A stretch of 64,000 nt of DNA from Bacteroidota bacterium (GTDB lineage Bacteria; Bacteroidota; Bacteroidia; Chitinophagales; LD1): NCBI GenBank assembly GCA_018267385.1, contig JAFDYN010000009.1, forward strand, positions 124,001 through 188,000, in the 5' to 3' direction. Below the pieces are notes generated by a model. The model ran no database searches, was not told where the DNA came from, and worked only from the letters and a program-made list of their open reading frames with translations. Every line of letters begins with the position of its first letter. Position 1 is the first letter of the stretch. A program made the translations under genes and the position numbers. Of this stretch, positions 1 through 64,000 are shown piece after piece.

Positions 1-525
1 ACTTAATATCATGTTGCACCACGAGGTATGAAGGGCTGAGGATAAATTTAGAAGCCTTTTCAATCTGACCCAGCTCAGGGTACGTGACCGGACCAGATAG
101 ACCTGCAGATCATCATAATGCTCCCACCCCGGGGTGGCCCGGTAACCTGGATAGGACTTCTCATTAGGCAGACAATAGAAAAGGTCAATACCTTGGCTGA
201 TAGCGTCTTTGTGCGCCAGTGCGCCTATCTGGCGAAAGAGGCCTTTGCCCTGATGGGCGGGTGCCGTCATCACATCTCCATGTTGGGCTATGAGGTATCT
301 TTTGCCATTGTACTCAGCATAGTATGGCCATACGGCATAGTAGCAGGCAGGATCGCCCTCTGGTGAGTAGCCTATATAGCCGATATATGACAGGCCTCCC
401 GCATAGGTACTGAGCTTCCTGTCCAGGTAGTTCTCATCAAAGTTTATCCCAAAGCACTCCTTGAAAAGACGGGAGGCATCTGCCAGACGGCTGCGATCTA
501 ATTTTTCAAAACGATATCCGGACAT
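1..525 (-). CDS. GNAT family N-acetyltransferase (partial, C-terminus off left edge)
   Basis: The frame is open from an ATG at 523-525 to the left edge, giving 175 codons with no stop, so the C-terminus is missing. The protein starts MSGYRFEKLDRSRLADASRL. At about residues 95-110 it has V-x-x-A-P-A-H-Q-G-K-G-L-F, the acetyl-CoA pyrophosphate-binding motif A of the GNAT fold (Q/R-x-x-G-x-G/A). The rest resembles GNAT proteins that place an acetyl group on small amines or sugars, but no substrate can be read from the sequence. It is transcribed leftwards, divergently from the ArsR-type gene at 652. The family call is firm; the function is unknown. Confidence 0.8.
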   Translation of the reverse strand, partial: MSGYRFEKLDRSRLADASRLFKECFGINFDENYLDRKLSTYAGGLSYIGYIGYSPEGDPACYYAVWPYYAEYNGKRYLIAQHGDVMTAPAHQGKGLFRQIGALAHKDAISQGIDLFYCLPNEKSYPGYRATPGWEHYDDLQVYLVRSRTLSWVRLKRLLNLSSALHTSWCNMILS

Positions 526-636
526 ATCTCTTACGGTCAGCCAATAATACAATAATTTAAGAACTAATGCCTCAGCGGACATTGCCGTACAGTATCGTTA
601 AGGCAGATAGTTTTACACCGAAACCGATTGGTTGTC

Positions 637-644
637 TATATTTG
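637..644 (+). promoter_or_regulatory. Bacteroidota -7 box TATATTTG upstream of ArsR gene
   Basis: TATATTTG fits the Bacteroidota primary-sigma -7 consensus TAnnTTTG exactly. It ends 7 nt before the ATG at 652, so transcription would start at or next to the start codon. No good -33 TTTG is visible about 19 nt upstream. This is a candidate promoter for a leaderless or near-leaderless mRNA; it is inferred from sequence only. Confidence 0.5.
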
Positions 645-651
645 CCCGCGT

Positions 652-1476
652 ATGATGAGAAGAGACCCCTTTCAGGCTATAGCAGATCCCAACCGCCGGG
701 CCATCCTGGCACTCATAGCCCGTGAATCGATGAACCTGAACACTGTAGCGAGCCACTTCAGCGTGAGCCGCCCAGCCATATCCAAGCATATCAAAATACT
801 GCGCCAATGCGGCCTGGTAGAGATCCGCCAGAAGGGTCGAGAGCGCTACTGTGAGGCCAGACTGGAGCGCCTGAGTGAGGTAGTGCTCTGGCTGGAGGAC
901 TACCGCAGCCAGTGGGGCACGGAGATACATACCGAGCCGATAGCAGTAGCCGCAGAAAAGCCGGATGTTACTGCTGCACCTGTCGCAGAGGTATCGGTAG
1001 CTGATACGGAACCAGCCGCTGTAAGATTGACATCTGAGACTGCAGCGGCTGAAGAGATAGGAGAGACGCTGACCGAGATACAGGAGGTGACGGTGGTAGA
1101 TCCGGCTGACGAGGCCGCTGTGCCCGCATCTGACCCACAGATGGAGTTCATAGCTACCAAGGAGGTAGATCTGACAGTTGATCGCGAAGCCAGTCGGGTG
1201 ACTGCGGCATCCGTGCCGTGGGAGGAGGGCTACGATGAGGCGAAGGATATAACTGACGACCACATGGAGGTAGACCTCTCTGCCGATGCGGTCACAGATA
1301 GCCAGGCAGCAACAGTAGTAGAGGAAACACAGGTAACTGTGCCTATAGAGGAGACACTATCTGAGCCTGAGTCAGAACCTGATGTCAAAACTCCGGTCAG
1401 GCCTGTAGCCAAATCAACCACCCGCAAGAAGAAAAGCGCCCCGCCTACAGATACGCAGCAAGGGAGCCTTTTCTGA
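652..1476 (+). CDS. ArsR-family winged-helix regulator with long acidic C-terminal tail
   Basis: Residues 1-95 form a compact ArsR winged helix: the start RRDPFQAIADPNRRAIL, the recognition helix SRPAISKHIKIL, and the wing G-R-E-R-Y-C-E. This matches Bacteroidota one-domain ArsR proteins of about 110 aa, which often sit beside SRPBCC or transport genes. Here the protein runs to 274 aa. Residues about 110-255 are rich in E, D, T, V and A and have no clear domain; the end is basic (TTRKKKSAPP). An in-frame TTG at 628 is rejected because the conserved N-terminus begins at the ATG and a -7 box lies between them. No metal-binding cysteine motif is seen. The regulated gene is unknown; the small membrane protein downstream lies on the other strand. 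Confidence 0.85.
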   Translation: MMRRDPFQAIADPNRRAILALIARESMNLNTVASHFSVSRPAISKHIKILRQCGLVEIRQKGRERYCEARLERLSEVVLWLEDYRSQWGTEIHTEPIAVAAEKPDVTAAPVAEVSVADTEPAAVRLTSETAAAEEIGETLTEIQEVTVVDPADEAAVPASDPQMEFIATKEVDLTVDREASRVTAASVPWEEGYDEAKDITDDHMEVDLSADAVTDSQAATVVEETQVTVPIEETLSEPESEPDVKTPVRPVAKSTTRKKKSAPPTDTQQGSLF

Positions 1477-1478
1477 TT

Positions 1479-1637
1479 TTAGTGCTTGGGATGGGGATTC
1501 TTTTTCCTGCGGATCATACCTCCCCACTCGCCCTCGTAGAAGAGTACGAAGCAAAATATAGCAATGATACCGATGGGGATGATGAAGTCCCAGACCATGG
1601 GCAGGTGCACGATGGTCTTAAAAATATTGAGTACCAT
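1479..1637 (-). CDS. 52-aa single-span membrane protein
   Basis: This short frame starts at an ATG (1635-1637) and ends with TAA at 1479-1481. It encodes MVLNIFKTIVHLPMVWDF, then a hydrophobic stretch (about residues 17-34, rich in I, F and V), then EGEWGGMIRRKKNPHPKH. The charge pattern, a short N-terminus and a basic tail after the helix, favours a real inner-membrane microprotein. It ends 3 nt from the stop of the ArsR-type gene on the opposite strand. I recognise no family. Its size and topology recall small respiratory-complex subunits, but nothing ties it to one. Confidence 0.55.
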   Translation of the reverse strand: MVLNIFKTIVHLPMVWDFIIPIGIIAIFCFVLFYEGEWGGMIRRKKNPHPKH

Positions 1638-1768
1638 GATTTTCTGATTTAATGGTTAAAAAATACCGCCTTGATCAGAATGCGTAGGTCTGCGAAATAT
1701 GGTACAAATGCGAGGCCAAAGTGAGCATTAGCAGAATTTCATTCTTTAGGAAAATCCGGTAAAACATA

Positions 1769-1776
1769 TATATTTG
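1769..1776 (+). promoter_or_regulatory. Bacteroidota -7 box TATATTTG for T9SS repeat protein
   Basis: TATATTTG is an exact TAnnTTTG match, 57 nt before the ATG at 1834. A weak TTTAGG lies about 20 nt upstream, where a -33 element would sit. The 5' leader that follows is AT-rich, as is usual in Bacteroidota. Confidence 0.5.
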
Positions 1777-1833
1777 TAATACAACCTATTTACCTCTGCC
1801 ATTTGGGCCATTATTCATTTTGAAAACGTAAAC

Positions 1834-4080
1834 ATGTCGAAGTCTTTACCTATTAGTGTTTTAATACTATTCTTTTCTGTCTGTCTTCATGCACAGCCCG
1901 CCATCCAGTGGCAGAAGTCATTGGGCGGTACAAATTATGATGAAGCTTTTTCCATCACGTCTACTATAGATGGAGGCTTTATTGTGGCGGGATCATCCGG
2001 GTCGTATAATGGAGATGTCAGTGGCAATTATGGTTCATCTGACTGCTGGGTGGTAAAATTGAATGCGATAGGCGTCATACAGTGGCAAAAACACCTGGGA
2101 GGATCAGCGCAGGATAGAGCAGCTTCCATCGCATCTACTGCTGATGGGGGCTATATTATGGCAGGGCTCGCAAACTCTAATAATATCGATGTCAGTGGCA
2201 ATCATGGCAGCTTCGACTGTTGGATAGTAAAGCTGGACTCCATAGGTACCTTGCAGTGGCAAAAATCATTAGGAGGTACAGATGATGATGAGCCATCTTC
2301 CATCGCACCTACTGCGGATGGAGGCTACATTATGGCAGGGTTCACACGATCTAATAATGGTGATGTCAGTGGCAACCATGGTATCTATGACTATTGGGTG
2401 GTAAAGCTAAACGCAGCCGGCACTATACAGTGGCAAAAAACATTGGGCGGGACGCTTATTGATCAGGCCAGGTCCATAGCACCTGCTGCTGACGGAGGCT
2501 ATATAGTGGCAGGGTATTCGACTTCCACCGATGGCGATGTGACCGGACATCATAATGATATGGATTGCTGGATAGTAAAACTGGATACTGCAGGGACTAT
2601 ACAGTGGCAAAAAAGCATAGGAGGTACAGGTCAGGAAGGAATCAATTCCATTATATGTTCTGCAGATAGGGGCTATGTCATGGCTGGATTTACCTCCTCA
2701 AATGATGGGGATGTAAGCGGCAATAACGGTTACTATGACTATTGGGTAGTAAAAATGGATACTGTCGGTACTATACAATGGCAAAAAACCTTTGGAGGTG
2801 CAGGTGATGATGAAGCTTTATCTATTGCGCCTACTCCCAATGGTGGATACGTTGTGGCAGGATACATCGGATCAAGCAATGGCTATGTGAGCAATTTTTA
2901 TGGCAGCTCAGATTATTGGATACTCAAATTAGATACTACAGGTACTATAAATTGGCAAAAAAATCTGGGAGGATCGTATCTTGATATAGGCACATCTGTC
3001 ACATCTACTCCCAATGGAGATTACGCTGTAGCAGGCTGGGCACGGTCAAATGACATCGATATAAGTGGAAACCATGGCAATGAAGATTATTGGGTGGTGA
3101 AACTTAACTGTGCGGCCTCATACGCCATTGATACGGAGACTGCCTGTGGCGGCTATAGATGGCTGGACGGACATTTTTACACTGTCAGCACTGATAGCCC
3201 TACCTACACTCTAGTGGGCGGGGCGGTCAGCGGCTGCGATAGCATTATCAGGCTCCACCTGACCATAGATAGCATCATAGATCCGATCATCACGCAGAGT
3301 GCCGGTGTCTTAAGTACCGGTAGCTACAGCAGCTACACCTGGTGTGTCAATGGTGCTGTAGTAGCTGGAGGTACTACACAGCATATACCTGCTACTCAGA
3401 GTGGCAGGTATACGGTAGTGGTGACGAATGGTACTGGATGCAGTGATACTTCGCAGGCATATGTAGTGGTCATCGCTATAGATACACAAAAGGCATGCAA
3501 TAGCTATACATGGCGGGACGGCCATACGTACACTGCCAGTACAGACACACCTGCATATAGCAGAAGTGGCAGCAATTATGATAGCATTATCACGCTTCAT
3601 CTGATCATAGATAGTATCGCGGCTCCTGTCATTTCAGAAAGCGGTGGTGTGTTAACTACTGGTAGTTATAGTAGCTATGAGTGGTATCTGAATGGGTCTG
3701 TAACGGGAGACACAACACAGCAGCTGCAAATCGATCAAAACGGTAGCTATACGGTAGTAGTGACTGGTACAAATGGATGCCGCGATTCCTCAGAAGTGTT
3801 TGCTGTGACGGGAGTTGGTCTGGCGAGGATACCCGTATCGTCCGCATGGCGACTGTACCCTAACCCAACAGCAGAACGATTTGTGGTTTCGCTGATATCC
3901 CGCTATACATGTGCGATCACAATACAGATAGAGAACATGTTAGGACAGAATCTTCGGAGCACACAGTTTAGAGGTCCATCACAGACCATCGACGTATCTG
4001 ATCTCAGTACAGGGATATATATCGTGCGTATAGTAGCGGGAGAGGAGCAGCATAGCATACGCATGGAGGTGGTGAGGTAA
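1834..4080 (+). CDS. Secreted T9SS cargo protein with seven ~57-aa propeller-like repeats
   Basis: A 748-aa protein with a signal peptide (residues 1-20, cleavage after LHA). Residues about 22-420 hold seven repeats of about 57 aa. Each opens with I-Q-W-Q-K-x-L-G-G-T-x-x-D-E, carries a DGGYI(V/M)AG strand and ends D-x-W-(V/I)-V-K-L-(D/N). This pattern is seen in beta-propeller-type surface proteins of Bacteroidota. Two domains with IDT-x-x-A-C-x-x-Y-x-W-x-DG-x-x-Y-T follow (about 430-650). The C-terminus (from RLYPNPTAERF) is a type A T9SS sorting domain ending IYIVRIVAGEE...RMEVVR. It is likely secreted or surface-anchored; the ligand is unknown. It ends 2 nt from the convergent trmD gene. 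Confidence 0.85.
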   Translation: MSKSLPISVLILFFSVCLHAQPAIQWQKSLGGTNYDEAFSITSTIDGGFIVAGSSGSYNGDVSGNYGSSDCWVVKLNAIGVIQWQKHLGGSAQDRAASIASTADGGYIMAGLANSNNIDVSGNHGSFDCWIVKLDSIGTLQWQKSLGGTDDDEPSSIAPTADGGYIMAGFTRSNNGDVSGNHGIYDYWVVKLNAAGTIQWQKTLGGTLIDQARSIAPAADGGYIVAGYSTSTDGDVTGHHNDMDCWIVKLDTAGTIQWQKSIGGTGQEGINSIICSADRGYVMAGFTSSNDGDVSGNNGYYDYWVVKMDTVGTIQWQKTFGGAGDDEALSIAPTPNGGYVVAGYIGSSNGYVSNFYGSSDYWILKLDTTGTINWQKNLGGSYLDIGTSVTSTPNGDYAVAGWARSNDIDISGNHGNEDYWVVKLNCAASYAIDTETACGGYRWLDGHFYTVSTDSPTYTLVGGAVSGCDSIIRLHLTIDSIIDPIITQSAGVLSTGSYSSYTWCVNGAVVAGGTTQHIPATQSGRYTVVVTNGTGCSDTSQAYVVVIAIDTQKACNSYTWRDGHTYTASTDTPAYSRSGSNYDSIITLHLIIDSIAAPVISESGGVLTTGSYSSYEWYLNGSVTGDTTQQLQIDQNGSYTVVVTGTNGCRDSSEVFAVTGVGLARIPVSSAWRLYPNPTAERFVVSLISRYTCAITIQIENMLGQNLRSTQFRGPSQTIDVSDLSTGIYIVRIVAGEEQHSIRMEVVR

Positions 4081-4082
4081 TG

Positions 4083-4757
4083 CTAATCCAGCAGGTCCGG
4101 CCTGCGCGTCTTAGTGCGCTCCAGCGCCTGATCATGCCGCCAGTCAGCTATCTTTTTCTCATGTCCGGAGAGGAGGATATCCGGCACCTTCATTCCACGA
4201 AAATCCTCAGGACGCGTATATACTGGCGGCGATAGCAGTCCATCCTGAAAAGAGTCTGTGAGGGCTGAGGTCTCATCATTCAATACGCCCGGTATCAGGC
4301 GGCCTATGGCGTCTACCAGCACCGCCGCACCTAGCTCGCCACCGCTGAGTACATAGTCGCCTATGGATATTTCCTTAGTGATATAGCTCTGGCGCAGGCG
4401 CTCGTCTATACCCTTGTAGTGGCCGCAGAGGATGATGAGGTTGCCTTTCAGTGAGAGGCTATTGGCCATGCGCTGGTTTAATGTTTCACCGTCAGGTGTC
4501 ATGTAGATGATCTCGTCATAGTCGCGCTGAGCTTTCAGTTCGTCTATGCAGGCCGCTATGGGCTCGCACATCATCACGAGGCCAGCTCCGCCACCAAACT
4601 GGTAGTCGTCCACCTTCTTGTAGGTACCAAGGCCATATTCGCGCAGGCTCACTACATTGACCTCCAGCAGTCCTTTGGTCTGTGCCCGCTTCAGTATAGA
4701 GTGGGAGAGAGGGCTGGTAAGCAGGTCGGGGATGATAGAGATGATGTCTATGCGCAT
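4083..4757 (-). CDS. trmD: tRNA (guanine-N1-)-methyltransferase TrmD
   Basis: 224 aa, usual TrmD length. The enzyme uses S-adenosylmethionine to make m1G37 next to the anticodon and so prevents frameshifting. Diagnostic segments are the start [23 protein letters not shown] at about 52-62, [10 protein letters not shown], the trefoil-knot cofactor loop [14 protein letters not shown] at about 131-144, and the C-terminal R-P-E-x-x-R-G...L-S-G-H-x-x-x-I-x-x-W-R. Start and stop fit the family. It is transcribed away from the hydrolase and has no rimM or rplS next to it, unlike the common rpsP-rimM-trmD-rplS order. Confidence 0.97.
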
Positions 4758-4795
4758 GGCACAAAGGAATAAAATATTAGCGACACGGTGATCGG

Positions 4796-5560
4796 TCAGA
4801 GAGCATTGATAAAGCGGGCAGCTGCATTCAATGTCGCTTCCGTCGCCTCTTTATGCGGTGTATGTCCTATACCAGCTAGTATATATTCCTCTCCATGACC
4901 ACTGACTTGTGAGATAGTCCGGCGCACCTGATCTAGTGATCCATATTCATCCGCATCTCCTTGTATGAAGAGGAGAGGGGGAGTGATAGCTGGCAGGAGC
5001 GATTCGATATTCCAGCCACGATAGTCGCTGCGGGTCCAGGTCTCGGTCCAGGCTTTGAAGAGCGTTTCTACTTTGTCACTGTGGTATTTTGCCAGCCGCT
5101 GGGCCAGGTCTGTGGTTTTATATGTTTCCATAGCTGCACGGATGCCTGCGAGCGTAACATCCTCTACGAAGATATGCGCCGCCTCACAGATCACAGCCCT
5201 GATGCGCTCGGGATACTTGCTGGCAGTGATCAGCGCTATCGTACCACCATCACTGTGTCCGAAAAGTATCGCATTATCTATCCCTTGATCGATAAGCAGG
5301 TTGTTGAGTTTGTCAGCTTCTAGCTCCATGTAGTTGACGGGTCGCTCATAAGTAGGCATAGGCGCAGACTGTCCGTAGCCGAGGCGGTCATAGATCAGCA
5401 GATTGCACTGTGTGGCATCAGTCAGCTTTTGAGGAAAGTCACGCCATAGTACTACACATCCCAGCGAGTCGTGGAGAAACACGATCGTAGGCCGGCCAAG
5501 GTAGCTATCCTGCCGGGCTATGTAGATGCCATCTGCGGAGAGGGTAGAGGTGGAGCTCAT
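4796..5560 (-). CDS. Alpha/beta-fold hydrolase
   Basis: 254 aa. The fold is shown by the HDSLG oxyanion region (about 30), the nucleophile elbow GHSDGG (S103), the acid in G-D-A-D-E (D204) and the catalytic histidine in GIGHTPH (H233). The closest general match is small cytosolic hydrolases and esterases of the MhpC type; the substrate is unknown. A longer frame reaches 5596, but its extra 12 codons lie in the terminator hairpin of the acyl-CoA dehydrogenase gene, so the ATG at 5560 is preferred. No signal peptide is seen from this start. Confidence 0.85.
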
Positions 5561-5570
5561 GAGGGGCAAT

Positions 5571-5604
5571 AAAAAAGAGGCACAATGATACATCATGCCT
5601 CTCT
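5571..5604 (-). terminator. Rho-independent terminator of the acyl-CoA dehydrogenase gene
   Basis: On the minus strand AGAGGC...GCCTCT pairs (5577-5582 with 5597-5602, or the register one base over), with an inner ATGAT/ATCAT stem, followed by six T residues at 5576-5571. It lies 21-55 nt past the stop of the gene at 5626-7224 and before the hydrolase ATG at 5560. Confidence 0.8.
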
Positions 5605-5625
5605 GATATGCTAATGCAAAATAGC

Positions 5626-7224
5626 TTATGCCATCTTGCGGAACAGGCCCATGAATTTCATCATTTCGCCCAGGTTGCTGATCTTGATCTTGCCCATCAT
5701 AAATGCCATCTGTGGGTTGGTCTTGCCGGTCTCGATATCGGCATAATCTTGCGCTTTGGCTTTCACCTCGCAGGTAGGAGTGCCGTGCAGGCCTTCTTCT
5801 ACGGTCACTTTCTTATCCTTGATCGTGATGGTGAAGTCGCCTTCGCCTTCCATCATAAAGTGGAACACGCCGTAAGTAGAATCGTCTACTTTGTCTTCTT
5901 TCAGTCGGCCAGGAAGGGAGTAGAGGATGTCCTTTGCTGTCATGTCGCTCATTGTTTGTGTTGTTTGGTTTTTATTAATGTTTGTATTTGAAGTCGGTTT
6001 GGTAGTTTGTGCTGCAGGTGCAGGTTCTGGCGTAGCCTCAGCTGCGGTGCGCATATTCTGATAGGTACTCTCATAGTTGATACCGTCTATCACGGTCTTT
6101 GAGATGATCTCCTTCATGATCTCGGTGGTGCCGGCTACGATCGTGCCCAGGCGTGCATCGCGGTAGGCACGCTCTATGGGATACTCGGTCATGTATCCAT
6201 AGCCGCCAAATATCTGCAGGCACTCATCTGAGGCTTTCTTGCACAGCTCGGTGGCCTTCATTTTGGCCATGCTGCATTCCTTTACGGCAAAGATATTATT
6301 GGCCTGCTTCCAGCAGCAGTGATAGACGAATTGCTTGGTCACTTCTACCTCTGTGACCAGGTCTACGATCTTGTGGCGCAGCACCTGAAACTTTGCCAGC
6401 GGCTTGCCAAAGGCTGCACGCTCGTGCATATACTTCAGGGTCATATCTATGATGTCTTCTGTAGCAGCTACCCCGAGTATACCTGCTATGAGCCGCTCCA
6501 GCTGGAAGCTCTCCATGATATAGAAGAACCCTTGTCCCTCTTTGCCTACCAGATTGGTAGCGGGTACGCGTACATTATCAAAGAACATCTCTGCGGTATC
6601 AGATGAGCGGAAGCCCATCTTGTCGAGCTCCCTGGTAGTAAATCCCGGCGTGCCCTGATCCACCATGATCAGGCTGATGCCACCGATACCGGCAGATGGA
6701 TCGGTCTTGACAGCCACGGTCACAAAGTTGCCGTACACGCCATTAGTGATAAATGTCTTGCTGCCGTTGATCACATAGTGGTCGCCATCACGCACGGCTG
6801 TCGTACGGATATTGCCCACATCAGATCCGGCACCCGGCTCAGTGATGGCTATACTGCCTATCCATTCTCCGGAGATTGCTTTGGGGAGGTATTTTTGTTT
6901 GAGCTCTTCACTACCGGCCTGTGCCAGGTGGTTGGTAGCCATGTACTGATGCACACTCACAGCGCCCGAGATACCGGCAAAGCCCGCTTTATTGAGCTCC
7001 TCGAGATAGACTACCGAATACCAGAAGTCATTATCAGTACCTCCATAGGCTTCGGGAAAGTTGATGCCAAGAAAACCCTGCTCGCCCATCCGGCGAAAGA
7101 TATCTCGCGGCACCTGGCCATCGGCCTCCCACTGTAATACGTGGGGCTTGACTTCGGTTTGTATGAACTGCCTGACTGACTGGCGGAAGAGCTCGTGATC
7201 CTCTGTGAAGTATTGATGTGCCAT
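5626..7224 (-). CDS. Acyl-CoA dehydrogenase fused to a C-terminal SCP2 lipid-binding domain
   Basis: 532 aa. Residues 1-390 are a full acyl-CoA dehydrogenase: N-terminal helical domain, middle strand domain with AITEPGAGSDVG (FAD contact), and C-terminal helical domain with QIFGGYG. The likely catalytic base is E243 in SFQLERL, the helix-G position used by long-chain and isovaleryl enzymes; the other site reads AGTTEI and lacks the medium-chain glutamate. A Pro/Ala/Thr/Asn linker (about 395-424) joins an SCP2 sterol-carrier domain (425-532) with GRL, DxTYGVFHF and a G-x-x-x-x-P-x-M-A-F-M-M-G-K-I motif. It should oxidise fatty acyl-CoA in beta-oxidation. An internal ATG at 5952 could also give a free 108-aa SCP2 protein. 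Confidence 0.9.
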   Translation of the reverse strand: MAHQYFTEDHELFRQSVRQFIQTEVKPHVLQWEADGQVPRDIFRRMGEQGFLGINFPEAYGGTDNDFWYSVVYLEELNKAGFAGISGAVSVHQYMATNHLAQAGSEELKQKYLPKAISGEWIGSIAITEPGAGSDVGNIRTTAVRDGDHYVINGSKTFITNGVYGNFVTVAVKTDPSAGIGGISLIMVDQGTPGFTTRELDKMGFRSSDTAEMFFDNVRVPATNLVGKEGQGFFYIMESFQLERLIAGILGVAATEDIIDMTLKYMHERAAFGKPLAKFQVLRHKIVDLVTEVEVTKQFVYHCCWKQANNIFAVKECSMAKMKATELCKKASDECLQIFGGYGYMTEYPIERAYRDARLGTIVAGTTEIMKEIISKTVIDGINYESTYQNMRTAAEATPEPAPAAQTTKPTSNTNINKNQTTQTMSDMTAKDILYSLPGRLKEDKVDDSTYGVFHFMMEGEGDFTITIKDKKVTVEEGLHGTPTCEVKAKAQDYADIETGKTNPQMAFMMGKIKISNLGEMMKFMGLFRKMA

Positions 7225-7245
7225 GCAGGTAGGGTAGTGGTGCTT

Positions 7246-7527
7246 TTACTCTATAGTGGCATTGATACCGCGCTCAGTGATGGCGTCCTTCATCGGCTTC
7301 AGCTTAGAGAGTGCACCACTCTTGACCGCGTACTTGCCTTTGTAGTGGATCAGGTAGCTACACTGCTCAGCCTGCTCCAGCGTATGTTTGCACACCTCTA
7401 TGAGTGCCTGTATGACCCAGTCAAAAGTATTGACCTCATCATTATGTATGATCAGGCGGCTGGTGGTCAGCTCCAGCTCGTCTACTAATACTTCTTCTTC
7501 AAACTGAATGTCTGCAAGTGTATTCAT
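7246..7527 (-). CDS. clpS: ATP-dependent Clp protease adaptor ClpS
   Basis: 93 aa. ClpS binds the ClpA/ClpC N-domain and delivers N-degron substrates to ClpP. The core is visible: L-I-I-H-N-D-E-V-N-T-F-D-W-V at about 25-38, the helix C-K-H-T-x-E-Q-A, and the strand Y-x-V-K-x-G...L-x-P-M-x-D-A at the end. The N-terminal tail (about 20 residues) is acidic, as in other Bacteroidota. Its stop is 21 nt before the acyl-CoA dehydrogenase start, so the two may share a transcript. Confidence 0.95.
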   Translation of the reverse strand: MNTLADIQFEEEVLVDELELTTSRLIIHNDEVNTFDWVIQALIEVCKHTLEQAEQCSYLIHYKGKYAVKSGALSKLKPMKDAITERGINATIE

Positions 7528-7547
7528 CCACCATTTTTTGAGTGTAT

Positions 7548-7555
7548 CAAAAGTA
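7548..7555 (-). promoter_or_regulatory. -7 box TACTTTTG upstream of clpS
   Basis: On the minus strand TACTTTTG matches TAnnTTTG, 20 nt before the clpS ATG. It falls in the short gap between clpS and the mutarotase-like gene. No clear -33 element was found. Confidence 0.45.
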
Positions 7556-7563
7556 GAGAAAAC

Positions 7564-8433
7564 CTACGATACGGAGATAATAATTGACCTATCAAATTTC
7601 CCTAACGGCGGTAGGGAAAGCACACCTTCTTTCTGGGAAAAGTTAGTGTATTTGCCCATCGTATCAGCACATCCCTGCCACGGCTCTATACATACATAGT
7701 TGGCATTAGGCCTGGCCCAGATGCCGAGATACTTGAAGTGTTTGAATGCTACCGAGAGGGTATGCGGATTTTTGTTTGAGCGGATAGTTACCTTGCGTGA
7801 TTTCAGGTTTTTGAAGATCAGCGCATCATCATCAAAGAGGCTGCCGTGCAGGGGGATCTGATTGGTATCGACCATAGCCTTGGAGCGGCGGCCGTCAAAG
7901 AAACCATCGGTATTGATATGATCGCGCTCCAGCTCGGTGTCATTGTCAAACTCCAGGTAATAATCATCATATTTCTCTCCATCTTTGAATGGTACAGCAA
8001 AGGCAGGGTGAGCTCCTATGCAGAAGTGCATCTGCTCAGTCCCTTTATTGATCACTTCAAAAGTCTGATGGAGGTGATTTTCCTTGAGCTCAAAGCTGAT
8101 ATAAAACTCAAAATGGCTGGGGTATATGGCCAGCGTCTGCTGGGAACTGTGCAGGGCAAAGGTGAGGCTATCCACTGTTTGATTGACCAGCTCAAACTCA
8201 GCGTGCCGGGCAAAACCATGCTTTTCCATATTATAATGCTGACCGCCTATCTCGATCTGATCATCCAGGCAGCGCCCTACCACCGGGAATAGGACAGGAG
8301 CGTGCCAGCCCCACACAGCAGGGTCTGCCTGCCAGAGATGCTCTATACTATTTACCTTGTCATATACAGAGGTCAGTTCTGCGCCTTTGCTGCGCACATT
8401 CACGCGGAGATGGTTGTTTTCTATTGTGTACAT
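7564..8433 (-). CDS. Aldose 1-epimerase (galactose mutarotase)-like protein
   Basis: 289 aa, typical of the YeaD/LacX-type mutarotase branch. The key positions of the supersandwich fold are present: HGFAR (about 72, active-site His), GAHPAF (about 139, second His) and CIEPWQG (about 255, catalytic Glu). Family members interconvert alpha and beta anomers of hexoses or hexose phosphates; the sugar is not given by the sequence. No signal peptide is present, so it acts in the cytosol. It is the first gene of a leftward set followed by clpS, which has its own -7 box. Confidence 0.9.
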   Translation of the reverse strand: MYTIENNHLRVNVRSKGAELTSVYDKVNSIEHLWQADPAVWGWHAPVLFPVVGRCLDDQIEIGGQHYNMEKHGFARHAEFELVNQTVDSLTFALHSSQQTLAIYPSHFEFYISFELKENHLHQTFEVINKGTEQMHFCIGAHPAFAVPFKDGEKYDDYYLEFDNDTELERDHINTDGFFDGRRSKAMVDTNQIPLHGSLFDDDALIFKNLKSRKVTIRSNKNPHTLSVAFKHFKYLGIWARPNANYVCIEPWQGCADTMGKYTNFSQKEGVLSLPPLGKFDRSIIISVS

Positions 8434-8532
8434 ACAGAGTTTATTATGGGTTAAGTCTATTATTTAGGACTGACTATGGTGCAGTGTCAGGAAAAGCAAT
8501 GTACAAAAATCTCGTTACAGGTAGGAGCCTTT

Positions 8533-8540
8533 TATATTTG
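8533..8540 (+). promoter_or_regulatory. -7 box TATATTTG for the SPOR-like envelope protein
   Basis: An exact TAnnTTTG match 19 nt before the ATG at 8560. The sequence between the box and the ATG is A-rich (ATAAAACCAACCC). A weak GTTAC is the only -33 candidate. Confidence 0.55.
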
Positions 8541-8559
8541 ATTTTCATAAAACCAACCC

Positions 8560-9204
8560 ATGCATAAATACATCCTGGCATCTCTGGTGGCTATGACACT
8601 GGTGTCCACCGCCTACGGCGCTGAACTCACTAAGGAGGAAAAGAAAGCGATCAAAGCTGAGCTGAAGCAGTATAAGAAGAACCCAGCCAGCTTTAAAGCG
8701 ATGATGGATAAGAATAAGGAAGACCTGGACGCCGCAGAAGCTACGATAAATAAGAACAAAGAGCAGATCAACCAGCTCACAAATGACTTTGCCGATGCTC
8801 AGCAGAAACTGATCGAGCGGGGAAACCAGCTCAAAGAATGTCAGAATAAGCCTGTACCTAAGTGCCCTGAGCCGGCAGACCCACTGGCCGCTCCGATGAC
8901 AGGCACGGTCTACAAGGTACAACTGGGACTCTACAAAAAACTGGACATCAATAGCGACTTCGCTAAGCCAAAGATCGTAGGCTTTGAGAAAACGGAAGGA
9001 ATGAACAGGTATGTAGTAAACTACTTTGACTCGAAGGAGGATGCGGAGCACTTTGCAGGAGACCTCAGGAAGCTAGGTCTGAAGGGTGCCTTTGTAGCCA
9101 AATATGAAAACGGGGAGAGGGTGTTTGAGAAGAAAGGGAAAGCCAAGATCAGTACAGGTGCCGCCACTAAAAAGTCAGGCAAGAAGGCATTAAAGCCCGA
9201 ATAA
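8560..9204 (+). CDS. Secreted coiled-coil protein with SPOR-like C-terminal domain
   Basis: 214 aa. A signal peptide (residues 1-20, cleaved after AYG) is followed by a Lys/Glu-rich region predicted to be coiled coil (about 22-95), a Pro-rich hinge (KPVPKCPEPADP), and a domain starting VYKVQLGLYKK and ending KLGLKGAFVAKYENGERV (about 120-192). That domain has the strand-helix pattern of SPOR peptidoglycan-binding domains. The tail is basic (KKSGKKALKPE). Related Bacteroidota proteins are often labelled ezrin/radixin/moesin family because of the coiled coil, which is not a true relation. It is likely a periplasmic envelope protein. Confidence 0.75.
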   Translation: MHKYILASLVAMTLVSTAYGAELTKEEKKAIKAELKQYKKNPASFKAMMDKNKEDLDAAEATINKNKEQINQLTNDFADAQQKLIERGNQLKECQNKPVPKCPEPADPLAAPMTGTVYKVQLGLYKKLDINSDFAKPKIVGFEKTEGMNRYVVNYFDSKEDAEHFAGDLRKLGLKGAFVAKYENGERVFEKKGKAKISTGAATKKSGKKALKPE

Positions 9205-9225
9205 TCTGTCGAACATGATTGCATT

Positions 9226-9261
9226 GAGAAGCCCGATCCTTTTATTGAGATCGGGCTTCTC
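9226..9261. terminator. Strong bidirectional hairpin between convergent genes
   Basis: A perfect 13-bp stem (9226-9238 with 9249-9261, GAGAAGCCCGATC) with a 10-nt loop lies between the convergent genes at 8560-9204 and 9327-9926. The T-tail is weak on both sides (ATTTC on the plus strand). Confidence 0.75.
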
Positions 9262-9326
9262 ATTTCACAGAGGGTGTGGCTATTATGCAGAAAGCAGCAC
9301 CACTCTATTTAACATAACTATTCGGA

Positions 9327-9926
9327 CTATTTCTTCGCAGCTTCGTCTTTGGCATTCAGCGCATCTAAGACCGGACGTGTAATATCGAGTGCCTGATCTT
9401 TATAGAGTATGAGGCTGGTAGCGGAGCTGTAGGAGATCACATAGGTGTATTTCTTGTCCTTATTGATCTCACGGATCACCGTGTCTATCTTGCCGTTGAC
9501 CTCCTTCAGTAAGGAGGCCATTTCGCCTTGGATCTGCGCTGCGCTATTGTCACGTTCTTGCTCGAGTTGTGCTCCACGGTTCTGGAGGTCGGTTTGAGCG
9601 GCTTCGCCCTCAGATTGGGTGAGGGTACCGGCCTGAGCACGCTGCTGTAGATTTAAGTAGTCATTTTGCAGTCTGGTTGCTTTTGCCTTCAGGCTAGCCT
9701 CCAGGCCGGATTGATTTTTTTCCAGCTCAGCCTTTTTGACCTTATAATAGTTGTAGTAGATCTCGAGTGTATCGATGTTTACATAGGCTATAGGATTGGC
9801 ACCGGCACTGGCAGGCGGGGCGGGGAGGCCAGGGCTACTTTTTTTGCAGTCCTTGAAATGGAGGTAGAATAGAACAGCAATTGCGATCGCCAAAACTGCA
9901 TTGATAGATAAAGAAAGGTATTTCAT
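9327..9926 (-). CDS. OmpH/Skp-family periplasmic chaperone-like protein
   Basis: 199 aa. An N-terminal membrane segment or uncleaved signal (about 6-23) is followed by a Pro/Ala-rich spacer, then IAYVNIDTLEIYYNYYK (about 46-62), the first strand of the OmpH core. A long charged helical hairpin (about 65-150) leads to strands with KKYTYVISYSSATSLILYKD and the closing LDITRPVLDALN. OmpH/Skp trimers hold unfolded outer-membrane proteins. It stands alone here, without bamA or the usual second ompH copy. Confidence 0.88.
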   Translation of the reverse strand: MKYLSLSINAVLAIAIAVLFYLHFKDCKKSSPGLPAPPASAGANPIAYVNIDTLEIYYNYYKVKKAELEKNQSGLEASLKAKATRLQNDYLNLQQRAQAGTLTQSEGEAAQTDLQNRGAQLEQERDNSAAQIQGEMASLLKEVNGKIDTVIREINKDKKYTYVISYSSATSLILYKDQALDITRPVLDALNAKDEAAKK

Positions 9927-9989
9927 GATGTAGGATTTAGAGTGTGAGAATTAGGTAGAGTACTACTTAACATAATATTAATTATAGTG

Positions 9990-10934
9990 TTAATGGATAT
10001 TGAAAAATAACTTTATGCAGTGCTTTACAAATGTTCTGTCAATTTTTGACTTTTTTTTGAATATACTGTAAATCAATGTTTTAAAAAACCAATAAAGGCC
10101 TCGCAGACGTTGTCCTTCTGTCAGGTAAGCATATGTTAGGTTGGTATAATGGAATTTATAATCTCCAATATGATAATCGAACTTACCTTGAGTTACTTCG
10201 TTTAGTTTCCTGTTAGTCTCTAGTCCCGTTAGAAACATTTTCAGTCCACTAGTCTTTGACACTATGCCAATACCTTCCCTATAGACTGCTGTATACTCAT
10301 CCAGATAACCGATTTGACCGTTCTCGCAAATTAAAAAAAGAATGATCCAATCACCGTGAAAGTAATTGGTAAACTCACGAAACTTTACAAGATCCAAGGA
10401 TTGCCTACGAAACATGATCGTTTGGGTGGCAGGCATTATATTCCTTTTCAGCAAATAATGAAGATCAAAGTATCTCGGCAAAGCAGGTTCATATTTTGTA
10501 TTGGTCAGCTCCCCATTGGATTTTAAAATAGCTTTGGCAGTAAAACAATAATTACATTCTTTATTGTCTGAAAACAGCTTAAGCTGTTTGTTCAACTTGA
10601 AAGGATCAGTCCAATAATCATCTCCTTCACACACTGCTATAAAATCTCCCTGAGCTTGCTCTACTGTAAAGAGGAAATTCTGATTTACTCCCTTGTTTAC
10701 TGCATGCCGGGTATAGCGGATAGCACTACCTTTGCTATGGCTGCGCTTTATTGCTTCAATCACGGCGGGTGTATCGTCCGTAGCTCCATCATCGCCTATG
10801 ATCACTTCCAGTTCGAAATCACCCTCCTGCATCAGAATACTACGAATAGTCTCACCTATCAGCATCTCCTGATTGTAAGTGATAACACATACACTTATAA
10901 GCGGTCTTAGTGGCGAATCACTTTGTATTGTCAC
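9990..10934 (-). CDS. Family 2 glycosyltransferase
   Basis: 314 aa. The GT-A fold is shown by PLISVCVITYNQ (about 10-21), VIIGDDGATDDT (about 44-55) and CEGDDYWTDPFKL (DxD-like, about 99-111). The C-terminal third is basic and aromatic, with a membrane-proximal look (LYWFFKTLIYSIFKKK). It transfers an activated sugar during surface-polysaccharide synthesis; donor and acceptor are unknown. It starts with GTG (10932-10934), 10 nt after the GNAT-WbqC gene stop, and is the last gene of a three-gene leftward operon. Confidence 0.92.
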   Translation of the reverse strand: MTIQSDSPLRPLISVCVITYNQEMLIGETIRSILMQEGDFELEVIIGDDGATDDTPAVIEAIKRSHSKGSAIRYTRHAVNKGVNQNFLFTVEQAQGDFIAVCEGDDYWTDPFKLNKQLKLFSDNKECNYCFTAKAILKSNGELTNTKYEPALPRYFDLHYLLKRNIMPATQTIMFRRQSLDLVKFREFTNYFHGDWIILFLICENGQIGYLDEYTAVYREGIGIVSKTSGLKMFLTGLETNRKLNEVTQGKFDYHIGDYKFHYTNLTYAYLTEGQRLRGLYWFFKTLIYSIFKKKSKIDRTFVKHCIKLFFNIH

Positions 10935-10944
10935 TTTGTTTGAG

Positions 10945-12051
10945 TTATAAGATTTGATATTCGTGTAGCATCTGCCTGACCGCTTTTATGTCATTAAACA
11001 TAAGGATGTCAATTATAGACAATCCACTTACAAATTCATCATTAAACTGCTTGTAAGGGGTTACTTTTGCCTTAAGGAAATGCAAATTGACGCCTTTATT
11101 GGCAAAATACTCTTTTTCGTATAGTTCGCTGCCGCTAAGGTTATTGATATACTGTGTAAAGTGTAACTGCTTGGTAATGGAGATCAAGCGATCTGCCCGG
11201 TCCATACCTCTCGTTTCCGCAGCCACAACGGAAGATTTGGACCAGGTGAAGGGTATGGATAAATATTGGAAAATACCGGAAACACTCTCAATAGCCAGAT
11301 CGGAAATCATTTTTGGCTGCCTGGCAAAAAGCTCTTTGATGAGCCCTATAACCTGATTGTAATAAGGGGCTCTTTTATATGCATCATGAAGTTGCTGCAT
11401 AAACTTTGCTTCAAAGTCACCACCTGGCTGGATCTCCAGTTCGCATATCAATTTGTTCTGGCTGGCCTTAATGAGAGGAACCGTGAATAAAAACTCAGTA
11501 TTTTGCAGGAGGATTTTATTCCGATTGATCCAGCCCTTTTTTATAAAATTGACATCATCATAAAAAACTACATGAGCGCTCGCTGCCATGAGTTGGAAAT
11601 ATCCTATATACGGGAAAATATAAGGCTGCATGATAGCAAGCATAGGTGTATAGTTTAAGGTGAGTATATCACCGCTTGCCCTGACCTGTCTGAATCCCCG
11701 GTCCTGATATAGTCTGAGAGCCGGATTGGCTTTGTGTACATCCAGTTGTATTGGGCGTCTTGCGTCATCTACAAGTTTGGAAAGGAGGTTTGTGGCTAAA
11801 CCTTTGTTCTGAAAGTCAGGATGAGTCCATACCATGGTAATGAAAATTTCAGGACCATTGTCATAGTATAGGATATACGTTATCAGTTGGTTATCCTCTG
11901 ACCGATAAAATAGGGCCTTAGCAAGGGTTTCGACCTTGGAGGCATACTGAGATAAATCTTCGATGTGAAAGAACTTTCCATTGAGTGCCTGAAGTGAAGC
12001 GTATATTTCATCGGCAGGCAATGTTCCTTTTTGTATGATTAGTCCTGACAC
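10945..12051 (-). CDS. GNAT acetyltransferase fused to WbqC-like protein
   Basis: 368 aa in two parts. Residues about 1-134 are a GNAT domain: VWTHPDFQNKGLATNLL is motif A and NPALRLYQDRGFRQV is motif B. Residues 137-368 start MLAIMQPYIFPYIGYFQL, the exact start of free WbqC-family proteins, and continue with DDVNFIKKGWINRN and the closing ELYEKEYF...L-x-F-L-K. WbqC proteins occur in O-antigen and surface-glycan clusters, where some are thought to act in amino-sugar acylation. A GTG start (12049-12051) lies 2 nt after the aminotransferase stop, so translation is probably coupled. The fusion would join an acetyl transfer step to a WbqC step on the amino sugar made by the neighbour. Confidence 0.88.
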   Translation of the reverse strand: MSGLIIQKGTLPADEIYASLQALNGKFFHIEDLSQYASKVETLAKALFYRSEDNQLITYILYYDNGPEIFITMVWTHPDFQNKGLATNLLSKLVDDARRPIQLDVHKANPALRLYQDRGFRQVRASGDILTLNYTPMLAIMQPYIFPYIGYFQLMAASAHVVFYDDVNFIKKGWINRNKILLQNTEFLFTVPLIKASQNKLICELEIQPGGDFEAKFMQQLHDAYKRAPYYNQVIGLIKELFARQPKMISDLAIESVSGIFQYLSIPFTWSKSSVVAAETRGMDRADRLISITKQLHFTQYINNLSGSELYEKEYFANKGVNLHFLKAKVTPYKQFNDEFVSGLSIIDILMFNDIKAVRQMLHEYQIL

Positions 12052-12053
12052 AG

Positions 12054-13133
12054 CTATTGTAAAATCTTTGATATAATATCGCAGATGCGGTCACAATCAC
12101 TTTCACCAAGGTCTGCATATAATGGTAGGCACAAAATGCGCGAGGCTATATCTGCGGCGATAGGGGTATTTCCGGCCTGCTGGATATAGTTTATCGTATT
12201 CAAGGCAGGATAAAAATATCTGCGCGGTACAATTCCATTCTCCTTTAGAGCCGTCTCCAGCCGCAGCATAATTGATTCGGTGTCGAGTATGATGGGGTAA
12301 TAACTAAAATTCCAGTCTGTTCCATCACGCAGTGCCATAGTTTGTAAGACTTTAAAATCTAAACTACTATTGTATTGATCCACCGCCCTTTTGCGACCAG
12401 AAAATATTTTATCCATATAAGGATAAACAGCTAGTCCCATGGCAGCCTGCAATTCGCTGATCTTACCATTGATACCCAGGCCGTGGAAATCCAGCGGACC
12501 ATTGTGTCCAAAATTATGGCTATAGAAGATGCGCTTCCTCAACTCTTCATCTTCGCAAAAAGCCGCACCTCCCTCACCGGTCTGGAAAACTTTGGTGGCA
12601 TGAAAGGAGCATGTACTGATATCTCCGTATTCGAAAATACTTCTCCCTTTATATTTCACTCCAAAACAATGGGCTGCGTCATATATTACCTTCAGATTGT
12701 GTCGTTTGGCAATATCTCCTATCACCTCAACGTTGCATGGATTACCATACACATGGGTAGCTAATATGCAAGTAGTCCTGGAGGTAATAGCTGCTTCGAT
12801 CTTCGTTTCATCTATGGTTAGATGCACCGGGTCTATATCTACAAAAACCGGAGTGCAGTTTTCCCATACTATAGACGAAGTAGTGGCTACATAGCTAAAG
12901 GGAGTCGTGATGATCTCTCCGCCCCCGCCTAATAGCTTGACTGCTATCTGTATGGGAATGGTCCCATTATTCATTATCAGAATATTGGATACTCCCAGAT
13001 AGGTTTTGAGCTTACTTTCCAGCTCCAGTACCAGTTCCCCCCTATTGGTGAGCCACTCATTTTGAAATGCTCGGGACACCTGGGCAGTATATTCCTCCAG
13101 CGGAGGTAAGAAGGTTTTGGTAACTGGAATCAT
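12054..13133 (-). CDS. DegT/DnrJ/EryC1/StrS-family sugar aminotransferase
   Basis: 359 aa, normal length. PLP-enzyme features are TTPFSYVATTSSIVW (about 76-90), the phosphate/ring contact YDAAHCFG (about 151-158) and the Schiff-base lysine K181 in SFHATKVFQTGEGG. The C-terminal RRYFYPALN fits NDP-sugar binding. Family members aminate NDP-keto-sugars for lipopolysaccharide or glycoproteins. The following GNAT-WbqC gene (2 nt gap) suggests that the product is then N-acylated. FdtB-like activity is one possibility, but the sequence does not fix the sugar. Confidence 0.93.
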   Translation of the reverse strand: MIPVTKTFLPPLEEYTAQVSRAFQNEWLTNRGELVLELESKLKTYLGVSNILIMNNGTIPIQIAVKLLGGGGEIITTPFSYVATTSSIVWENCTPVFVDIDPVHLTIDETKIEAAITSRTTCILATHVYGNPCNVEVIGDIAKRHNLKVIYDAAHCFGVKYKGRSIFEYGDISTCSFHATKVFQTGEGGAAFCEDEELRKRIFYSHNFGHNGPLDFHGLGINGKISELQAAMGLAVYPYMDKIFSGRKRAVDQYNSSLDFKVLQTMALRDGTDWNFSYYPIILDTESIMLRLETALKENGIVPRRYFYPALNTINYIQQAGNTPIAADIASRILCLPLYADLGESDCDRICDIISKILQ

Positions 13134-13161
13134 ACGACGAAAGCTATCAGGCTGATTGTAG

Positions 13162-13169
13162 CAAATCTA
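13162..13169 (-). promoter_or_regulatory. -7 box TAGATTTG for the glycan operon
   Basis: On the minus strand TAGATTTG matches TAnnTTTG, 28 nt before the aminotransferase ATG at 13133. No -33 TTTG is visible, so the call is moderate. Confidence 0.4.
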
Positions 13170-13234
13170 TAAATTTACCTCTACTTGGGTATTAGCCCTG
13201 CGTGATTTATTATACTACAAAATAGACCATTGGA

Positions 13235-14383
13235 CTATTTACTGATCGCCTCGATCGTAGTGAGCGCCTTCTTGACCTCCGGGTCATCCGGCTTTACGGT
13301 CTTGGCTTTCTCCAGATACGGTTTGGCTTCGTTGAAAAGCGCGTTTCGCTCCACTTTCATCGTGTCATACTTTTTCTGATCAGCCGGACTCATAGACAAT
13401 GTATTCATAACCTTATTGATAGCATTGGCCTTATTAAAGATCAAGGCACCCAATCCCAGGTTTGCATCAAAGTTATTCGGATTCAGCGCCAGCACTTTTT
13501 CATAGCCCTGGCGGGCAGTCACCGTATCACCGGTACTCTCATAGGCTACAGCCAGATTGTAGAGAATAGATTCATTGTTAGGATCTTTAGCTGCCAGTTT
13601 CTTTAGAAACTCGATAGCCTCGCCTTGTTTGCCTTCACTAAAGAAAAAGTTGATCTTATCAATGAGCAGCTCACGGTCATCAGGGTACTTTGTCAAAGCC
13701 TCGTCAGTCAGCCTCTTGGCCTCAGCCAGATCATGCTTCTTATTGAGCAGTACCAGGGTCTGATACATAGCCGGCTTCAGAGAGTCAGGCCCTACCGCCA
13801 GAAACCGCTTATAAGCTCCGATGGCAGCTACGGTGTCTTTGGCATTCTCCGCACTCAGGCCGGCATTGCGCAGCGCAGTATTCAGGGTGTTCTCTGTTAC
13901 TTTGCTATTGTGAGCCGCCAGAACGTCGTTTACATCACTGATCCCCATAAAGAACTCATACGCCGACTTGAAATCCTTAGCCTGAAAAGCTTCCACCCCA
14001 TTATTGAACAGAACAGATGTGAGCGCCTTCATCATTTCGGTGGCATCAGACCAATCTTTAAATTTCGGCTCATTCAATTGCTGCATCATCTTGAAAGACC
14101 TCACAGCCTCCAGTGATGCTTTGGGATACTTAGCATGAATAGCCTCATCAGAAGCGATATATGAATAGATCTCTGCCCTGTACCACCAGGTTTTAGTAGC
14201 CTTGGATGTGGTCTCGTCAGTGATGGCGACATCTATATTCTTTGCGCCTTCCTCCAGATAGCTCGCACCTTCCTTATTATTATAGGACTGCATCGCATTG
14301 AATGCGGAGATCACCTTGCCGCTCTGGGCCATAGCCGATGCGGCAAAAAACACCGAAATCGAAGCAAAAATTAGCTTTTTCAT
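13235..14383 (-). CDS. Secreted tetratricopeptide-repeat protein
   Basis: 382 aa. A signal peptide (1-19, ending ASAMA) is followed by helical repeats. Clear TPR units are A-A-I-G-A-Y-K-R-F-L-A-V-G at about 186-198 and the run SILYNLAVAYESTGDTVTARQGYEKVLALNPNN at about 275-307 (quoted in pieces: YNLAVAYESTGD, ARQGYEKVLALNP). Such periplasmic or lipid-bilayer-facing TPR proteins act as scaffolds in Bacteroidota envelopes; no partner can be named. It lies between gyrA and the glycan operon, all leftward, with gaps over 100 nt on both sides. Confidence 0.85.
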   Translation of the reverse strand: MKKLIFASISVFFAASAMAQSGKVISAFNAMQSYNNKEGASYLEEGAKNIDVAITDETTSKATKTWWYRAEIYSYIASDEAIHAKYPKASLEAVRSFKMMQQLNEPKFKDWSDATEMMKALTSVLFNNGVEAFQAKDFKSAYEFFMGISDVNDVLAAHNSKVTENTLNTALRNAGLSAENAKDTVAAIGAYKRFLAVGPDSLKPAMYQTLVLLNKKHDLAEAKRLTDEALTKYPDDRELLIDKINFFFSEGKQGEAIEFLKKLAAKDPNNESILYNLAVAYESTGDTVTARQGYEKVLALNPNNFDANLGLGALIFNKANAINKVMNTLSMSPADQKKYDTMKVERNALFNEAKPYLEKAKTVKPDDPEVKKALTTIEAISK

Positions 14384-14496
14384 GTTAAAATGCTGTTTTT
14401 GGATGAAAATATGGTTTAGAATATGCTTTCATGGTGCTACAAACCTATTGACCAGCACTCTGAAAACCAATGATCTATGTTTTTATGACAAAAAAG

Positions 14497-17061
14497 TTAC
14501 TCAGCGCTCTCGCCGCTGGTATCAGCCGCACCCAGTTCGCCATCTTCCTCTGCATTATAGTTCAGCTTGCCGTTCACTATCTTTGTGATAGCTGCAATGC
14601 TGTCCTTGGCGTCCAGTTTGATCAGGCGTACACCCTGCGTAGCACGGCCCATCACACGCAGCTGCTCGACTGCCAGACGGATCGCGATGCCTGACTTATT
14701 GATGATCATAAGGTGATCATTGTCAGTCACATTGAGTATTCCAACTAAATCACCGGTTTTATCAGTACGCTTGATGGTAGTGACACCTTTGCCGCCCCGG
14801 TTAGTAATGCGGTAGTCCTCTATGTCGGTACGTTTGCCGTAGCCTTTCTCAGAGATCACGAGGATCGTTTCTTCCTTATTCTCCGGATTGACCGTGATCA
14901 TCCCTATCACCTCATTGTGGCCGGCCTCATCGTCCAGGTCTACAGCTATCACTCCGGATGCTGTACGGCCCATGGACCGGACCTTGCCTTCATTGAAGCG
15001 GATCGCCTTGCCAAAACTGGTGGCCATCACGATCTCTGCCTTGCCATCAGTCATGGCTACCTGCACCAGATCATCACCTTCGCGGATCTCAATCGCATTC
15101 ACGCCACCTTTACGTACATTGCTGTAAGCCCTTAAAGTGGTTTTCTTGATAATACCATTCTTTGTACAGAATATCAGGTAGTTATTATCCAAATAGTCAT
15201 CCTCCTTCAGGTTGAGTACCGGCAGGTAGGCTACGATCTTATCCTCCTTAGGAATATTCATCAGGTTCTGGATAGCGCGGCCTTTGGAGGTCTTCTCCCC
15301 TTCCGGCAGTTCATAAACCTTGATCCAGTAGCAACGGCCAGACTGGGTAAAAAAGAGGATATAGTTGTGGTTATTGGCCACGAAGAGGTGCTCGATAAAG
15401 TCCTCGTCCCGGCTGGCAGATCCCTTGGACCCGCGTCCTCCCCTATTCTGGGTCTTAAACTCGCTGGATACTGTCCTTTTGACATAGCCCAGGTGGCTGA
15501 TCGTCACTACTACCTCCTCATTAGGGATCAGGTCTTCTATATTGATATCGCCTTCGGCAAACTCAATATCGGTCCTGCGCAGGTCGCCATACTTCTCCTT
15601 GATCTCCAGCAGCTCGGTCTTGATGATCTCGTAGCGCAGCGGCTCCTCATTCAGGATACGGTTCAGATAGGCGATAGTTTTCATGAGTTCGTCATATTCT
15701 TCACGTATCTTATCTCTCTCAAGGCCAGTGAGTCTCTGTAGTCTCAGATCAAGTATCGCTCGAGCCTGAATATCACTTAGTCCAAAGTTTGAGATCAGCC
15801 CCTCGCGTGCCTCCTCAGGCAGACGGGACTCGCGGATCAGCTTGATCACCTCGTCCAGATGATCGAGGGCTATGAGGAGACCCTGTAGTATGTGGGCGCG
15901 CTTTTCAGCCTCGCGCAGCTCATACTTGGTCCTCCTGACTATCACGTCGTGACGGAAGTCTACGAAGTGACGGATCATATCACGCAGGTTGAGCAGCATA
16001 GGGCGGCCACCTACGAGGGCTACATTGTTCACTCCATAGGACGTTTGGAGCGGAGTGAGCGCGTAGAGCTGATTGAGCACTACACTGGACATAGCATCGC
16101 GGTGTAGCTCTATGACCACCCGGATACCGTCACGGTCAGATTCATCACGTACGTCGGTGATACCTTCTATCTTTTTCTCCTCTACCAGGTCAGCGATCTT
16201 TTTGATCATATCGCTCTTGATCACCTGGTATGGGATCTCAGAGATGATGATCTGCTCGCGGTTGGCACCCATCGGCTCGATGGTAGCTTTGCCGCGGAGA
16301 ACCACCCGGCCACGGCCGGTCATGAAGGCCTGGCGCACACCATCCACACCGTGGATAGTACCTCCCGTAGGAAAGTCAGGAGCCTTCACATATTGCATGA
16401 GGTCCTCTACGGTAGCCTCTTTATTATCAACATAATGTACGCATGCGTCGATCGCCTCCGACAGGTTGTGCGGGAGCATATTCGTGGCCATACCTACGGC
16501 GATACCGGAGGCGCCATTGACCAGCAGGTTTGGAATGCGGGTAGGCAGTACGGTCGGCTCCTCGAGGGTATCGTCAAAGTTCAGACGCATATCCACGGTC
16601 TCCTTCTCGATATCCATGAGCATCTCCTCGGCTATCTTGCGGAAGCGGGCCTCGGTGTACCTCATAGCTGCCGGTGGGTCATCATCTATGGAGCCATAGT
16701 TACCCTGCCCGTCTACAAAAGGATACCTCAGGGACCAGTCCTGGGCCATACGCACCATGGAGTCATAGATGGCAGAGTCACCATGCGGATGGTACTTACC
16801 CATCACCTCACCCACGATACGGGCTGACTTCTTGTATGGTTTATTAGGCGCCATGCCCAGCTCGTTCATACCGTAGAGGATACGGCGGTGTACCGGCTTC
16901 AGGCCGTCACGGGCGTCAGGGATGGCACGGGATACGATGACCGACATCGAGTAGTCGATGTAGGCAGTCTTCATTTCATCCTCTATATTGATCTGGATGA
17001 TACGGTTCTCCGGGGTCTCGGGGGTTAGTTCGGTGTTTTCGTCTTTGATCTCGTCACTCAT
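14497..17061 (-). CDS. gyrA: DNA gyrase subunit A
   Basis: 854 aa. GyrA is the DNA breakage-reunion subunit of gyrase, which introduces negative supercoils together with GyrB. The catalytic tyrosine is Y135 in AAMRYTEAR. The quinolone-pocket residues are the susceptible type, S96 and D100 in [12 protein letters not shown] (E. coli S83 and D87). The C-terminal pinwheel carries the GyrA box variant [10 protein letters not shown], needed for wrapping and supercoiling, which separates it from ParC. The tail is short and acidic ([14 protein letters not shown]). The ATG at 17061 gives an acidic N-terminus before [12 protein letters not shown]; this start is plausible. Confidence 0.98.
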
Positions 17062-17252
17062 GCTTTGTTGTCAGTTGCCAGGTGGCAGTTGTCAGGAAAT
17101 TTCAATGATCCCCAAATGGGCTGTGGTCGGCATTTTTTCATAAAAACGCATTTAAAGCCATTTTGAGGCACGAATGTACAGAATAAACACCCCCTCGACA
17201 AAGTATCGGGAGGGCTATTTTTCCACATTTAAGGCTATTTTAAGAAGATTAG

Positions 17253-18170
17253 CTATTGAACCATCACTCTGGACCTATAGCGACTTTGACCTTGCTGTAC
17301 CTCCACCATATACATACCTGCCACGGTAAGCCTAGCAGTGAGCTGCTGGTCTGAGACTGCTTGGTTTAGGACTTCCCTGCCTGCTATGTCATATATATGT
17401 AGCAGCTTCTCTCCGGGCATAGGTAGGTCGATCGTGAAAGTGCCCGTGGAGGGGTTAGGGTGGCAACTAATATTGAGATCATGGGAAAGATCATGTGTAC
17501 CGAGCAAAGACCGGCACGTCTGATTTATTAATTCCGTACTGTATGTACTATCTCTATATCCGCAAAGCCAGGTAGTGTATCCATCGGGCCAGAAATCAAA
17601 ACTAGGGTAAAAGAAACCATCATAGGTCGAAATCACACCCAGACGCTCCGCATAAACGTATGGGAATAGCTGCCTAAATCCGCTATCTATGAAATGAAGG
17701 GTGTATTGCCTGAAGGAGTTGCCATCCAGTATAACTGAATCAACAGAGTCAACCACTCCTCTAGCGTCTCCTCTGTGTATACCAAATGTGCTGCTTGTGT
17801 CAGCCCAGAGTCCCACCGTGTCACCGGCCTGTACATTAAAGTACATATATGGATGAAAGGCCCCATTTATAAATATAAATGCTGTATCGCCTGACTCAAA
17901 AGTATATTGTGTTGTGAACCCATAGCCAACCGGGTCATAGGTGATCAATACGCGCCTGCATGAGGTCCCATTGATCAGCGTATCTCCGGCCACCTGTGCT
18001 ATGGGGCCATAAGTTGTATAACCCGGACCGGCTAATCCTGAATTGTATGTTGTATAACTCCAGTGTGACGATGGCAATGCCCAATGCTGGGCATGAATAG
18101 TCAGCCCCAACGAAAATAAGAAACAGACCATCAGACCGGCCCTTTTCAAAGAATCTAAGGATGTTTTCAT
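17253..18170 (-). CDS. Secreted T9SS cargo protein, function unknown
   Basis: 305 aa. A signal peptide (about 1-27, ending IHA) is followed by a Tyr/Thr/Gly-rich body with no recognised domain. The C-terminus starts CHPNPSTGTFTIDLP (about 230) and ends MYMVEVQQGQSRYRSRVMVQ, a type A T9SS sorting domain. It should be exported by the T9SS and anchored or released. The body (D-x-x-F-x-H-P-Y-x-Y-F-N) resembles other unnamed cargo of 300-350 aa, such as the protein at 57859. Confidence 0.8.
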   Translation of the reverse strand: MKTSLDSLKRAGLMVCFLFSLGLTIHAQHWALPSSHWSYTTYNSGLAGPGYTTYGPIAQVAGDTLINGTSCRRVLITYDPVGYGFTTQYTFESGDTAFIFINGAFHPYMYFNVQAGDTVGLWADTSSTFGIHRGDARGVVDSVDSVILDGNSFRQYTLHFIDSGFRQLFPYVYAERLGVISTYDGFFYPSFDFWPDGYTTWLCGYRDSTYSTELINQTCRSLLGTHDLSHDLNISCHPNPSTGTFTIDLPMPGEKLLHIYDIAGREVLNQAVSDQQLTARLTVAGMYMVEVQQGQSRYRSRVMVQ

Positions 18171-18351
18171 TTATCCAAGATAACCAGTTTGGCTGATAAA
18201 TTCATGCAAGCCATCATTTGGCCCGTAGTAGCAGCTCTGGTGCTAATTGCAGTTTCACTGGTACCAAGCAATAAGATGTACGATATATCAGAAGAGAAGG
18301 GCACCTCAACGGGTACCTCTTTTATTTCAGTATATATCGGGAGGATGAAAG

Positions 18352-18537
18352 TCAGGCCTTGTCTATCTGCAGGACCAGACGCTCTACCACCCAGTCTGTG
18401 AGGCCCGGACCGGCTATAGCGCCGTTCTCAAACCAGTAGACATTTTTATCTTTCTTATAGCAAAGTTTTCCATCCTGACGGATCGGTTCGAAGCCTATTT
18501 TCATGAGGCCGTATGCGGTGACTGATTTATATGACAT
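18352..18537 (-). CDS. Small hypothetical protein (61 aa)
   Basis: A frame from ATG at 18537 encodes MSYKSVTAYGLMKIGF, a Lys/Tyr-rich middle and the end GPGLTDWVVERLVLQIDKA. It has no signal peptide or membrane helix. The amino-acid mix is that of a real soluble protein. It lies alone between two T9SS genes and downstream of the terminator at 18606. I recognise no family; a chance frame cannot be ruled out. Confidence 0.4.
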   Translation of the reverse strand: MSYKSVTAYGLMKIGFEPIRQDGKLCYKKDKNVYWFENGAIAGPGLTDWVVERLVLQIDKA

Positions 18538-18605
18538 ACATGAAGGTACACTTTAAAATCGGCAATACCTATTTCCCCTCACATAGTACTGTAAGTCAAT
18601 GATAT

Positions 18606-18634
18606 AAAAAAGGCGGACCTGATGGCCCGCCCTT
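18606..18634 (-). terminator. Rho-independent terminator of the Ig-repeat T9SS gene
   Basis: On the minus strand GGGCGG...CCGCC pairs (18627-18632 with 18612-18616) and is followed by six T residues (18611-18606). It lies just past the stop of the gene at 18662-22156. Confidence 0.8.
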
Positions 18635-18661
18635 GCGTGTTCATATTCTGTATCCTTGGGT

Positions 18662-21600
18662 TTATTCTTTTATGATCTTGCGTACCACAGTGCCCTCGCC
18701 GGAGCGGAAGGTAACCATATACACGCCACCGGCCAGGGAGGAAAGGTCTGCTGCCAGCTCATGATCACCCTCTGCCTGCATACCACTACCCAGCACAGAT
18801 ACGGTACGTCCCATCATATCGGTCAGGTACATATCCATCTGCTGGCTGTGCAGCAGGCTATAGCTGATAGTCACCGCCTGGTGGGTAGGATTAGGATAGA
18901 TGTAGACATACAGGTTTCGCGCCAGCTCTGATATACCGGTCACGGTGATGCGCTGCGTGTCTGATATGGCAGCGCAGTATCCCTGGGTGACGACCACCTG
19001 GTACAAGCCATTTTGAGTGACGGTGAGGGTCTGAGAGGTAGCGCCCGGGAGCGGGCCATTGGAGTACCACCACTGCCATGAGCTGCCCGCAGAGGCGGTG
19101 AGTACATTGCCGCTGACGGTGAAGGTAGCCACCGGTGCAGGATCAAAGGCCACGTGTACACTATCGGTACTGGTACAGCCGTTTTTAGTGACTGATACGC
19201 GGTACTCTGCGGTAGTAGTCACTGCGGTCATGCTGGTAGTAGCGGCGTTGGACCAGAGGTAGGAGGTGCCGTCATTGCCAGCGGTGAGCACGATCGTATC
19301 TCCCACGCATGAGCCTGTATCGGTGGTGATCTGCACGAGCGGCAGGCTGAAGTGTACGACCGTATCATCTGCCGATGTAGCACTGCCACAGGCACCATTC
19401 ACGGTCACATGATAGATACCGGCATTGCTCACGGTGATAGACTGTGTGGTAGCAGAGTTGCTCCAGACATTGCCGGAGGCGGCAGAAGATGTCAGTACTA
19501 CGCTATCTGTACCGCAGAGGTGCAGCGATCCCTGCAGTGAGATGGTAGGCGCTGTAGCACCTGCTCCCTGCGTGATAGTAATCGTAGCTGTGCCCACACA
19601 TACGCCGTTGGCTACGGTCACAGTGTAGGTACCGCCGGTGGTCACGGTGGCGGTAGAGGCTGTACCGAGGCTGCCACTCCACGCATAGCTGCTGTAGCCT
19701 GCGCCCACATTCAGCGTGTCTGTAGCCCCGGGGCAGAGCGTCTGGGCAGTGGCAGTGATGGTAGGTGTAGGCGGTGTACCGCTCACAGAGATAGTAGCCA
19801 CATTGGAGGTGTCTGAGCAGCCATTCACCGTCACCACGGCGCTGTAGCTGCCACTGGCAGCGGCTGAGTAGGTAGCGGCGGTCTGGCCTGAGATAGGCCC
19901 ATTGGCGTCCAGCCATATATAGGATCCGGCAGGTGTAGCTGTCAGTGTCTGAGTACTGCCTCCGCAGATCAGTGTAGAGCCGGCAGGGCTGATCTGGGCA
20001 TTTGGTATCGCATTGACCGTCACCACGGTAGCGGTAGATGTAGCAGCGCCGCAGCCATTGTCATTGGTCACGGTGTAGCTGCCACCGGATGTCACCGTGA
20101 TAGCCTGAGTGGTGGCACCGCTGCTCCATACATTGCCGGAGGCAGAGGAAGAGGTGAGCACCACTGAGCCGCCCTGACAGAAGGTAGTAGCACTACCCGC
20201 GGCGATAGTAGGCGTGGGCGTAGCACCCTGCGCAGTGAGCGTGATAGTGGCAGTACCGGAGCAGGCACCCGTGGTCACAGTGACCGTATAGGTACCGGCT
20301 GTAGTAGCATAGGCGTAGCGTGTGCTGCCGAGGCTATTGCTCCAGGCGTAGGAGCTGTAGCCTGTGCCCACATCCAGCGTATCAGTAGCGCCGGAGCAGA
20401 GATAGAGATGAGGGGTGGTGATGGTAGGGCTGAGTGCCGAGCCTATCTGTACGCTCACCGCAGTGCTGGTATCTGAGCAGCTGCCACTGCTCACCACGAC
20501 TGCATATGAGCCTGCCGTAGTGGCTGTGTAGGTGCCCAGGGTCTGGCCCGAGAGCGGTGCGCCGTTTTTCAGCCACTGGTAGGTGCCTGTACCGGAGGCT
20601 GTGAGTACCTGGCTGCCGCTGCCACAGATGATGACCGGACCCGCCGGAGAGACACCTGCTACCGGCGTGGTAGTCACGGTGATGGTCGTAGCGGTAGACG
20701 ATGCTGTGCCACAGCGGCCCGCACTGGTCACGGTCACGGCATAGGAGCCTGCTGTAGATACGGAGATAGACGGAGTGGTCTGACCACCGGTCCAGTGATA
20801 GGTAGAGGCCGTGGAGCTGGTCAGTGTCACGCTGCTGCCGGAGCAGATGGCTACACTGCCTGACGGCAAAACGGTAGGCGTAGCAGGTGCCAGACCGGCA
20901 GAGATCACCACAGAGGCAGAGCCTGAGCAGACGCCATTGGTCACGGTGACGGTATAGGTGCCTGCTGCCGTAGGATATGCCTTCTGAGCAGTGCCGAGGC
21001 TATTGCTCCAGGCATAGCTGCTGTAGCCCGCACCGGCGTCCAGCGTGTCAGTAGCGCCGGAGCAGAGGCTGAGTGTAGTAGCTGAGATGACAGGCGTAGG
21101 TGGTGTGCCCGTCACCTGTACGCTCACAGTATTGGAGGTGGTAGGACAAGAGTTTTGCGTAGCTACTACATGATAGCTGCCGGTAGCGGTAGCTGTGTAG
21201 GTAGTGCCTGTCTGGCCGCCGATAGCGCCACTGGCATTGTACCACTGCAGGGTGCCGCCGGAGGTAGTGGCAGTGAGCACCTGGCTGCTGCCGGTACATA
21301 CTACTACGGGTCCTGCCGGTGTCACAGAGACGGTAGGGGCGCTATTCACGGTCACTGTCTGTGCGGCAGAGGTCACGCTGTGGCAGCCTTTCTCTATATA
21401 TACTGTATAAGAACCTGCTGCTGTAGCGGTGTAGGTGCGCGAGGTAGCGCCTGCTATGGCGTTGGTCCCGTTAAACCACTGATAGGCCGTGGCTCCCGTC
21501 TCCGTAGCGGTAAAGGTGACCGACCCGCCCGAGCAGAAGGTCAATGGCCCGCCCGCTGTCACAGCATTGCTCGGCACTGCGCCCACGGCTATGGCTGTAT

Positions 21601-22156
21601 TGCCTGCGGCCAGGGTATCTATAGGCGTACAGGTGCCGTTGGCCTGCTGCACGCGCAGCCAGAAGTTGAGCCCTGCTGCACTGGCATCTGCCTGCTGCGA
21701 GGTAGTGAGTGTGCCGATGCCGATGTAGACGGTAGCGGTCACGATGATCTTGAGTTTGAACTGGCCGGGATTGTCATAGGTGATACCTGCCACCTTCAGG
21801 CAAAACTGCTCGCTGGAGTCAAAGGTATTGTTGGTCTTATTGGTAGCCCAGCAGAGGCCGCAGGGCAGGTTTCCGATGGAGTCTATACGGATATTCTTGA
21901 GGCGGTAGGTAGAGCCGTTCTGCGTCACAGAGTTGGGCATTTTCACTTGTACTACCTGAGAGTAGGCCACGCCGCGCACAGCGCATGGCACGCTATCTGC
22001 CGGAGGTGAAAAGCCGGGTACCGAGAGGCTAGTGGTAGCGGTACAGATAGAGGAGCCGGAGCCGGAGCCGATGTGGCCGCAGTACTGTGCCTGCGCCGTA
22101 TAGCAGGTGGCCACGAGCAGCATGGCTGCCGCAAATATCTTGCGTAAAGACTTCAT
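18662..22156 (-). CDS. Giant secreted Ig-like repeat protein with T9SS domain
   Basis: 1164 aa. A signal peptide (1-23, ending TAQA) leads to a unique N-terminal region (about 24-200) with several cysteines. About twelve Ig-like units follow (200-1075). Most begin with a cysteine after a hydrophobic strand (ICSGSSVTL type) and end with G-x-Y-x-V-x-V and a second cysteine. Units 2-10 fall into three types repeated in order three times (period about 220 aa). The end (YIYPNPTHQAVTISYS ... MVTFRSGEGTVVRKIIKE) is a type A T9SS domain. The protein is likely a stalk-like surface adhesin, similar in style to SprB-type and CHU_C repeat proteins; the binding target is unknown. Confidence 0.85.
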   Translation of the reverse strand: MKSLRKIFAAAMLLVATCYTAQAQYCGHIGSGSGSSICTATTSLSVPGFSPPADSVPCAVRGVAYSQVVQVKMPNSVTQNGSTYRLKNIRIDSIGNLPCGLCWATNKTNNTFDSSEQFCLKVAGITYDNPGQFKLKIIVTATVYIGIGTLTTSQQADASAAGLNFWLRVQQANGTCTPIDTLAAGNTAIAVGAVPSNAVTAGGPLTFCSGGSVTFTATETGATAYQWFNGTNAIAGATSRTYTATAAGSYTVYIEKGCHSVTSAAQTVTVNSAPTVSVTPAGPVVVCTGSSQVLTATTSGGTLQWYNASGAIGGQTGTTYTATATGSYHVVATQNSCPTTSNTVSVQVTGTPPTPVISATTLSLCSGATDTLDAGAGYSSYAWSNSLGTAQKAYPTAAGTYTVTVTNGVCSGSASVVISAGLAPATPTVLPSGSVAICSGSSVTLTSSTASTYHWTGGQTTPSISVSTAGSYAVTVTSAGRCGTASSTATTITVTTTPVAGVSPAGPVIICGSGSQVLTASGTGTYQWLKNGAPLSGQTLGTYTATTAGSYAVVVSSGSCSDTSTAVSVQIGSALSPTITTPHLYLCSGATDTLDVGTGYSSYAWSNSLGSTRYAYATTAGTYTVTVTTGACSGTATITLTAQGATPTPTIAAGSATTFCQGGSVVLTSSSASGNVWSSGATTQAITVTSGGSYTVTNDNGCGAATSTATVVTVNAIPNAQISPAGSTLICGGSTQTLTATPAGSYIWLDANGPISGQTAATYSAAASGSYSAVVTVNGCSDTSNVATISVSGTPPTPTITATAQTLCPGATDTLNVGAGYSSYAWSGSLGTASTATVTTGGTYTVTVANGVCVGTATITITQGAGATAPTISLQGSLHLCGTDSVVLTSSAASGNVWSNSATTQSITVSNAGIYHVTVNGACGSATSADDTVVHFSLPLVQITTDTGSCVGDTIVLTAGNDGTSYLWSNAATTSMTAVTTTAEYRVSVTKNGCTSTDSVHVAFDPAPVATFTVSGNVLTASAGSSWQWWYSNGPLPGATSQTLTVTQNGLYQVVVTQGYCAAISDTQRITVTGISELARNLYVYIYPNPTHQAVTISYSLLHSQQMDMYLTDMMGRTVSVLGSGMQAEGDHELAADLSSLAGGVYMVTFRSGEGTVVRKIIKE

Positions 22157-22323
22157 AAATGGGTAAGTAATGGTTTGTGAAAAATGGGTTTACTATATTT
22201 CAAAGGTGGCTAAATGTATCACTTTCCGCGTAGCGGCAAAAGACGAAATTGTTAAGCTTCTAATATTAACAGCGAACGACTTATACGGTCGGTAAAACGA
22301 CTGACGCGAGGCCTCCCACCAAT

Positions 22324-22354
22324 AAAAAATCCCCTCAGCCGAAACCGAAGGGAT
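22324..22354 (-). terminator. Terminator-like hairpin after the T9SS gene at 22461
   Basis: On the minus strand ATCCCT pairs with AGGGGAT (22354-22349 with 22335-22329) and a run of T residues follows (22328-22324). It would end transcription of the gene at 22461-23267 after the intergenic repeat. Confidence 0.6.
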
Positions 22355-22365
22355 GTATATCGTGG

Positions 22366-22460
22366 CCCCTATCCCAATGCCTCGGGACCCCAAAGGGGAC
22401 TTTAATAACCTTCATGTTTGTATTAAAGCCTTCCCCTTGGGGGAAGGTTTGGATGGGGCT
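22366..22460. repeat. Two-armed intergenic hairpin repeat, copy 1
   Basis: Arm 1 contains CCCCAAAGGGGACTTTAATA and arm 2, facing it, TATTAAAGCCTTCCCC then GGGGGAAGGTTTGG. The arms are separated by about 20 nt. The same plan occurs at 23434-23538 and, decayed, at 39746-39830. Arm 2 touches the stop codon of the gene at 22461. Confidence 0.6.
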
Positions 22461-23267
22461 TTACTTCATCTGTACCATCTCGCTGCTGTACACCACGCCG
22501 TCTACGCTCACCTTGGCTATGAGCACACCGGCTGCCAGGCCGTAGCTTTTGGCGCTGAATGCTACCGAGTGGCTACCCGCGCTGCGTGGTGCCTCTGACT
22601 CCAGCGTAGCTACCCTCCTGCCTGTGATGTCATAGACCTCTGTGGTCACATGGGCTGCATCAGTGGCCAGCGTATAGCTGATCTGTGTCTGGTCTACAAA
22701 GGGATTGGGGTACACGCTCAGCACATCAGATGCCGGCAGTCCGGTGGTAGCAGCCTTGAGCACGTCAGGACTCAGCGTAGGGCTGCTCTCTACTTTGGTC
22801 AGGTCGGTCTCGCCGCCGGTGCAGGGCAGGTAGTACTCTGCCATATAGCTATTGGTAGCGCCCACCAGCTTGACGCGGTCGCCGTCCTTTTTGATATTGA
22901 GTGCGCCCGACTTGAAGCACCACACCATGTTCTGGTCCTTGATCTGATTGGCTATCTCATATTCCTCAAAGTACAGCTTATCGCCCACTATGGTGCCGCG
23001 CAGCTTGATATCGGCATAGTCGCCGTTCTCCTTGATGATAGTAGAGGTGCCGGTGATGGCGCTCCCCTCCTGCCGCAGCTCAAACTCATACTGGAAGGTC
23101 TGCATGATACTCTTGTGGTCAGCAGTGTACTGGTACCGCTTGCCGGTATAGTGGCCCGAGAGGTCGGTAGCCTTCAGCTCGGCAGATGAGAGGTCACTGA
23201 TCACACCGGCCGAGGCGCCTGAGGTGAGCAGCAGCACGGTAGCGATGGTAAGGGTAAGTTTCTTCAT
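22461..23267 (-). CDS. Secreted T9SS cargo protein, function unknown
   Basis: 268 aa from the ATG at 23267, which begins a clean signal peptide (MKKLTLTIATVLLLTSGASA). A longer frame to 23315 adds 16 residues ahead of the signal peptide and is rejected. The mature domain (about 30-165) has DLSGHYTGKRYQY and repeated G-T-I-x-G-D-x-L-x-F-x-E-Y patterns. This is a lipocalin-like or beta-barrel look seen in proteins that measure tolerance to additives, but no named family is certain. The end starts SVYPNPFVDQTQISYT and is a type A T9SS domain finishing SSEMVQMK. Confidence 0.8.
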   Translation of the reverse strand: MKKLTLTIATVLLLTSGASAGVISDLSSAELKATDLSGHYTGKRYQYTADHKSIMQTFQYEFELRQEGSAITGTSTIIKENGDYADIKLRGTIVGDKLYFEEYEIANQIKDQNMVWCFKSGALNIKKDGDRVKLVGATNSYMAEYYLPCTGGETDLTKVESSPTLSPDVLKAATTGLPASDVLSVYPNPFVDQTQISYTLATDAAHVTTEVYDITGRRVATLESEAPRSAGSHSVAFSAKSYGLAAGVLIAKVSVDGVVYSSEMVQMK

Positions 23268-23433
23268 GGTTGAAATCTGTTTAGGTGATAGATGTATCTC
23301 TAACGCTTTTTCCATACGGAAATTACAGCGAAAAAATCAGACTGTCTAATCCATAAACGAGAAATGACAGAAAAGTAACAAACCGCGGGGTGTGCGGAGG
23401 AGCCTACCGATCAAGACAGCCCCCATGAGCTCG

Positions 23434-23538
23434 TTTTAACCCCTCTAATCTCCCCTGAATCAGGGGAGACTTAAACAGCCTCTGCACGCATATATATATG
23501 TATTAAAGCCTCCCTGTTTTAGGGAGGTGGGAGGGTAA
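23434..23538. repeat. Two-armed intergenic hairpin repeat, copy 2
   Basis: Arm 1 holds CTCCCCTGAATCAGGGGAG; arm 2 holds GCCTCCCTGTTTTAGGGAGG followed by TGGGAGGGT. They face each other across GACTTAAA ... TATTAAAG. This fills most of the 303-nt gap between 23268 and 23570; nothing else was seen there. Confidence 0.65.
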
Positions 23539-23570
23539 GGCAGTGTCAGGCGGCCAGGTTTTCACGTTTT

Positions 23571-24569
23571 CTACCCCAGATAGTCCGCTATATCGCTGCC
23601 CGGTGCCCAGCGGCTACCCTCCATCTCCTTTAGCACCGTCATACGCGGTACGGTAGCCGTCATCGCTTTCGCCTTCTTTGCCCACAGATCATAGCTGCCC
23701 GTATCGGGGCAGAGGGTCACCCGCCGGTGGCGCAGCGGGGCCATGCGCGCGGCGTTGAGCTGCTCCCGGCCACCTGTGGCCAGCCAGAGGCGGCGCGGCT
23801 GTAGCAGGCTGGCTATCACCGCCGTCTTCTCACTCTCTACGATGCAGACCGGCATGCCGCTATACCGCGGCTGAGAGAGCAGGTGCTCGCCATAGAGGCA
23901 CTGCCGCAGCCGGTAGCCCTCCATGCCCGCCAGGCTGTGCATCCACGAGATACGCGCCTCGGGTTCCTTCACACGCTTGCCGCTATCGGCGTGGTAGAGC
24001 ATCACCTTGCCCGTGCGGATGCGCTCCTGCGCGTCTATCTGCCACCAGATGGTAGCGCCGGGCCAGCGATCACTGATGCCGAACATATACATCCTAAACG
24101 CCCGGCTCAGCCCCTCCCACCCAAAGCGCCCGAGTATATACTGCGCAAAGTGACTATGGTGAAAGAGGTCCGTACTATCTGACCACACCCGGTACGGCAT
24201 CACGGAGAAATCATCGCGCTCCGGCACCTCCACAGCCGCCTGCTGCACCACGACAGGCGCGACCTTCGCCGTACTACTCCTGCGGCTATAAGTGGGGCGC
24301 CGTGCCGTCCTGTGCGTATCTGCGTGGCGTGTGATGATGCCGCTGCCCACGCCCGTGAGCGACGCATGGTCCTCCGCCCACCGGCGCGGCGTGTAGTGGT
24401 AGCCACAGCTCTCCTGCCTGTCGCACCGCCCCACCTCGGGCGCGATGTACTGCCCCGTCTGCGTATCTACATAGCGGGTAAACTTGTGCGGCTGATGGCA
24501 CCGCGGGCATATGTGGCGCGTGTGGCGGCCTGCGTATTTCTCCAATTGTACAGTGTGTTGATTTTGCAT
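23571..24569 (-). CDS. DUF6371-type zinc-ribbon/Toprim-like protein (mobile-element primase-related)
   Basis: 332 aa from the ATG at 24567-24569. The N-terminus has a four-cysteine zinc ribbon (C21, C24, C49, C55; HICPRCHQPHKF ... GRCDRQESCGYHYTP), as in primase-type proteins. The second half (about 225-332) has a Toprim-like order: PVCIVESEKTAVIAS, WLATGGREQL and VTLCPDTGSYDLW. The family is common in Bacteroidota mobile elements and phage-like islands next to RepA/DnaB-like ATPases; one lies at 26786 here. The longer frame to 24857 adds 96 residues of low-complexity translation of the repeat region and is rejected. It is GC-rich compared with the gene pair beside it. Confidence 0.75.
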   Translation of the reverse strand: MQNQHTVQLEKYAGRHTRHICPRCHQPHKFTRYVDTQTGQYIAPEVGRCDRQESCGYHYTPRRWAEDHASLTGVGSGIITRHADTHRTARRPTYSRRSSTAKVAPVVVQQAAVEVPERDDFSVMPYRVWSDSTDLFHHSHFAQYILGRFGWEGLSRAFRMYMFGISDRWPGATIWWQIDAQERIRTGKVMLYHADSGKRVKEPEARISWMHSLAGMEGYRLRQCLYGEHLLSQPRYSGMPVCIVESEKTAVIASLLQPRRLWLATGGREQLNAARMAPLRHRRVTLCPDTGSYDLWAKKAKAMTATVPRMTVLKEMEGSRWAPGSDIADYLG

Positions 24570-24678
24570 AGGATTTTTTTTAGGGAATAGGGAAAAAGGA
24601 ATAGGGAATAACGAATAGAGAATAATGGAATGCAAGGGCGGCCTATGGACGCGTACCTTTTGGGGCAATGCAGCGCCG

Positions 24679-24739
24679 GCGCCATTGCACACAGCCCCAA
24701 CGGGGCGGCACGCCCTTAGCGCATGGGCATCGCCCTGCG
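24679..24739. repeat. 61-bp direct repeat, copy A
   Basis: This segment recurs at 24825-24885 with a single difference (CCATTG here, CCATGG there). It contains GCCCCAACGGGGC, which can fold back on itself. Confidence 0.85.
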
Positions 24740-24824
24740 ATGGTGTGCGGTCGGCCTCTTGTAGCGTACGGCGGTGCCATACGCTGGAGGCGCATCGCCC
24801 CTTCGGGGCTTCATATACCGCCGG

Positions 24825-24885
24825 GCGCCATGGCACACAGCCCCAACGGGGCGGCACGCCCTTAGCGCATGGGCATCGCCCTGCG
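24825..24885. repeat. 61-bp direct repeat, copy B
   Basis: Second copy of the unit at 24679-24739, offset 146 bp. A related GCCCCTTCGGGGC palindrome lies between the copies at about 24797-24809. Confidence 0.85.
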
Positions 24886-24923
24886 GTAGTAGTGTGCGGG
24901 CATCAAGAACCGCAAAAAAACAT

Positions 24924-24957
24924 CGTCATTGCGAGGAGCGAAGCGACGTGGCAATCC
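24924..24957. repeat. REP-like element, copy 1
   Basis: It starts CGTCATTGCGAGGAG and ends GACGTGGCAATCC. The same element occurs twice, facing inwards, at 32439-32575. Confidence 0.75.
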
Positions 24958-25016
24958 AGAATGTGCCGGACGAGGGCTGTGGAGGCGGCAGATCGGCTAT
25001 CAAACTAAGACTCTAT

Positions 25017-25063
25017 ATATTCATTCATTCACTTCTCTTAGTGAACATGAATGAATGAATATT
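25017..25063. repeat. 47-bp inverted repeat, left end of ATPase cassette
   Basis: The sequence is an imperfect palindrome: 14 bp at each end pair (25017-25030 with 25049-25062, built on ATTC units) and TTCACT/AGTGAA can pair within it. Its reverse complement equals 26726-26772 except for one base. It ends 1 nt from the stop codon of the gene at 25065. It could act as a terminator hairpin, a recombination end, or both. Confidence 0.85.
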
Positions 25064-25064
25064 T

Positions 25065-25547
25065 CTAGTCGGCATAATCTGCAAGTATCTCCCGCATTTT
25101 GAGAAGCGTTGGAGACTTTTTCTGTATCAAAGTATTAATGAGATCTTTCAGGTCTTGATTAAATTCAGCGGCCGGTGATTTCGCCAGTTGACGCAGTCTT
25201 TTAAAGTCAGCCAAGATTTTATGCTTAACTACCGCCTCATCAGCACAAAGCGTAATAAACTTTTCAAAGCCTTCTCCTTTGGTCTCGATCAGGCTGTGAA
25301 GCCCATTAGGGTGTGTCAGAAGTTTAAAGTTTGGGTAGGTTTTCTTAACAGCAAACTCACGATAATAGGTAAACACCTTATTACGTTTTCCTTCATCAAT
25401 GACACCTATGGCCTTTAGCTTTTTGGCGGAATGTTGTAGCGAATTAAATACATCGCCTATACCTGGCTGGTGAATAGGTTCAGATTTGGCAAGCATACGT
25501 ACAAGTAAAGTGTCTGCATGACACTCAGGCAATAATCTCCGATTCAT
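25065..25547 (-). CDS. Small partner of AAA ATPase, Toprim-like acidic motifs
   Basis: 160 aa with no signal or membrane segment. It starts MNRRLLPECHADTLLVRMLA, with E8 and D12 at the end of a first strand. After GIGDVFNSL it has KLKAIGVIDEGKR (D51, E52). This E ... D-x layout at strand ends is that of Toprim or DUF3226/DUF4435-like nuclease domains, but the second acidic site reads DEG rather than DxD, so the call is tentative. Next comes NFKLLTHPNGLHSLIETKGEGFEKFI and a basic helical C-terminus. Its ATG overlaps the TAA of the ATPase gene by one base (TAATG), showing translational coupling. ATPase plus Toprim-like partner pairs such as PARIS act in phage defence; that role is inferred here. 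Confidence 0.55.
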   Translation of the reverse strand: MNRRLLPECHADTLLVRMLAKSEPIHQPGIGDVFNSLQHSAKKLKAIGVIDEGKRNKVFTYYREFAVKKTYPNFKLLTHPNGLHSLIETKGEGFEKFITLCADEAVVKHKILADFKRLRQLAKSPAAEFNQDLKDLINTLIQKKSPTLLKMREILADYAD

Positions 25548-26668
25548 TATTTTTTAGGTTCTTTCTGAAAAGCCTGCATATTAAAGAAGAGATCAACATT
25601 ATTATCCATTATGAAGATGATCTCCTTCCTCGTCAGCTCACGTACTTTGGTCTGGAAGTCTTCATAATAGGTGATAAATATCTTCACTTCATTTTCTACA
25701 CTAGCATGTTCCAGCATTTTCTCAATCACAAAAGGACTATGCGTGGTGATAAAGTATTGATTGTGCTTGTCGTCTATTATTCGATCTGCCAACATTTGAA
25801 TATAGGGTGGATAAGATTGTGACTCTGGCTCTTCAAAGAGAAGCACCGAGTTTTTGTTGGATTCTATTGCCGCTAAATAGTACAACATCCTTTGAAACGT
25901 ATCCGGTGTCATTGAGAAGTCGATCTGATAATAGTGATCGTCACTTATTCTCATTATATCGAGCCTATTAGAATTCTTTTCAAAAAGTATTTTGAATGAA
26001 AACTTACTAAAAAAATCGCCTGCAAACTCCTTTAATCTAGAATCGTGTCTGATGATCTTCCATAAGTTCCAACCATCAGGATCTAAATTATCACGAAACG
26101 CAGTAGTGGGTGCGGTGCCTCTGTCTTCTCCAGGTATTCCTCGAAAATGATACTTAAAAACTGGAGGTTCTGGTATAATCCTTCTATCGATAATACCTCC
26201 AGATTTATCGAATCCTAAAGAAAGTTCCCACTCGTTCTTTATTTCACTGAACCAACGTAAGAAAAACTTACCTCTCATGTGATCAAGTATAAACGTGTGC
26301 TCTCCTACAGTTATCCGAATATCCTTATCATAGTTTTTATCGAAAAACAAGGATGCCATATCCGAATACCTTATCATAGTTGATGGCAACTTAGGTAATT
26401 CCATCACACTACGAACATTTGTAAGGGCTAACGCCTCTAAAATATTCGATTTGCCAGCATTGGGCTCGCCTATGAAAACATTTACACGAGCAGGTTTGAA
26501 TGATATCTTATTTATGGACTTGAAATTACTTATATCAATAGTATATAGCGGCAAGTCCAGCCCAACGGCGTTTTTGCGTTTTGGAACAACCTTTTTCTTA
26601 GCTGTTGTTCTTGCTTTACTAGTTGTCGTTTTCAACTGAAATGCTCTCGCTGACGGTTTTGTTGGCAT
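25547..26668 (-). CDS. AAA15/OLD-like ABC-type ATPase
   Basis: 373 aa from the ATG at 26668. A basic, low-complexity tail (1-35, TTSKARTTAKKKVVPKRK) precedes an SMC/RecF-like ATPase: LYTIDISNFKSINKISF, Walker A GEPNAGKS (67-74), Walker B SVLLFEEPES, then the H-switch YFITTHSPF. There is no long coiled coil and no fused Toprim domain, unlike OLD or GajA; the small partner may supply the nuclease. The C-terminus (VRELTRKEIIFIMDNN) differs from known types. A longer start at 26701 is upstream of the predicted promoter and is rejected. AT-rich codon use contrasts with the GC-rich genes on both sides, a sign of separate origin. Confidence 0.85.
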   Translation of the reverse strand: MPTKPSARAFQLKTTTSKARTTAKKKVVPKRKNAVGLDLPLYTIDISNFKSINKISFKPARVNVFIGEPNAGKSNILEALALTNVRSVMELPKLPSTMIRYSDMASLFFDKNYDKDIRITVGEHTFILDHMRGKFFLRWFSEIKNEWELSLGFDKSGGIIDRRIIPEPPVFKYHFRGIPGEDRGTAPTTAFRDNLDPDGWNLWKIIRHDSRLKEFAGDFFSKFSFKILFEKNSNRLDIMRISDDHYYQIDFSMTPDTFQRMLYYLAAIESNKNSVLLFEEPESQSYPPYIQMLADRIIDDKHNQYFITTHSPFVIEKMLEHASVENEVKIFITYYEDFQTKVRELTRKEIIFIMDNNVDLFFNMQAFQKEPKK

Positions 26669-26672
26669 ACCG

Positions 26673-26706
26673 CAAATATAACTTGTCAAAAATAAGAACA
26701 AAAGTA
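26673..26706 (-). promoter_or_regulatory. Two overlapping -7/-33 promoter elements for the ATPase operon
   Basis: On the minus strand TATATTTG (26680-26673) lies 4 nt from the ATG, with TTTTG 18 nt upstream (26703-26699), close to the Bacteroidota -33/-7 spacing. The upstream motif is itself part of TACTTTTG (26706-26699), a second -7 match that would give a leader of about 24 nt. Either would drive the ATPase and its partner, so the cassette carries its own promoter. Confidence 0.65.
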
Positions 26707-26725
26707 CTTAAATCTGTTTCCTAAG

Positions 26726-26772
26726 AATATTCATTCATTCACGTTCACTAAGAGAAGTGAATGAATGAATAT
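26726..26772. repeat. 47-bp inverted repeat, right end of ATPase cassette
   Basis: Reverse complement of 25017-25063 with one difference (CACGTTC against CATGTTC). It lies 13 nt past the stop of the RepA-like gene and 20 nt upstream of the promoter pair of the ATPase operon. It can fold by pairing its ATTC and GAAT repeats. Confidence 0.85.
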
Positions 26773-26785
26773 TTCCCTCGACCTG

Positions 26786-27838
26786 CTATTCGCTGTCCTC
26801 GTCGTTAGTTTGGCTCTCCCAGCCCATTTTTTTAGCCTTTTTAAAAAGGTTAAAAACAGACGACTGGCTATTGTAGCCCATTAGCTCAGCGATTTGTGCC
26901 AATGTATTTCCCTCCGCCTTCAGCTCCCGCGCCTGCTCCCACTTCGCCTTGCTATCATCCACATCCTGGCCTTTCACCAGCAGCTCGAATGGGAGGCGCT
27001 GGCCAGTGTTAGTAAAGGTAAATGTCGGGCCGTCAAAGTGGAGGACAAAGCTCTCCGTCTTGTAGGTCAGCGGGAGGTAGTTGCCCTTCACGATGCAGAG
27101 GTGGCGGTCGGTAGGGCGTATGGGGTCGGGGCGCAGCTCTATCACGAGGCGCATCTTGCTCTCCAGGCCTTGGCCGGCCAGCAGGTTATTCTTGTGCGGG
27201 ATCAGGTTCTCGGTGCGCTTGCCCGTGTGGTGGAGGAAGAGGATGAGGCACTGATGCTCGCCCGCCAGTTTCTGAAAGGGCAGCAGGAAGCTCCGTATCT
27301 TATTCGTGTCCTTCAGGTCGCCCGTATATACATCGGCAAAGCAGTCTATGACCACGAGGTCGGCAGGCACGCGGGCCAGGTTGCGCTGCAGCGTCTCCAG
27401 TATATCCTCCGCCTGAAAGAGGAAGCGCAGCCGCCCTATCTCCGCATCGTCATACCGGCGCGTCTGCTGGCGCAGCAGGTAGCTGGTGGCCTCCTTCTCA
27501 TCTTCGGTAGAGACGTAGATGGCGCTGCGGTGCGTAGGCCGCAGCTCAAAGCCGAGCCAGTCGGCATCGCCCGCGGCCACAGCTATGGCCAGCTGGCGCA
27601 GCAGGGAGCTTTTGCCCGTATCGCTGGTGCCGGCCAGGCAGGCCACGCCCACCTTGGGGAAGACGGGGTGTATCAGCGAGGGTATCTCCGCTCCCGCATG
27701 GCGGCGGAGGTCATCCGCGCGGTGCTCGTCAGGGCAACTGTCCAGCGAGTCAAAGGCGGCATCTAGATAGGCATCGAGTTCTTCGGGTGTGAGGCGGGGC
27801 TTGGGGGTTTCATCACCTTCTGTAGGTTCCGTGTTCAT
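26786..27838 (-). CDS. RepA/AAA_25-like hexameric ATPase with C-terminal HTH
   Basis: 350 aa from the ATG at 27838. The core is RecA-fold: Walker A G-T-S-D-T-G-K-S-S (70-78), AIYVSTEDE (about 108-116), Walker B DLVVIDCFADV and LILFLHHTGKR (about 205-215), as in plasmid RepA helicases. The tail (about 300-345) reads NTLAQIAELMGYNSQSSVFN, a helix-turn-helix. It probably unwinds DNA or loads a replisome for a mobile element, with the DUF6371 protein as primase-like partner. The two genes are now separated by the 1.76-kb inverted-repeat cassette. A longer start at 27904 gives a non-conserved extension. Confidence 0.8.
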   Translation of the reverse strand: MNTEPTEGDETPKPRLTPEELDAYLDAAFDSLDSCPDEHRADDLRRHAGAEIPSLIHPVFPKVGVACLAGTSDTGKSSLLRQLAIAVAAGDADWLGFELRPTHRSAIYVSTEDEKEATSYLLRQQTRRYDDAEIGRLRFLFQAEDILETLQRNLARVPADLVVIDCFADVYTGDLKDTNKIRSFLLPFQKLAGEHQCLILFLHHTGKRTENLIPHKNNLLAGQGLESKMRLVIELRPDPIRPTDRHLCIVKGNYLPLTYKTESFVLHFDGPTFTFTNTGQRLPFELLVKGQDVDDSKAKWEQARELKAEGNTLAQIAELMGYNSQSSVFNLFKKAKKMGWESQTNDEDSE

Positions 27839-28207
27839 GGTTTCAATTTTTGCGTTTAAAGTAAATAAAGAGCTGCTGCAGACGGCCGTCATGAGCGAGT
27901 GCAAATATAGTATTTTTACGCACTTTTTGCAGTCATCAAGGCAGCACTTTTATTCACAAACGCGAGGGTAAGTTTTTTGAGCGAAAGGGTTGGCGGAGTG
28001 GTGGGATTGGCTAACGGAAAGGGATATTGCATGAACGACATTTCTCCTCCCCGACTGCCCGTGGTTGTGCGTCCCCGCCCGCCACAAGTGTAGCGCCCAG
28101 CCTGTGATCGGTGGGGACACCGACCACGGACAGATTAAGGCGCTCCATGTTTGTCGTTGGTGACGCTAGGCTAAACACTAGCGACGACAGAGGACGTCAA
28201 TATCAAG
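27839..28207. other. Structured non-coding tract between the nuclease-like and RepA-like genes
   Basis: No gene was found in 369 nt. A -7-like TATATTTG lies on the minus strand at 27909-27902, 63 nt before the RepA-like ATG. Two hairpins lie nearer the nuclease-like gene: CGGTG/CACCG around 28109-28122 and CGCTAG/CTAGCG around 28164-28183. The second can extend by GTCGT/ACGAC. The tract is GC-rich, unlike the gene to its right. It could be a small RNA, terminator pair or element end. Confidence 0.45.
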
Positions 28208-29677
28208 CTAGGCATTAGATGCAGAAATTTTGTTATCCTGTCGTGCATCAATTAAAATAATGTTTTGATCGTTGACCATACTTAACGCTCTCAATGTTTT
28301 TTCCACGGAGCGATACTCCTTTCCAGTAAAGTAAATAATAACCTTATATCCAGCACTAGCCGAGCTAGCTTGTTTATATATTTCAAGTTGCTTCTCTAGA
28401 TTTTGCTTAAGCTTAGTGTTGCGCGCTAACTTAAATTCTACCAGTGTTTTATCTTCCGAACCATATGAAATTGCATAATCTACAGGGCCTCTACCATTGT
28501 TTACTTCACGATTTACGTCGAAAGAAGAAGCATACCAAGTTAGACGATACATTATTTGTAAATCTATTTCTCTTGTTATAGCCTGTTTGTACTTGTAGAA
28601 TAGTCGATAGCCGTCGTTTTCCTCAATCACTTTTTTTAGAAATAAAATTCGTTTCAAAGCTGCTTCTTTAGTTCTTTCAGGAGCAATATTATAGAAGCCT
28701 AAAGTTTCAAGAAGACTAGATAAGCTTTTCGTAACATGCATTAAATCCCTCACCAGTTTTACCCTCTCCTGCGCGGTATACGCTGCACTTTGAATTTCCT
28801 GTTCTTTCTGCCCTATGTACAAATCGAATAGTTGTGGATATTGCTGAAGTGTTTTATTGATAGCTTCACCTGTTTCCGACTTATTGTGTTCCTTTCTATC
28901 TTTCGGAAGTTTGGGTAGTTGCCTCTTAAAATAAGCCGATATTTCACTGCGCAATTGAATATTAGGCACAGCATTACAAAGCTCATTAAACCTCCCTTCA
29001 AGATCGTGAAGGTTAATCCAGTTATCATCTTTTGTAAGAATGTCTGATGGAGTTAACAAGATAAATTCATTTTCCTTTTGAGGGTGTACAGGCAAAAGAA
29101 ACTTTTTAGACATCCACTTTTCAAGGTCATAATCGAAGTAAGCTTTTGGAACATTAAACTCCTTTAAGAATATTGGATTAATGTTCTTCTTACTAAAGGT
29201 TTCTGTATACTGACATAAATAGTGCTTAATCAAATTAGTCGTAAAGTCACTTATATTGTCCTTACCAACACCATTATGAAATAGTCCAGCCTTTTCAAGA
29301 TGGACTGATTGAGTGTATTCTGTGTTTTCGAAAAGATATTTCAGATTCTGGGAAAGAGCTTTTGCGAACTTTTCACCTAATCCACTTCCTTCATTTCCAC
29401 CTAAACAGTAGCCTAGCCAGTTTTCTTTTACCTCTGGGAAATAATACCATTTCATTAGCTCCCCACGCTCGCTCCTTCCTTCTACTGCTCTATCTCTTAA
29501 AAAAGTCAGGTAGGTAACTATTTCATTATGTATTTCCTTGTATTCAGTCTTTTTACTAGCAAATAGTAGAAAGGGGTCTATAAATAAAGGCAAATCATTA
29601 ATCAATGAAATATTGAATGCGCCATATTGATCAAGCACAGTCTCTTCTATTTGAAAGAAATCGCAAAAAGATATCAT
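28208..29677 (-). CDS. PD-(D/E)XK nuclease-like protein, stand-alone
   Basis: 489 aa from the ATG at 29677 (a GTG two codons earlier is possible). The N-terminal part (NDLPLFIDPFLLFAS, then EIVTYLTFLRDRA) and the long helical middle match no family I can name. Near the C-terminus (about 410-440) are NGRGPVDYAISYG and TLVEFKLARN, giving D ... E-x-K in strand order. A helix with QLEIYKQ and the strand YKVIIYFTG follow. This is the PD-(D/E)XK nuclease core. AT-rich codon use and its place in an accessory island suggest transfer and a DNA-cutting or defence role. It has no methylase, helicase or specificity gene beside it. Confidence 0.6.
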   Translation of the reverse strand: MISFCDFFQIEETVLDQYGAFNISLINDLPLFIDPFLLFASKKTEYKEIHNEIVTYLTFLRDRAVEGRSERGELMKWYYFPEVKENWLGYCLGGNEGSGLGEKFAKALSQNLKYLFENTEYTQSVHLEKAGLFHNGVGKDNISDFTTNLIKHYLCQYTETFSKKNINPIFLKEFNVPKAYFDYDLEKWMSKKFLLPVHPQKENEFILLTPSDILTKDDNWINLHDLEGRFNELCNAVPNIQLRSEISAYFKRQLPKLPKDRKEHNKSETGEAINKTLQQYPQLFDLYIGQKEQEIQSAAYTAQERVKLVRDLMHVTKSLSSLLETLGFYNIAPERTKEAALKRILFLKKVIEENDGYRLFYKYKQAITREIDLQIMYRLTWYASSFDVNREVNNGRGPVDYAISYGSEDKTLVEFKLARNTKLKQNLEKQLEIYKQASSASAGYKVIIYFTGKEYRSVEKTLRALSMVNDQNIILIDARQDNKISASNA

Positions 29678-30013
29678 AGTCACAAAATTTGTAAATCAAA
29701 TAAAGAGTAATGTATTGTCTTTCGCAATCTTTATAAACATAAATCAGTATTCAAGCCTCATATTCAAACAAATGTTCCCCTTATGGTACAAGAATGAAGG
29801 GTGGCTTTATTGCGCCGAGCTGGGTACTTTGTTAGCCAATATAGATGCTTCACTCCGTTCAGCATGACAAAAGCTGCGGGCCTTCACGCTGCCAGTCAAT
29901 CTGTAGTTCCGTAAATCAGTAATTCTGTAAATCACGCAAGGGTTCCCCCCTCCCTCCCCCGTTAATCTCTGTTAAGCCCCGTCAGCCCTCTTCGGCGAAA
30001 ACGTTAGATTCGC
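29678..30013. other. Intergenic region with REP-like hairpin
   Basis: No gene was seen in 336 nt. At 29844-29868 GATGCT ... AGCATGAC forms a small hairpin with a centre like the REP elements of this genome. At 29899-29937 two CTGTA-containing repeats (TTCCGTAAATC / TTCTGTAAATC) and a C-rich tract precede the histidine kinase start. Confidence 0.45.
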
Positions 30014-31588
30014 ATGCACATGAAGCTCAGTAATATAAACGCGATCCTGATAGGTACCTGCCTCGTGCTCATAGGCCTCGTAGGCATACAGGTGGCCTGG
30101 GTGTGGCAGAGCTACCGCCTCAGGGAGGACCGCTTTGACCAGGGCGTGCTGCAGGCTATGAACCAGGTCTCGCTCAATCTGGAGATGAATGAGGCCGACA
30201 CCTACTTTCACAATGCCGGCTACCCAAACATGGGCAAGATGGTCAGCAAGATGTATGACACCGTGCAGAGCATGAAGGAGTATACCAACTTCCGCCTCAT
30301 AGACTCCGTAGGCCAGCACGCGATCAAGTTTGGCTTTAGCGATACGTCAGGGGCTTTTGTGAGCAAATTTATCGGGACGGTGACCTATCTGCAGGAGCAC
30401 CCCTCGGCCATCGTAGAAGACAAATACGACCTCGCCCAGCCCATGTCAAAGGCCGAGCGCGAACGCAAGCTGATAGAGCAGCAGTTTAAGAAATACAATA
30501 CCCTCTTTCAGGATCTCGCCGTCAAGTTTATGCTGGATGACAAGTGCCTGCACGACCGTGTGGACTCGGCACGCGTCAGCTCACTGATAGAGCGCGAGAT
30601 AGTCGAGACAGGCATCAAGACACCCTACCGCTATGCGGTGTTTGACCACTTCTCCCACGTGCCCATCATAGGCACGCTGAAAGATATGCCCAAGGCGGTC
30701 AAGATGAACTACTACACCATGCCGCTCTTTGCCAATGACCTGTACAAGAACTCCGGCATCCTGGTGCTCTACTTTCCCAATAAGAAAAGCTACCTGCTGC
30801 AGTCTATGTGGCTGATGCTGGCCACTACCATCACCTTTGTGCTGATCATCGCGGCGGCCTTTGGCACTTCGTTTTACATCATCTTCCGCCAGAAAAAGCT
30901 CGACCTGCTCAAGACCGATTTTATCAATAACATGACGCATGAGTTTAAGACGCCTGTGGCCTCTATCTCCCTCGCTACGCAGATGATGAAGAATGAGAAA
31001 ATACTGGCCGATCCCGAAAAGATCAAACGCTACTCAGGCATCATAGAGGAGGAAAACAAGCGCCTGAGCGGCCATATAGAGAATGTACTGCAGGTGGCGC
31101 GCTTTGACAAGGGAGAGTTTAAGCTCAACCTGTCTGACATACACATCAATGAGCTGCTGGGCGATATCTGCGACAGCCTGGAGCTGCGCATCTCCTCAGA
31201 GAATGGCGAGCTGACACGCCACCTGGATGCGGTGAATGACAAGATACGCGGAGACAAGGCACATATCAGCAATGTGATCTATAATGTAATAGAGAACGCG
31301 ATCAAATACCGCAAGGAGGAAATGCTGCATATCAAGGTGTCCTCCTCCAGCGATAGCCGCGGTGTGACCATAGCCGTAGAGGACAATGGTATAGGTATCT
31401 CTGCCGAAAACCAGAAGATGATCTTTGAGAAATTTTACCGGGTGCCTACCGGCAATATCCACAATGTCAAGGGTTTTGGCCTCGGCCTGAGCTATGTCAA
31501 GATCATAGTAGATGCCCACGCCGGCACGATCAGGGTCTCCAGCGAGCTGGGCCGTGGCAGTCGCTTTGAGATTTTCCTACCTTTTTAA
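30014..31588 (+). CDS. Sensor histidine kinase, RprX-like
   Basis: 524 aa. Two membrane helices (about 8-28 and 268-290) bracket a periplasmic sensor region of about 240 aa. The HisKA H-box is N-N-M-T-H-E-F-K-T-P (His at about 312). The HATPase domain has N-V-I-E-N-A-I-K-Y (N-box), VEDNGIGIS (G1) and GFGLGLSYVK (G2). It should phosphorylate the response regulator encoded 99 nt downstream; the pair resembles RprX/RprY of Bacteroides. The ATG at 30020 is an equally good start. The signal sensed is unknown. Confidence 0.93.
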   Translation: MHMKLSNINAILIGTCLVLIGLVGIQVAWVWQSYRLREDRFDQGVLQAMNQVSLNLEMNEADTYFHNAGYPNMGKMVSKMYDTVQSMKEYTNFRLIDSVGQHAIKFGFSDTSGAFVSKFIGTVTYLQEHPSAIVEDKYDLAQPMSKAERERKLIEQQFKKYNTLFQDLAVKFMLDDKCLHDRVDSARVSSLIEREIVETGIKTPYRYAVFDHFSHVPIIGTLKDMPKAVKMNYYTMPLFANDLYKNSGILVLYFPNKKSYLLQSMWLMLATTITFVLIIAAAFGTSFYIIFRQKKLDLLKTDFINNMTHEFKTPVASISLATQMMKNEKILADPEKIKRYSGIIEEENKRLSGHIENVLQVARFDKGEFKLNLSDIHINELLGDICDSLELRISSENGELTRHLDAVNDKIRGDKAHISNVIYNVIENAIKYRKEEMLHIKVSSSSDSRGVTIAVEDNGIGISAENQKMIFEKFYRVPTGNIHNVKGFGLGLSYVKIIVDAHAGTIRVSSELGRGSRFEIFLPF

Positions 31589-31617
31589 GGCGTTCGCCGA
31601 CAATTTTGTAAAGTTTT

Positions 31618-31672
31618 GTTAATTGGTTAATGATGGTTAAACTGTTAAATTTAACCTTGTCTAACTTGTTAA
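31618..31672 (+). promoter_or_regulatory. Cluster of GTTAA repeats before the response regulator
   Basis: Five GTTAA pentamers begin at 31618, 31626, 31636, 31644 and 31668 in the 99-nt gap between kinase and regulator genes. Spacings of 8-10 nt between the first four put them on nearly one face of the helix. They may be binding sites for the OmpR-type regulator; this is inference. Confidence 0.4.
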
Positions 31673-31687
31673 AAAATAACCCCTACC

Positions 31688-32383
31688 ATGGCAATCAAAA
31701 GGCGCATTCTGCTGGTGGAAGATGACAACAATCTCGGAAACCTGCTCCAGGACTCTCTCGAACTCAAAAACTATGATGTGACGCTGAAACGTAACGGCGA
31801 CGACGGCTGGAACGAATTCAAAGCAGGCAAGTTTGACATGTGCATCCTGGACGTGATGATGCCCAAAAAGGATGGCTTCACCCTGGCCAAAGAGATACGC
31901 CGCACCAACTCTCAGGTGCCTATCATCTTCCTCACCGCCAAGGTGCTCAAGGAAGATACCATAGAAGGCCTCAAGATCGGCGCAGATGACTACCTGACCA
32001 AGCCCTTTAGCATGGAGGAGCTGACCCTGCGCATGGACAATATATTCAAGCGCGTGCCTAAGGCAGAAGTGAGCGAGCAGAATGAATTTATGATAGGCCG
32101 CTACGTGTTTAATAATGCCAGCCGCACCCTCACACTGGATGGCGGCACCCCGCTCAAGCTCACTACCAAAGAATCAGAACTGCTCAAGATGCTGGCCGTA
32201 CACCTGGACCGCCTGCTGGAGCGCGATATAGCGCTGAATACGGTATGGGGCACCGATAGCTACTTTGCCGGCCGCAGCATGGACGTCTACATAGCCAAGC
32301 TCCGCAAATACCTGAAGGAAGACACGAACGTAGAGATCCTGAATGTACACGGCACAGGCTTCAAGCTCCTGGTCAAGAAATAA
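31688..32383 (+). CDS. OmpR-family response regulator, RprY-like
   Basis: 231 aa. The receiver domain (about 5-120) has the acidic pocket EDD, phosphoacceptor D56 in CILDVMMPKKDG, T in IIFLTAK and the conserved lysine in DDYLTKPFS. The winged-helix domain (about 135-230) has LKLTTKESELLKML and the recognition helix SMDVYIAKLRKYL, then the wing ILNVHGTGFKL. It is paired with the kinase upstream. Target genes are unknown; autoregulation through the GTTAA cluster is possible. Confidence 0.95.
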   Translation: MAIKRRILLVEDDNNLGNLLQDSLELKNYDVTLKRNGDDGWNEFKAGKFDMCILDVMMPKKDGFTLAKEIRRTNSQVPIIFLTAKVLKEDTIEGLKIGADDYLTKPFSMEELTLRMDNIFKRVPKAEVSEQNEFMIGRYVFNNASRTLTLDGGTPLKLTTKESELLKMLAVHLDRLLERDIALNTVWGTDSYFAGRSMDVYIAKLRKYLKEDTNVEILNVHGTGFKLLVKK

Positions 32384-32405
32384 TAGAAGCTACATCAAGA
32401 TAGTA

Positions 32406-32432
32406 AGCCCTGCCACCGGCGGGGCTTTTTTT
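32406..32432 (+). terminator. Rho-independent terminator after the two-component genes
   Basis: AGCCCTGCC pairs with GGCGGGGCT (9 bp with one G-T pair, 3-nt loop) and seven T residues follow. It lies 23 nt past the response-regulator stop. Confidence 0.9.
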
Positions 32433-32438
32433 ATGATC

Positions 32439-32575
32439 CGTCATTGCGAGGAGTACCGCCTCGGGACGACGTGGCAATCCGGAACTTAATACATCGTAGC
32501 ATTTCAGCAGTATACACGGGAACCCAGAGGATAGGCATATTCCAGATTGCTTCGTCGTGCCTCCTCGCAATGACG
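32439..32575. repeat. Inward-facing pair of REP-like elements
   Basis: One arm (32439-32480) starts CGTCATTGCGAGGAG and ends GTGGCAATCC. The other (32542-32575) is the inverted form, ending CTCCTCGCAATGACG. The arms can pair over about 60 nt. The same unit occurs singly at 24924-24957. Confidence 0.8.
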
Positions 32576-32581
32576 ACTTCA

Positions 32582-32926
32582 TCAATTTGCCCCCACGATC
32601 ATCTTCTCTACCTCCTCCAGCTGTTGCAGGGACATTTTGGCCAGTAGCTTATTGATATCGGTCTTCTTCTCCCGCTGGCGTATACTGTGCAGCGGATGGT
32701 CTTCCCGATTGTCCAGCAGATTGTCAGGAAACCACTCGAAGAGGTCATTGGGTGTACAGTTTAGTGCTACACAGAGCCGCTCGATGTGGTCAATGCGTAT
32801 TTGAGCGACCTTATGATTCTTGTATTTATGTGCTATGAACGGCACGAAGCCGCTCTCTACGAGAAACTTGTAGGGCTGATGGATATTGCGGGCCTTGAAT
32901 ATCCGGCTAAGATTGAGCGTCAGCAT
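32582..32926 (-). CDS. Helix-turn-helix (XRE-like) regulator
   Basis: 114 aa from the ATG at 32926. MLTLNLSRIFKARNI starts the first helix. The HTH core is shown by I-A-H-K-Y-K-N-H-K-V-A-Q-I-R-I-D-H-I-E-R-L-C (quoted by single residues) and VALNCTPNDLFEW, the usual XRE ending. A short linker and a helical tail (DINKLLAKMSLQQLEEVEKM) follow. Such regulators are common orphans in Bacteroidota. An upstream GTG (32944) adds six residues and is possible. No operator or partner gene is evident. Confidence 0.8.
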   Translation of the reverse strand: MLTLNLSRIFKARNIHQPYKFLVESGFVPFIAHKYKNHKVAQIRIDHIERLCVALNCTPNDLFEWFPDNLLDNREDHPLHSIRQREKKTDINKLLAKMSLQQLEEVEKMIVGAN

Positions 32927-33137
32927 GACGGGCAGTTTTGTCACCGCAAAAGTGGCTCAATGGCTTTTAAGTTCTGTAACTCAATATTGACATTTGTGGA
33001 TAAGGCTTCGCCCCGGTCAAAGTATAGCTATCCCAAAGGCAATCGCGGCTACAAGGCTTCCACTTCTACTTATCGCTTCGCAAAGTACAGCTACAAAAGT
33101 GCAAAGTAGCGATCCGTAATGAAACGATAACATAACG
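32927..33137. other. Intergenic region, nothing recognised
   Basis: No gene, terminator or promoter consensus was seen between the HTH gene start and the MITE-like repeat. A minus-strand CACTTTTG just upstream of the HTH gene is one base from a -7 box. Confidence 0.4.
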
Positions 33138-33320
33138 CGTCATTCCGAGAAAATTCCCGTGGAAATATGCATGCTATTTTCTAAGGAATCCCAAGCTCAG
33201 CAGGACCGGTGATGCACTCATCAGGATTTGTGTATTCGGGGATTCCTTCCCGACCAGAGGTGCGGGACAGGTCAGTTTTATCTCGTTAATTTTATGTTTT
33301 GGAAAAACTTCGGAATGACG
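33138..33320. mobile_element. MITE-like intergenic repeat, copy 1 (183 bp)
   Basis: Its ends are inverted repeats, CGTCATTCCGA and TCGGAATGACG (11 bp). Inside, AAGGAATCCC faces GGGATTCCTT. A second copy at 37538-37700 shares GAGAAAATTCC, AGGACCGGTG, TATTCGGGG and CAGTTTTAT in the same order. It encodes nothing. It ends 10 nt past the stop of the alkylation-repair gene. No parent transposase is in the window. Confidence 0.75.
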
Positions 33321-33330
33321 TACCTATTTG

Positions 33331-34038
33331 TTAGCAGCGTACCGTTTTCTTCTTCTTACCCAGGTTGCCACGGGCATCTATCTTGTCTATATAGTCAGAG
33401 ATATTTGGCACCCGGCAGGCGGTGCCACCCATGTCTACTTGTATGGCTCCCATCTTGTCGCCGGTCTTTCTGGCCAGCTCAGTGAGGGAGGTGATGTACG
33501 CTCCGGCCATGAGCACAAAGCCGTTCATGCAGTAGCGCACCCGGTTAGGCGCTTTGTGTATCTCCTTGCCTACCCGCTCTATCAGGCTTTTGTAGAGTTT
33601 CAGGTCCAGCTCTGCGTCGGGTTTTAGCGCAGCGATATTGCCCAGCGCAGACCAGCCCGCACAGGCTATCTGCGGCTTGTCGCTATCTATCCACTCCAGC
33701 GCCAGCTCCAGCCCGTAGGGGCTCTCTGCGGTGACCCATGCCACCGGGTACTCAGACAGCATGTACCAGTAGGCCTTATCGGCCCATTTCTGCAGGTCTT
33801 TCTTCGTCATTTTAGACGAGTCTGCTATCAGCCCTGCCAGGTACATAGCATCAGACACGCCCGAGTCAAAAAGCTCCATAGACAGCTTGTAGTCGGTCTT
33901 GACGCGCTTCATGATCTTCTTGAGGTCTTCCACTTTCACGCCATAGAATGGCTCCCGCGCACCATGATTGGTGAGGACTTTCTTGACAGAGGGCGAGCCG
34001 AGCTTTTCCAGCTCAGCCAGTACTTCTTTGGAGGTCAT
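33331..34038 (-). CDS. DNA alkylation repair protein (AlkD-like HEAT repeat)
   Basis: 235 aa, normal length for the family. The helical-repeat pattern starts TSKEVLAELEKLGSPSVKK and carries YGVKVEDLKKIMKRVK (about 32-47), WVTAESPYGLELALEWI (about 101-117), and RVRYCMNGFVLMAGAY (about 165-180). AlkC/AlkD-type proteins excise N3- or N7-alkylated bases. The residues that face the lesion in AlkD could not be checked by eye. It may share a leftward transcript with the GreA-like gene 30 nt upstream. Confidence 0.88.
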   Translation of the reverse strand: MTSKEVLAELEKLGSPSVKKVLTNHGAREPFYGVKVEDLKKIMKRVKTDYKLSMELFDSGVSDAMYLAGLIADSSKMTKKDLQKWADKAYWYMLSEYPVAWVTAESPYGLELALEWIDSDKPQIACAGWSALGNIAALKPDAELDLKLYKSLIERVGKEIHKAPNRVRYCMNGFVLMAGAYITSLTELARKTGDKMGAIQVDMGGTACRVPNISDYIDKIDARGNLGKKKKTVRC

Positions 34039-34068
34039 GATAGCAGGTTTAGGCTGCCAATATACTAT

Positions 34069-34545
34069 TTAGAATATATCGGATAAAATCAGCGCCTTGC
34101 CATTCAGGGTCACTGTATCACCTTTTGATTTGCCACGCAGCAGGCCGGATAGCGGCGCCTTCGGCGAAAGCGCTACTACTTTCAAACCTTCAAAGGTCAT
34201 GACACCCAGCCCCGTTGCGATAAAGTACAGCACATCACCACCGGAGATGATAGCCCCATTTTCAGCTTTATCATACTGCTTCTCGCAGTCTATCCCGAGG
34301 AACTGGTTTCGGTCATCTATGGCTACGCTGAGCTGGTAGGCATAGTTGTCGCGCTCTATGTGGCTCATAGCGCGGCCTGTCTCATACTTGTCACCGGCGC
34401 TGCTTTTGTCCTCGCTATTGGCAGACTCCTGAGCCTGCTCCATAGCGGCAGTGGCTGTATCTATACGCTGCTGTATCAGTGCGAGGCAGTGCGCCCGCAG
34501 ACGGCTTTTGAAGGCTAGTTTATCGGTAAGAGTATGGAGAACCAA
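34069..34545 (-). CDS. GreA/GreB-like transcript cleavage factor homologue
   Basis: 158 aa. The N-terminal half (about 1-60) is helical and acidic (ESANSEDKSSAGDKYETGRAM), placed like the Gre coiled coil but without its usual length. The C-terminal half, VLYFIATGLGVM ... ALSPKAPLSGLLRGKSKGD, has the PLG-(x)-LLG-K-x-x-G-D pattern of the Gre FKBP-like domain. Proteins like this are often misnamed 3-oxoacyl-ACP synthase in Bacteroidota databases. A Gre-like or RNA-polymerase-binding role is likely, not proven. Confidence 0.75.
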   Translation of the reverse strand: MVLHTLTDKLAFKSRLRAHCLALIQQRIDTATAAMEQAQESANSEDKSSAGDKYETGRAMSHIERDNYAYQLSVAIDDRNQFLGIDCEKQYDKAENGAIISGGDVLYFIATGLGVMTFEGLKVVALSPKAPLSGLLRGKSKGDTVTLNGKALILSDIF

Positions 34546-34659
34546 GAATCAAGAATTTAGAACCAAGATATTAAAACCATGAAAGAAGCCGGCGTTATTG
34601 CCTTTCCGGATCTATATCTTGTGTATTCATTCTTGTTTCTTGACTCTTGATTCTACCCT

Positions 34660-34983
34660 CTACGCCAGTATCTGGCTCTGATCTATAGAGCGGTCGTACT
34701 CCTCTCGCGTGATCTCCTGATTGAGGTAGCGCTTGGTCTGTGTATTGAGCTCGATGGCCCGGTCTACATTGGCAGATGGCAGTATCACTCCGTTGGAGCA
34801 GATATCACAGTATAGTATGTGCTTATTCTCATAGGGTATGACCGGTATGAAGAAAAGGGTGAACCAGGTGCGCATACGCGCCAGGTGCCAGTAGGAATCA
34901 TTATTGCATTTGGAGCATTTGACCGGTACGGTCTGTCCATAGTCTGTGCGGGTGCGACGGCCCCATCCGAATACAAAGAACAT
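34660..34983 (-). CDS. Zinc-ribbon membrane-associated protein
   Basis: 107 aa. Two CxxC pairs are seen: KCSKCNND (about 22-29) and YCDICSNG (about 58-65), separated by a hydrophobic stretch (TWFTLFFIPVIPY). The layout resembles the small zinc-ribbon family with a tryptophan-rich N-terminus (MFFVFGWGRRT) seen across bacteria. The zinc role is inferred from the cysteines; the cellular role is unknown. The C-terminus is a charged helix with an EEYDRSIDQ motif. Confidence 0.75.
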   Translation of the reverse strand: MFFVFGWGRRTRTDYGQTVPVKCSKCNNDSYWHLARMRTWFTLFFIPVIPYENKHILYCDICSNGVILPSANVDRAIELNTQTKRYLNQEITREEYDRSIDQSQILA

Positions 34984-35120
34984 ACGCTTTAGTAGGTTTT
35001 AGGTGATGTAATACTGCTAATGTAAGAAAATAGGCGAAAAAGACGAGGATCAAGTGCCACATCCGAAATCCTACATCCGAAATCCCACCAATCGCTACCT
35101 TCGCCACACAAAGACAAAAC

Positions 35121-36284
35121 ATGGACATCTCCTATATTCTAAACATCCTCGGCGAGGACCGCGAGGAATACTATGGCGCTATCGCGCCGCCTGTGATCCA
35201 GTCGAGCAATTTTGCCTTTCCTACGGTCGCGTCGCTGCGTGGGGCCTTTGAGCGGGAGACGCAGGCGCACCTCTATACGCGGGGCAATAACCCAACGGTG
35301 GAGATACTGCGAAAGAAGCTCGCCGCACTGGCGGGTGCTGAGGATGCGCTGGTGCTGGGCAGTGGTGCCGCAGCCATGGCCACAGCCGTGATAGCAAGTG
35401 TCAAGGCCGGTGACCACATCATCTGCGTACGCAAGCCTTATAGCTGGACGGAGAAGCTTTGCAGGGTCATTCTAAAGCGTTTTGGTGTGGAGACGACCTT
35501 TGTAGACGGGCTGACCACGGAGAGCTATACAGAGGCTGTGCGGGACAATACGAAGCTGCTTATCCTGGAGAGTCCCAACACTTTCACCTTTGAGCTGCAA
35601 GACTTACGGGCGTTAGCCTCCTCTGCCCGTCAGCGCGGTATCACTACCATCATAGACAATACGTACAGCACGCCCATAGGCCAGCGGTGCATAAACATGG
35701 GCATAGACCTCGAGATCCACAGCGCGAGCAAATACCTGAACGGGCACAGCGATGTGATAGCCGGCGTGATCATAGGCAGCCATGAGCGCATCGGCGCCAT
35801 ATACAGGTCAGAGTTTATGAATCTCGGCGCCATCATCTCTCCGCATGATGCCTGGCTGATGCTGCGCGGCCTGCGTACCCTGCCCATCCGCATGCGACAG
35901 ATAGGCGAGACCACAGAGGCGGTCGTAGCCTTTCTGAAGGGCCACCCTGCGGTGCGCTCAGTGCTCTATGCCTGGGACCCAGACAGCCCGCAGATAGCAC
36001 TGGCACGGCAGCAGATGACGTGGAGTGGCGGCCTTTTCTCCATCCACCTGGCTACGGATGATATCAGCCGGATAGAAAAATTTTGTGAGGCATTGCAATA
36101 CTTCAAAATGGCGGTGAGCTGGGGAGGCCACGAGAGCCTGATCATGCCCGCTTGCGCTTTCTATCCAGAGAGTTATGACGGTGTGCGTACCTATCCGCCC
36201 GATCTGGTGCGGCTGTACATCGGCCTGGAGAGTGCAGAGGTGTTGATATCCGACCTGAAACAAGCTCTGACTTGTGTCGTATAG
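35121..36284 (+). CDS. Cys/Met metabolism PLP-dependent enzyme
   Basis: 387 aa. The fold-type I trans-sulfuration family is clear: YTRGNNPTVEILRKKLAALAGAE (about 52-74, quoted in part), GSGAAAMATAV, the strand TTIIDNTYSTP (about 174-185), and the PLP lysine K204 in SASKYLNGHSD. Members include cystathionine gamma-synthase, cystathionine lyases and methionine gamma-lyase; the exact reaction is not set by the sequence. A TACCTTCG box (35096-35103) is a weak -7 candidate. The next gene starts 6 nt later and is probably co-transcribed. Confidence 0.9.
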   Translation: MDISYILNILGEDREEYYGAIAPPVIQSSNFAFPTVASLRGAFERETQAHLYTRGNNPTVEILRKKLAALAGAEDALVLGSGAAAMATAVIASVKAGDHIICVRKPYSWTEKLCRVILKRFGVETTFVDGLTTESYTEAVRDNTKLLILESPNTFTFELQDLRALASSARQRGITTIIDNTYSTPIGQRCINMGIDLEIHSASKYLNGHSDVIAGVIIGSHERIGAIYRSEFMNLGAIISPHDAWLMLRGLRTLPIRMRQIGETTEAVVAFLKGHPAVRSVLYAWDPDSPQIALARQQMTWSGGLFSIHLATDDISRIEKFCEALQYFKMAVSWGGHESLIMPACAFYPESYDGVRTYPPDLVRLYIGLESAEVLISDLKQALTCVV

Positions 36285-36290
36285 TCAGGT

Positions 36291-37463
36291 ATGAGACTGA
36301 CCCGCCTACCCCTCCTCGCACTCCTGTGCCTCATGGGCACATCTATGTGCGCCTACAGCCAGCAATTTACCATACTGGACCTGCACCAGAAAGGAACCTC
36401 GCACCTGCCTGCCGACCCGCTGGCCTGCCGCCAGGTGGTCATGCTGGACCTCTCTGACGACCAGCTGACCGAGATACCGCCGTCTGTCTACCAGATGACC
36501 AACCTCCGCAAGCTGATCCTGCGCGGCAATAAGATACAGCACATCCCTGACGAGATACGCGCCCTGACCAGCCTGGAGGAGATCTATGTGAGCCAGCCCT
36601 TTGCCGCGCTGCCTATGGATACCACCACAGAGGCCGCTACGGTGAGCCCTGAGCTGTTTCGCCTGCCGCACCTGCGGGTGGTGGACCTCTCCTATTATGG
36701 CCTCAGTGAGTTGCCCAGAAACGTAGCCCAGAGCCGCGTACAGGAGCTATACCTGAGCCACAACCGGATGACGGAGGTACCGGCAGAGCTATTCGCCGGA
36801 GGCAAGCTACAAGTACTCGATCTTTCTGACAATCTGATAGATGGCCTACCGGCCAATATTCCTGCTAATACCGCTCTACAGATCCTGAAACTGAATGGTA
36901 ACCTGATCACCGAGCTGCCACAGTCTATCACCGCCCTGAGTGAGCTGCGAGAGCTGGCCCTGGGGTCAAATATGTTCGTGCATGCTGCGGTGGATGTCAA
37001 GAGGATCATCCCTATGACGCACATAGCCCGTCTGGACCTGAGCGGTGCAGATATGACCGAGGTGCCCGAAGAGCTGGCACAGATGAAGAGCCTGCGCGAC
37101 CTGAACCTGAGCGATAACAAGCTGACCCACCTGCCGGAGTGCCTGGGCTGCCTCACACAGCTGGAGCGCCTCTCCCTCTCGGGCAATCAACTGACCTCCC
37201 TCCCCGCCTCTGTAGCGGGCCTGGTAGCCCTGGCCAAGATAGACCTGAGTCACAACTCCTTCAAAGCCATACCGATGGAGCTGGCCACCATCTCCAGCCT
37301 CCGCCTGGCCAACCTGAGCCACAACCCGGAGCTGGCCACGTACTCAGACGACTTTAAGGCGCTGGCAGCAGTGAAAATGATCAATCTGAAACATACCGGT
37401 TTCAATTCCTTTCAGCTGGAGCATATGAATGACATACTCGCAGACAGCGAGTTGGTGTACTAG
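36291..37463 (+). CDS. Secreted leucine-rich repeat protein
   Basis: 390 aa. A signal peptide (about 1-22, ending AYSQQ) leads to LRR units of about 23 residues with L-x-x-L-x-L-x-x-N/D-x-L-x-x-L-P/I-x-x-I (for example LRKLILRGNKIQHIPDEI and LERLSLSGNQLTSLPASV). About twelve units run from residue 50 to 370. The consensus, with LP in the turn, is the plant-specific/SDS22-like bacterial type. It likely binds a protein or glycan in the envelope. No anchor or T9SS domain is present. Confidence 0.88.
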   Translation: MRLTRLPLLALLCLMGTSMCAYSQQFTILDLHQKGTSHLPADPLACRQVVMLDLSDDQLTEIPPSVYQMTNLRKLILRGNKIQHIPDEIRALTSLEEIYVSQPFAALPMDTTTEAATVSPELFRLPHLRVVDLSYYGLSELPRNVAQSRVQELYLSHNRMTEVPAELFAGGKLQVLDLSDNLIDGLPANIPANTALQILKLNGNLITELPQSITALSELRELALGSNMFVHAAVDVKRIIPMTHIARLDLSGADMTEVPEELAQMKSLRDLNLSDNKLTHLPECLGCLTQLERLSLSGNQLTSLPASVAGLVALAKIDLSHNSFKAIPMELATISSLRLANLSHNPELATYSDDFKALAAVKMINLKHTGFNSFQLEHMNDILADSELVY

Positions 37464-37537
37464 TTTTATTGTTTTGTTTTAAAAGTTCCCGCCGTCATGG
37501 TTCGTCCTGATCGCGGGGCTTTTTGCGTAAACAAGGG

Positions 37538-37700
37538 CGTTAATCCGAGAAAATTCCTGTGAAAAAAAGGAGTGATATTTTCGAAGGAGTCCAAAACTAC
37601 AAAAGGACCGGTGTAGCGCTCACCATCATTTGCATATTCGGGGGTTCCTTCAGTTTTATTTCTGTTGATGGAAATCCCGAAGCCTCGGGACGGAATGACG
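37538..37700. mobile_element. MITE-like intergenic repeat, copy 2 (163 bp)
   Basis: Homologue of 33138-33320 in the same orientation. Its right end CGGAATGACG is intact and its left end has decayed to CGTTAATCCGA. Shared blocks are GAGAAAATTCC, ATTTTC-x-AAGGA, AGGACCGGTG, TATTCGGGG and CAGTTTTAT. A 91-aa antisense frame through it is not coding. Confidence 0.75.
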
Positions 37701-38024
37701 CCCCTTTTTATTCTTGCTTCTTGACTCTTGGTTCTTCCCATTCTTAGTCTACAAAAATTGACACTCGCCTGCGGCGAAAGTGCAAAAATTCTACCGCCGT
37801 TAGATTTTCCTGTCAGGGATAAAATTTTTCGGCACCTGTTTGCGTTAAATACCTTATAGACACTGGATTGTAGCTACCAGAAATGCGCAGATCAGCCACT
37901 GGCGCGGGTTTCAGCCTGTGAATTTTTATTAACACGTGCAACCACGGGCTTTTTACCTTGGCAGATTTATGTATTTTCGGGCTACCAGAAGGAATTTTAC
38001 TGACCCGAAAAATTTTTAGAAATC
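37701..38024. promoter_or_regulatory. Leader/promoter region of the lytic transglycosylase gene
   Basis: No gene was seen in 324 nt. A TATTTTCG box (37972-37979) is a degenerate -7 element. TTTTCGGG (37974-37981) and CCCGAAAA (38004-38011) form an 8-bp inverted repeat that overlaps it and is followed by ATTTTT, so it could be an operator or attenuator. A CTTGACTCTTG-type tract at 37711-37743 also occurs near 34628. Confidence 0.4.
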
Positions 38025-39668
38025 ATGACAATGGTTTTAAAAATCAAACTCTTCAAGAGGCTCTTACCTATGGCTGTGGCTACCGTCATGGCATCCGTAC
38101 CTGCCTGGGCGGTCAATCCGTTTACCGTAGACAGTGTGATGCGGGCGGATGTAGACCCGGTGGTCATCTCGCTGGATAGTATGTCTTACCAGCTTTTCAC
38201 GCGGGATAAGCTATTTGGCACCAGCGCAGAGCTGGAGCGCTGTGTGTCTATACCTCGCGACCAGCTCCCTACCTACCCCCCTGCCGAGATGAAGAAGCGG
38301 ATGAAGATGATCCCCGCAGTCGTCTCTATGGATTACAATGCTGACGTACAGGCCTTTATAGACTTGTTTGCGTTCCGCAAAAGGGACCTGATGACCAAGC
38401 TGCTGGCCAGCTCGCAGATCTATTTCCCACTCTTTGAGGCGGAGCTGGACCGAAACCAGATGCCTGACGAGCTGAAGTACCTGCCCGTGATAGAGTCTGC
38501 ACTGAACCCGCAGGCGGTTTCGCCCGCAGGCGCTACCGGCCTCTGGCAGATGATGTACAGCACCGGCAAGATGATGGGCCTCGACGCCAATAGCTACTAT
38601 GACGAGCGCCGCGACCCGATCAAGTCGACCAAAGGAGGCGTGAAGTACCTCAAGCAACTGTACGACCTCTATGGTGACTGGCAGCTGGCACTGGCAGCGT
38701 ACAACTCGGGCCCCGGCTATGTCAATAAGGCGATAGCCCGCGCCGGTGGCGTCAAGAACTTCTGGGCGATCAAGAACTTCCTGCCCGCCGAGACGCGCAG
38801 CTATGTGCCTACCTACCTGGCAGTGGTCTACGTGATGCACTACTACCGCGACTATAAGCTGGTCTCTGCCGAGCCCCGCCGTGAGCTGTACGCCGTAGAT
38901 ACGGTATCTGTGAAAGGCCACGTGACGCTGAAGCACATCGCCTCTACCCTCGGTATGCCGCTGGAGGAGCTACAGTTTCTCAATCCGGCGCTGAAGGCCT
39001 CTATCGTGCCGCTCATGGCCAATGGCTACCCGCTCAATATACCGGTCAACTACTTTGCGAGCTTTGAGGCCAAGAAAGATGTACTGCAGAATGATCCGGA
39101 GCTGAGCACACTAGCCAGTATCAACGAGATGTATGCCAACCCTGTGATGGTCCGTGTGCCACGCTATGTCTACTACAAGGTGCGCAAGTATGACAATATC
39201 TCTACCGTAGCAGCCCGCTATGGCGTATCTGCCGCTGAGATACGCGAGTGGAACCACCTGAAGAATAACTACATAGCCCGAGGGCAAAACCTCAAGATAC
39301 TGACCTTCCCTGAGGTGCCTAGCTATCAAAACCAGCAGGCTGCCGCCCAGACACAGGTGAAGCCTGACAGCGCTACTGCTGCTGCCTCTGACACTGCGGG
39401 TCATGTGGTCTCTGAGCAGGTGGTCTACTACTACGGCCAGGACAAGATAGACACTGCTAAAACTGTAGCTGCTCCGCAGAAGAAAGCTGCGCCCGCACAG
39501 GCCTCCAAGGCACCTGCCATCCGCTACTACCGTGTGCAGAGTGGTGATAGCCTCTGGAGCATCACACAGCACTATCCGGGCCTCACCATCAATAAGCTGA
39601 AAGCTGACAACCGTCTCACCGGCAGGTCTACCCTCATGAAGGGACAGGTGCTAAAGATCATACTGTAA
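38025..39668 (+). CDS. Lytic murein transglycosylase with two LysM domains (MltD-like)
   Basis: 547 aa. A signal peptide (about 1-29, ending PAWA) is followed by an SLT domain (about 130-290). The catalytic glutamate is in LKYLPVIESALNPQAVSP, followed by GATGLWQMM and LALAAYNSGPG. Two LysM domains follow: YYKVRKYDNISTVAARYGV (about 382-425) and YYRVQSGDSLWSITQHYP (about 503-547), separated by an Ala/Gln/Thr-rich linker. It cleaves peptidoglycan glycan strands to 1,6-anhydro ends. Bacteroidota often use such proteins in envelope growth. The second start ATG at 38031 is possible. Confidence 0.95.
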   Translation: MTMVLKIKLFKRLLPMAVATVMASVPAWAVNPFTVDSVMRADVDPVVISLDSMSYQLFTRDKLFGTSAELERCVSIPRDQLPTYPPAEMKKRMKMIPAVVSMDYNADVQAFIDLFAFRKRDLMTKLLASSQIYFPLFEAELDRNQMPDELKYLPVIESALNPQAVSPAGATGLWQMMYSTGKMMGLDANSYYDERRDPIKSTKGGVKYLKQLYDLYGDWQLALAAYNSGPGYVNKAIARAGGVKNFWAIKNFLPAETRSYVPTYLAVVYVMHYYRDYKLVSAEPRRELYAVDTVSVKGHVTLKHIASTLGMPLEELQFLNPALKASIVPLMANGYPLNIPVNYFASFEAKKDVLQNDPELSTLASINEMYANPVMVRVPRYVYYKVRKYDNISTVAARYGVSAAEIREWNHLKNNYIARGQNLKILTFPEVPSYQNQQAAAQTQVKPDSATAAASDTAGHVVSEQVVYYYGQDKIDTAKTVAAPQKKAAPAQASKAPAIRYYRVQSGDSLWSITQHYPGLTINKLKADNRLTGRSTLMKGQVLKIIL

Positions 39669-39721
39669 CTAAAAGGTGTCTGTTGACTGGTGACAGTTGG
39701 CTGGCCATACAAGAAATAGAG

Positions 39722-39743
39722 AAGCCCCGGTAAGGGGCTTTTT
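39722..39743 (+). terminator. Rho-independent terminator of the transglycosylase gene
   Basis: AAGCCCC pairs with GGGGCTT around a 4-6 nt loop and T residues follow. It lies 54 nt past the stop. Confidence 0.85.
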
Positions 39744-39745
39744 CA

Positions 39746-39830
39746 TGCCCTCCAACCTCCCAAAGGGAGACTTAATACAAACTACAGAACAGGCTGTTAA
39801 GTTTCTCTTACGGGGAGTTGTATTCTAGTC
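39746..39830. repeat. Two-armed intergenic hairpin repeat, copy 3 (decayed)
   Basis: CCTCCAACCTCCCAAAGGGAGACTTAA (in part) faces TTAAGTTTCTCTTACGGGGAG across about 25 nt. The plan is that of 22366-22460 and 23434-23538 but the arms have diverged. Confidence 0.45.
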
Positions 39831-39841
39831 CTCTTTGGACC

Positions 39842-40438
39842 TTATTGCTTCGGATGTGCCTCACTGGCTGCCTTCATCATCGCCTCTATCTGCTTTTGGG
39901 TAAAGCTGCGGCCATCTACCCCCTGATCGTGGATATAGTACCGCTCGCCCCTGATATCCCGCGCCACCTCAAAGTGGTATTCCTTCTTGCCCATGTTATT
40001 GGCCTCATAGAGCAGCGCCTCCGGTTTATCTATGATGAACTTAGAGAAGACAGACATCGGATTGTCTTGTGCGTCTTTCCTGCGCTGGGCTATGGTAGCG
40101 GGCATCTCCGTGTAGCTCATATCTATGATGATGGCAAAGGTAGTATCAGGAGCCGTGATCACCACCCCCTGATCAAAGGTGACAGCAGAGCCCACCGGTG
40201 CCTTGATGAGAAACGGTAGCGGAGGATTGACCGTATCGAGGTCTATGTCGGCATACTCTACGGCCTTAGGCTTCACGGGGAGTTTGGCAGCGGTAGCGCT
40301 GTCTTTCCCGGCGGGAGCTGTGGCAGCTTTGACCGGCTGAGTGTGCATGTTGGTTGGCTTTGCAGGTGGCGTGACCTTGGCCTGTGCGGTGCAGGTATGC
40401 GCCAGTAGCGCGAGCGCACCGAGGAGGACTATTTTCAT
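39842..40438 (-). CDS. Secreted hypothetical protein
   Basis: 198 aa. A signal peptide (about 1-18) precedes a Pro/Ala/Lys/Thr-rich linker (20-55) and a folded domain (60-190) with PLPFLIKAPVGSAVTF, TFAIIIDMSYTEMP and RDIRGERYYIHDQG. I recognise no family. The domain has alternating strands and a helix end (TQKQIEAMMKAASEAH). A divergent glycosyltransferase gene begins 62 nt away. Confidence 0.65.
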   Translation of the reverse strand: MKIVLLGALALLAHTCTAQAKVTPPAKPTNMHTQPVKAATAPAGKDSATAAKLPVKPKAVEYADIDLDTVNPPLPFLIKAPVGSAVTFDQGVVITAPDTTFAIIIDMSYTEMPATIAQRRKDAQDNPMSVFSKFIIDKPEALLYEANNMGKKEYHFEVARDIRGERYYIHDQGVDGRSFTQKQIEAMMKAASEAHPKQ

Positions 40439-40459
40439 GAGTAGCGGGTTTTAGTATAT

Positions 40460-40467
40460 CAAATATA
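40460..40467 (-). promoter_or_regulatory. -7 box TATATTTG for the secreted hypothetical gene
   Basis: On the minus strand TATATTTG matches TAnnTTTG, 21 nt before the ATG at 40438. It shares the 62-nt divergent gap with the plus-strand box at 40487. Confidence 0.5.
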
Positions 40468-40486
40468 ACAGAATGAATGCTTCGTT

Positions 40487-40494
40487 TATATTCG
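40487..40494 (+). promoter_or_regulatory. Degenerate -7 box TATATTCG before the glycosyltransferase
   Basis: TATATTCG differs from TAnnTTTG at one position and ends 6 nt before the ATG at 40501. If used, the mRNA would be leaderless or nearly so. Confidence 0.4.
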
Positions 40495-40500
40495 CAGGGC

Positions 40501-41340
40501 ATGGTACCCATCACCCTCGTCATACCCACGCTGGATAGCAGCAGCTTCATAGCGCAGACCATAGCGCACTACGATGCGATGCTCAGGCGCGGGCTGCTGC
40601 AGGCTGTGATCATAGTAGATGATAGTAGTACGGATGCTACCTGGCAGACCCTCTGCCGGGAGAAAGATACCCTCGCCTCCCCTATCCTGCTGCTACGGCT
40701 GGATACACGCTATGGCCAGCTGATAGCCTACAGCGCGGGCGTGCAGCGCGCCGCTACGGATATCATCCTGCACTGTGATGATGACGTGCTCCTGTCTGAG
40801 GCAGATCTCTGGGCTTTTACAGCCGAGTTTGAGCGTACAGGGGCATCGATCCTTTATGGCCTTGCCAAAGGGAAAAGTGATCATCCACGGGGCCGTAGTA
40901 CCTTCCTTTGGCTGGTCAAGACATTTGTTTTCTACAGGCTGCCTGACAAGGAGTTTAGCAGTCTGGTCCTCTATAGCCGCAATAGTATGGATCGCATATT
41001 CCGCCGTGCCTGGGGCTTTCGCGGCAATCTTTTTACACCGTGGATCTTTCACCCGCATGAGGTCTACCATACCTATCTGGGCGATGGTTCGCGCATACTG
41101 CCCCATGAGAGCCGCTATAGCCTGGCAGGGTATATTCACCACCAGAAGTTCCTCTTTATGATGCTGGCCCGGCTGCTATCGCTCTTGCTCACCGTGAGTG
41201 TGACAGCATGCATCCTGGCTGGCGCAGCGAGCCTTTTTGTTTATGCTTTGCTGATACTTGGCGTTGTTCTTTTTGCAGTGAGCGCCTTTCTTATCAAGGT
41301 GAAATCCAGGTTAGATTTTGCAGTGGCGGAATCTCACTAG
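40501..41340 (+). CDS. Membrane-anchored family 2 glycosyltransferase
   Basis: 279 aa from the ATG at 40501; an upstream start at 40477 would overlap the -7 box. The GT-A core has VPITLVIPTLDSSSF (about 2-16), AVIIVDDSSTDATW (about 35-48) and LHCDDDVLL (D-x-D, about 89-97). Two hydrophobic helices near the C-terminus (about 222-262) anchor it, in the DPM1/ArnC arrangement. It probably transfers a sugar to a lipid carrier. Start-site choice rests on the box and on domain alignment. Confidence 0.88.
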   Translation: MVPITLVIPTLDSSSFIAQTIAHYDAMLRRGLLQAVIIVDDSSTDATWQTLCREKDTLASPILLLRLDTRYGQLIAYSAGVQRAATDIILHCDDDVLLSEADLWAFTAEFERTGASILYGLAKGKSDHPRGRSTFLWLVKTFVFYRLPDKEFSSLVLYSRNSMDRIFRRAWGFRGNLFTPWIFHPHEVYHTYLGDGSRILPHESRYSLAGYIHHQKFLFMMLARLLSLLLTVSVTACILAGAASLFVYALLILGVVLFAVSAFLIKVKSRLDFAVAESH

Positions 41341-41441
41341 GTCTACCCAATGGTTTCATTCATATATAATATCCCTTGCACATTTTGGGGAAATTAAGGC
41401 TTTGGCACAACCTTCGTTTTAGCCTTTGCTAAATCAAAGTC

Positions 41442-41912
41442 ATGAAAGCAACCATCTCAAAAGCGCTGCCTGTGATCATGGTGTTCGTCACCCTGTCTAT
41501 CTCTGCCCAGATCAATACAGGCATAGGCTATATGCACGGCACAAACAAGAAGAATGACACCTCCACCGTGTCCAGATATGATGCAGACAAGGCCCTCGCC
41601 AAAAAGGACCATGCTGATACAGTGGTGATCAAACGCACCCCTACCGCCGCCAGTGAGGCCAGGGACGCACGTATAGAGCGTGAGCGCAAGGAAAACGCGG
41701 GCAATACCGACACTACCGCCGGGACCGCCACTACTACTGCAGACGATAACGGAGCAGCCAGCAGCTCTACAGCCACGTATATATCTACAGTAAATGGTGA
41801 CTGTATATCGCCTGCCTGGCGCTATGCTGCCGTGGGCCTGGGCCTCCTCTCCCTGCTGCTCATCCTCCTGCTCGTGATGGGCAGAAAGAAAGATGAACCA
41901 CGTAGGGCTTAG
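41442..41912 (+). CDS. Exported single-span hypothetical protein
   Basis: 156 aa. An N-terminal signal (about 1-22, ending ISAQ), a Lys/Asp/Thr-rich middle predicted to be disordered (NTDTTAGTATTTADD at about 87-101), and one C-terminal membrane helix (about 128-148, RYAAVGLGLLSLLLILLLVM) ending in a basic tail (GRKKDEPRRA). I recognise no family. The topology would put the linker in the periplasm. It ends 1 nt before the stop of the convergent ABC-binding protein gene. Confidence 0.65.
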   Translation: MKATISKALPVIMVFVTLSISAQINTGIGYMHGTNKKNDTSTVSRYDADKALAKKDHADTVVIKRTPTAASEARDARIERERKENAGNTDTTAGTATTTADDNGAASSSTATYISTVNGDCISPAWRYAAVGLGLLSLLLILLLVMGRKKDEPRRA

Positions 41913-41913
41913 C

Positions 41914-43527
41914 TCACTCCAGCCTGACGCGCTTCAGGTCCAGCAGATTCAGGCCATTGGGGCGGAGGTTCTTGACCCGCTTCTGCGTAAATCGTAACAC
42001 TTCGTCATAATACAGGGGCACCACCGGTGCCTCCTTTATGATGATCTGCTCCAGCTGATGATACAGCGCGTAGCGCAGGCTGTCATTATTCTCCGTCAGT
42101 GAGCGCTCGTATATACGGTCATATTCGGCATTGTGAAATCTGGTATAGTTTGGCGGAGCCGTATTGCCACTATAGAATACCGTGAAGTAACTCTCTGCAT
42201 CCGGATAGTCTGCTATCCATGACCCACGGAAGAATGCCACCTGCCCCTCGCTCATGCGCTGGCGCAGTATAGCCGGTTCGGTCACCTCTACCTTCAGGTG
42301 TATGTTGACCTTCTCCAGTTGCTTGGAGAGCATCAGGGCCATTTCTTTGTAGGTGTCGTTGGTATAGAGTGTCAGCGCCAGTACCTTGCCACTATAGCCC
42401 GCTTCTTTTAGCAGCTCCTGTGACCGCTGCGGGTCGTAGTGGTAGCCTCTGATCCCGGCATCAAAGCTAGGCAGGCCGGGGGGCGTGAAGCCCTGCTCCG
42501 CAGGACGGCCAATGCCATTGCGCAGGTAGCGTATCAGCTCTGCGCGGTCAAAGCCATAATTGATAGCCTGTCGTACCCGCACATCATAGAGCGGCTGTGT
42601 GCTGTCTCCGGTCATCAGAAAGCCGAGGTATTCCGTATTGAGATAAGGAACTTTGCTCAGGTCAAAGCGCTCACTTAATCCCTTTTTCAGCGCTCCATTC
42701 TCATCTATCACTTCATCCTGAAAGCTGGCATCTATGCCCGAGATCAGGTCCAGCTTACCTTGCTTGAAGGCGACAAACTCTGTCTTTTTATTTCCAATGA
42801 AAGAAATGCGTACGCCCTTGATATGCGGCAGCCGCTCGCCGTTTTCCATTTCAAAATACTTTTCATTTCTGGCCAGGATCATAGCGGAGCCTTCACGCCA
42901 TACTCGCAGGTAAAAGGGACCCGTACCCACAGGATGCGACCGGAAGTCAGGCCCATACTTCTCTACGGCCTCATGGGGTATCACAGAGCAATACTGCATG
43001 GTGAGGATGCCGAGCATGGGCCGGAAGGGACGCAGCAGGTGCAGCACAAAGGTGGAGTCATCGGGAGCCTCAAACGGTCGCAGCGTGTCCACCCTATCGT
43101 GAAAGACCCAGGCACCCGGAGAGGCTGTGCGCGGATCAGCCACACGAGTGAGCGAATAGAGCACATCCTGAGCTGTGACGTGTCGCTCCCGGCCCTGAAA
43201 ACAGGCATCAGGGTGAAAGGCAACATCCCGCCGCAGGTGAAAGATATAGGTGCGACCGCTGTCTGCTATGTCCCACCGGTAGGCTATACATGGCCGCACG
43301 CGCAGGCTATCATCCAGCTGCACCAGCCCGTTGTAGAGTGCGTCGCAGGCCCATATGCCGGACTGGTCACGCGCAAAGGCCGGGTCGAGAGAGGCAATGC
43401 CGGCAGCCTGATTGTAGTGAAAGACCTGCCTGTCAAAAGGCAGGTGATCCTCCCGGCAGGACTGCATCACCAGCAGACAGCCTGCGGCCAGCGATAGAAA
43501 AAGCAAACGGGTGTACCTGTGAATCAT
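41914..43527 (-). CDS. ABC-type oligopeptide/dipeptide-binding lipoprotein (SBP_bac_5)
   Basis: 537 aa. A lipobox (LLVMQSC, Cys about 23) gives membrane anchoring. The family fold is shown by LDPAFARDQSG (about 47-57), DVLYSLTRVADP, VGTGPFYLR (about 199-207), D-V-R-V-R-Q-A-I-N-Y-G-F-D-R (about 315-328) and the end TQKRVKNLRPN. It binds peptides or related solutes. No permease or ATPase gene lies beside it, so the transporter partner is elsewhere or it acts alone in sensing. Confidence 0.9.
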   Translation of the reverse strand: MIHRYTRLLFLSLAAGCLLVMQSCREDHLPFDRQVFHYNQAAGIASLDPAFARDQSGIWACDALYNGLVQLDDSLRVRPCIAYRWDIADSGRTYIFHLRRDVAFHPDACFQGRERHVTAQDVLYSLTRVADPRTASPGAWVFHDRVDTLRPFEAPDDSTFVLHLLRPFRPMLGILTMQYCSVIPHEAVEKYGPDFRSHPVGTGPFYLRVWREGSAMILARNEKYFEMENGERLPHIKGVRISFIGNKKTEFVAFKQGKLDLISGIDASFQDEVIDENGALKKGLSERFDLSKVPYLNTEYLGFLMTGDSTQPLYDVRVRQAINYGFDRAELIRYLRNGIGRPAEQGFTPPGLPSFDAGIRGYHYDPQRSQELLKEAGYSGKVLALTLYTNDTYKEMALMLSKQLEKVNIHLKVEVTEPAILRQRMSEGQVAFFRGSWIADYPDAESYFTVFYSGNTAPPNYTRFHNAEYDRIYERSLTENNDSLRYALYHQLEQIIIKEAPVVPLYYDEVLRFTQKRVKNLRPNGLNLLDLKRVRLE

Positions 43528-43685
43528 CCGTGTCTAAACTCTCAAATCCCCGGCACATTCTCACGAAAGTAATACACATAATGCTGTGTAGATTACTTCG
43601 GGAATTCTTCTATATTTATGAAAACTTAACCGCAAAATTTATCTATCATTATCTATTCTGATTTGCAAACCAAAATCACTCAATT

Positions 43686-44738
43686 ATGAAAAAACTCAAC
43701 TTGCTCCTGATCCTCGTATTGGCTGTAGCTATTCACTCATACGGGCAGTATTTCACTGTAAAACTGGGCGGCGGCTACTCCTGGCCGGGCCTGCAGAATA
43801 GTACTACGGTATTGACCTTTCAGCCGGGAGCCGATCCTGATCCGGCCAAGGCTACCATCATCCCACTGGTAGCGCTGAATACCACGACCACCGACTCAGC
43901 CAAAAACAGGTATCAGAAGAATGTATATGGCACCTATGGACAGGGCGGACATATTGACTTTTCTTTTGGGTATATGATCAATCCGTATTTCGGCGTAGAA
44001 ATAGATGGAGCTTATCTCTGGGGCTCTACCATCTCTGCCTCTCAGACGGTAGATCTGGGTACCCTGCTGGGTAGTAATGCCACGATCGTGACCAGGACTC
44101 ACTCCAATGGCCTCAGCCTAAATCCATCCTTGTACTTCAGAGGAGCCAAGCCGGGAGCCAAAGTAGCCCCTTTTGCACGTCTGGGGATAGCATTGCCTGT
44201 CTTTGGTGCACTGTATCACTCTCTGGATATAGACCTGCCCAACACTCTGCTCGATCCTAACGGAGCCAAGGCTCATATAGAAGTAAAAACAGAATCGACT
44301 GTTTCCCTCGGGTTTCAGGGTGGCGTGGGTGTAGAGTATACTCCTATACCGCTGATCACCGTTTATGGCGAGGTAAATGCTCAATACCTGATGGCACGTG
44401 CCAAGCAGTCTGACCTGACTGCCTACACACTAGCTCTGGGCCATAATGCAGCTACCAATACGCTGTCCGGTTATACTACATATAGCAAAGTGACAAACTT
44501 TGTAGATAACCTGACCTATGCCAACAACACGACAGACTTGGGCAAACAACGTGATGCTTCAGGTGGCCACAATAGCGATCCTAACTATGTAAATGAAGAC
44601 AAGGGTCATGACGTACTGCGTCAGGTGGCCAATATCACCAACTTTGGTTTCACGGTCGGTGTAAGGTTCAATATGAGCAAGAAGATCTTTACTGATCCAT
44701 TTGGCAAGAAGGCAAAAGCTGCTGCCAGCGCCAAATGA
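43686..44738 (+). CDS. Outer-membrane beta-barrel protein
   Basis: 350 aa. A signal peptide (about 1-20) precedes alternating strands: FTVKLGGGYSWPG, HIDFSFGYMINPYFGVEIDGAYL, LSLNPSLYFRG, KVAPFARLGIALPV and VGVEYTPIPLITVYGEVNAQYL (each quoted in part). The end NFGFTVGVRFNMSKKI fits a last barrel strand, though it is followed by a basic tail (FGKKAKAAASAK). Barrel proteins of this type act as small porins or structural proteins in Bacteroidota. The substrate is unknown. Confidence 0.8.
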   Translation: MKKLNLLLILVLAVAIHSYGQYFTVKLGGGYSWPGLQNSTTVLTFQPGADPDPAKATIIPLVALNTTTTDSAKNRYQKNVYGTYGQGGHIDFSFGYMINPYFGVEIDGAYLWGSTISASQTVDLGTLLGSNATIVTRTHSNGLSLNPSLYFRGAKPGAKVAPFARLGIALPVFGALYHSLDIDLPNTLLDPNGAKAHIEVKTESTVSLGFQGGVGVEYTPIPLITVYGEVNAQYLMARAKQSDLTAYTLALGHNAATNTLSGYTTYSKVTNFVDNLTYANNTTDLGKQRDASGGHNSDPNYVNEDKGHDVLRQVANITNFGFTVGVRFNMSKKIFTDPFGKKAKAAASAK

Positions 44739-44762
44739 TACACGTAAATAACTAATGTAAGA

Positions 44763-44787
44763 AGCCGGATCAGTCCGGCTTTTTTTA
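44763..44787. terminator. Bidirectional terminator between convergent genes
   Basis: AGCCGGA pairs with TCCGGCT around TCAG and seven T residues follow on the plus strand. It separates the barrel gene from the convergent CpsB-type gene. Confidence 0.9.
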
Positions 44788-44799
44788 TGCTCTGACAAA

Positions 44800-45555
44800 T
44801 CAGAGAAAAACTTTATTTAACAGCTTGTCGTATCCGATCACTTTCTCGACGTATGGCAGCCGCACTGCCTGGCGGATATAATTCAGATGCCGCATATTGT
44901 GCAGGTCAGTAGCCACAAAATCGATCATATCGCTGTCTATGAGCTTTTGGGCTGTAGACCGTGCCCCATCCCCATAGGTACCGGTCAGAGAGGAGATATT
45001 GAGCTGAAAATAGACCCCTTGGTCTTTTAGCATTTTGTACTCATCCAGCTCGTCGCTGTAGTAATATGGATATCGCTCCGGATGCGCCAGAACGACCTTG
45101 TAGCCATTGGAGATCAGATTGTAGAAGTAAGACGTGGTACTAAAGGATTTCATAAGGTAGGATAACTCTACCAGCACATAGTTGTCCCCCATGGTCAGCA
45201 GGTTTCGCTTCTCTATTTTAGGCATGATGGTCTCATCCAGATAGTATTCAGCCCAAGCATCAAATGCCACATCTATAGCCGCCTCTTTGAGAGCCTGACG
45301 CACCATATCCCGGCCATTCAGAATGATCTCTGGAGTATTATTATAGCCTCCGCTCATGATATGCGGTGAGGTGATGATCTTGCGAAAGCCGAGATCTGCC
45401 AATCCCTTGATCAGGATAAGCGACTCTTCCATCGTCTTAGCACCATCGTCTATACCGGGTATGAGATGCGAGTGTAGGTCTACGCCCAGCCCTGACAGGT
45501 CCGTCAGGTTGGATAGAATTTCCTTTTTCTTAAACAGATTACTAAAGAGGCCCAC
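44800..45555 (-). CDS. PHP-fold tyrosine-protein phosphatase, CpsB/CapC/YwqE type
   Basis: 251 aa. Metal-binding motifs of the PHP fold are present: GVDLHSHLIPGIDDGAK (about 24-40), ITSPHIMSGGYNN (about 61-73), VELSYLM, LAHPERYPYY (about 155-164) and FVATDLHNMRH (about 213-223). Such enzymes remove phosphate from the tyrosine kinase that controls capsule or exopolysaccharide export. Here it is alone, without a cps cluster. It starts with a basic N-terminus (GLFSNLFKKK), as in other Bacteroidota copies. Confidence 0.92.
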   Translation of the reverse strand: MGLFSNLFKKKEILSNLTDLSGLGVDLHSHLIPGIDDGAKTMEESLILIKGLADLGFRKIITSPHIMSGGYNNTPEIILNGRDMVRQALKEAAIDVAFDAWAEYYLDETIMPKIEKRNLLTMGDNYVLVELSYLMKSFSTTSYFYNLISNGYKVVLAHPERYPYYYSDELDEYKMLKDQGVYFQLNISSLTGTYGDGARSTAQKLIDSDMIDFVATDLHNMRHLNYIRQAVRLPYVEKVIGYDKLLNKVFL

Positions 45556-45744
45556 AGACTATTTTGCTTTTAACAAAAGTACGACAATGATAGCGGTATG
45601 CGCGGATCCACTGATGTACTTAATAACATAAAACTGTTAAAATCTATCTCATGTCAGTAGGCTCTAGCGTCGATCATCAAAGATTACTACCGCCAATAAT
45701 AATTATCTTGGCCGTTCGTTATGCTGTCTAATACTACCCTAAAA

Positions 45745-48015
45745 ATGAAGTTTGTCTTTACTTTCCTATGTACAGTGTCCGTACTGCTGGCTACAGCCCA
45801 GGTAGAGGAGCTGCGTCCATTGCCATCTGATCCAAGACTTTATCACACCTATCCGGCCAGGCCCTGGGCACATGATCAGCACAAAAGCGGTCTGATAGTA
45901 CAGCATGGCACTTTCCTGATCGAGACAGATACGCTGCCAATCCCTTTTATAGATGATTTCTCTTACAATACGCTGAAGCCATTCCACTTTGACCAATACA
46001 TCTATGATACCATCTTTCGCGCCTATGGCCCCTGCGATAGCATCATGGGTGTAAACGTGGACACGATCCGCCTGAGTACTATCCAGTCTTATACTTATTC
46101 CTATGATGTGACCCTACAGCGCGTAGACTCTACTCCTACTGATCCCATTGTATTTCACTATTATCCTCAGCTCGGTACCGACTGCTTTAACCATCTGGCA
46201 GATTCTATCACGTTATATCCTCTGTGGTATCATTATACCTTTGACTCTGCGGGCAATGCCTACCATCCTGTACTTGATAGCATAGCCAGAGATACCCTGA
46301 TCACCTATGCAGCCATGCTCCTGCGCGGCAGGATGCCATCTTATACCAAATGGCTGGATAACTATGCTACGCATAACTACAACTATCCCTACCTGCCTCC
46401 CTCTATAGGCGTGGCTACGCTAGACGGGCTGAATGAAATGGGGCGCCCCTACAATGTCCGCAGTCTATCTGTATATGGGTCTGCAGATACGTTGACCTCA
46501 AAACCGATAGATCTCAGTACATTGCAGGATTTTGATTCTGTATATCTCAGCTTTTTCTATGAGCCGCGAGGTTTTGGCGACTGGCCCAATCTATATGACT
46601 CTTTGAAGCTACAATTTTATAACAGCTATACCAGTAGCTGGGATCAGGTATGGGGTGTACCGGGATATCAATCGGCACCTGCCTTTCCTGACACTTTCAG
46701 GCAGGTGATGATACGTATACCGAGCACTATAGTCCCTACGCAGGACTATATGTACAAAGGCTTCCAGTTCCGTTTTCTCAATAACGCCTCTACGACTGGC
46801 ATGAACGACCACTGGCACATAGACTATGTCAGGCTGGATAAAACCCGTTCGGTAACTGACACATCCATCACTGACATCGCATTCCAATATCAGTTTCCAT
46901 CCATCCTGAAAAACTATACTGAGATGCCGGCCTGGCAGTATGTAGATAGTACAGACCGCATAGATTCTCTAGAGCTGTATGTGACCAATCTCGATCCTGA
47001 CCAGGCCATCAATAACCCTCCTGCTACTTCCTATTCCATAGTAGCTACGGAACTCTACCCTACAGTGCAGCCCGTTTACTCCAGCACCAGCTCTTTCAAT
47101 GCTACGCTGGAGAATACAATAGCTTTATTCCCTTCTACCACTTATAGCCTGGCGCCAGGTCAGGATAGTACCGTGATACGATCCTTGGCGACCATCAATG
47201 TACCCAATGCGCTGCGCCTCAATGATACGATCAGCGCCACACAAACACTGAATAATGTGCTGGCCTATGACGACGGTACTGCGGAGATGGCATATGGCCT
47301 GAGAAACCTCTATCTCAAGAAATTTGGTTATGAATTTAATCTGCACCAGCCTGACACGATAGTAGGCTATCAGGTATTGTTTACCAATACAGAGTCTGAT
47401 GTACATGACCTGGTTTTTGTTTTCAATCTCTGGGACAGTATTTCGGTCAATAACCCATTTGCAGATGATACTCCGCGCTATACCTCCTCCAATCAGGTAC
47501 CTCTGTATGTAGACTCAGTGAGCGGTTTTGCTACGTACCGCATATCACCACTGCCGGTGAGTACGCATTTTTATTTCGGCTGGTCGCAGACTGATACTCG
47601 CAATCTGCAGATAGGGTATGATCGCAACAGTACCAAAGGATTCAAGCACATGTTCGTTTACTCTAACGGTGTGTGGCTGCCTACCGGAGTACAGACGCAG
47701 GGATCACCTATGATCCGCCTGCTGATGCGGCGCTCCAGCCAGATAGCTACCGGTCTGGATGAAGCCCGGCTAAGTACTATAAAGGCCTACCCAAATCCCA
47801 CTACAGGACTTGTGAAATTTGACCTGCCTGATGAAGGCGACACATACCACCTGGCGGTATACTCCTCAGGTGGGCAGCTCTGCGTTGATCAACCTTTGCG
47901 CCCGGATCACACGGCAGACCTGCTGGCCTTACCCGCAGGCATCTACATGCTGCGCCTGACCGATATGCAGAGCGGCATCACGTATCAGAATAAGATCAGC
48001 CGAGCTGGTCAATAA
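45745..48015 (+). CDS. Secreted T9SS cargo protein (756 aa)
   Basis: The ATG at 45745 begins a good signal peptide (MKFVFTFLCTVSVLLATAQ); the longer start at 45721 adds eight residues and is less likely. The body has many W/Y/D-rich strands and no domain I can name; EPRGFGDWPN and RIPSTIVPTQDYMYKGFQFRF are typical of beta-sandwich cargo. The C-terminus starts IKAYPNPTTGLVKFDLP (about 685) and ends G-I-Y-M-L-R-L-T-D-x-x-x-G, a type A T9SS domain. Related proteins occur in gliding Bacteroidota; their function is not established. Confidence 0.82.
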   Translation: MKFVFTFLCTVSVLLATAQVEELRPLPSDPRLYHTYPARPWAHDQHKSGLIVQHGTFLIETDTLPIPFIDDFSYNTLKPFHFDQYIYDTIFRAYGPCDSIMGVNVDTIRLSTIQSYTYSYDVTLQRVDSTPTDPIVFHYYPQLGTDCFNHLADSITLYPLWYHYTFDSAGNAYHPVLDSIARDTLITYAAMLLRGRMPSYTKWLDNYATHNYNYPYLPPSIGVATLDGLNEMGRPYNVRSLSVYGSADTLTSKPIDLSTLQDFDSVYLSFFYEPRGFGDWPNLYDSLKLQFYNSYTSSWDQVWGVPGYQSAPAFPDTFRQVMIRIPSTIVPTQDYMYKGFQFRFLNNASTTGMNDHWHIDYVRLDKTRSVTDTSITDIAFQYQFPSILKNYTEMPAWQYVDSTDRIDSLELYVTNLDPDQAINNPPATSYSIVATELYPTVQPVYSSTSSFNATLENTIALFPSTTYSLAPGQDSTVIRSLATINVPNALRLNDTISATQTLNNVLAYDDGTAEMAYGLRNLYLKKFGYEFNLHQPDTIVGYQVLFTNTESDVHDLVFVFNLWDSISVNNPFADDTPRYTSSNQVPLYVDSVSGFATYRISPLPVSTHFYFGWSQTDTRNLQIGYDRNSTKGFKHMFVYSNGVWLPTGVQTQGSPMIRLLMRRSSQIATGLDEARLSTIKAYPNPTTGLVKFDLPDEGDTYHLAVYSSGGQLCVDQPLRPDHTADLLALPAGIYMLRLTDMQSGITYQNKISRAGQ

Positions 48016-48017
48016 TA

Positions 48018-49238
48018 TCAGGATATGATCACCTGCTCCACCATATTATTGGCAAAGGAGTAAGGCATAAATGTGAGTGAAGGCATCGGTTTCGTGATCA
48101 TGATGCTGGCCCTCTTGCCGGGAGTGATGGCTCCCATCTCCTGCTCTATACCCATAGCATATGCCGCATTGATGGTCGCGGCATTGATAGCTTCCTCGGG
48201 CATCATCTTGAGCTTGATACTCGCGAGTGAGAGTATGAACTGCATATTGCCGGATGGTGACGAGCCGGGATTGTAATCCGTAGCCAATGCTACAGGCAGC
48301 CCGCTATCTATCATCTGTCGTGCAGGCGGCTCATGTAGCCCAAGGAAGAAAGCCGTAGATGGTAATAGCGTGGGCATAGTGTCAGACTCAAGCAAGGCCT
48401 TGATCTGCTCCTTGCCTGTATACTCCAGATGGTCTACGGAGAGAGCGCGGTATTTGACCCCGGTCTCTATGCCTCCTGAGTAGTCCAGTTCATTAGCATG
48501 TATCTTTGGCCGCAGGCCGTAGCGTGCGCCTGCCTCCAGTATGCGTGCGGTCTCATCCGCCGAGAAGAATCCACGATCGCAAAAAACATCTATATAATCA
48601 GCCAATCCTTCATCAGCTATTGCCGGCAGCATCTTATCGATCATCAGGCGGATATAGCCTTCATGATCCTGTTTATACTCCGGTGGATAGGCATGCGCCC
48701 CGAGAAAAGTAGCCTTCAACCTGAGCCGTGACCGATCCTTCAGTTTTTTTATCGCCCGTAGCATTTTGATCTCTCCGTCATAAGAAAGGCCATAACCGCT
48801 TTTGATCTCCACGGCACCGGTACCAAAGGACTCCATTTCGGTCAGGCGGCTCAGGGCTGATTCTATTAGCTCACTTTCGGCCGCAGCTTGCAGCCTCTTG
48901 GCAGAGTTGACTATTCCTCCTCCCCTCTGCGCTATCTCCTCATAGCTCAGCCCCTTGATCTTGTCTACAAACTCACCCTCCCTGCTGCCGGCATATACGA
49001 TATGCGTATGAGGATCGCACCAGCACGGCAGCACATATTTACCTGTCGCATCTATGACTATATCTGCTCGCTCGGGGCACTCAGACATCGGACCGAAGGA
49101 ATGGATAAGGCCGTTTTCTATCAGCAGGTATGCCTGGCTCAGTACAGGCAGCTCTTTCATAGCGGCACCTTTTACCGTTTGTACTGCCTCTGGGCGCGCC
49201 TGTACGAGGCCTTTGATGTTTGTGATAAGGGTCGACAT
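48018..49238 (-). CDS. hutI: Imidazolonepropionase HutI
   Basis: 406 aa from the ATG at 49238. This is the third step of histidine degradation: it opens 4-imidazolone-5-propanoate to N-formimino-glutamate. Zinc and substrate residues are PCWCDPHTHIVYAG (about 72-85, HxH), KIHANELDYSGG and ATDYNPGSSPSG. The frame goes on to 49379, but that extension reads the aroC promoter and start region and is rejected. No other hut gene (hutH, hutU, hutG) is in the window. Confidence 0.97.
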   Translation of the reverse strand: MSTLITNIKGLVQARPEAVQTVKGAAMKELPVLSQAYLLIENGLIHSFGPMSECPERADIVIDATGKYVLPCWCDPHTHIVYAGSREGEFVDKIKGLSYEEIAQRGGGIVNSAKRLQAAAESELIESALSRLTEMESFGTGAVEIKSGYGLSYDGEIKMLRAIKKLKDRSRLRLKATFLGAHAYPPEYKQDHEGYIRLMIDKMLPAIADEGLADYIDVFCDRGFFSADETARILEAGARYGLRPKIHANELDYSGGIETGVKYRALSVDHLEYTGKEQIKALLESDTMPTLLPSTAFFLGLHEPPARQMIDSGLPVALATDYNPGSSPSGNMQFILSLASIKLKMMPEEAINAATINAAYAMGIEQEMGAITPGKRASIMITKPMPSLTFMPYSFANNMVEQVIIS

Positions 49239-49310
49239 AAGATTACAATCTGATGCCAATTTACGATTTAACCGCGTAGGCAGGCTACTCAAAGTGTGCT
49301 TTCTATTCTC

Positions 49311-49318
49311 TACTTTTG
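49311..49318 (+). promoter_or_regulatory. -7 box TACTTTTG 4 nt before aroC
   Basis: TACTTTTG matches TAnnTTTG. The ATG at 49323 follows after GGCT, so the mRNA would begin at or inside the start codon. The hutI ATG is 73 nt away on the other strand, and no matching box was found for it. Confidence 0.45.
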
Positions 49319-49322
49319 GGCT

Positions 49323-50405
49323 ATGGCAGGTAATAGTTTCGGGCAGGTATTTCGCATCACCACATTTGGGGAGTCTCATGGTGAGGCTATAGGCGCAGTC
49401 ATAGATGGATGTCCTGCAGGATTAGAGATAGATCTAGCGTTCATACAGTCTGATATGGACCGTAGGCGGCCTGGTCAGTCAGCCATTACTACCCAGCGCA
49501 AAGAATCAGATACCGTACGCATCCTTTCCGGTGTTTTTGAAGGTAAAACCCTGGGAACACCGATCATGCTCCAGATACCCAATGAAGATGCCAATCCTGC
49601 TGACTATGACCAGATCAAAAAAGCCTACCGCCCATCGCACGCCGACTATACCTGGGACCAGAAATACGGCACAAGAGACCACCGCGGTGGTGGCAGATCA
49701 TCAGCCCGGGAAACCGCCGCAAGAGTAGCTGCAGGTGCTGTAGCAAAGCTGCTGCTACGTCATAGCGGTGTAGAGCTGCATGCTTATGTATCTGCGGTAG
49801 GGACGATATCTATCGCCAAGGAATATCATGAGCTCGATCTTTCGCTCACCGAAACCAACGTTGTACGCTGCCCGGACCCCGATACGGCACAAAAAATGAC
49901 AGATCTGATACAGGAGGTACGCGCCACTGGCGATACACTGGGAGGTGTAGTGAGCTGTGTGATCCGCCACTGCCCTGCAGGCCTGGGGGACCCTGTCTTT
50001 GACAAACTGCATGCTGATCTGGGCAAAGCAATGCTGAGCATCAATGCGGTCAAAGGTTTTGAATACGGGAGCGGATTTGCTGGTACCCGTACAAAAGGAT
50101 CAGAGCACAACGATATTTTCACATCCGGGCCTTCCGGCCAGGTGACCACACAGACCAATCACTCCGGCGGCATACAGGGTGGCATCTCAAACGGCATGGA
50201 CATCTACTTCAATGTAGCCTTCAAGCCGGTGGCCACCATCATGCGTGATCAGCAGACAGTCACTGACAGTGGAGATGAGGTGAGGCTACATGCCAAGGGG
50301 CGCCATGACCCATGCGTAGTGCCGCGGGCGGTACCCATAGTAGAGGCGATGGCAGCCCTCGTACTGGCCGACCACCTACTGCGCACGAGATTAAACCGCT
50401 TATAG
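49323..50405 (+). CDS. aroC: Chorismate synthase AroC
   Basis: 360 aa. It makes chorismate from 5-enolpyruvylshikimate-3-phosphate, using reduced FMN. All three family signatures are present: [19 protein letters not shown] (about 13-31), [19 protein letters not shown] (about 119-137) and [20 protein letters not shown] (about 332-351). An earlier start at 49296 adds nine residues that read the -7 box and is rejected. It is a single-gene unit followed by a hairpin. Confidence 0.98.
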
Positions 50406-50417
50406 ATAAAAGGCAAA

Positions 50418-50437
50418 CGCCACCTTTTGAGGTGGCG
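50418..50437. terminator. Hairpin between convergent aroC and the M4 peptidase gene
   Basis: CGCCACC (50418-50424) pairs with GGTGGCG (50431-50437) around TTTTGA. T-tails are weak on the plus strand and better on the minus strand (GTTTGCCTTTT). Confidence 0.7.
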
Positions 50438-50466
50438 CTGCATGATCTTTCTTCCAAAGGCAGATC

Positions 50467-53400
50467 TTATTGCTTTATGATCCGTGTAGTATATCTTACC
50501 GTATTGTCAGAATCCCTTAGGCTGAGCAGATAGATGCCATTTTCCAGAGATGATATTTGGACTATCTGGCGGTCGGCAGACACCGGTTGAGTCATGACCA
50601 TCCTACCTGTCATATCTGAGATATCTATAGCAGAATAGCTGCCTGCACCCATATCGACTACCACCTTATCATTGCTCGGCACAGGGTATACTTTGATTGA
50701 ATTTTTGCCAGGTGTGATCACTCCCGTAGGATAGCCTATCGTGAGCGGTGCAGTAGTGAGGGTACATCCTGTACCAGTAGTCACCGTTACTACATACGTG
50801 CCTGCCGTAGTGACCGTGATGGTCTGTGAGGTAGCTCCTGTATTCCATGCGTAGCTATTGTATCCGGAGCCAGCATCGAGCACTACACTGGTCAGCGGAT
50901 AGTCTGTAGGCCCCTGGGCAGTGATATTGGCAGATAGACCCGCACACTGAGCATTAGCACGCGTACCCTGCGTAAACCATACAGAATACTGGGAGTAGTT
51001 GGCCAGCCATACTATGGACCCGCCGCCGTTTATGAAGTCAGAGGCGAGTGGCTCTATCCCTACCAGCGGCACAGATGAATTATCTACTGAGGTAAAAGTA
51101 ATAGCGTCGTCATTAGTGCTATAGGACGGTATATTGGGAACCGAGTTGCCTGTCACTACAGTACCGATATCACCAGATGTCAGGTTAGCCGCCTGAATGT
51201 CAAATGTATTTCCATCGCTCACATCGAACGCTACTATATCACTGTGATTTTTTGAGAAAACAGGATTGCCAATGCTAATTCCATCCGGCAGGTCATTTAC
51301 CAGTTTACTGATCTGGCCATTTGCAAAGGTATTGCCCGCTATATCCCAGGCATCCAGTACACCGACATCCCAGTAGCTGATATTGGTAGAACTCGAGGTG
51401 TTATTAAACTCATTGTACTCATCATATATCACATACTCGCCTGTAGGGTCCCAGTCCAGTGCATCTGCGTATAGCGGCCCATTAGTGACCACACCTTGCG
51501 AGTAGGTAGGATTATATAGGTGATATTTCACAAACTGCTGGCTCACTCCATCGTAGATATAGATAGCTGTATCCTGATATTGAGATACCAGAGCCAGCCT
51601 GTTGCCATCACGGCTTACGGCCACATTATCCCAGTCTCCTGTATTGGTCATCTGGGTTTGCACCGGGTTATTATAATCTGCGGTAATGTTGTAGAGATTG
51701 TGATCCGTACCGATAAAGAAGGCATAGGAGCCGTCATCTGTGATGGATACATTATTCAGCGCAAAAGTAGTATTGAGAGCGTGGAAATCTGAGGCCTGAG
51801 GATTTTGAGGCTTCACCATATACAGCGCATTGGAGCCGGCCGAGGTATTGCTATTCTGTACCATGATCCAGTCGGTACCCGTCACAGGGTTTGTGTTAGT
51901 AGGATTGGTATTGGTACCGTCATATATCTCCACATTATCAAAAGCTGTTTTAGCCGCTTGTACTTCCGTAGCTCCATAGAGATCCTGGGCTGCCTGCACT
52001 ACTGCCAGTCGCGCATCCAGAAACTGTGAGTTTTGAGTGAGGTAGTTTTTGAGTGCACGATAGTACACTAGTTCGGCTTTTTGCTTTGATACTGCCGTAG
52101 CGAAATAATAGAAAGCATGATTGGTGATACCACTATTGGTATGTACACCACCATGATCACTGGTCGTATTGACATACTCGCTCATTGTAGCAGGCTGCCA
52201 GCCATTTCCTCCCTGTGATGCACCATTGTGAGGATTAGACAGATCGCGTAGGGCGTTTGATGGGAAAAATCCCGGCAGGCAAACCTGCTCTCCTATCGTC
52301 CAGTTATTGCGGTCTATCATAGCACCGAATACATCTGCCATACTCTCATTGAGCGCACCGGACTGGTCCTGATAGGCCAGATTTGCCGTGCTCTGTATCA
52401 CGCCATGTGTCATCTCATGTCCGGCTACGTCCAGCCCCCCGGCCAGTGGCTTGAAAGCCTGATCTCCATTGCCATACGCCATGAGCTGACCATTCCAGAA
52501 TGCATTATCCATAGGCTGCCCCTGGTCATCATTCACATTGATCACGGAGATGATAGTGCCGCCATTGCCATCTATAGAGTTGCGGCTATGAGTGGTCTGA
52601 TAGTAGCTATATGCTGCGGCTCCATTGGCGTAAGCGGAGGCTGCATTTTGCGAGTTGGGCCAGGAGTTGATATTGCTCGTGCTGATATGGGCCACCTGTA
52701 TATTGGAGGAGGCTGCTCCCTGGGCATCGAGTGTCCATATAGCTCCTACCGGATTATCAGGCATCTGTGACTGTCCGGCATTATACATACTGCGTGTAAT
52801 GTCGATCATGTAATAGGTGCCATTACTATGCTGGTACACATTTACTGTCTGGTTGACACCATTCAGGTCATTGAGATGTGTCACAGCCGGTCCGGTGGTA
52901 CAGCTGATATTATTGCTGTGCAGTACGGCACCTGTTGCGGCATCCACCATTACTTCATACATATTGATAAAATCAGTCCTGAGCGTTACTTTGTACGCCC
53001 AGCGGTCCTTATCATTATACTTATCCTTCGGATAAAGCACTAGCTCCGACACCGGGCCATTGTATTTGAGCAGATCCCTCGAATATTGGTTCATCTCTTT
53101 GAGACCCCTGCCATCAGTGAGCATATAGACAGCCTGCGAGACAGCTACCTGCTCACCTACCAGACCTGCAGGTACACCTATAGCCGGCGTGGCTGCCCAG
53201 CGGCCATTGATGGCAGTGCCGTGAGGAGAAAAGTGAACGATCAACTCCTTACCCATGACAGGGTACCCTTTATAGCTCTGCGAAAACTTAACGTGTGTGA
53301 AACCTATCCCATCCTGATCTATATCTTTGACACTAAGCTCATGTGCAGGATCACTGAGTGATAGAAGCGCTTTACACTGATCCAGAAACTGAATCGCTGC

Positions 53401-53733
53401 TGCGCCGATCTCTGTACGGCTGGCACCGGGAGCGATAGAGATGATCCGGTCACTCGTGACGAATATGGGATTCTTCTGATCCTTGGCGTATTTCACCTCT
53501 TTGATAGCGCCGGGATCATAGTTGCTTTTTTTGTACGCTATCCCGTTAAACTTGACGGAACTAAGCGCCTGCTGGATATGTCCGAGAGAGCCCAACCCTT
53601 TCATATTGGGAGAGCCCTGATTTTTCGTTACGGCTTTGAAATTACGCGGCGTAGATTGTCCTGATGCCGGGCCGGCGGCATGTACACTCAGTGCAGTATT
53701 GAGAGCCAGGACCGAGAGTAGTGTTTTGATCAT
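50467..53733 (-). CDS. Thermolysin-family (M4) metalloprotease with T9SS domain
   Basis: 1088 aa. A signal peptide (about 1-20) and a propeptide with an FTP/PepSY region (about 40-270) precede the catalytic domain. Zinc ligands are in AGHEMTHGVI (about 435-444) and NESMADVFG; the transition-state His is in DHGGVHTNSGITNHAFY. A beta-propeller-like region (about 640-900) and an Ig-like unit (VVLDAGSGYNSYAWNTG) follow. The end (KVYPVPSNDKVVVDMG ... IYLLSLRDSDNTVRYTTRIIKQ) is a type A T9SS domain. It is a secreted endopeptidase, likely for nutrition or matrix turnover. It is preceded 10 nt upstream by a lipoprotein gene in the same direction. Confidence 0.93.
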   Translation of the reverse strand: MIKTLLSVLALNTALSVHAAGPASGQSTPRNFKAVTKNQGSPNMKGLGSLGHIQQALSSVKFNGIAYKKSNYDPGAIKEVKYAKDQKNPIFVTSDRIISIAPGASRTEIGAAAIQFLDQCKALLSLSDPAHELSVKDIDQDGIGFTHVKFSQSYKGYPVMGKELIVHFSPHGTAINGRWAATPAIGVPAGLVGEQVAVSQAVYMLTDGRGLKEMNQYSRDLLKYNGPVSELVLYPKDKYNDKDRWAYKVTLRTDFINMYEVMVDAATGAVLHSNNISCTTGPAVTHLNDLNGVNQTVNVYQHSNGTYYMIDITRSMYNAGQSQMPDNPVGAIWTLDAQGAASSNIQVAHISTSNINSWPNSQNAASAYANGAAAYSYYQTTHSRNSIDGNGGTIISVINVNDDQGQPMDNAFWNGQLMAYGNGDQAFKPLAGGLDVAGHEMTHGVIQSTANLAYQDQSGALNESMADVFGAMIDRNNWTIGEQVCLPGFFPSNALRDLSNPHNGASQGGNGWQPATMSEYVNTTSDHGGVHTNSGITNHAFYYFATAVSKQKAELVYYRALKNYLTQNSQFLDARLAVVQAAQDLYGATEVQAAKTAFDNVEIYDGTNTNPTNTNPVTGTDWIMVQNSNTSAGSNALYMVKPQNPQASDFHALNTTFALNNVSITDDGSYAFFIGTDHNLYNITADYNNPVQTQMTNTGDWDNVAVSRDGNRLALVSQYQDTAIYIYDGVSQQFVKYHLYNPTYSQGVVTNGPLYADALDWDPTGEYVIYDEYNEFNNTSSSTNISYWDVGVLDAWDIAGNTFANGQISKLVNDLPDGISIGNPVFSKNHSDIVAFDVSDGNTFDIQAANLTSGDIGTVVTGNSVPNIPSYSTNDDAITFTSVDNSSVPLVGIEPLASDFINGGGSIVWLANYSQYSVWFTQGTRANAQCAGLSANITAQGPTDYPLTSVVLDAGSGYNSYAWNTGATSQTITVTTAGTYVVTVTTGTGCTLTTAPLTIGYPTGVITPGKNSIKVYPVPSNDKVVVDMGAGSYSAIDISDMTGRMVMTQPVSADRQIVQISSLENGIYLLSLRDSDNTVRYTTRIIKQ

Positions 53734-53743
53734 GATAAAGGGT

Positions 53744-54151
53744 TTATTGTTGTTTAGGAACTAACGAATTCAACTTAGCCAGCAGTTCATCCAATGCAGC
53801 ATTGCCGGATGAGCTACCTGAAGCCCATGTATTGGTATAAGCCTTCCCGTCACGTGTCAATGTCAGAAAGGACGACATATTACCGGGTTGATTGACTGAA
53901 GCACCTGCAAAATTAGCCTTAGTGATCAATGCCTCTATCTCTTTCAGGTCCTTCTTATTCACTGTCGCGAGGTCCTTCTTTCCGAGAAAGGATGAGGATG
54001 TTTTGTACAATTTGCCATCTTCCTGGAGCGTATAGGTGGTGACCACGTTAGTAAAACCACCTTGACTCCCAAAGTTGAGCTGAAAGGGCTGCAGGCTTTT
54101 GCAAGAGGAGAGTATCAGCACTGCCGTCAGGGTTATCAGGGTTTTTCTCAT
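53744..54151 (-). CDS. Small lipoprotein, function unknown
   Basis: 135 aa. A lipobox (LILSSC, Cys about 17) is followed by a small domain with TNVVTTYTLQEDGKLY (about 34-49), DLKEIEALITKANF (about 72-85) and SSFLTLTRDGKAYTNTWASG (about 93-112). The layout, a strand pair, a helix and a second strand pair, recalls inhibitor-like or DUF6438-type proteins, but no family is certain. It lies 10 nt before the M4 protease gene on the same strand, so an inhibitor, chaperone or anchor role is possible. This is inference from position. Confidence 0.6.
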   Translation of the reverse strand: MRKTLITLTAVLILSSCKSLQPFQLNFGSQGGFTNVVTTYTLQEDGKLYKTSSSFLGKKDLATVNKKDLKEIEALITKANFAGASVNQPGNMSSFLTLTRDGKAYTNTWASGSSSGNAALDELLAKLNSLVPKQQ

Positions 54152-54303
54152 ATCGGTTGTGTTTAGAGCACAAGATATAGTTTATAGAAAAAAGTAAAAA
54201 CAATCTATTGATTGGACACATTTTAGCAAATGCAATGCCAAATTGGTAGCAGCCACCTTCGCCATCTGCTTTATCCAATTATTATATCTTTAGCTTGTAA
54301 AGT

Positions 54304-55977
54304 ATGATCAACGATATCTTTAGAAAGAAAACCGTAGCCAAAGTCATCAAGGATGCTCAGGACGGGTATGGCGACGGTGAGGCGCATAATGCGCTGCAGC
54401 GTTCGCTGGGTGTACGCGACCTGACGGCGCTGGGTATAGCAGCCGTGGTCGGGGCTGGTATATTCTCTACCATCGGCAAGGCCAGCTATGATGGCGGCCC
54501 CGGCATCATTTTGCTATTTCTATTCGTGGCTGTGGCTTGCGGTTTTTCTGCTCTTTGCTATGCAGAGTTTGCCAGTATTGTGCCTGTCAGCGGGAGCGCT
54601 TACACCTATTCCTATGTTGCTTTTGGAGAGATCGTAGCATGGATCATAGGGTGGGACCTGCTCATGGAATACGCCATTGGCAATATAGTGGTAGCTATCT
54701 CCTGGAGCGATTATTTTACATCCTTTCTGGACGGCATAGGCATACACGTGCCGGCATGGCTCACTATGGGATACATGACTGCTGCCCAAGGGGCTACGCC
54801 TGACGCACTGGCCGCGCTGAGCACAGCTCCTACCCTTCTCGGCATACCTATCATATTCGACCTTCCGGCCGTATTTATCGTGATCGTGATCACCTGGGTC
54901 ACGTACATCGGTATCAGGGAAAGCCGCAACTCTGCCAATGTAATGGTGGGAATCAAGCTCGCGGTGATAGCGTTGGTGATCTTTGCAGGAGCTTTCTACG
55001 TGACCCCAAAGAACTGGGTACCCTTTCTGCCAAACGGAGTCGGAGGTGTACTGAAAGGCATATCGTCTGTATTCTTTGCCTATATCGGCTTTGATGCGAT
55101 CTCTACCACTGCGGAAGAATGCCGTGACCCACAGCGGGACCTGCCACGAGGCATGATCTACTCACTAGTGATCTGTACAATTATTTATGTCGCGATAGCG
55201 TTAGTACTGACAGGTATGGTTAGCTATCAGCAGCTCAAGGTAGGAGAACCTCTGGCCTTTGTCTTCCGCCAGGTGCACCTGCCGTGGATGGCAGGCATAG
55301 TGGCAGTGAGCGCAGTGATAGCCACAGCCAGTGTGCTCCTCGTCTTTCAGGTGGGGCAACCTCGTATCTGGATGAGCATGAGCCGTGACGGGCTTCTACC
55401 TCCGGTTTTCAGTCGTATACATCCCCGTTTTGGTACACCATCTTTTTCTACCATACTTACCGGATTTGTAGTAGGCATACCGGCGCTCTTTGTCAATATG
55501 GATGTGATGGTCGATCTGACCAGTATCGGCACCTTGTTCGCATTCGCACTGGTATCCGGAGGGGTCATGATGCTGGACAGTATGCCGGATAGACCACAGT
55601 CCAAATTTCGTACTCCTTACATCAATTCGCGCTTCATATATCCTCTGATGCTGATAGGTGTACTTACCTTCTGGATCGCAGCATACAGACCTGTATTCGT
55701 GGAATATCTGGGGCTGCAGGATGGCTGGGTGTTTGACAATATAAGGACTGTGGTTCCGCACTACCTTTTCCTGATCCTGCTGATAGTGCTGGCCGTGCAG
55801 GCATTTCGTAAGAATCTTTCCCTGATCCCCCTACTTGGTCTTCTTGCCTGCGCGTATTTGCTATCAGAGTCAGGAGCCACTAACTGGGAGCGCTTCTTTA
55901 TCTGGCTCATCATAGGATTAGTATGCTACTTCCTTTATGGCCGCCGTCATAGCAAACTCGGGAAAAATGCGATATAA
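54304..55977 (+). CDS. APC-superfamily amino acid permease (CAT type)
   Basis: 557 aa with about 14 membrane helices. Family marks are GIAAVVGAGIFSTIGKAS (about 41-58), SGSAYTYSYVAFGEIVAWIIGWDLLMEY (in part, about 97-124), FFAYIGFDAISTTAEECRDPQRDLPRG (in part, about 255-281) and RIWMSMSRDGLLPPVF (about 349-364). It carries amino acids, perhaps cationic, by proton symport or exchange. A TATCTTTA sequence about 16 nt upstream is a poor -7 candidate. Its stop overlaps the start of the NlpC/P60 gene by 11 nt. Confidence 0.93.
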   Translation: MINDIFRKKTVAKVIKDAQDGYGDGEAHNALQRSLGVRDLTALGIAAVVGAGIFSTIGKASYDGGPGIILLFLFVAVACGFSALCYAEFASIVPVSGSAYTYSYVAFGEIVAWIIGWDLLMEYAIGNIVVAISWSDYFTSFLDGIGIHVPAWLTMGYMTAAQGATPDALAALSTAPTLLGIPIIFDLPAVFIVIVITWVTYIGIRESRNSANVMVGIKLAVIALVIFAGAFYVTPKNWVPFLPNGVGGVLKGISSVFFAYIGFDAISTTAEECRDPQRDLPRGMIYSLVICTIIYVAIALVLTGMVSYQQLKVGEPLAFVFRQVHLPWMAGIVAVSAVIATASVLLVFQVGQPRIWMSMSRDGLLPPVFSRIHPRFGTPSFSTILTGFVVGIPALFVNMDVMVDLTSIGTLFAFALVSGGVMMLDSMPDRPQSKFRTPYINSRFIYPLMLIGVLTFWIAAYRPVFVEYLGLQDGWVFDNIRTVVPHYLFLILLIVLAVQAFRKNLSLIPLLGLLACAYLLSESGATNWERFFIWLIIGLVCYFLYGRRHSKLGKNAI

Positions 55978-56563
55978 GTGGCCATATCGCACTTTAAGAC
56001 GGATGCCATCTGCTTCCTCTTTGATATTGATCTTATTAGGGCTGCTGGCCGGTGCCTCGCAGCGACTGTCGGCACAGAGTACAGATACGCTGGACTACTC
56101 CTATCTGAGTTTCACAGATCTGCACAGCTATTACCAGGGTAAGGATATCAATATCATTGAGGCGGAAGACCCAAATCTTTATTTTGAGACGTATGCCTGG
56201 CTGGGCACACCGTATCACTGGGGCGGCAAATCAAAAAATGGCACCGACTGCTCCGGTTTTGCCTCTTCTGTATTCAATAGATTGTACGGCACGGACCTGG
56301 GCGGATCTGCCGGTGATATATTCAAGAAATGTGATGTAGTACTACCGAGCGAACTCAAGGAGGGAGACTTTGTATTTTTCAACATCAATGGCCATTACCT
56401 GTATCACGTGGGTATCTACCTGCAGAATGGCAAATTTGCTCATGCAGCAGTGCACGGTGGAGTGATGGTCTCCAGCCTCGATGAACCCTATTATAAGCGT
56501 TGGTTTTACAAGGCTGCACGGCTGCGCATTGCTGATGCTCCCGCTGAAGCTACCACTCCGTAA
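55967..56563 (+). CDS. NlpC/P60 (C40) cell-wall peptidase
   Basis: 198 aa from the ATG at 55967, which overlaps the permease stop; GGGAAAA just upstream supports it. The ATG at 56003 also fits a signal peptide (MPSASSLILILLGLLAG). The catalytic cysteine is C95 in NGTDCSGFASSVF; the His is in HYLYHVGIYL and the third polar residue is in H-A-A-V-H-G-G. It cuts peptide cross-links such as D-gamma-glutamyl-meso-DAP. Overlap with the permease suggests a link between wall turnover and amino acid uptake, but this is inference. Confidence 0.92.
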   Translation: MRYKWPYRTLRRMPSASSLILILLGLLAGASQRLSAQSTDTLDYSYLSFTDLHSYYQGKDINIIEAEDPNLYFETYAWLGTPYHWGGKSKNGTDCSGFASSVFNRLYGTDLGGSAGDIFKKCDVVLPSELKEGDFVFFNINGHYLYHVGIYLQNGKFAHAAVHGGVMVSSLDEPYYKRWFYKAARLRIADAPAEATTP

Positions 56564-56570
56564 AATAAAA

Positions 56571-56590
56571 GAGCCTCCCGTAGGAGGCTC
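56571..56590. terminator. Bidirectional terminator between convergent genes
   Basis: GAGCCTCC pairs with GGAGGCTC around CGTA (8 bp). The minus strand has a T-rich tail (TTTTATTTTA), so it best ends the redoxin operon. Confidence 0.85.
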
Positions 56591-56614
56591 TGCATTTCTT
56601 TCCAAAGGCACCCT

Positions 56615-57247
56615 TTAGCTTTGTTTCCATTTGATAGTGCAGCCCACAGACTTGGTCTCACTCACAGTGACAGCCTTGCCTGCCATCACTTCGGTTATAG
56701 CATCAGCCAGGTAATTTTTTGTCACCTTTGCCGCGTCTTCGGTATTATCATCTATGGCTCCAGCATACTTAAGTACTAGCTTGCCGCCTTCCTTATTTAT
56801 GAGAAATACGTGAGGGGTCTTAGTAGCGCCAAAAGCCTGTGCTACCTGCTGAGTTTCATCAAAAGTATAAGGGAAAGTATAGCCCTTCTCCTTGGCCCGC
56901 TTGCCTAGCTCGTCATAGGAATCCTCAGGTGCCACTGCCGGATCATTGGGGCTGATAGCTATGACCGGGTAGCCCAAAGCAGCATATTTTTTATCCAGGC
57001 TCATGATTCGCTGCTCGTACTTTTTAGCAAAGGGGCAGTGATTGCAAGTGAAAACGATGATATAGCCTTTGGCATTCGGGTAGGAAGCCATAGATACATA
57101 CTTTCCATTCTCAGTATTCTTTAACTTAAAATCGGCCACATTATCTCCGATCTTATAACTTTTGCCCGGTGCAAAGGACATAAGAAGAGCGCCGATGAGC
57201 GTCAGCGCTACCGCACCAAATGACTGAAATCTTGTGATCTTTTTCAT
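56615..57247 (-). CDS. Redoxin/AhpC-TSA-like thioredoxin-fold protein
   Basis: 210 aa. A membrane anchor or signal (about 8-28) is followed by a thioredoxin fold with IIVFTCNHCPFAKKYEQ, holding C68 and C71 in C-x-x-C. KTPHVFLINKEGG (about 135-147) carries the cis-proline. CNHCPF is typical of the ResA/TlpA-related Bacteroidota group that is often exported. Its ATG overlaps the stop of the TlpA-like gene by 4 nt (ATGA), so the pair is coupled. It may be a periplasmic peroxide or disulfide reductase. Confidence 0.9.
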   Translation of the reverse strand: MKKITRFQSFGAVALTLIGALLMSFAPGKSYKIGDNVADFKLKNTENGKYVSMASYPNAKGYIIVFTCNHCPFAKKYEQRIMSLDKKYAALGYPVIAISPNDPAVAPEDSYDELGKRAKEKGYTFPYTFDETQQVAQAFGATKTPHVFLINKEGGKLVLKYAGAIDDNTEDAAKVTKNYLADAITEVMAGKAVTVSETKSVGCTIKWKQS

Positions 57248-57732
57248 TGCTGTTTATTTATAGTTTTAGTAAAAGTTTCCTCTAATGACTGTGGAGTAAA
57301 GTCGTGATCAAAAAAGCTATGAATACCCCTCGCCCCATTGATCATCAGCGTGACAGGAATCTCTCCGCCCCAGGCTTTATCCACTTTATCGATCCAGAAA
57401 TTATAGTCCGGCTCGTCCAGCAGCAGTACTTTTGCCTCTATCGGGTGCTTCGCCAGAAATGGTATCAGGGTTTTGTCCTTTTCGCTGGCAAAATCAAGGC
57501 TGATCATCAGCAGTTTTACCTTTTCATTCCGGTGCTTGTACGCCAGATCCTGAAAAGCGGGAAACTCTTTGACACAGGGTACACACCATGTAGCCCAGAA
57601 ATTTACTACGTAAGTAGTATCATTGGTAGAAGATAGCACCTTCTGCAGCTCATCAAACTTTGCTACTTCAGCAGTTTGCCCATAGGCTGCACATACGCAA
57701 ACATGGAGTAATACGGCAAGAAGCTTATTCAT
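57244..57732 (-). CDS. TlpA-like thiol-disulfide oxidoreductase
   Basis: 162 aa from the ATG at 57732. A signal peptide (about 1-18, ending AAYG) leads to the fold, with NFWATWCVPCVKEFPAF (C50 and C53) and EIPVTLMINGARG (cis-proline). Two extra cysteines (CVC, 12 and 14) lie in the signal. It should reduce disulfides in the envelope, as for cytochrome c assembly. It leads a two-gene operon with the redoxin-like gene. Confidence 0.9.
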   Translation of the reverse strand: MNKLLAVLLHVCVCAAYGQTAEVAKFDELQKVLSSTNDTTYVVNFWATWCVPCVKEFPAFQDLAYKHRNEKVKLLMISLDFASEKDKTLIPFLAKHPIEAKVLLLDEPDYNFWIDKVDKAWGGEIPVTLMINGARGIHSFFDHDFTPQSLEETFTKTINKQQ

Positions 57733-57858
57733 ATCGATCAAAGTAAGGCCATCCTGACATCAATAAATACATAAAGATGTTAATAACGGCGGAGCGCCAA
57801 AATACCAGCGCGAATAGTGTTTGCCATATATCAAGCTTTATTCAATATCTTCACAGGT

Positions 57859-58845
57859 ATGAGGTATTATCTACTGGTCGCCTTTGTTTTTATGCTGGCT
57901 GTGTCTGACAGCTTATCTGCCCAGCATGGGTTGATAAACGGAGATATGGAAAGCTGGCGACGCAGGCAGTTCAGGTGCTGCGGGCGCAATGTGGATCTTC
58001 CGGTCCTATGGGGTACACCAGAGCAAAGCTGTGGCATCAACTATAATAAATTCGTTTTTCTGGAAGAGAACCCGTTTAACGTACATACGGGTAGATTTTC
58101 GGCCTTACTTTTTAGTGACACTACTTTCTTTAATAACGTAGGACTACAGCCTGGTATGCTGGTATATGGAGGATATCAGGATGCATCTGATAGTGTCATT
58201 CGTATAGGGCAGCCAGTCCCGCAATATGGACTATCTATAGATAGCAATCCTGTCCAGTTGGATTTTTGGCTAATGATGAGCCATGACCTGGCCGATACTT
58301 TCAGCTATATGTACATTTTCACAAGGTGGGACAGCCTCTCCCATAGGGAGGATACGTTAGCATTCTCTACAGTAGATATACCTGATACGCACATCATATC
58401 CGACACTTGGTTTGAAGTAAAAGATAGCATCCGATATATCAAGCCGGGCCGGGCTGACACTGTAAAAATGATCTTCTATGGAGGAAGATTCGGCGATCCG
58501 GCTCTGGCAGGAAATGCTACGTGGATCGATGATATCCGGCTGCTCTATGAGGGCGAAGACACTGCCACTTCGCTAAACACCGGTATAGCAAAACAAACAA
58601 AACAAGCATATGCCATATACCCCAATCCGGTCTCAGATATACTGAATGTACGATTCAGTAATTATCCTACCGGCATGGACTTTTATCTCATCGATGATCT
58701 GGGGCGTACCGTGCTTAAAGAAAACCTGAATGAAGGTCGAATGCATCTTGACCTCTCCTCTGTGAGTCCTGGTGCATATATGGGGAGTGTATCAGAAGCT
58801 GATGGCAATATGATATATCAGCAGAAGATTGTAATAGTCAGATAA
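57859..58845 (+). CDS. Secreted T9SS cargo protein
   Basis: 328 aa from the ATG at 57859, which gives a clear signal peptide (MRYYLLVAFVFMLAVSDSLSAQ). A TTG at 57817 is rejected. The body starts HGLINGDMESWRRRQF, then WGTPEQSCGINYNKF and LQPGMLVYGGYQD; this is a carbohydrate-binding-like jelly-roll look (INGDMESW ... WIDDIRLLYEG), as in PCMD-type proteins. The C-terminus starts AIYPNPVSDILNVRFS (about 246) and is a type A T9SS domain. The glycan link is inferred from the fold pattern. Confidence 0.82.
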   Translation: MRYYLLVAFVFMLAVSDSLSAQHGLINGDMESWRRRQFRCCGRNVDLPVLWGTPEQSCGINYNKFVFLEENPFNVHTGRFSALLFSDTTFFNNVGLQPGMLVYGGYQDASDSVIRIGQPVPQYGLSIDSNPVQLDFWLMMSHDLADTFSYMYIFTRWDSLSHREDTLAFSTVDIPDTHIISDTWFEVKDSIRYIKPGRADTVKMIFYGGRFGDPALAGNATWIDDIRLLYEGEDTATSLNTGIAKQTKQAYAIYPNPVSDILNVRFSNYPTGMDFYLIDDLGRTVLKENLNEGRMHLDLSSVSPGAYMGSVSEADGNMIYQQKIVIVR

Positions 58846-58854
58846 GTTTAAATT

Positions 58855-60216
58855 TTAAAACATGCGCTTTGCAAAAAAAGAGGCATCATACTCGGCTCTC
58901 AGGGCTTGTAGTTTTTCCTCCTCCGGGAGCACGGGTTTAGTACCATAGGCCAGTTTATCTATCTCCGTACGGAATGGAGTAGACTGCACTATAAAGTCTC
59001 CTTTATACTTTTTAGGTAGCGGCTCGCTAAATTGAAGCTTCTGCTTGAACGGATCCACTTGTTGGCCGTCCTTCCAGAAGCGATAGCATACATGAGGACC
59101 TGTAGCGAGACCGGTGCTACCTACATACCCGATCACCTCTCCCTGATGTACATGGCTGCCACGATGCATACCCTGAGCTATTTTGCTCATGTGGAGATAT
59201 TGGGTCTTGTATTGACCATTATGGCGTATTTTGACATAATTGCCATTATACACGCCAAACTGTGCCTCCTCTACGACTCCATCTGCAGTGGCCAATATAG
59301 GCGTGCCGTAAGCCGCAGCGTAATCAGTACCGAGGTGTGCGCGCCACTCCATGGCTACAGGATGAAACCTGTGCAGATTATACCGGGATGTGATCTGAAA
59401 AAACTTGAGGGGCGCTTTCAAAAACTGCTTCCGCATACTATTGCCCTGCTCATCGTAGTACTCGCCTACGTGCGCTTTGTCCTTTTCATAATAAAAGGCA
59501 TAATAATCTTTGCCGCTGCTGGTAAAACATGCTGCACTGACCTCCCCTACACCGATTGGCTTGTCATCTACAAAGTCCTGATCATATATGATCTTGAACT
59601 TATCCCCCTTTTGGATCTTATAGAAATCGATGGTACAAGAGAAAATGTCTGCCAGTCGCATAGCGAGACTGGATGGGACACCCAGGTCATCAAACGTCTC
59701 GTAAAGAGAGCCGTTGATCACGCCTGCCACCTCCTGCCTGCGGCGCTTTACCTGATTGGTACCGCGGTAGATATATAGAGAGTCGTCTAGATTAAATACA
59801 ACATAGTTTAGTTTATTCTCCTCGTATACTATCTTTTTGGCCACGAACCCCGTGTCCGTATTAGTACCTAGCACAGTATATTTAGCGCCGGCTTTCATCT
59901 TGCGGAAATTGAAAATATCCTGAGATTCCTGTATGAGGACTTTTACTGTCTGAAAGGCTACATTATGCTTGACCAGTATATCCGCCAGAAGTTCATTGCG
60001 CTCTACTTTCTGGTCTATCACCACAAAATCATTCAGATTGAGCCCGTATTTGTATATAGGCTCCTTTATTTCCTCTACCGCATCCCTGGTTTTATCCAGA
60101 GCTTCTGAATATAACGCGGGATTCTGATGGCCACGGATTATAATACCAGTGACCGATGCAACGGCCACTACGGATAAAAATGATATGATGATAATATATG
60201 TCTTCTTCATGAGCAT
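58855..60216 (-). CDS. M23-family peptidoglycan endopeptidase, membrane-anchored
   Basis: 453 aa. One membrane helix (about 7-27) and a region with two OapA/LysM-like parts (VERNELLADILVKHNV and IQKGDKFKIIYDQDF) precede the M23 domain (about 275-390): AHLGTDYAAAYGTPILATADG carries the first His and the Asp. The later motif reads GPHVCYRFW, where HxH is usual, so the third metal ligand is a Cys or lies elsewhere. Family members cut peptide bridges or activate other hydrolases. The tail (about 400-453) is charged. Confidence 0.9.
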   Translation of the reverse strand: MLMKKTYIIIISFLSVVAVASVTGIIIRGHQNPALYSEALDKTRDAVEEIKEPIYKYGLNLNDFVVIDQKVERNELLADILVKHNVAFQTVKVLIQESQDIFNFRKMKAGAKYTVLGTNTDTGFVAKKIVYEENKLNYVVFNLDDSLYIYRGTNQVKRRRQEVAGVINGSLYETFDDLGVPSSLAMRLADIFSCTIDFYKIQKGDKFKIIYDQDFVDDKPIGVGEVSAACFTSSGKDYYAFYYEKDKAHVGEYYDEQGNSMRKQFLKAPLKFFQITSRYNLHRFHPVAMEWRAHLGTDYAAAYGTPILATADGVVEEAQFGVYNGNYVKIRHNGQYKTQYLHMSKIAQGMHRGSHVHQGEVIGYVGSTGLATGPHVCYRFWKDGQQVDPFKQKLQFSEPLPKKYKGDFIVQSTPFRTEIDKLAYGTKPVLPEEEKLQALRAEYDASFFAKRMF

Positions 60217-60311
60217 AGATTGAGAGAGTAAAATTATCTCAATACGCTCAGCATCATAAAGCTATAAGTGAACGGGAAACAGAGCAAAGTGCAATAAAAA
60301 GGACAAAAAAA

Positions 60312-60755
60312 TTAATCGGCTTGTGTCCAGACTGAGGTCCTGCCCAAAAAGGACATACCCAATACAAATCCGCGCAGTTCTGCTGTGTTACCTTTGAGTG
60401 TCAGGTGGCAATCGTAGGTTTTACCATTTTTGGGATCATACACCTTTCCATTATCGTAATAATTTGCTTCATCTTTACTCTTGACCAATCCTCTCAGGAT
60501 CACAAGACCCAAGGCCGGGCGAGTACGCAGTTTCTCATCAGGGTTATTCTTATCTACTTTGGGTTTACCATTTTCATTGGGCTCCTTCAGCCAGATGATC
60601 TTTGCTTCAAAAGTATTGCCTACCTGATAGACCTCTAGCTTGGCATCTTTCTCCTGATTGTACCACACCTTGCAGAAAGGGTCCTTGTCAGCCATAGCTA
60701 CCAGAGATATCATCGAAAACAAGGCCATAGATAAGAGAAGTCTTATAGAGCGCAT
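60312..60755 (-). CDS. DUF2147 secreted protein
   Basis: 147 aa. A signal peptide (about 1-22, ending AMA) is followed by FCKVWYNQEKDAKLEVYQ (about 27-44), PNENGKPKVDKNNPDEKL, LGLVILRGL (about 82-90), Y-D-N-G-K-V-Y-D-P-K-N-G-K-T-Y (about 99-113) and FVLGMSFLGRTSVW at the end. This is the DUF2147 pattern, a lipocalin-like small barrel found in the envelope. The function is unknown. Confidence 0.9.
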   Translation of the reverse strand: MRSIRLLLSMALFSMISLVAMADKDPFCKVWYNQEKDAKLEVYQVGNTFEAKIIWLKEPNENGKPKVDKNNPDEKLRTRPALGLVILRGLVKSKDEANYYDNGKVYDPKNGKTYDCHLTLKGNTAELRGFVLGMSFLGRTSVWTQAD

Positions 60756-60862
60756 ATCTGTATTGAATTGTTTTTAATAATGATTCCTAAAGATGCAGTT
60801 TTTTCAGTTTCCAGTGGTGCTGTTCAGATTTAAATTATATGACTAGTGACCACGCCTATCTA

Positions 60863-61681
60863 TCACAGCCGGTCGCAGCTCAGTTGCGACACCATCCACA
60901 TCTGAGTATCGGTGTCGCGCGATAGGAGCATTTTGACCTCTGACGTTTCCGGCTTGAAGCGTCTGCCCTTCTGAGACTGGGTGCGGTACTCTGCAGTGAC
61001 CTCTACCTGGGCCTGTGTACGGTCCTCAGAGACATCCACCCTATGAAAATCAGCTCCAATCAGCTGCATCTGGTTGAATCCCAATTTAAAAGTATCGATA
61101 CGCTCGACCAGCTCCTCCCTGTCTATACTCAGTCCGAGCTCATTTTTCATCTCCTCGGCCAGCACAAAGTCCGGAGAAATGAACCCCTTATCAAAAATCA
61201 ATGCCAAAGTATGTCCTGCCTGATTTTTTATATCAAACTCATCACTGGGGTAAAACTCCTCATATATCAGGTGAATGGTCCAGTTTGGCATCCTGATATT
61301 CTGTATCTCTTGCTTAAATACCTCCTCCGTGATAAAGCGGTACAACTCACGATCTGACACCCCGCTGAGGGTATCCACTACTATCCCTTTGCGTGCCAGT
61401 AGCTTTCTTAGCTTTTTTAACTCTTTGGGCACCTCGCGATCCGAAAGGTCATGCACATGATTGTAGAGGGGTTCACCTATGAAGTCATAAATGCGGATCA
61501 TACCCGCCTTGTCATGCATCTGGTGAAACTTATTGATCTGCCGGAGAAAGGCGTTCTCCACATCCGGAGGCAGGTGCTCCGATCCGGCAAAATCACCACC
61601 AAACTCCGCCATCATCTTTAGCTTCATCAGTTCATTTTCGGTAGTCAGCTCGTCTTTGGTCTTTTTGCGTCTCTTTGCCAT
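60863..61681 (-). CDS. Hypothetical cytosolic protein (272 aa)
   Basis: A basic start (MAKRRKKTKDEL) is followed by a helical region (15-150) with HLPPDVENAFLRQINKF (about 41-57) and DREVPKELKKLRKLLARKGI. A second domain (about 160-272) has GFNQMQLIGADFHRVDVSEDRTQAQVEVTAEY (in part), an alpha+beta shape like the NTF2/SnoaL fold that ends WMVSQLSCDRL. I recognise no family by name; similar proteins appear in other Bacteroidota with the same two-part plan. No signal or membrane segment is present. It is divergent from the histidine kinase gene. Confidence 0.75.
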   Translation of the reverse strand: MAKRRKKTKDELTTENELMKLKMMAEFGGDFAGSEHLPPDVENAFLRQINKFHQMHDKAGMIRIYDFIGEPLYNHVHDLSDREVPKELKKLRKLLARKGIVVDTLSGVSDRELYRFITEEVFKQEIQNIRMPNWTIHLIYEEFYPSDEFDIKNQAGHTLALIFDKGFISPDFVLAEEMKNELGLSIDREELVERIDTFKLGFNQMQLIGADFHRVDVSEDRTQAQVEVTAEYRTQSQKGRRFKPETSEVKMLLSRDTDTQMWMVSQLSCDRL

Positions 61682-61755
61682 CGGACCCTAAATTTACAAA
61701 ATGATGATAAACAATGTTAGGCTTTAGGCTATTTTAGCCTTAGACAAGTTACCCT

Positions 61756-62745
61756 ATGTTTAAATTCCTGGGCCGAAATCCATTTGTACTCTTTTATATC
61801 GTATCCGGATATATCCTCGTTTTCACGCTGTGGTGGGGCTACCTGCTCGCGTCTAAAAACGAACAGGCATTTTCTGAGAAAGTAGAACTGAATCGTGTAG
61901 CGTATGAAGCACAGGGTAATAAAATGAAATACGAGGATACGGACAGCTATCTTAAGCTGTTCAGTAAGTATGAAAGGCAGAAAGTGATGATACTGGGCGA
62001 GGGGCTATTCTTTCTTATCCTTCAGATATTAGGACTGCTACAGGTACGCAGCATTTTCGGCAAAGAAATAGAACTGGCAGCCCAACAGCGAAACTTCCTG
62101 CACTCTATCACTCACGAGCTCAAATCCCCGCTCTCCAGTGTGAAGCTATCTCTGGAGACAATGCTAAAGAGACAACTAAACCCTGAGCAACAAGGCAAGC
62201 TAATCAATAATGCACTGGGCGATGTAGTGCGTCTGGAGTCACTGGTAGACAATATTTTGTTTGCAGCAAAAATAGAAAGGGATACCCATGGTTTCGCTAA
62301 TGAAGAGGTAAACCTCTCGGATATAGTGGAATTGGTAGCCGCCAAGTTTCGTGATAATAAGAATGGAATTTCGATACAGACTGACGTAGAAGAAGGTATA
62401 TACTACCATACCGATCAGGTGGGATTTACGTCCGTCGTTATGAACCTGATAGAGAATGCGATCAAATACTCCAGGCAAGATACGGCGATCTCCGTGAGCC
62501 TCCACCAGATATCTGGTGCTATCCGGCTGGAGGTAAGAGATGAAGGCTATGGCATACCCGACACAGAAAAGACGAAAGTTTTTGAAAAATTCTACAGGAT
62601 AGGCAGCGAAGACACGCGCAAAACAAAGGGCACAGGTCTGGGATTGTTTATTGTAAAACGGTTTGTAGAGATATACAAGGGTAAGATCGAACTGACTGAT
62701 AATAGTCCGGCTGGATCCATATTCAGCCTTACCTTTCCCGGCTGA
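61756..62745 (+). CDS. Orphan sensor histidine kinase
   Basis: 329 aa. Two membrane helices (about 12-32 and 74-96) enclose a small sensor part of about 40 aa. The H-box is LHSITHELKSPLSS (His about 122). The ATPase part has NLIENAIKYSRQD (N-box), VRDEGYGIPD (G1), FEKFYRIG and GTGLGLFIVKRF (G2). It should autophosphorylate and pass phosphate to a regulator not in this window. The ATG at 61756 follows an AT-rich stretch. Confidence 0.93.
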   Translation: MFKFLGRNPFVLFYIVSGYILVFTLWWGYLLASKNEQAFSEKVELNRVAYEAQGNKMKYEDTDSYLKLFSKYERQKVMILGEGLFFLILQILGLLQVRSIFGKEIELAAQQRNFLHSITHELKSPLSSVKLSLETMLKRQLNPEQQGKLINNALGDVVRLESLVDNILFAAKIERDTHGFANEEVNLSDIVELVAAKFRDNKNGISIQTDVEEGIYYHTDQVGFTSVVMNLIENAIKYSRQDTAISVSLHQISGAIRLEVRDEGYGIPDTEKTKVFEKFYRIGSEDTRKTKGTGLGLFIVKRFVEIYKGKIELTDNSPAGSIFSLTFPG

Positions 62746-62746
62746 A

Positions 62747-63469
62747 TCAGAGAAAATCTATAATTCTTTCTACGTCCTCTGGCACATCTACAGATATACT
62801 CTCATGATCGGTCAGAGCCGTATGAACGTTGTACCCATTTTCCAGCCAACGGAGCTGCTCCAGGCTTTCGCATAGCTCCAATGGCGAAGGCTTCAACTTC
62901 ACCAATTCACGTAATATATCCGCCCTATATCCATAGATACCTATATGCTTATAAAAGGGAGTTATTCCGTTATCATTTCTTTGAAAAGGTATCAGACTAC
63001 GGCTAAAGTAAAGCGCTTTAAAGTGAATATCCACGGTAGCTTTGATGATAGAAGGCCGCTCCAGCAGGGCCATATCGTCACACCGCCTGATGAGTGTACC
63101 TATGCTACAACTCTTGTTTTCAAACAAAGCCGCAAGTGTATCTATCTGCTGGGGGTGTATGAACGGTTCATCACCTTGTATATTGATGATCACCTCTGCA
63201 TCAGACCTCATCAGGTCTAAGACCTCCGCGCACCGTTCGGTACCATTTTGGTGGTTGGCTGAGGTCATCAGCACATTACCTCCAAAACTGCGTACCTCAT
63301 CACATATGCGCTCATCATCTGTAGCGACGATCACATCTTCAAGCTGTACGGCTTTCTGAGCCTGCTCATAGACCCGACGTATCATGCTTTTGCCGCCTAT
63401 ATCGATGAGAGGCTTCCCGGGCAAGCGGGTAGAAGCATAGCGCGCTGGTATGACGCCGAGTATCTTCAG
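62747..63469 (-). CDS. kdsB: 3-deoxy-manno-octulosonate cytidylyltransferase (CTG start)
   Basis: 240 aa if started at CTG 63467-63469. The enzyme makes CMP-Kdo for the lipopolysaccharide inner core. The frame from this CTG reads KILGVIPARYASTRLPGKPL, exactly the conserved KdsB start and CTP-binding loop. It follows an in-frame TAA two codons upstream (63473-63475), so no ATG, GTG or TTG can precede it. A TTG at 63424 would lose the loop. Other marks are DIIVATDDERI-like VIVATDDERICDEV, INIQGDEPFIHPQQ (about 109-122) and the C-terminal VDVPEDVERIIDFL. The start lies 12 nt past the stop of the T9SS gene, so they may be coupled. Confidence 0.9.
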   Translation of the reverse strand: MKILGVIPARYASTRLPGKPLIDIGGKSMIRRVYEQAQKAVQLEDVIVATDDERICDEVRSFGGNVLMTSANHQNGTERCAEVLDLMRSDAEVIINIQGDEPFIHPQQIDTLAALFENKSCSIGTLIRRCDDMALLERPSIIKATVDIHFKALYFSRSLIPFQRNDNGITPFYKHIGIYGYRADILRELVKLKPSPLELCESLEQLRWLENGYNVHTALTDHESISVDVPEDVERIIDFL

Positions 63470-63481
63470 GACTTATTCTGT

Positions 63482-64000
63482 TTATTTCACTACTGTGAAT
63501 CGGGCACTGCTTATCACCTTGCCCTCGCTTCCTGTGAAACGGATAATATAGATTCCCTCATTGAAAGAGGAAACGTCTATCGACATACCTGAGGTCACAT
63601 TATCCGCCTTTACCAGGTTGCCCAGCATATCGTAGATAGTCAGGTTGCTGATATTGCTGTTAGAGGTATTGATATGCAGTCTCGTGCTGGCAGGGTTCGG
63701 ATATACCGCTGTCTGATTAGTAGCTGCTACATCCAGGACACCCGTATTGGGGGTCACCTGCATCACCACCTTAGCCGGATTGGACTGGCCGCTGCCATTA
63801 GCTGAAGCCGTGTAATAGAAAGTATCAGCACCGGAGTAGCCGGATACCGGTGTATATATCACGCTATCGCCCGAAACAACTGCAGTACCATGCTGAGGCT
63901 GTGTCGAGATAGTCACGACCTGAGTAGCACCGTAGCAGTTCTGGTCATTGGCGCTCACCTTTACGGTAGATGGATGCGCAGCCAATGCTGTGCCTGCATC
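63482..64000 (-). CDS. T9SS cargo protein (partial, N-terminus off right edge)
   Basis: The frame is open from the TAA at 63482 to the right edge (172 codons plus stop). It starts in an Ig-like unit, then has GYSGADTFYYTASANGSGQSN (in part), a cadherin/Big_9-like repeat. The end is a type A T9SS sorting domain (AVYPNPASTRLHINTS ... IYIIRFTGSEGKVISSARFTVVK). The missing N-terminal part is likely large, as such repeats usually are many. It is upstream of kdsB on the same strand. Confidence 0.85.
   Translation of the reverse strand, partial: DAGTALAAHPSTVKVSANDQNCYGATQVVTISTQPQHGTAVVSGDSVIYTPVSGYSGADTFYYTASANGSGQSNPAKVVMQVTPNTGVLDVAATNQTAVYPNPASTRLHINTSNSNISNLTIYDMLGNLVKADNVTSGMSIDVSSFNEGIYIIRFTGSEGKVISSARFTVVK

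Follow-up and report, generated by a model that had tools for sequence, protein, structure and literature searches.

A predicted ATPase–Toprim gene pair between inverted hairpins in a helicase–primase gene module of a Bacteroidota bacterium

Why is a compact pair of genes enclosed by an inverted repeat, and what do the genes and the repeat belong to? The locus lies in a 64-kb stretch of a Bacteroidota contig, which was analysed as a whole (64,000 nucleotides, here called the window). Positions 25017–26772 had been described as an inverted-repeat cassette in a sequence-only reading, and both the coordinates and the repeat are correct. The cassette carries one 46-nt stem-loop at each end. The repeat arms (25017–25068 and 26721–26772) are 52 nt each, 94% complementary, with a spacing of 1652 nt. 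The features of the cassette and its surroundings are as follows.

25017–25062, plus strand: distal hairpin with arms TTCATTCATTCA and loop CTTCTCTTAGTG; its end lies 3 bp past the stop codon of the Toprim-type partner
25065–25547, minus strand: Toprim-type partner, 160 aa; E8, D12 and D51 present, G53 where the family has Asp
25547–26668, minus strand: AAA15/OLD-type ATPase; putative ATG start, reading frame open from TTG at 26701
26673–26702, minus strand: match to the Bacteroidota-type promoter TTTG-N18-TAtaTTTG, within the cassette
26727–26772, minus strand: proximal hairpin, an inverted copy of the distal one, 13 bp past the AAA_25 stop codon
26786–27838, minus strand: AAA_25 helicase-like gene (RepA/KaiC-type ATPase with a C-terminal HTH), the upstream border of the slot
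23571–24569, minus strand: DUF6371 gene (zinc ribbon and DnaG-type primase core), the downstream border of the slot
23393–28041, no strand: outer limits of the module, where homology to genome G005 stops and resumes (on different contigs)

The ATPase and its small partner

The ATPase gene and the 160-aa reading frame both lie on the minus strand and overlap as TAATG, which is the layout of translational coupling described earlier. The ATPase matched the families AAA_15/AAA_21 and, at the superfamily level, the PADLOC models for ATPase-Toprim I-B, AbiLi, AriA, Old and GajA. Its Walker A (GEPNAGKSN), Walker B (LLFEEPES) and H-switch (THSPF) motifs, already recognized in the sequence-only reading, are kept in the homologues. 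The basic tail attributed to this ATPase turned out to be no family trait. It corresponds to roughly 37 additional N-terminal residues, present in this copy only among 18 aligned, and the assignment of the start codon is uncertain.

Using the ATPase as a query, we found the partner directly 3' of it in 77 of 80 public loci, mostly with an overlap of a few bases; one of the other three loci stops at a contig edge. According to the public records, the 80 loci span Bacteroidota, Chlorobi, Methylococcaceae and archaeal bins. Within the order, the partner family is present in 21 of the 398 genomes, and in nearly all the recovered loci, the gene immediately 5' encodes a member of the ATPase family. 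The ATPase is therefore almost never alone, and the two genes form a true unit, as had been supposed. The very small size of the partner, previously singled out as unusual, is common among the aligned family members (~160–190 aa). No PADLOC, Pfam or NCBIfam family matched the partner, and the plasmid and phage collections yielded no relatives at E 1e-3 (one query each).

The AF2 model of the partner had a pLDDT of 94.9, and a Foldseek search on its own returned nothing significant. When about 1000 chains were realigned by VIA, the best six were OLD/GajA Toprim domains (Z 7.4–6.1 over ~135 residues), with plainly unrelated structures beginning at Z 5.5. As the best Toprim Z of 7.4 is below 8, the conserved residues were taken as backing. 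The invariant or near-invariant columns of 21 aligned partners include E8, C9, D12, D51, D53, K54, and K123. In OLD nucleases, metal A is served by E400, D455 and D457; E404 is one of the metal B ligands, and K562 is used as well (PMC7049728). Judged from the alignment, the partner family fits this catalytic pattern by order and spacing type with E8, D12, D51, D53 and K123, and the metal-binding set of E, D/E, DxD and Lys is kept. These findings support the Toprim-like character suggested earlier for the small protein: the structure search led to a predicted OLD-type Toprim fold, with OLD/GajA as the best matches. Among the acidic motifs proposed at that time, E8, D12 and D51 are conserved, in contrast to E52. 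Where the family motif has D51-x-D53-K54, the window copy shows D51-E52-G53. The nuclease activity of this copy is doubtful, because the second Asp of DxD is replaced by Gly.

In PARIS, the ABC-type ATPase AriA and the Toprim nuclease AriB are encoded by separate neighbouring genes, and a class 4 of OLD has been proposed for them (PMC10568477). The cassette resembles PARIS in the separate, adjacent ATPase and Toprim genes and in the scores of the ATPase on the AriA models (superfamily level), but its partner has only ~160 aa and matches neither AriB nor any family model. AbiL (AbiLi and AbiLii) is likewise a two-gene system of an ATPase and a small Toprim-like partner, and the ATPase matches AbiLi at 9e-16. 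However, an AbiLii match was obtained for only 1 of 21 partners, a weak one (0.0074), and for the window copy there was none. OLD and the GajA of Gabija share the ATPase type and the Toprim fold predicted for the partner, but they are fused single proteins, in contrast to the two genes here. Unlike Gabija, the cassette unit has no GajB-type helicase; its neighbours are AAA_25 and DUF6371. We read the gene pair as an uncharacterised split OLD-type ATPase–Toprim pair. Judged by its families, its likeliest role would be defence against phages, with the ATPase sensing infection and switching on the small Toprim nuclease. Widespread and unnamed, the pair is an addition to the phage-defence candidates.

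The hairpin ends

The hairpin ends are the most unusual part of the cassette. Both fold as hairpins (z −5.6 and −7.6 relative to shuffles), and after inversion of one, they are identical at 45 of 46 positions. A scan of the 64-kb window at the same threshold returned both ends and just one further hairpin, so the ends are not background. Rfam gave no match. The compact ends mentioned in the sequence-only reading are thus real, but what had been missed is a covarying hairpin family, which bounds exchangeable cargo in a helicase–primase module. A promoter of its own had also been ascribed to the pair. A sigma-70 scan yielded matches no more often than chance, whereas the only Bacteroidota-type match (TTTG-N18-TAnnTTTG) in the 64-kb window is located at 26673–26702, just before the ATPase, with 0.65 expected per window.

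A query with the cassette DNA returned three diverged hairpin copies 30 kb away, in an array behind groEL. In the aligned hairpins, the loop core is conserved (mostly CCTAG), and the stems vary by paired substitution. This covariation was first noticed in 13 hairpin sequences. For 26 hairpins of many words, 18 of the 18 stem pairs change on both sides somewhere, with 171 double-changed cells and 93% pairing, as compared with at most 47% when slid. The stems are made up of repeats of a short word, either three of ~4 bp or two of 7 bp (e.g., TTCATTCATTCA, GGTCAGTCAGTCA, GTTTCCGGTTTCC, and GTTCAGTGTTC). Among 86 hairpins, neighbours at least 500 bp apart had common arms in 14 of 17 cases, and pairs from different loci in 8%.

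Since the hairpins lie 3–20 bp past stop codons, they might act as transcription terminators or mRNA 3'-end elements; the cargo would then bring its own hairpin, and local gene conversion would match the arms. We consider this explanation unlikely. There is neither a T tract nor a match to a terminator consensus, the loop is conserved, and gain and loss at the hairpins are precise (see below). In addition, the mismatches in 390 outer pairs comprise G-T and A-C equally rarely (6 and 5), as would be expected if pairing is maintained at the DNA level or through arm-to-arm copying rather than by RNA selection.

The many copies of intergenic palindromes, a likeness to REP/RAYT systems, suggest another origin, as does a hairpin pair around a Y1 transposase gene: a Y1 transposase (RAYT/IS200-type) would have moved the hairpins as REP/MITE-like repeats, and their position on either side of genes would be accidental. 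In the present family, however, the stems vary and the loop is kept, and hairpin occurrence is unlinked to Y1 genes. G005, the genome richest in hairpins, has no Y1 relative at E 1e-10, and G006, G002, G017, and G025 have Y1 genes but no hairpins. Moreover, the place after AAA_25 is fixed across families, and the ends around the cargo are matched. Such an origin is very improbable. The Y1 transposase as the driver of the hairpins was rejected by the distribution of Y1 genes relative to hairpins.

Several arrangements were observed apart from the cassette. The array behind groEL (L008:12246–13721), on the same contig 30 kb upstream of the cassette and outside the window, contains four hairpin types as repeated blocks, and the genes between its hairpins vary across three species. 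At L028:4203–7844 (G000:C24), four direct hairpins stand in a row, with an AAA_25 paralogue and at least three unknown genes in between. At L027:3625–5109 (G000:C10), hairpins lie on both sides of an IS200-type Y1 transposase gene and a 148-aa reading frame. The interval between the cassette and DUF6371 includes a CGTC-tagged REP-like sequence and a 67-bp direct repeat (window 24922–24960 and 24674–24899); the REP class is that of PMC3733652.

The slot between AAA_25 and DUF6371

The window cassette sits between the AAA_25 gene and the DUF6371 gene. For the DUF6371 protein, a zinc ribbon and a DnaG-type primase core were predicted, and its best 24 PDB matches were DnaG, T7 gp4, Twinkle or T4 primosome entries (Z 14.1–10.8). 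A hairpin is present between the genes of a helicase-like and a primase-type protein, where the helicase call is an AAA_25 Pfam match. The order AAA_25, hairpin, cargo, hairpin and DUF6371 was found at six loci, that of the cassette and five more, in three species of the genus; in these draft genomes, cargo-bearing slots occur in one genus only. The hairpin lies 4–20 bp past the stop codon of 12 AAA_25 genes, and none was detected at the AAA_25 gene of G002. In the five single-cargo slots, the ends are inverted and match at 43–45 of 45–47 bases; between slots, they are 33–54% alike.

The slots differ in their contents. A G004 slot holds a related ATPase–partner pair (51–52% identity), and another slot of this genome contains PDC-M31A (2e-73) and PDC-M31B. 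One G005 slot contains, on the opposite strand, a gene resembling TIR or nucleoside-deoxyribosyltransferase genes, and another slot of G005 has a GIY-YIG gene. The second slot of G000 (L175) accommodates two cargos with three hairpins. Related slots thus hold defence-like cargo (PDC-M31A/B, TIR-like), and part of the slot cargo is not defence-like (GIY-YIG, lipoproteins, unknown). One of the cargos at L175 (3537–4325, minus strand) encodes 262 aa with no Pfam or PADLOC match; by position only, it is a candidate defence gene. Beside the module, the gene at window 28208–29683 (minus strand) matches PDC-M36A, a phage-defence candidate (6.9e-24), and is absent from the corresponding place in G005.

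Empty slots were found outside the genus. In G015 (another genus of the same family), G140 and G378 (other families), AAA_25 adjoins DUF6371 with a single hairpin between them, of the form CGTTTCCTGTTTCC-loop. The hairpin-model search of 398 genomes yielded hits in only 8 genomes outside the genus, 4 of them at DUF6371, a coincidence with a chance probability of ~1e-12 by a crude count with the training locus left out. Immediately upstream of more divergent DUF6371 genes, repeats of other words were seen. Among the 23 genes tested (22 outside the genus), a hairpin was significant in 14 and a repeated 6-mer in 16 (p 0.05); for 4 of the 23, no significant word repeat was obtained upstream. The word-repeat hairpin thus seems to be an old part of the helicase–primase module. 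In G014 (L181:5060–5106), a family hairpin is placed in frame within the DUF6371 coding sequence, between the zinc ribbon and the primase core.

Gain and loss at the hairpins

At an orthologous place, G004 has one hairpin, whereas G005 has 2.2 kb with an AAA_25 gene and further hairpins between two direct hairpins. The flanks together with one hairpin align end to end over 1279 columns (86% identity). The difference is a precise indel that leaves a single hairpin, observed at one locus other than that of the window and with direct hairpins, in contrast to the inverted ones of the slots. Hairpin-bounded stretches also differ between species at the groEL and MDH loci. At the place of the cassette itself, the module is bracketed by homology to G005, which breaks off at 23392 and is picked up again at 28042, with the two sides on different contigs; G005 is rearranged there. 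G004 has an 82% DUF6371 orthologue at this place, on a contig that ends before the cassette.

Precise gain and loss, a structure kept while the stem sequence changes, and the two cargos with three hairpins at L175 would also suit an unlinked recombinase of the integron type for which the hairpins are attC-like sites. An arrangement in which structured sites of variable sequence lie between cargo units is indeed reminiscent of integron cassettes. Here, however, the conserved bases are in the loop, the word is private to each locus, and the slot hairpins are matched and inverted inside a helicase–primase gene pair. Furthermore, no integrase was seen among the window proteins scanned. We regard attC-like sites as quite unlikely.

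Plasmid RSF1010 combines ssi hairpins with the RepA helicase and the RepB' primase. The module resembles it in bringing together a helicase, a primase and initiation-type hairpins. The differences are the DnaG-type primase, the hairpin between both genes and the cargo between inverted copies, and the initiation role is a presumed one here.

With these results in hand, we propose that a primosome-associated hairpin bounds exchangeable cargo. The cassette is probably cargo in a hairpin-bounded helicase–primase slot, comprising a split ATPase–Toprim pair, with a hairpin that belongs to the module and exchange taking place at the hairpins. This reading draws on the gene pair, the predicted folds, the slot layout, the covariation, the empty and alternative slots and the one precise indel elsewhere. 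In such a module, a single hairpin copy would separate the gene of the AAA_25 helicase from that of the DnaG-like primase; it would probably serve both proteins for single-strand initiation, for loading or as an operator. Cargo would be bounded by duplicated hairpins; where two hairpins share a word, the stretch enclosed by them may recombine there, giving precise gain and loss. We suggest only tentatively, at somewhat less than even odds, that this constitutes a new gene-exchange unit, in which the private-word hairpin of a primosome module would mark the boundary of exchangeable, partly defence-related cargo and be the place of its recombination or replication; a dedicated recombinase would not be involved. 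The literature consulted, mainly freely accessible, gave no fitting account of such hairpins, of such cassettes or of an origin of this kind. A covarying hairpin that lies between helicase and primase genes and is duplicated around cargo would offer a testable route for the integrase-free insertion and removal of small defence systems in chromosomes, and the hairpin can be used as a search handle for more cargo. A separate set of hairpins was observed in G342 (Saprospiraceae-type; L270 and six places): seven perfect 21-bp hairpins with the loop GCCTAGGC and identical scores, perhaps an IS end.
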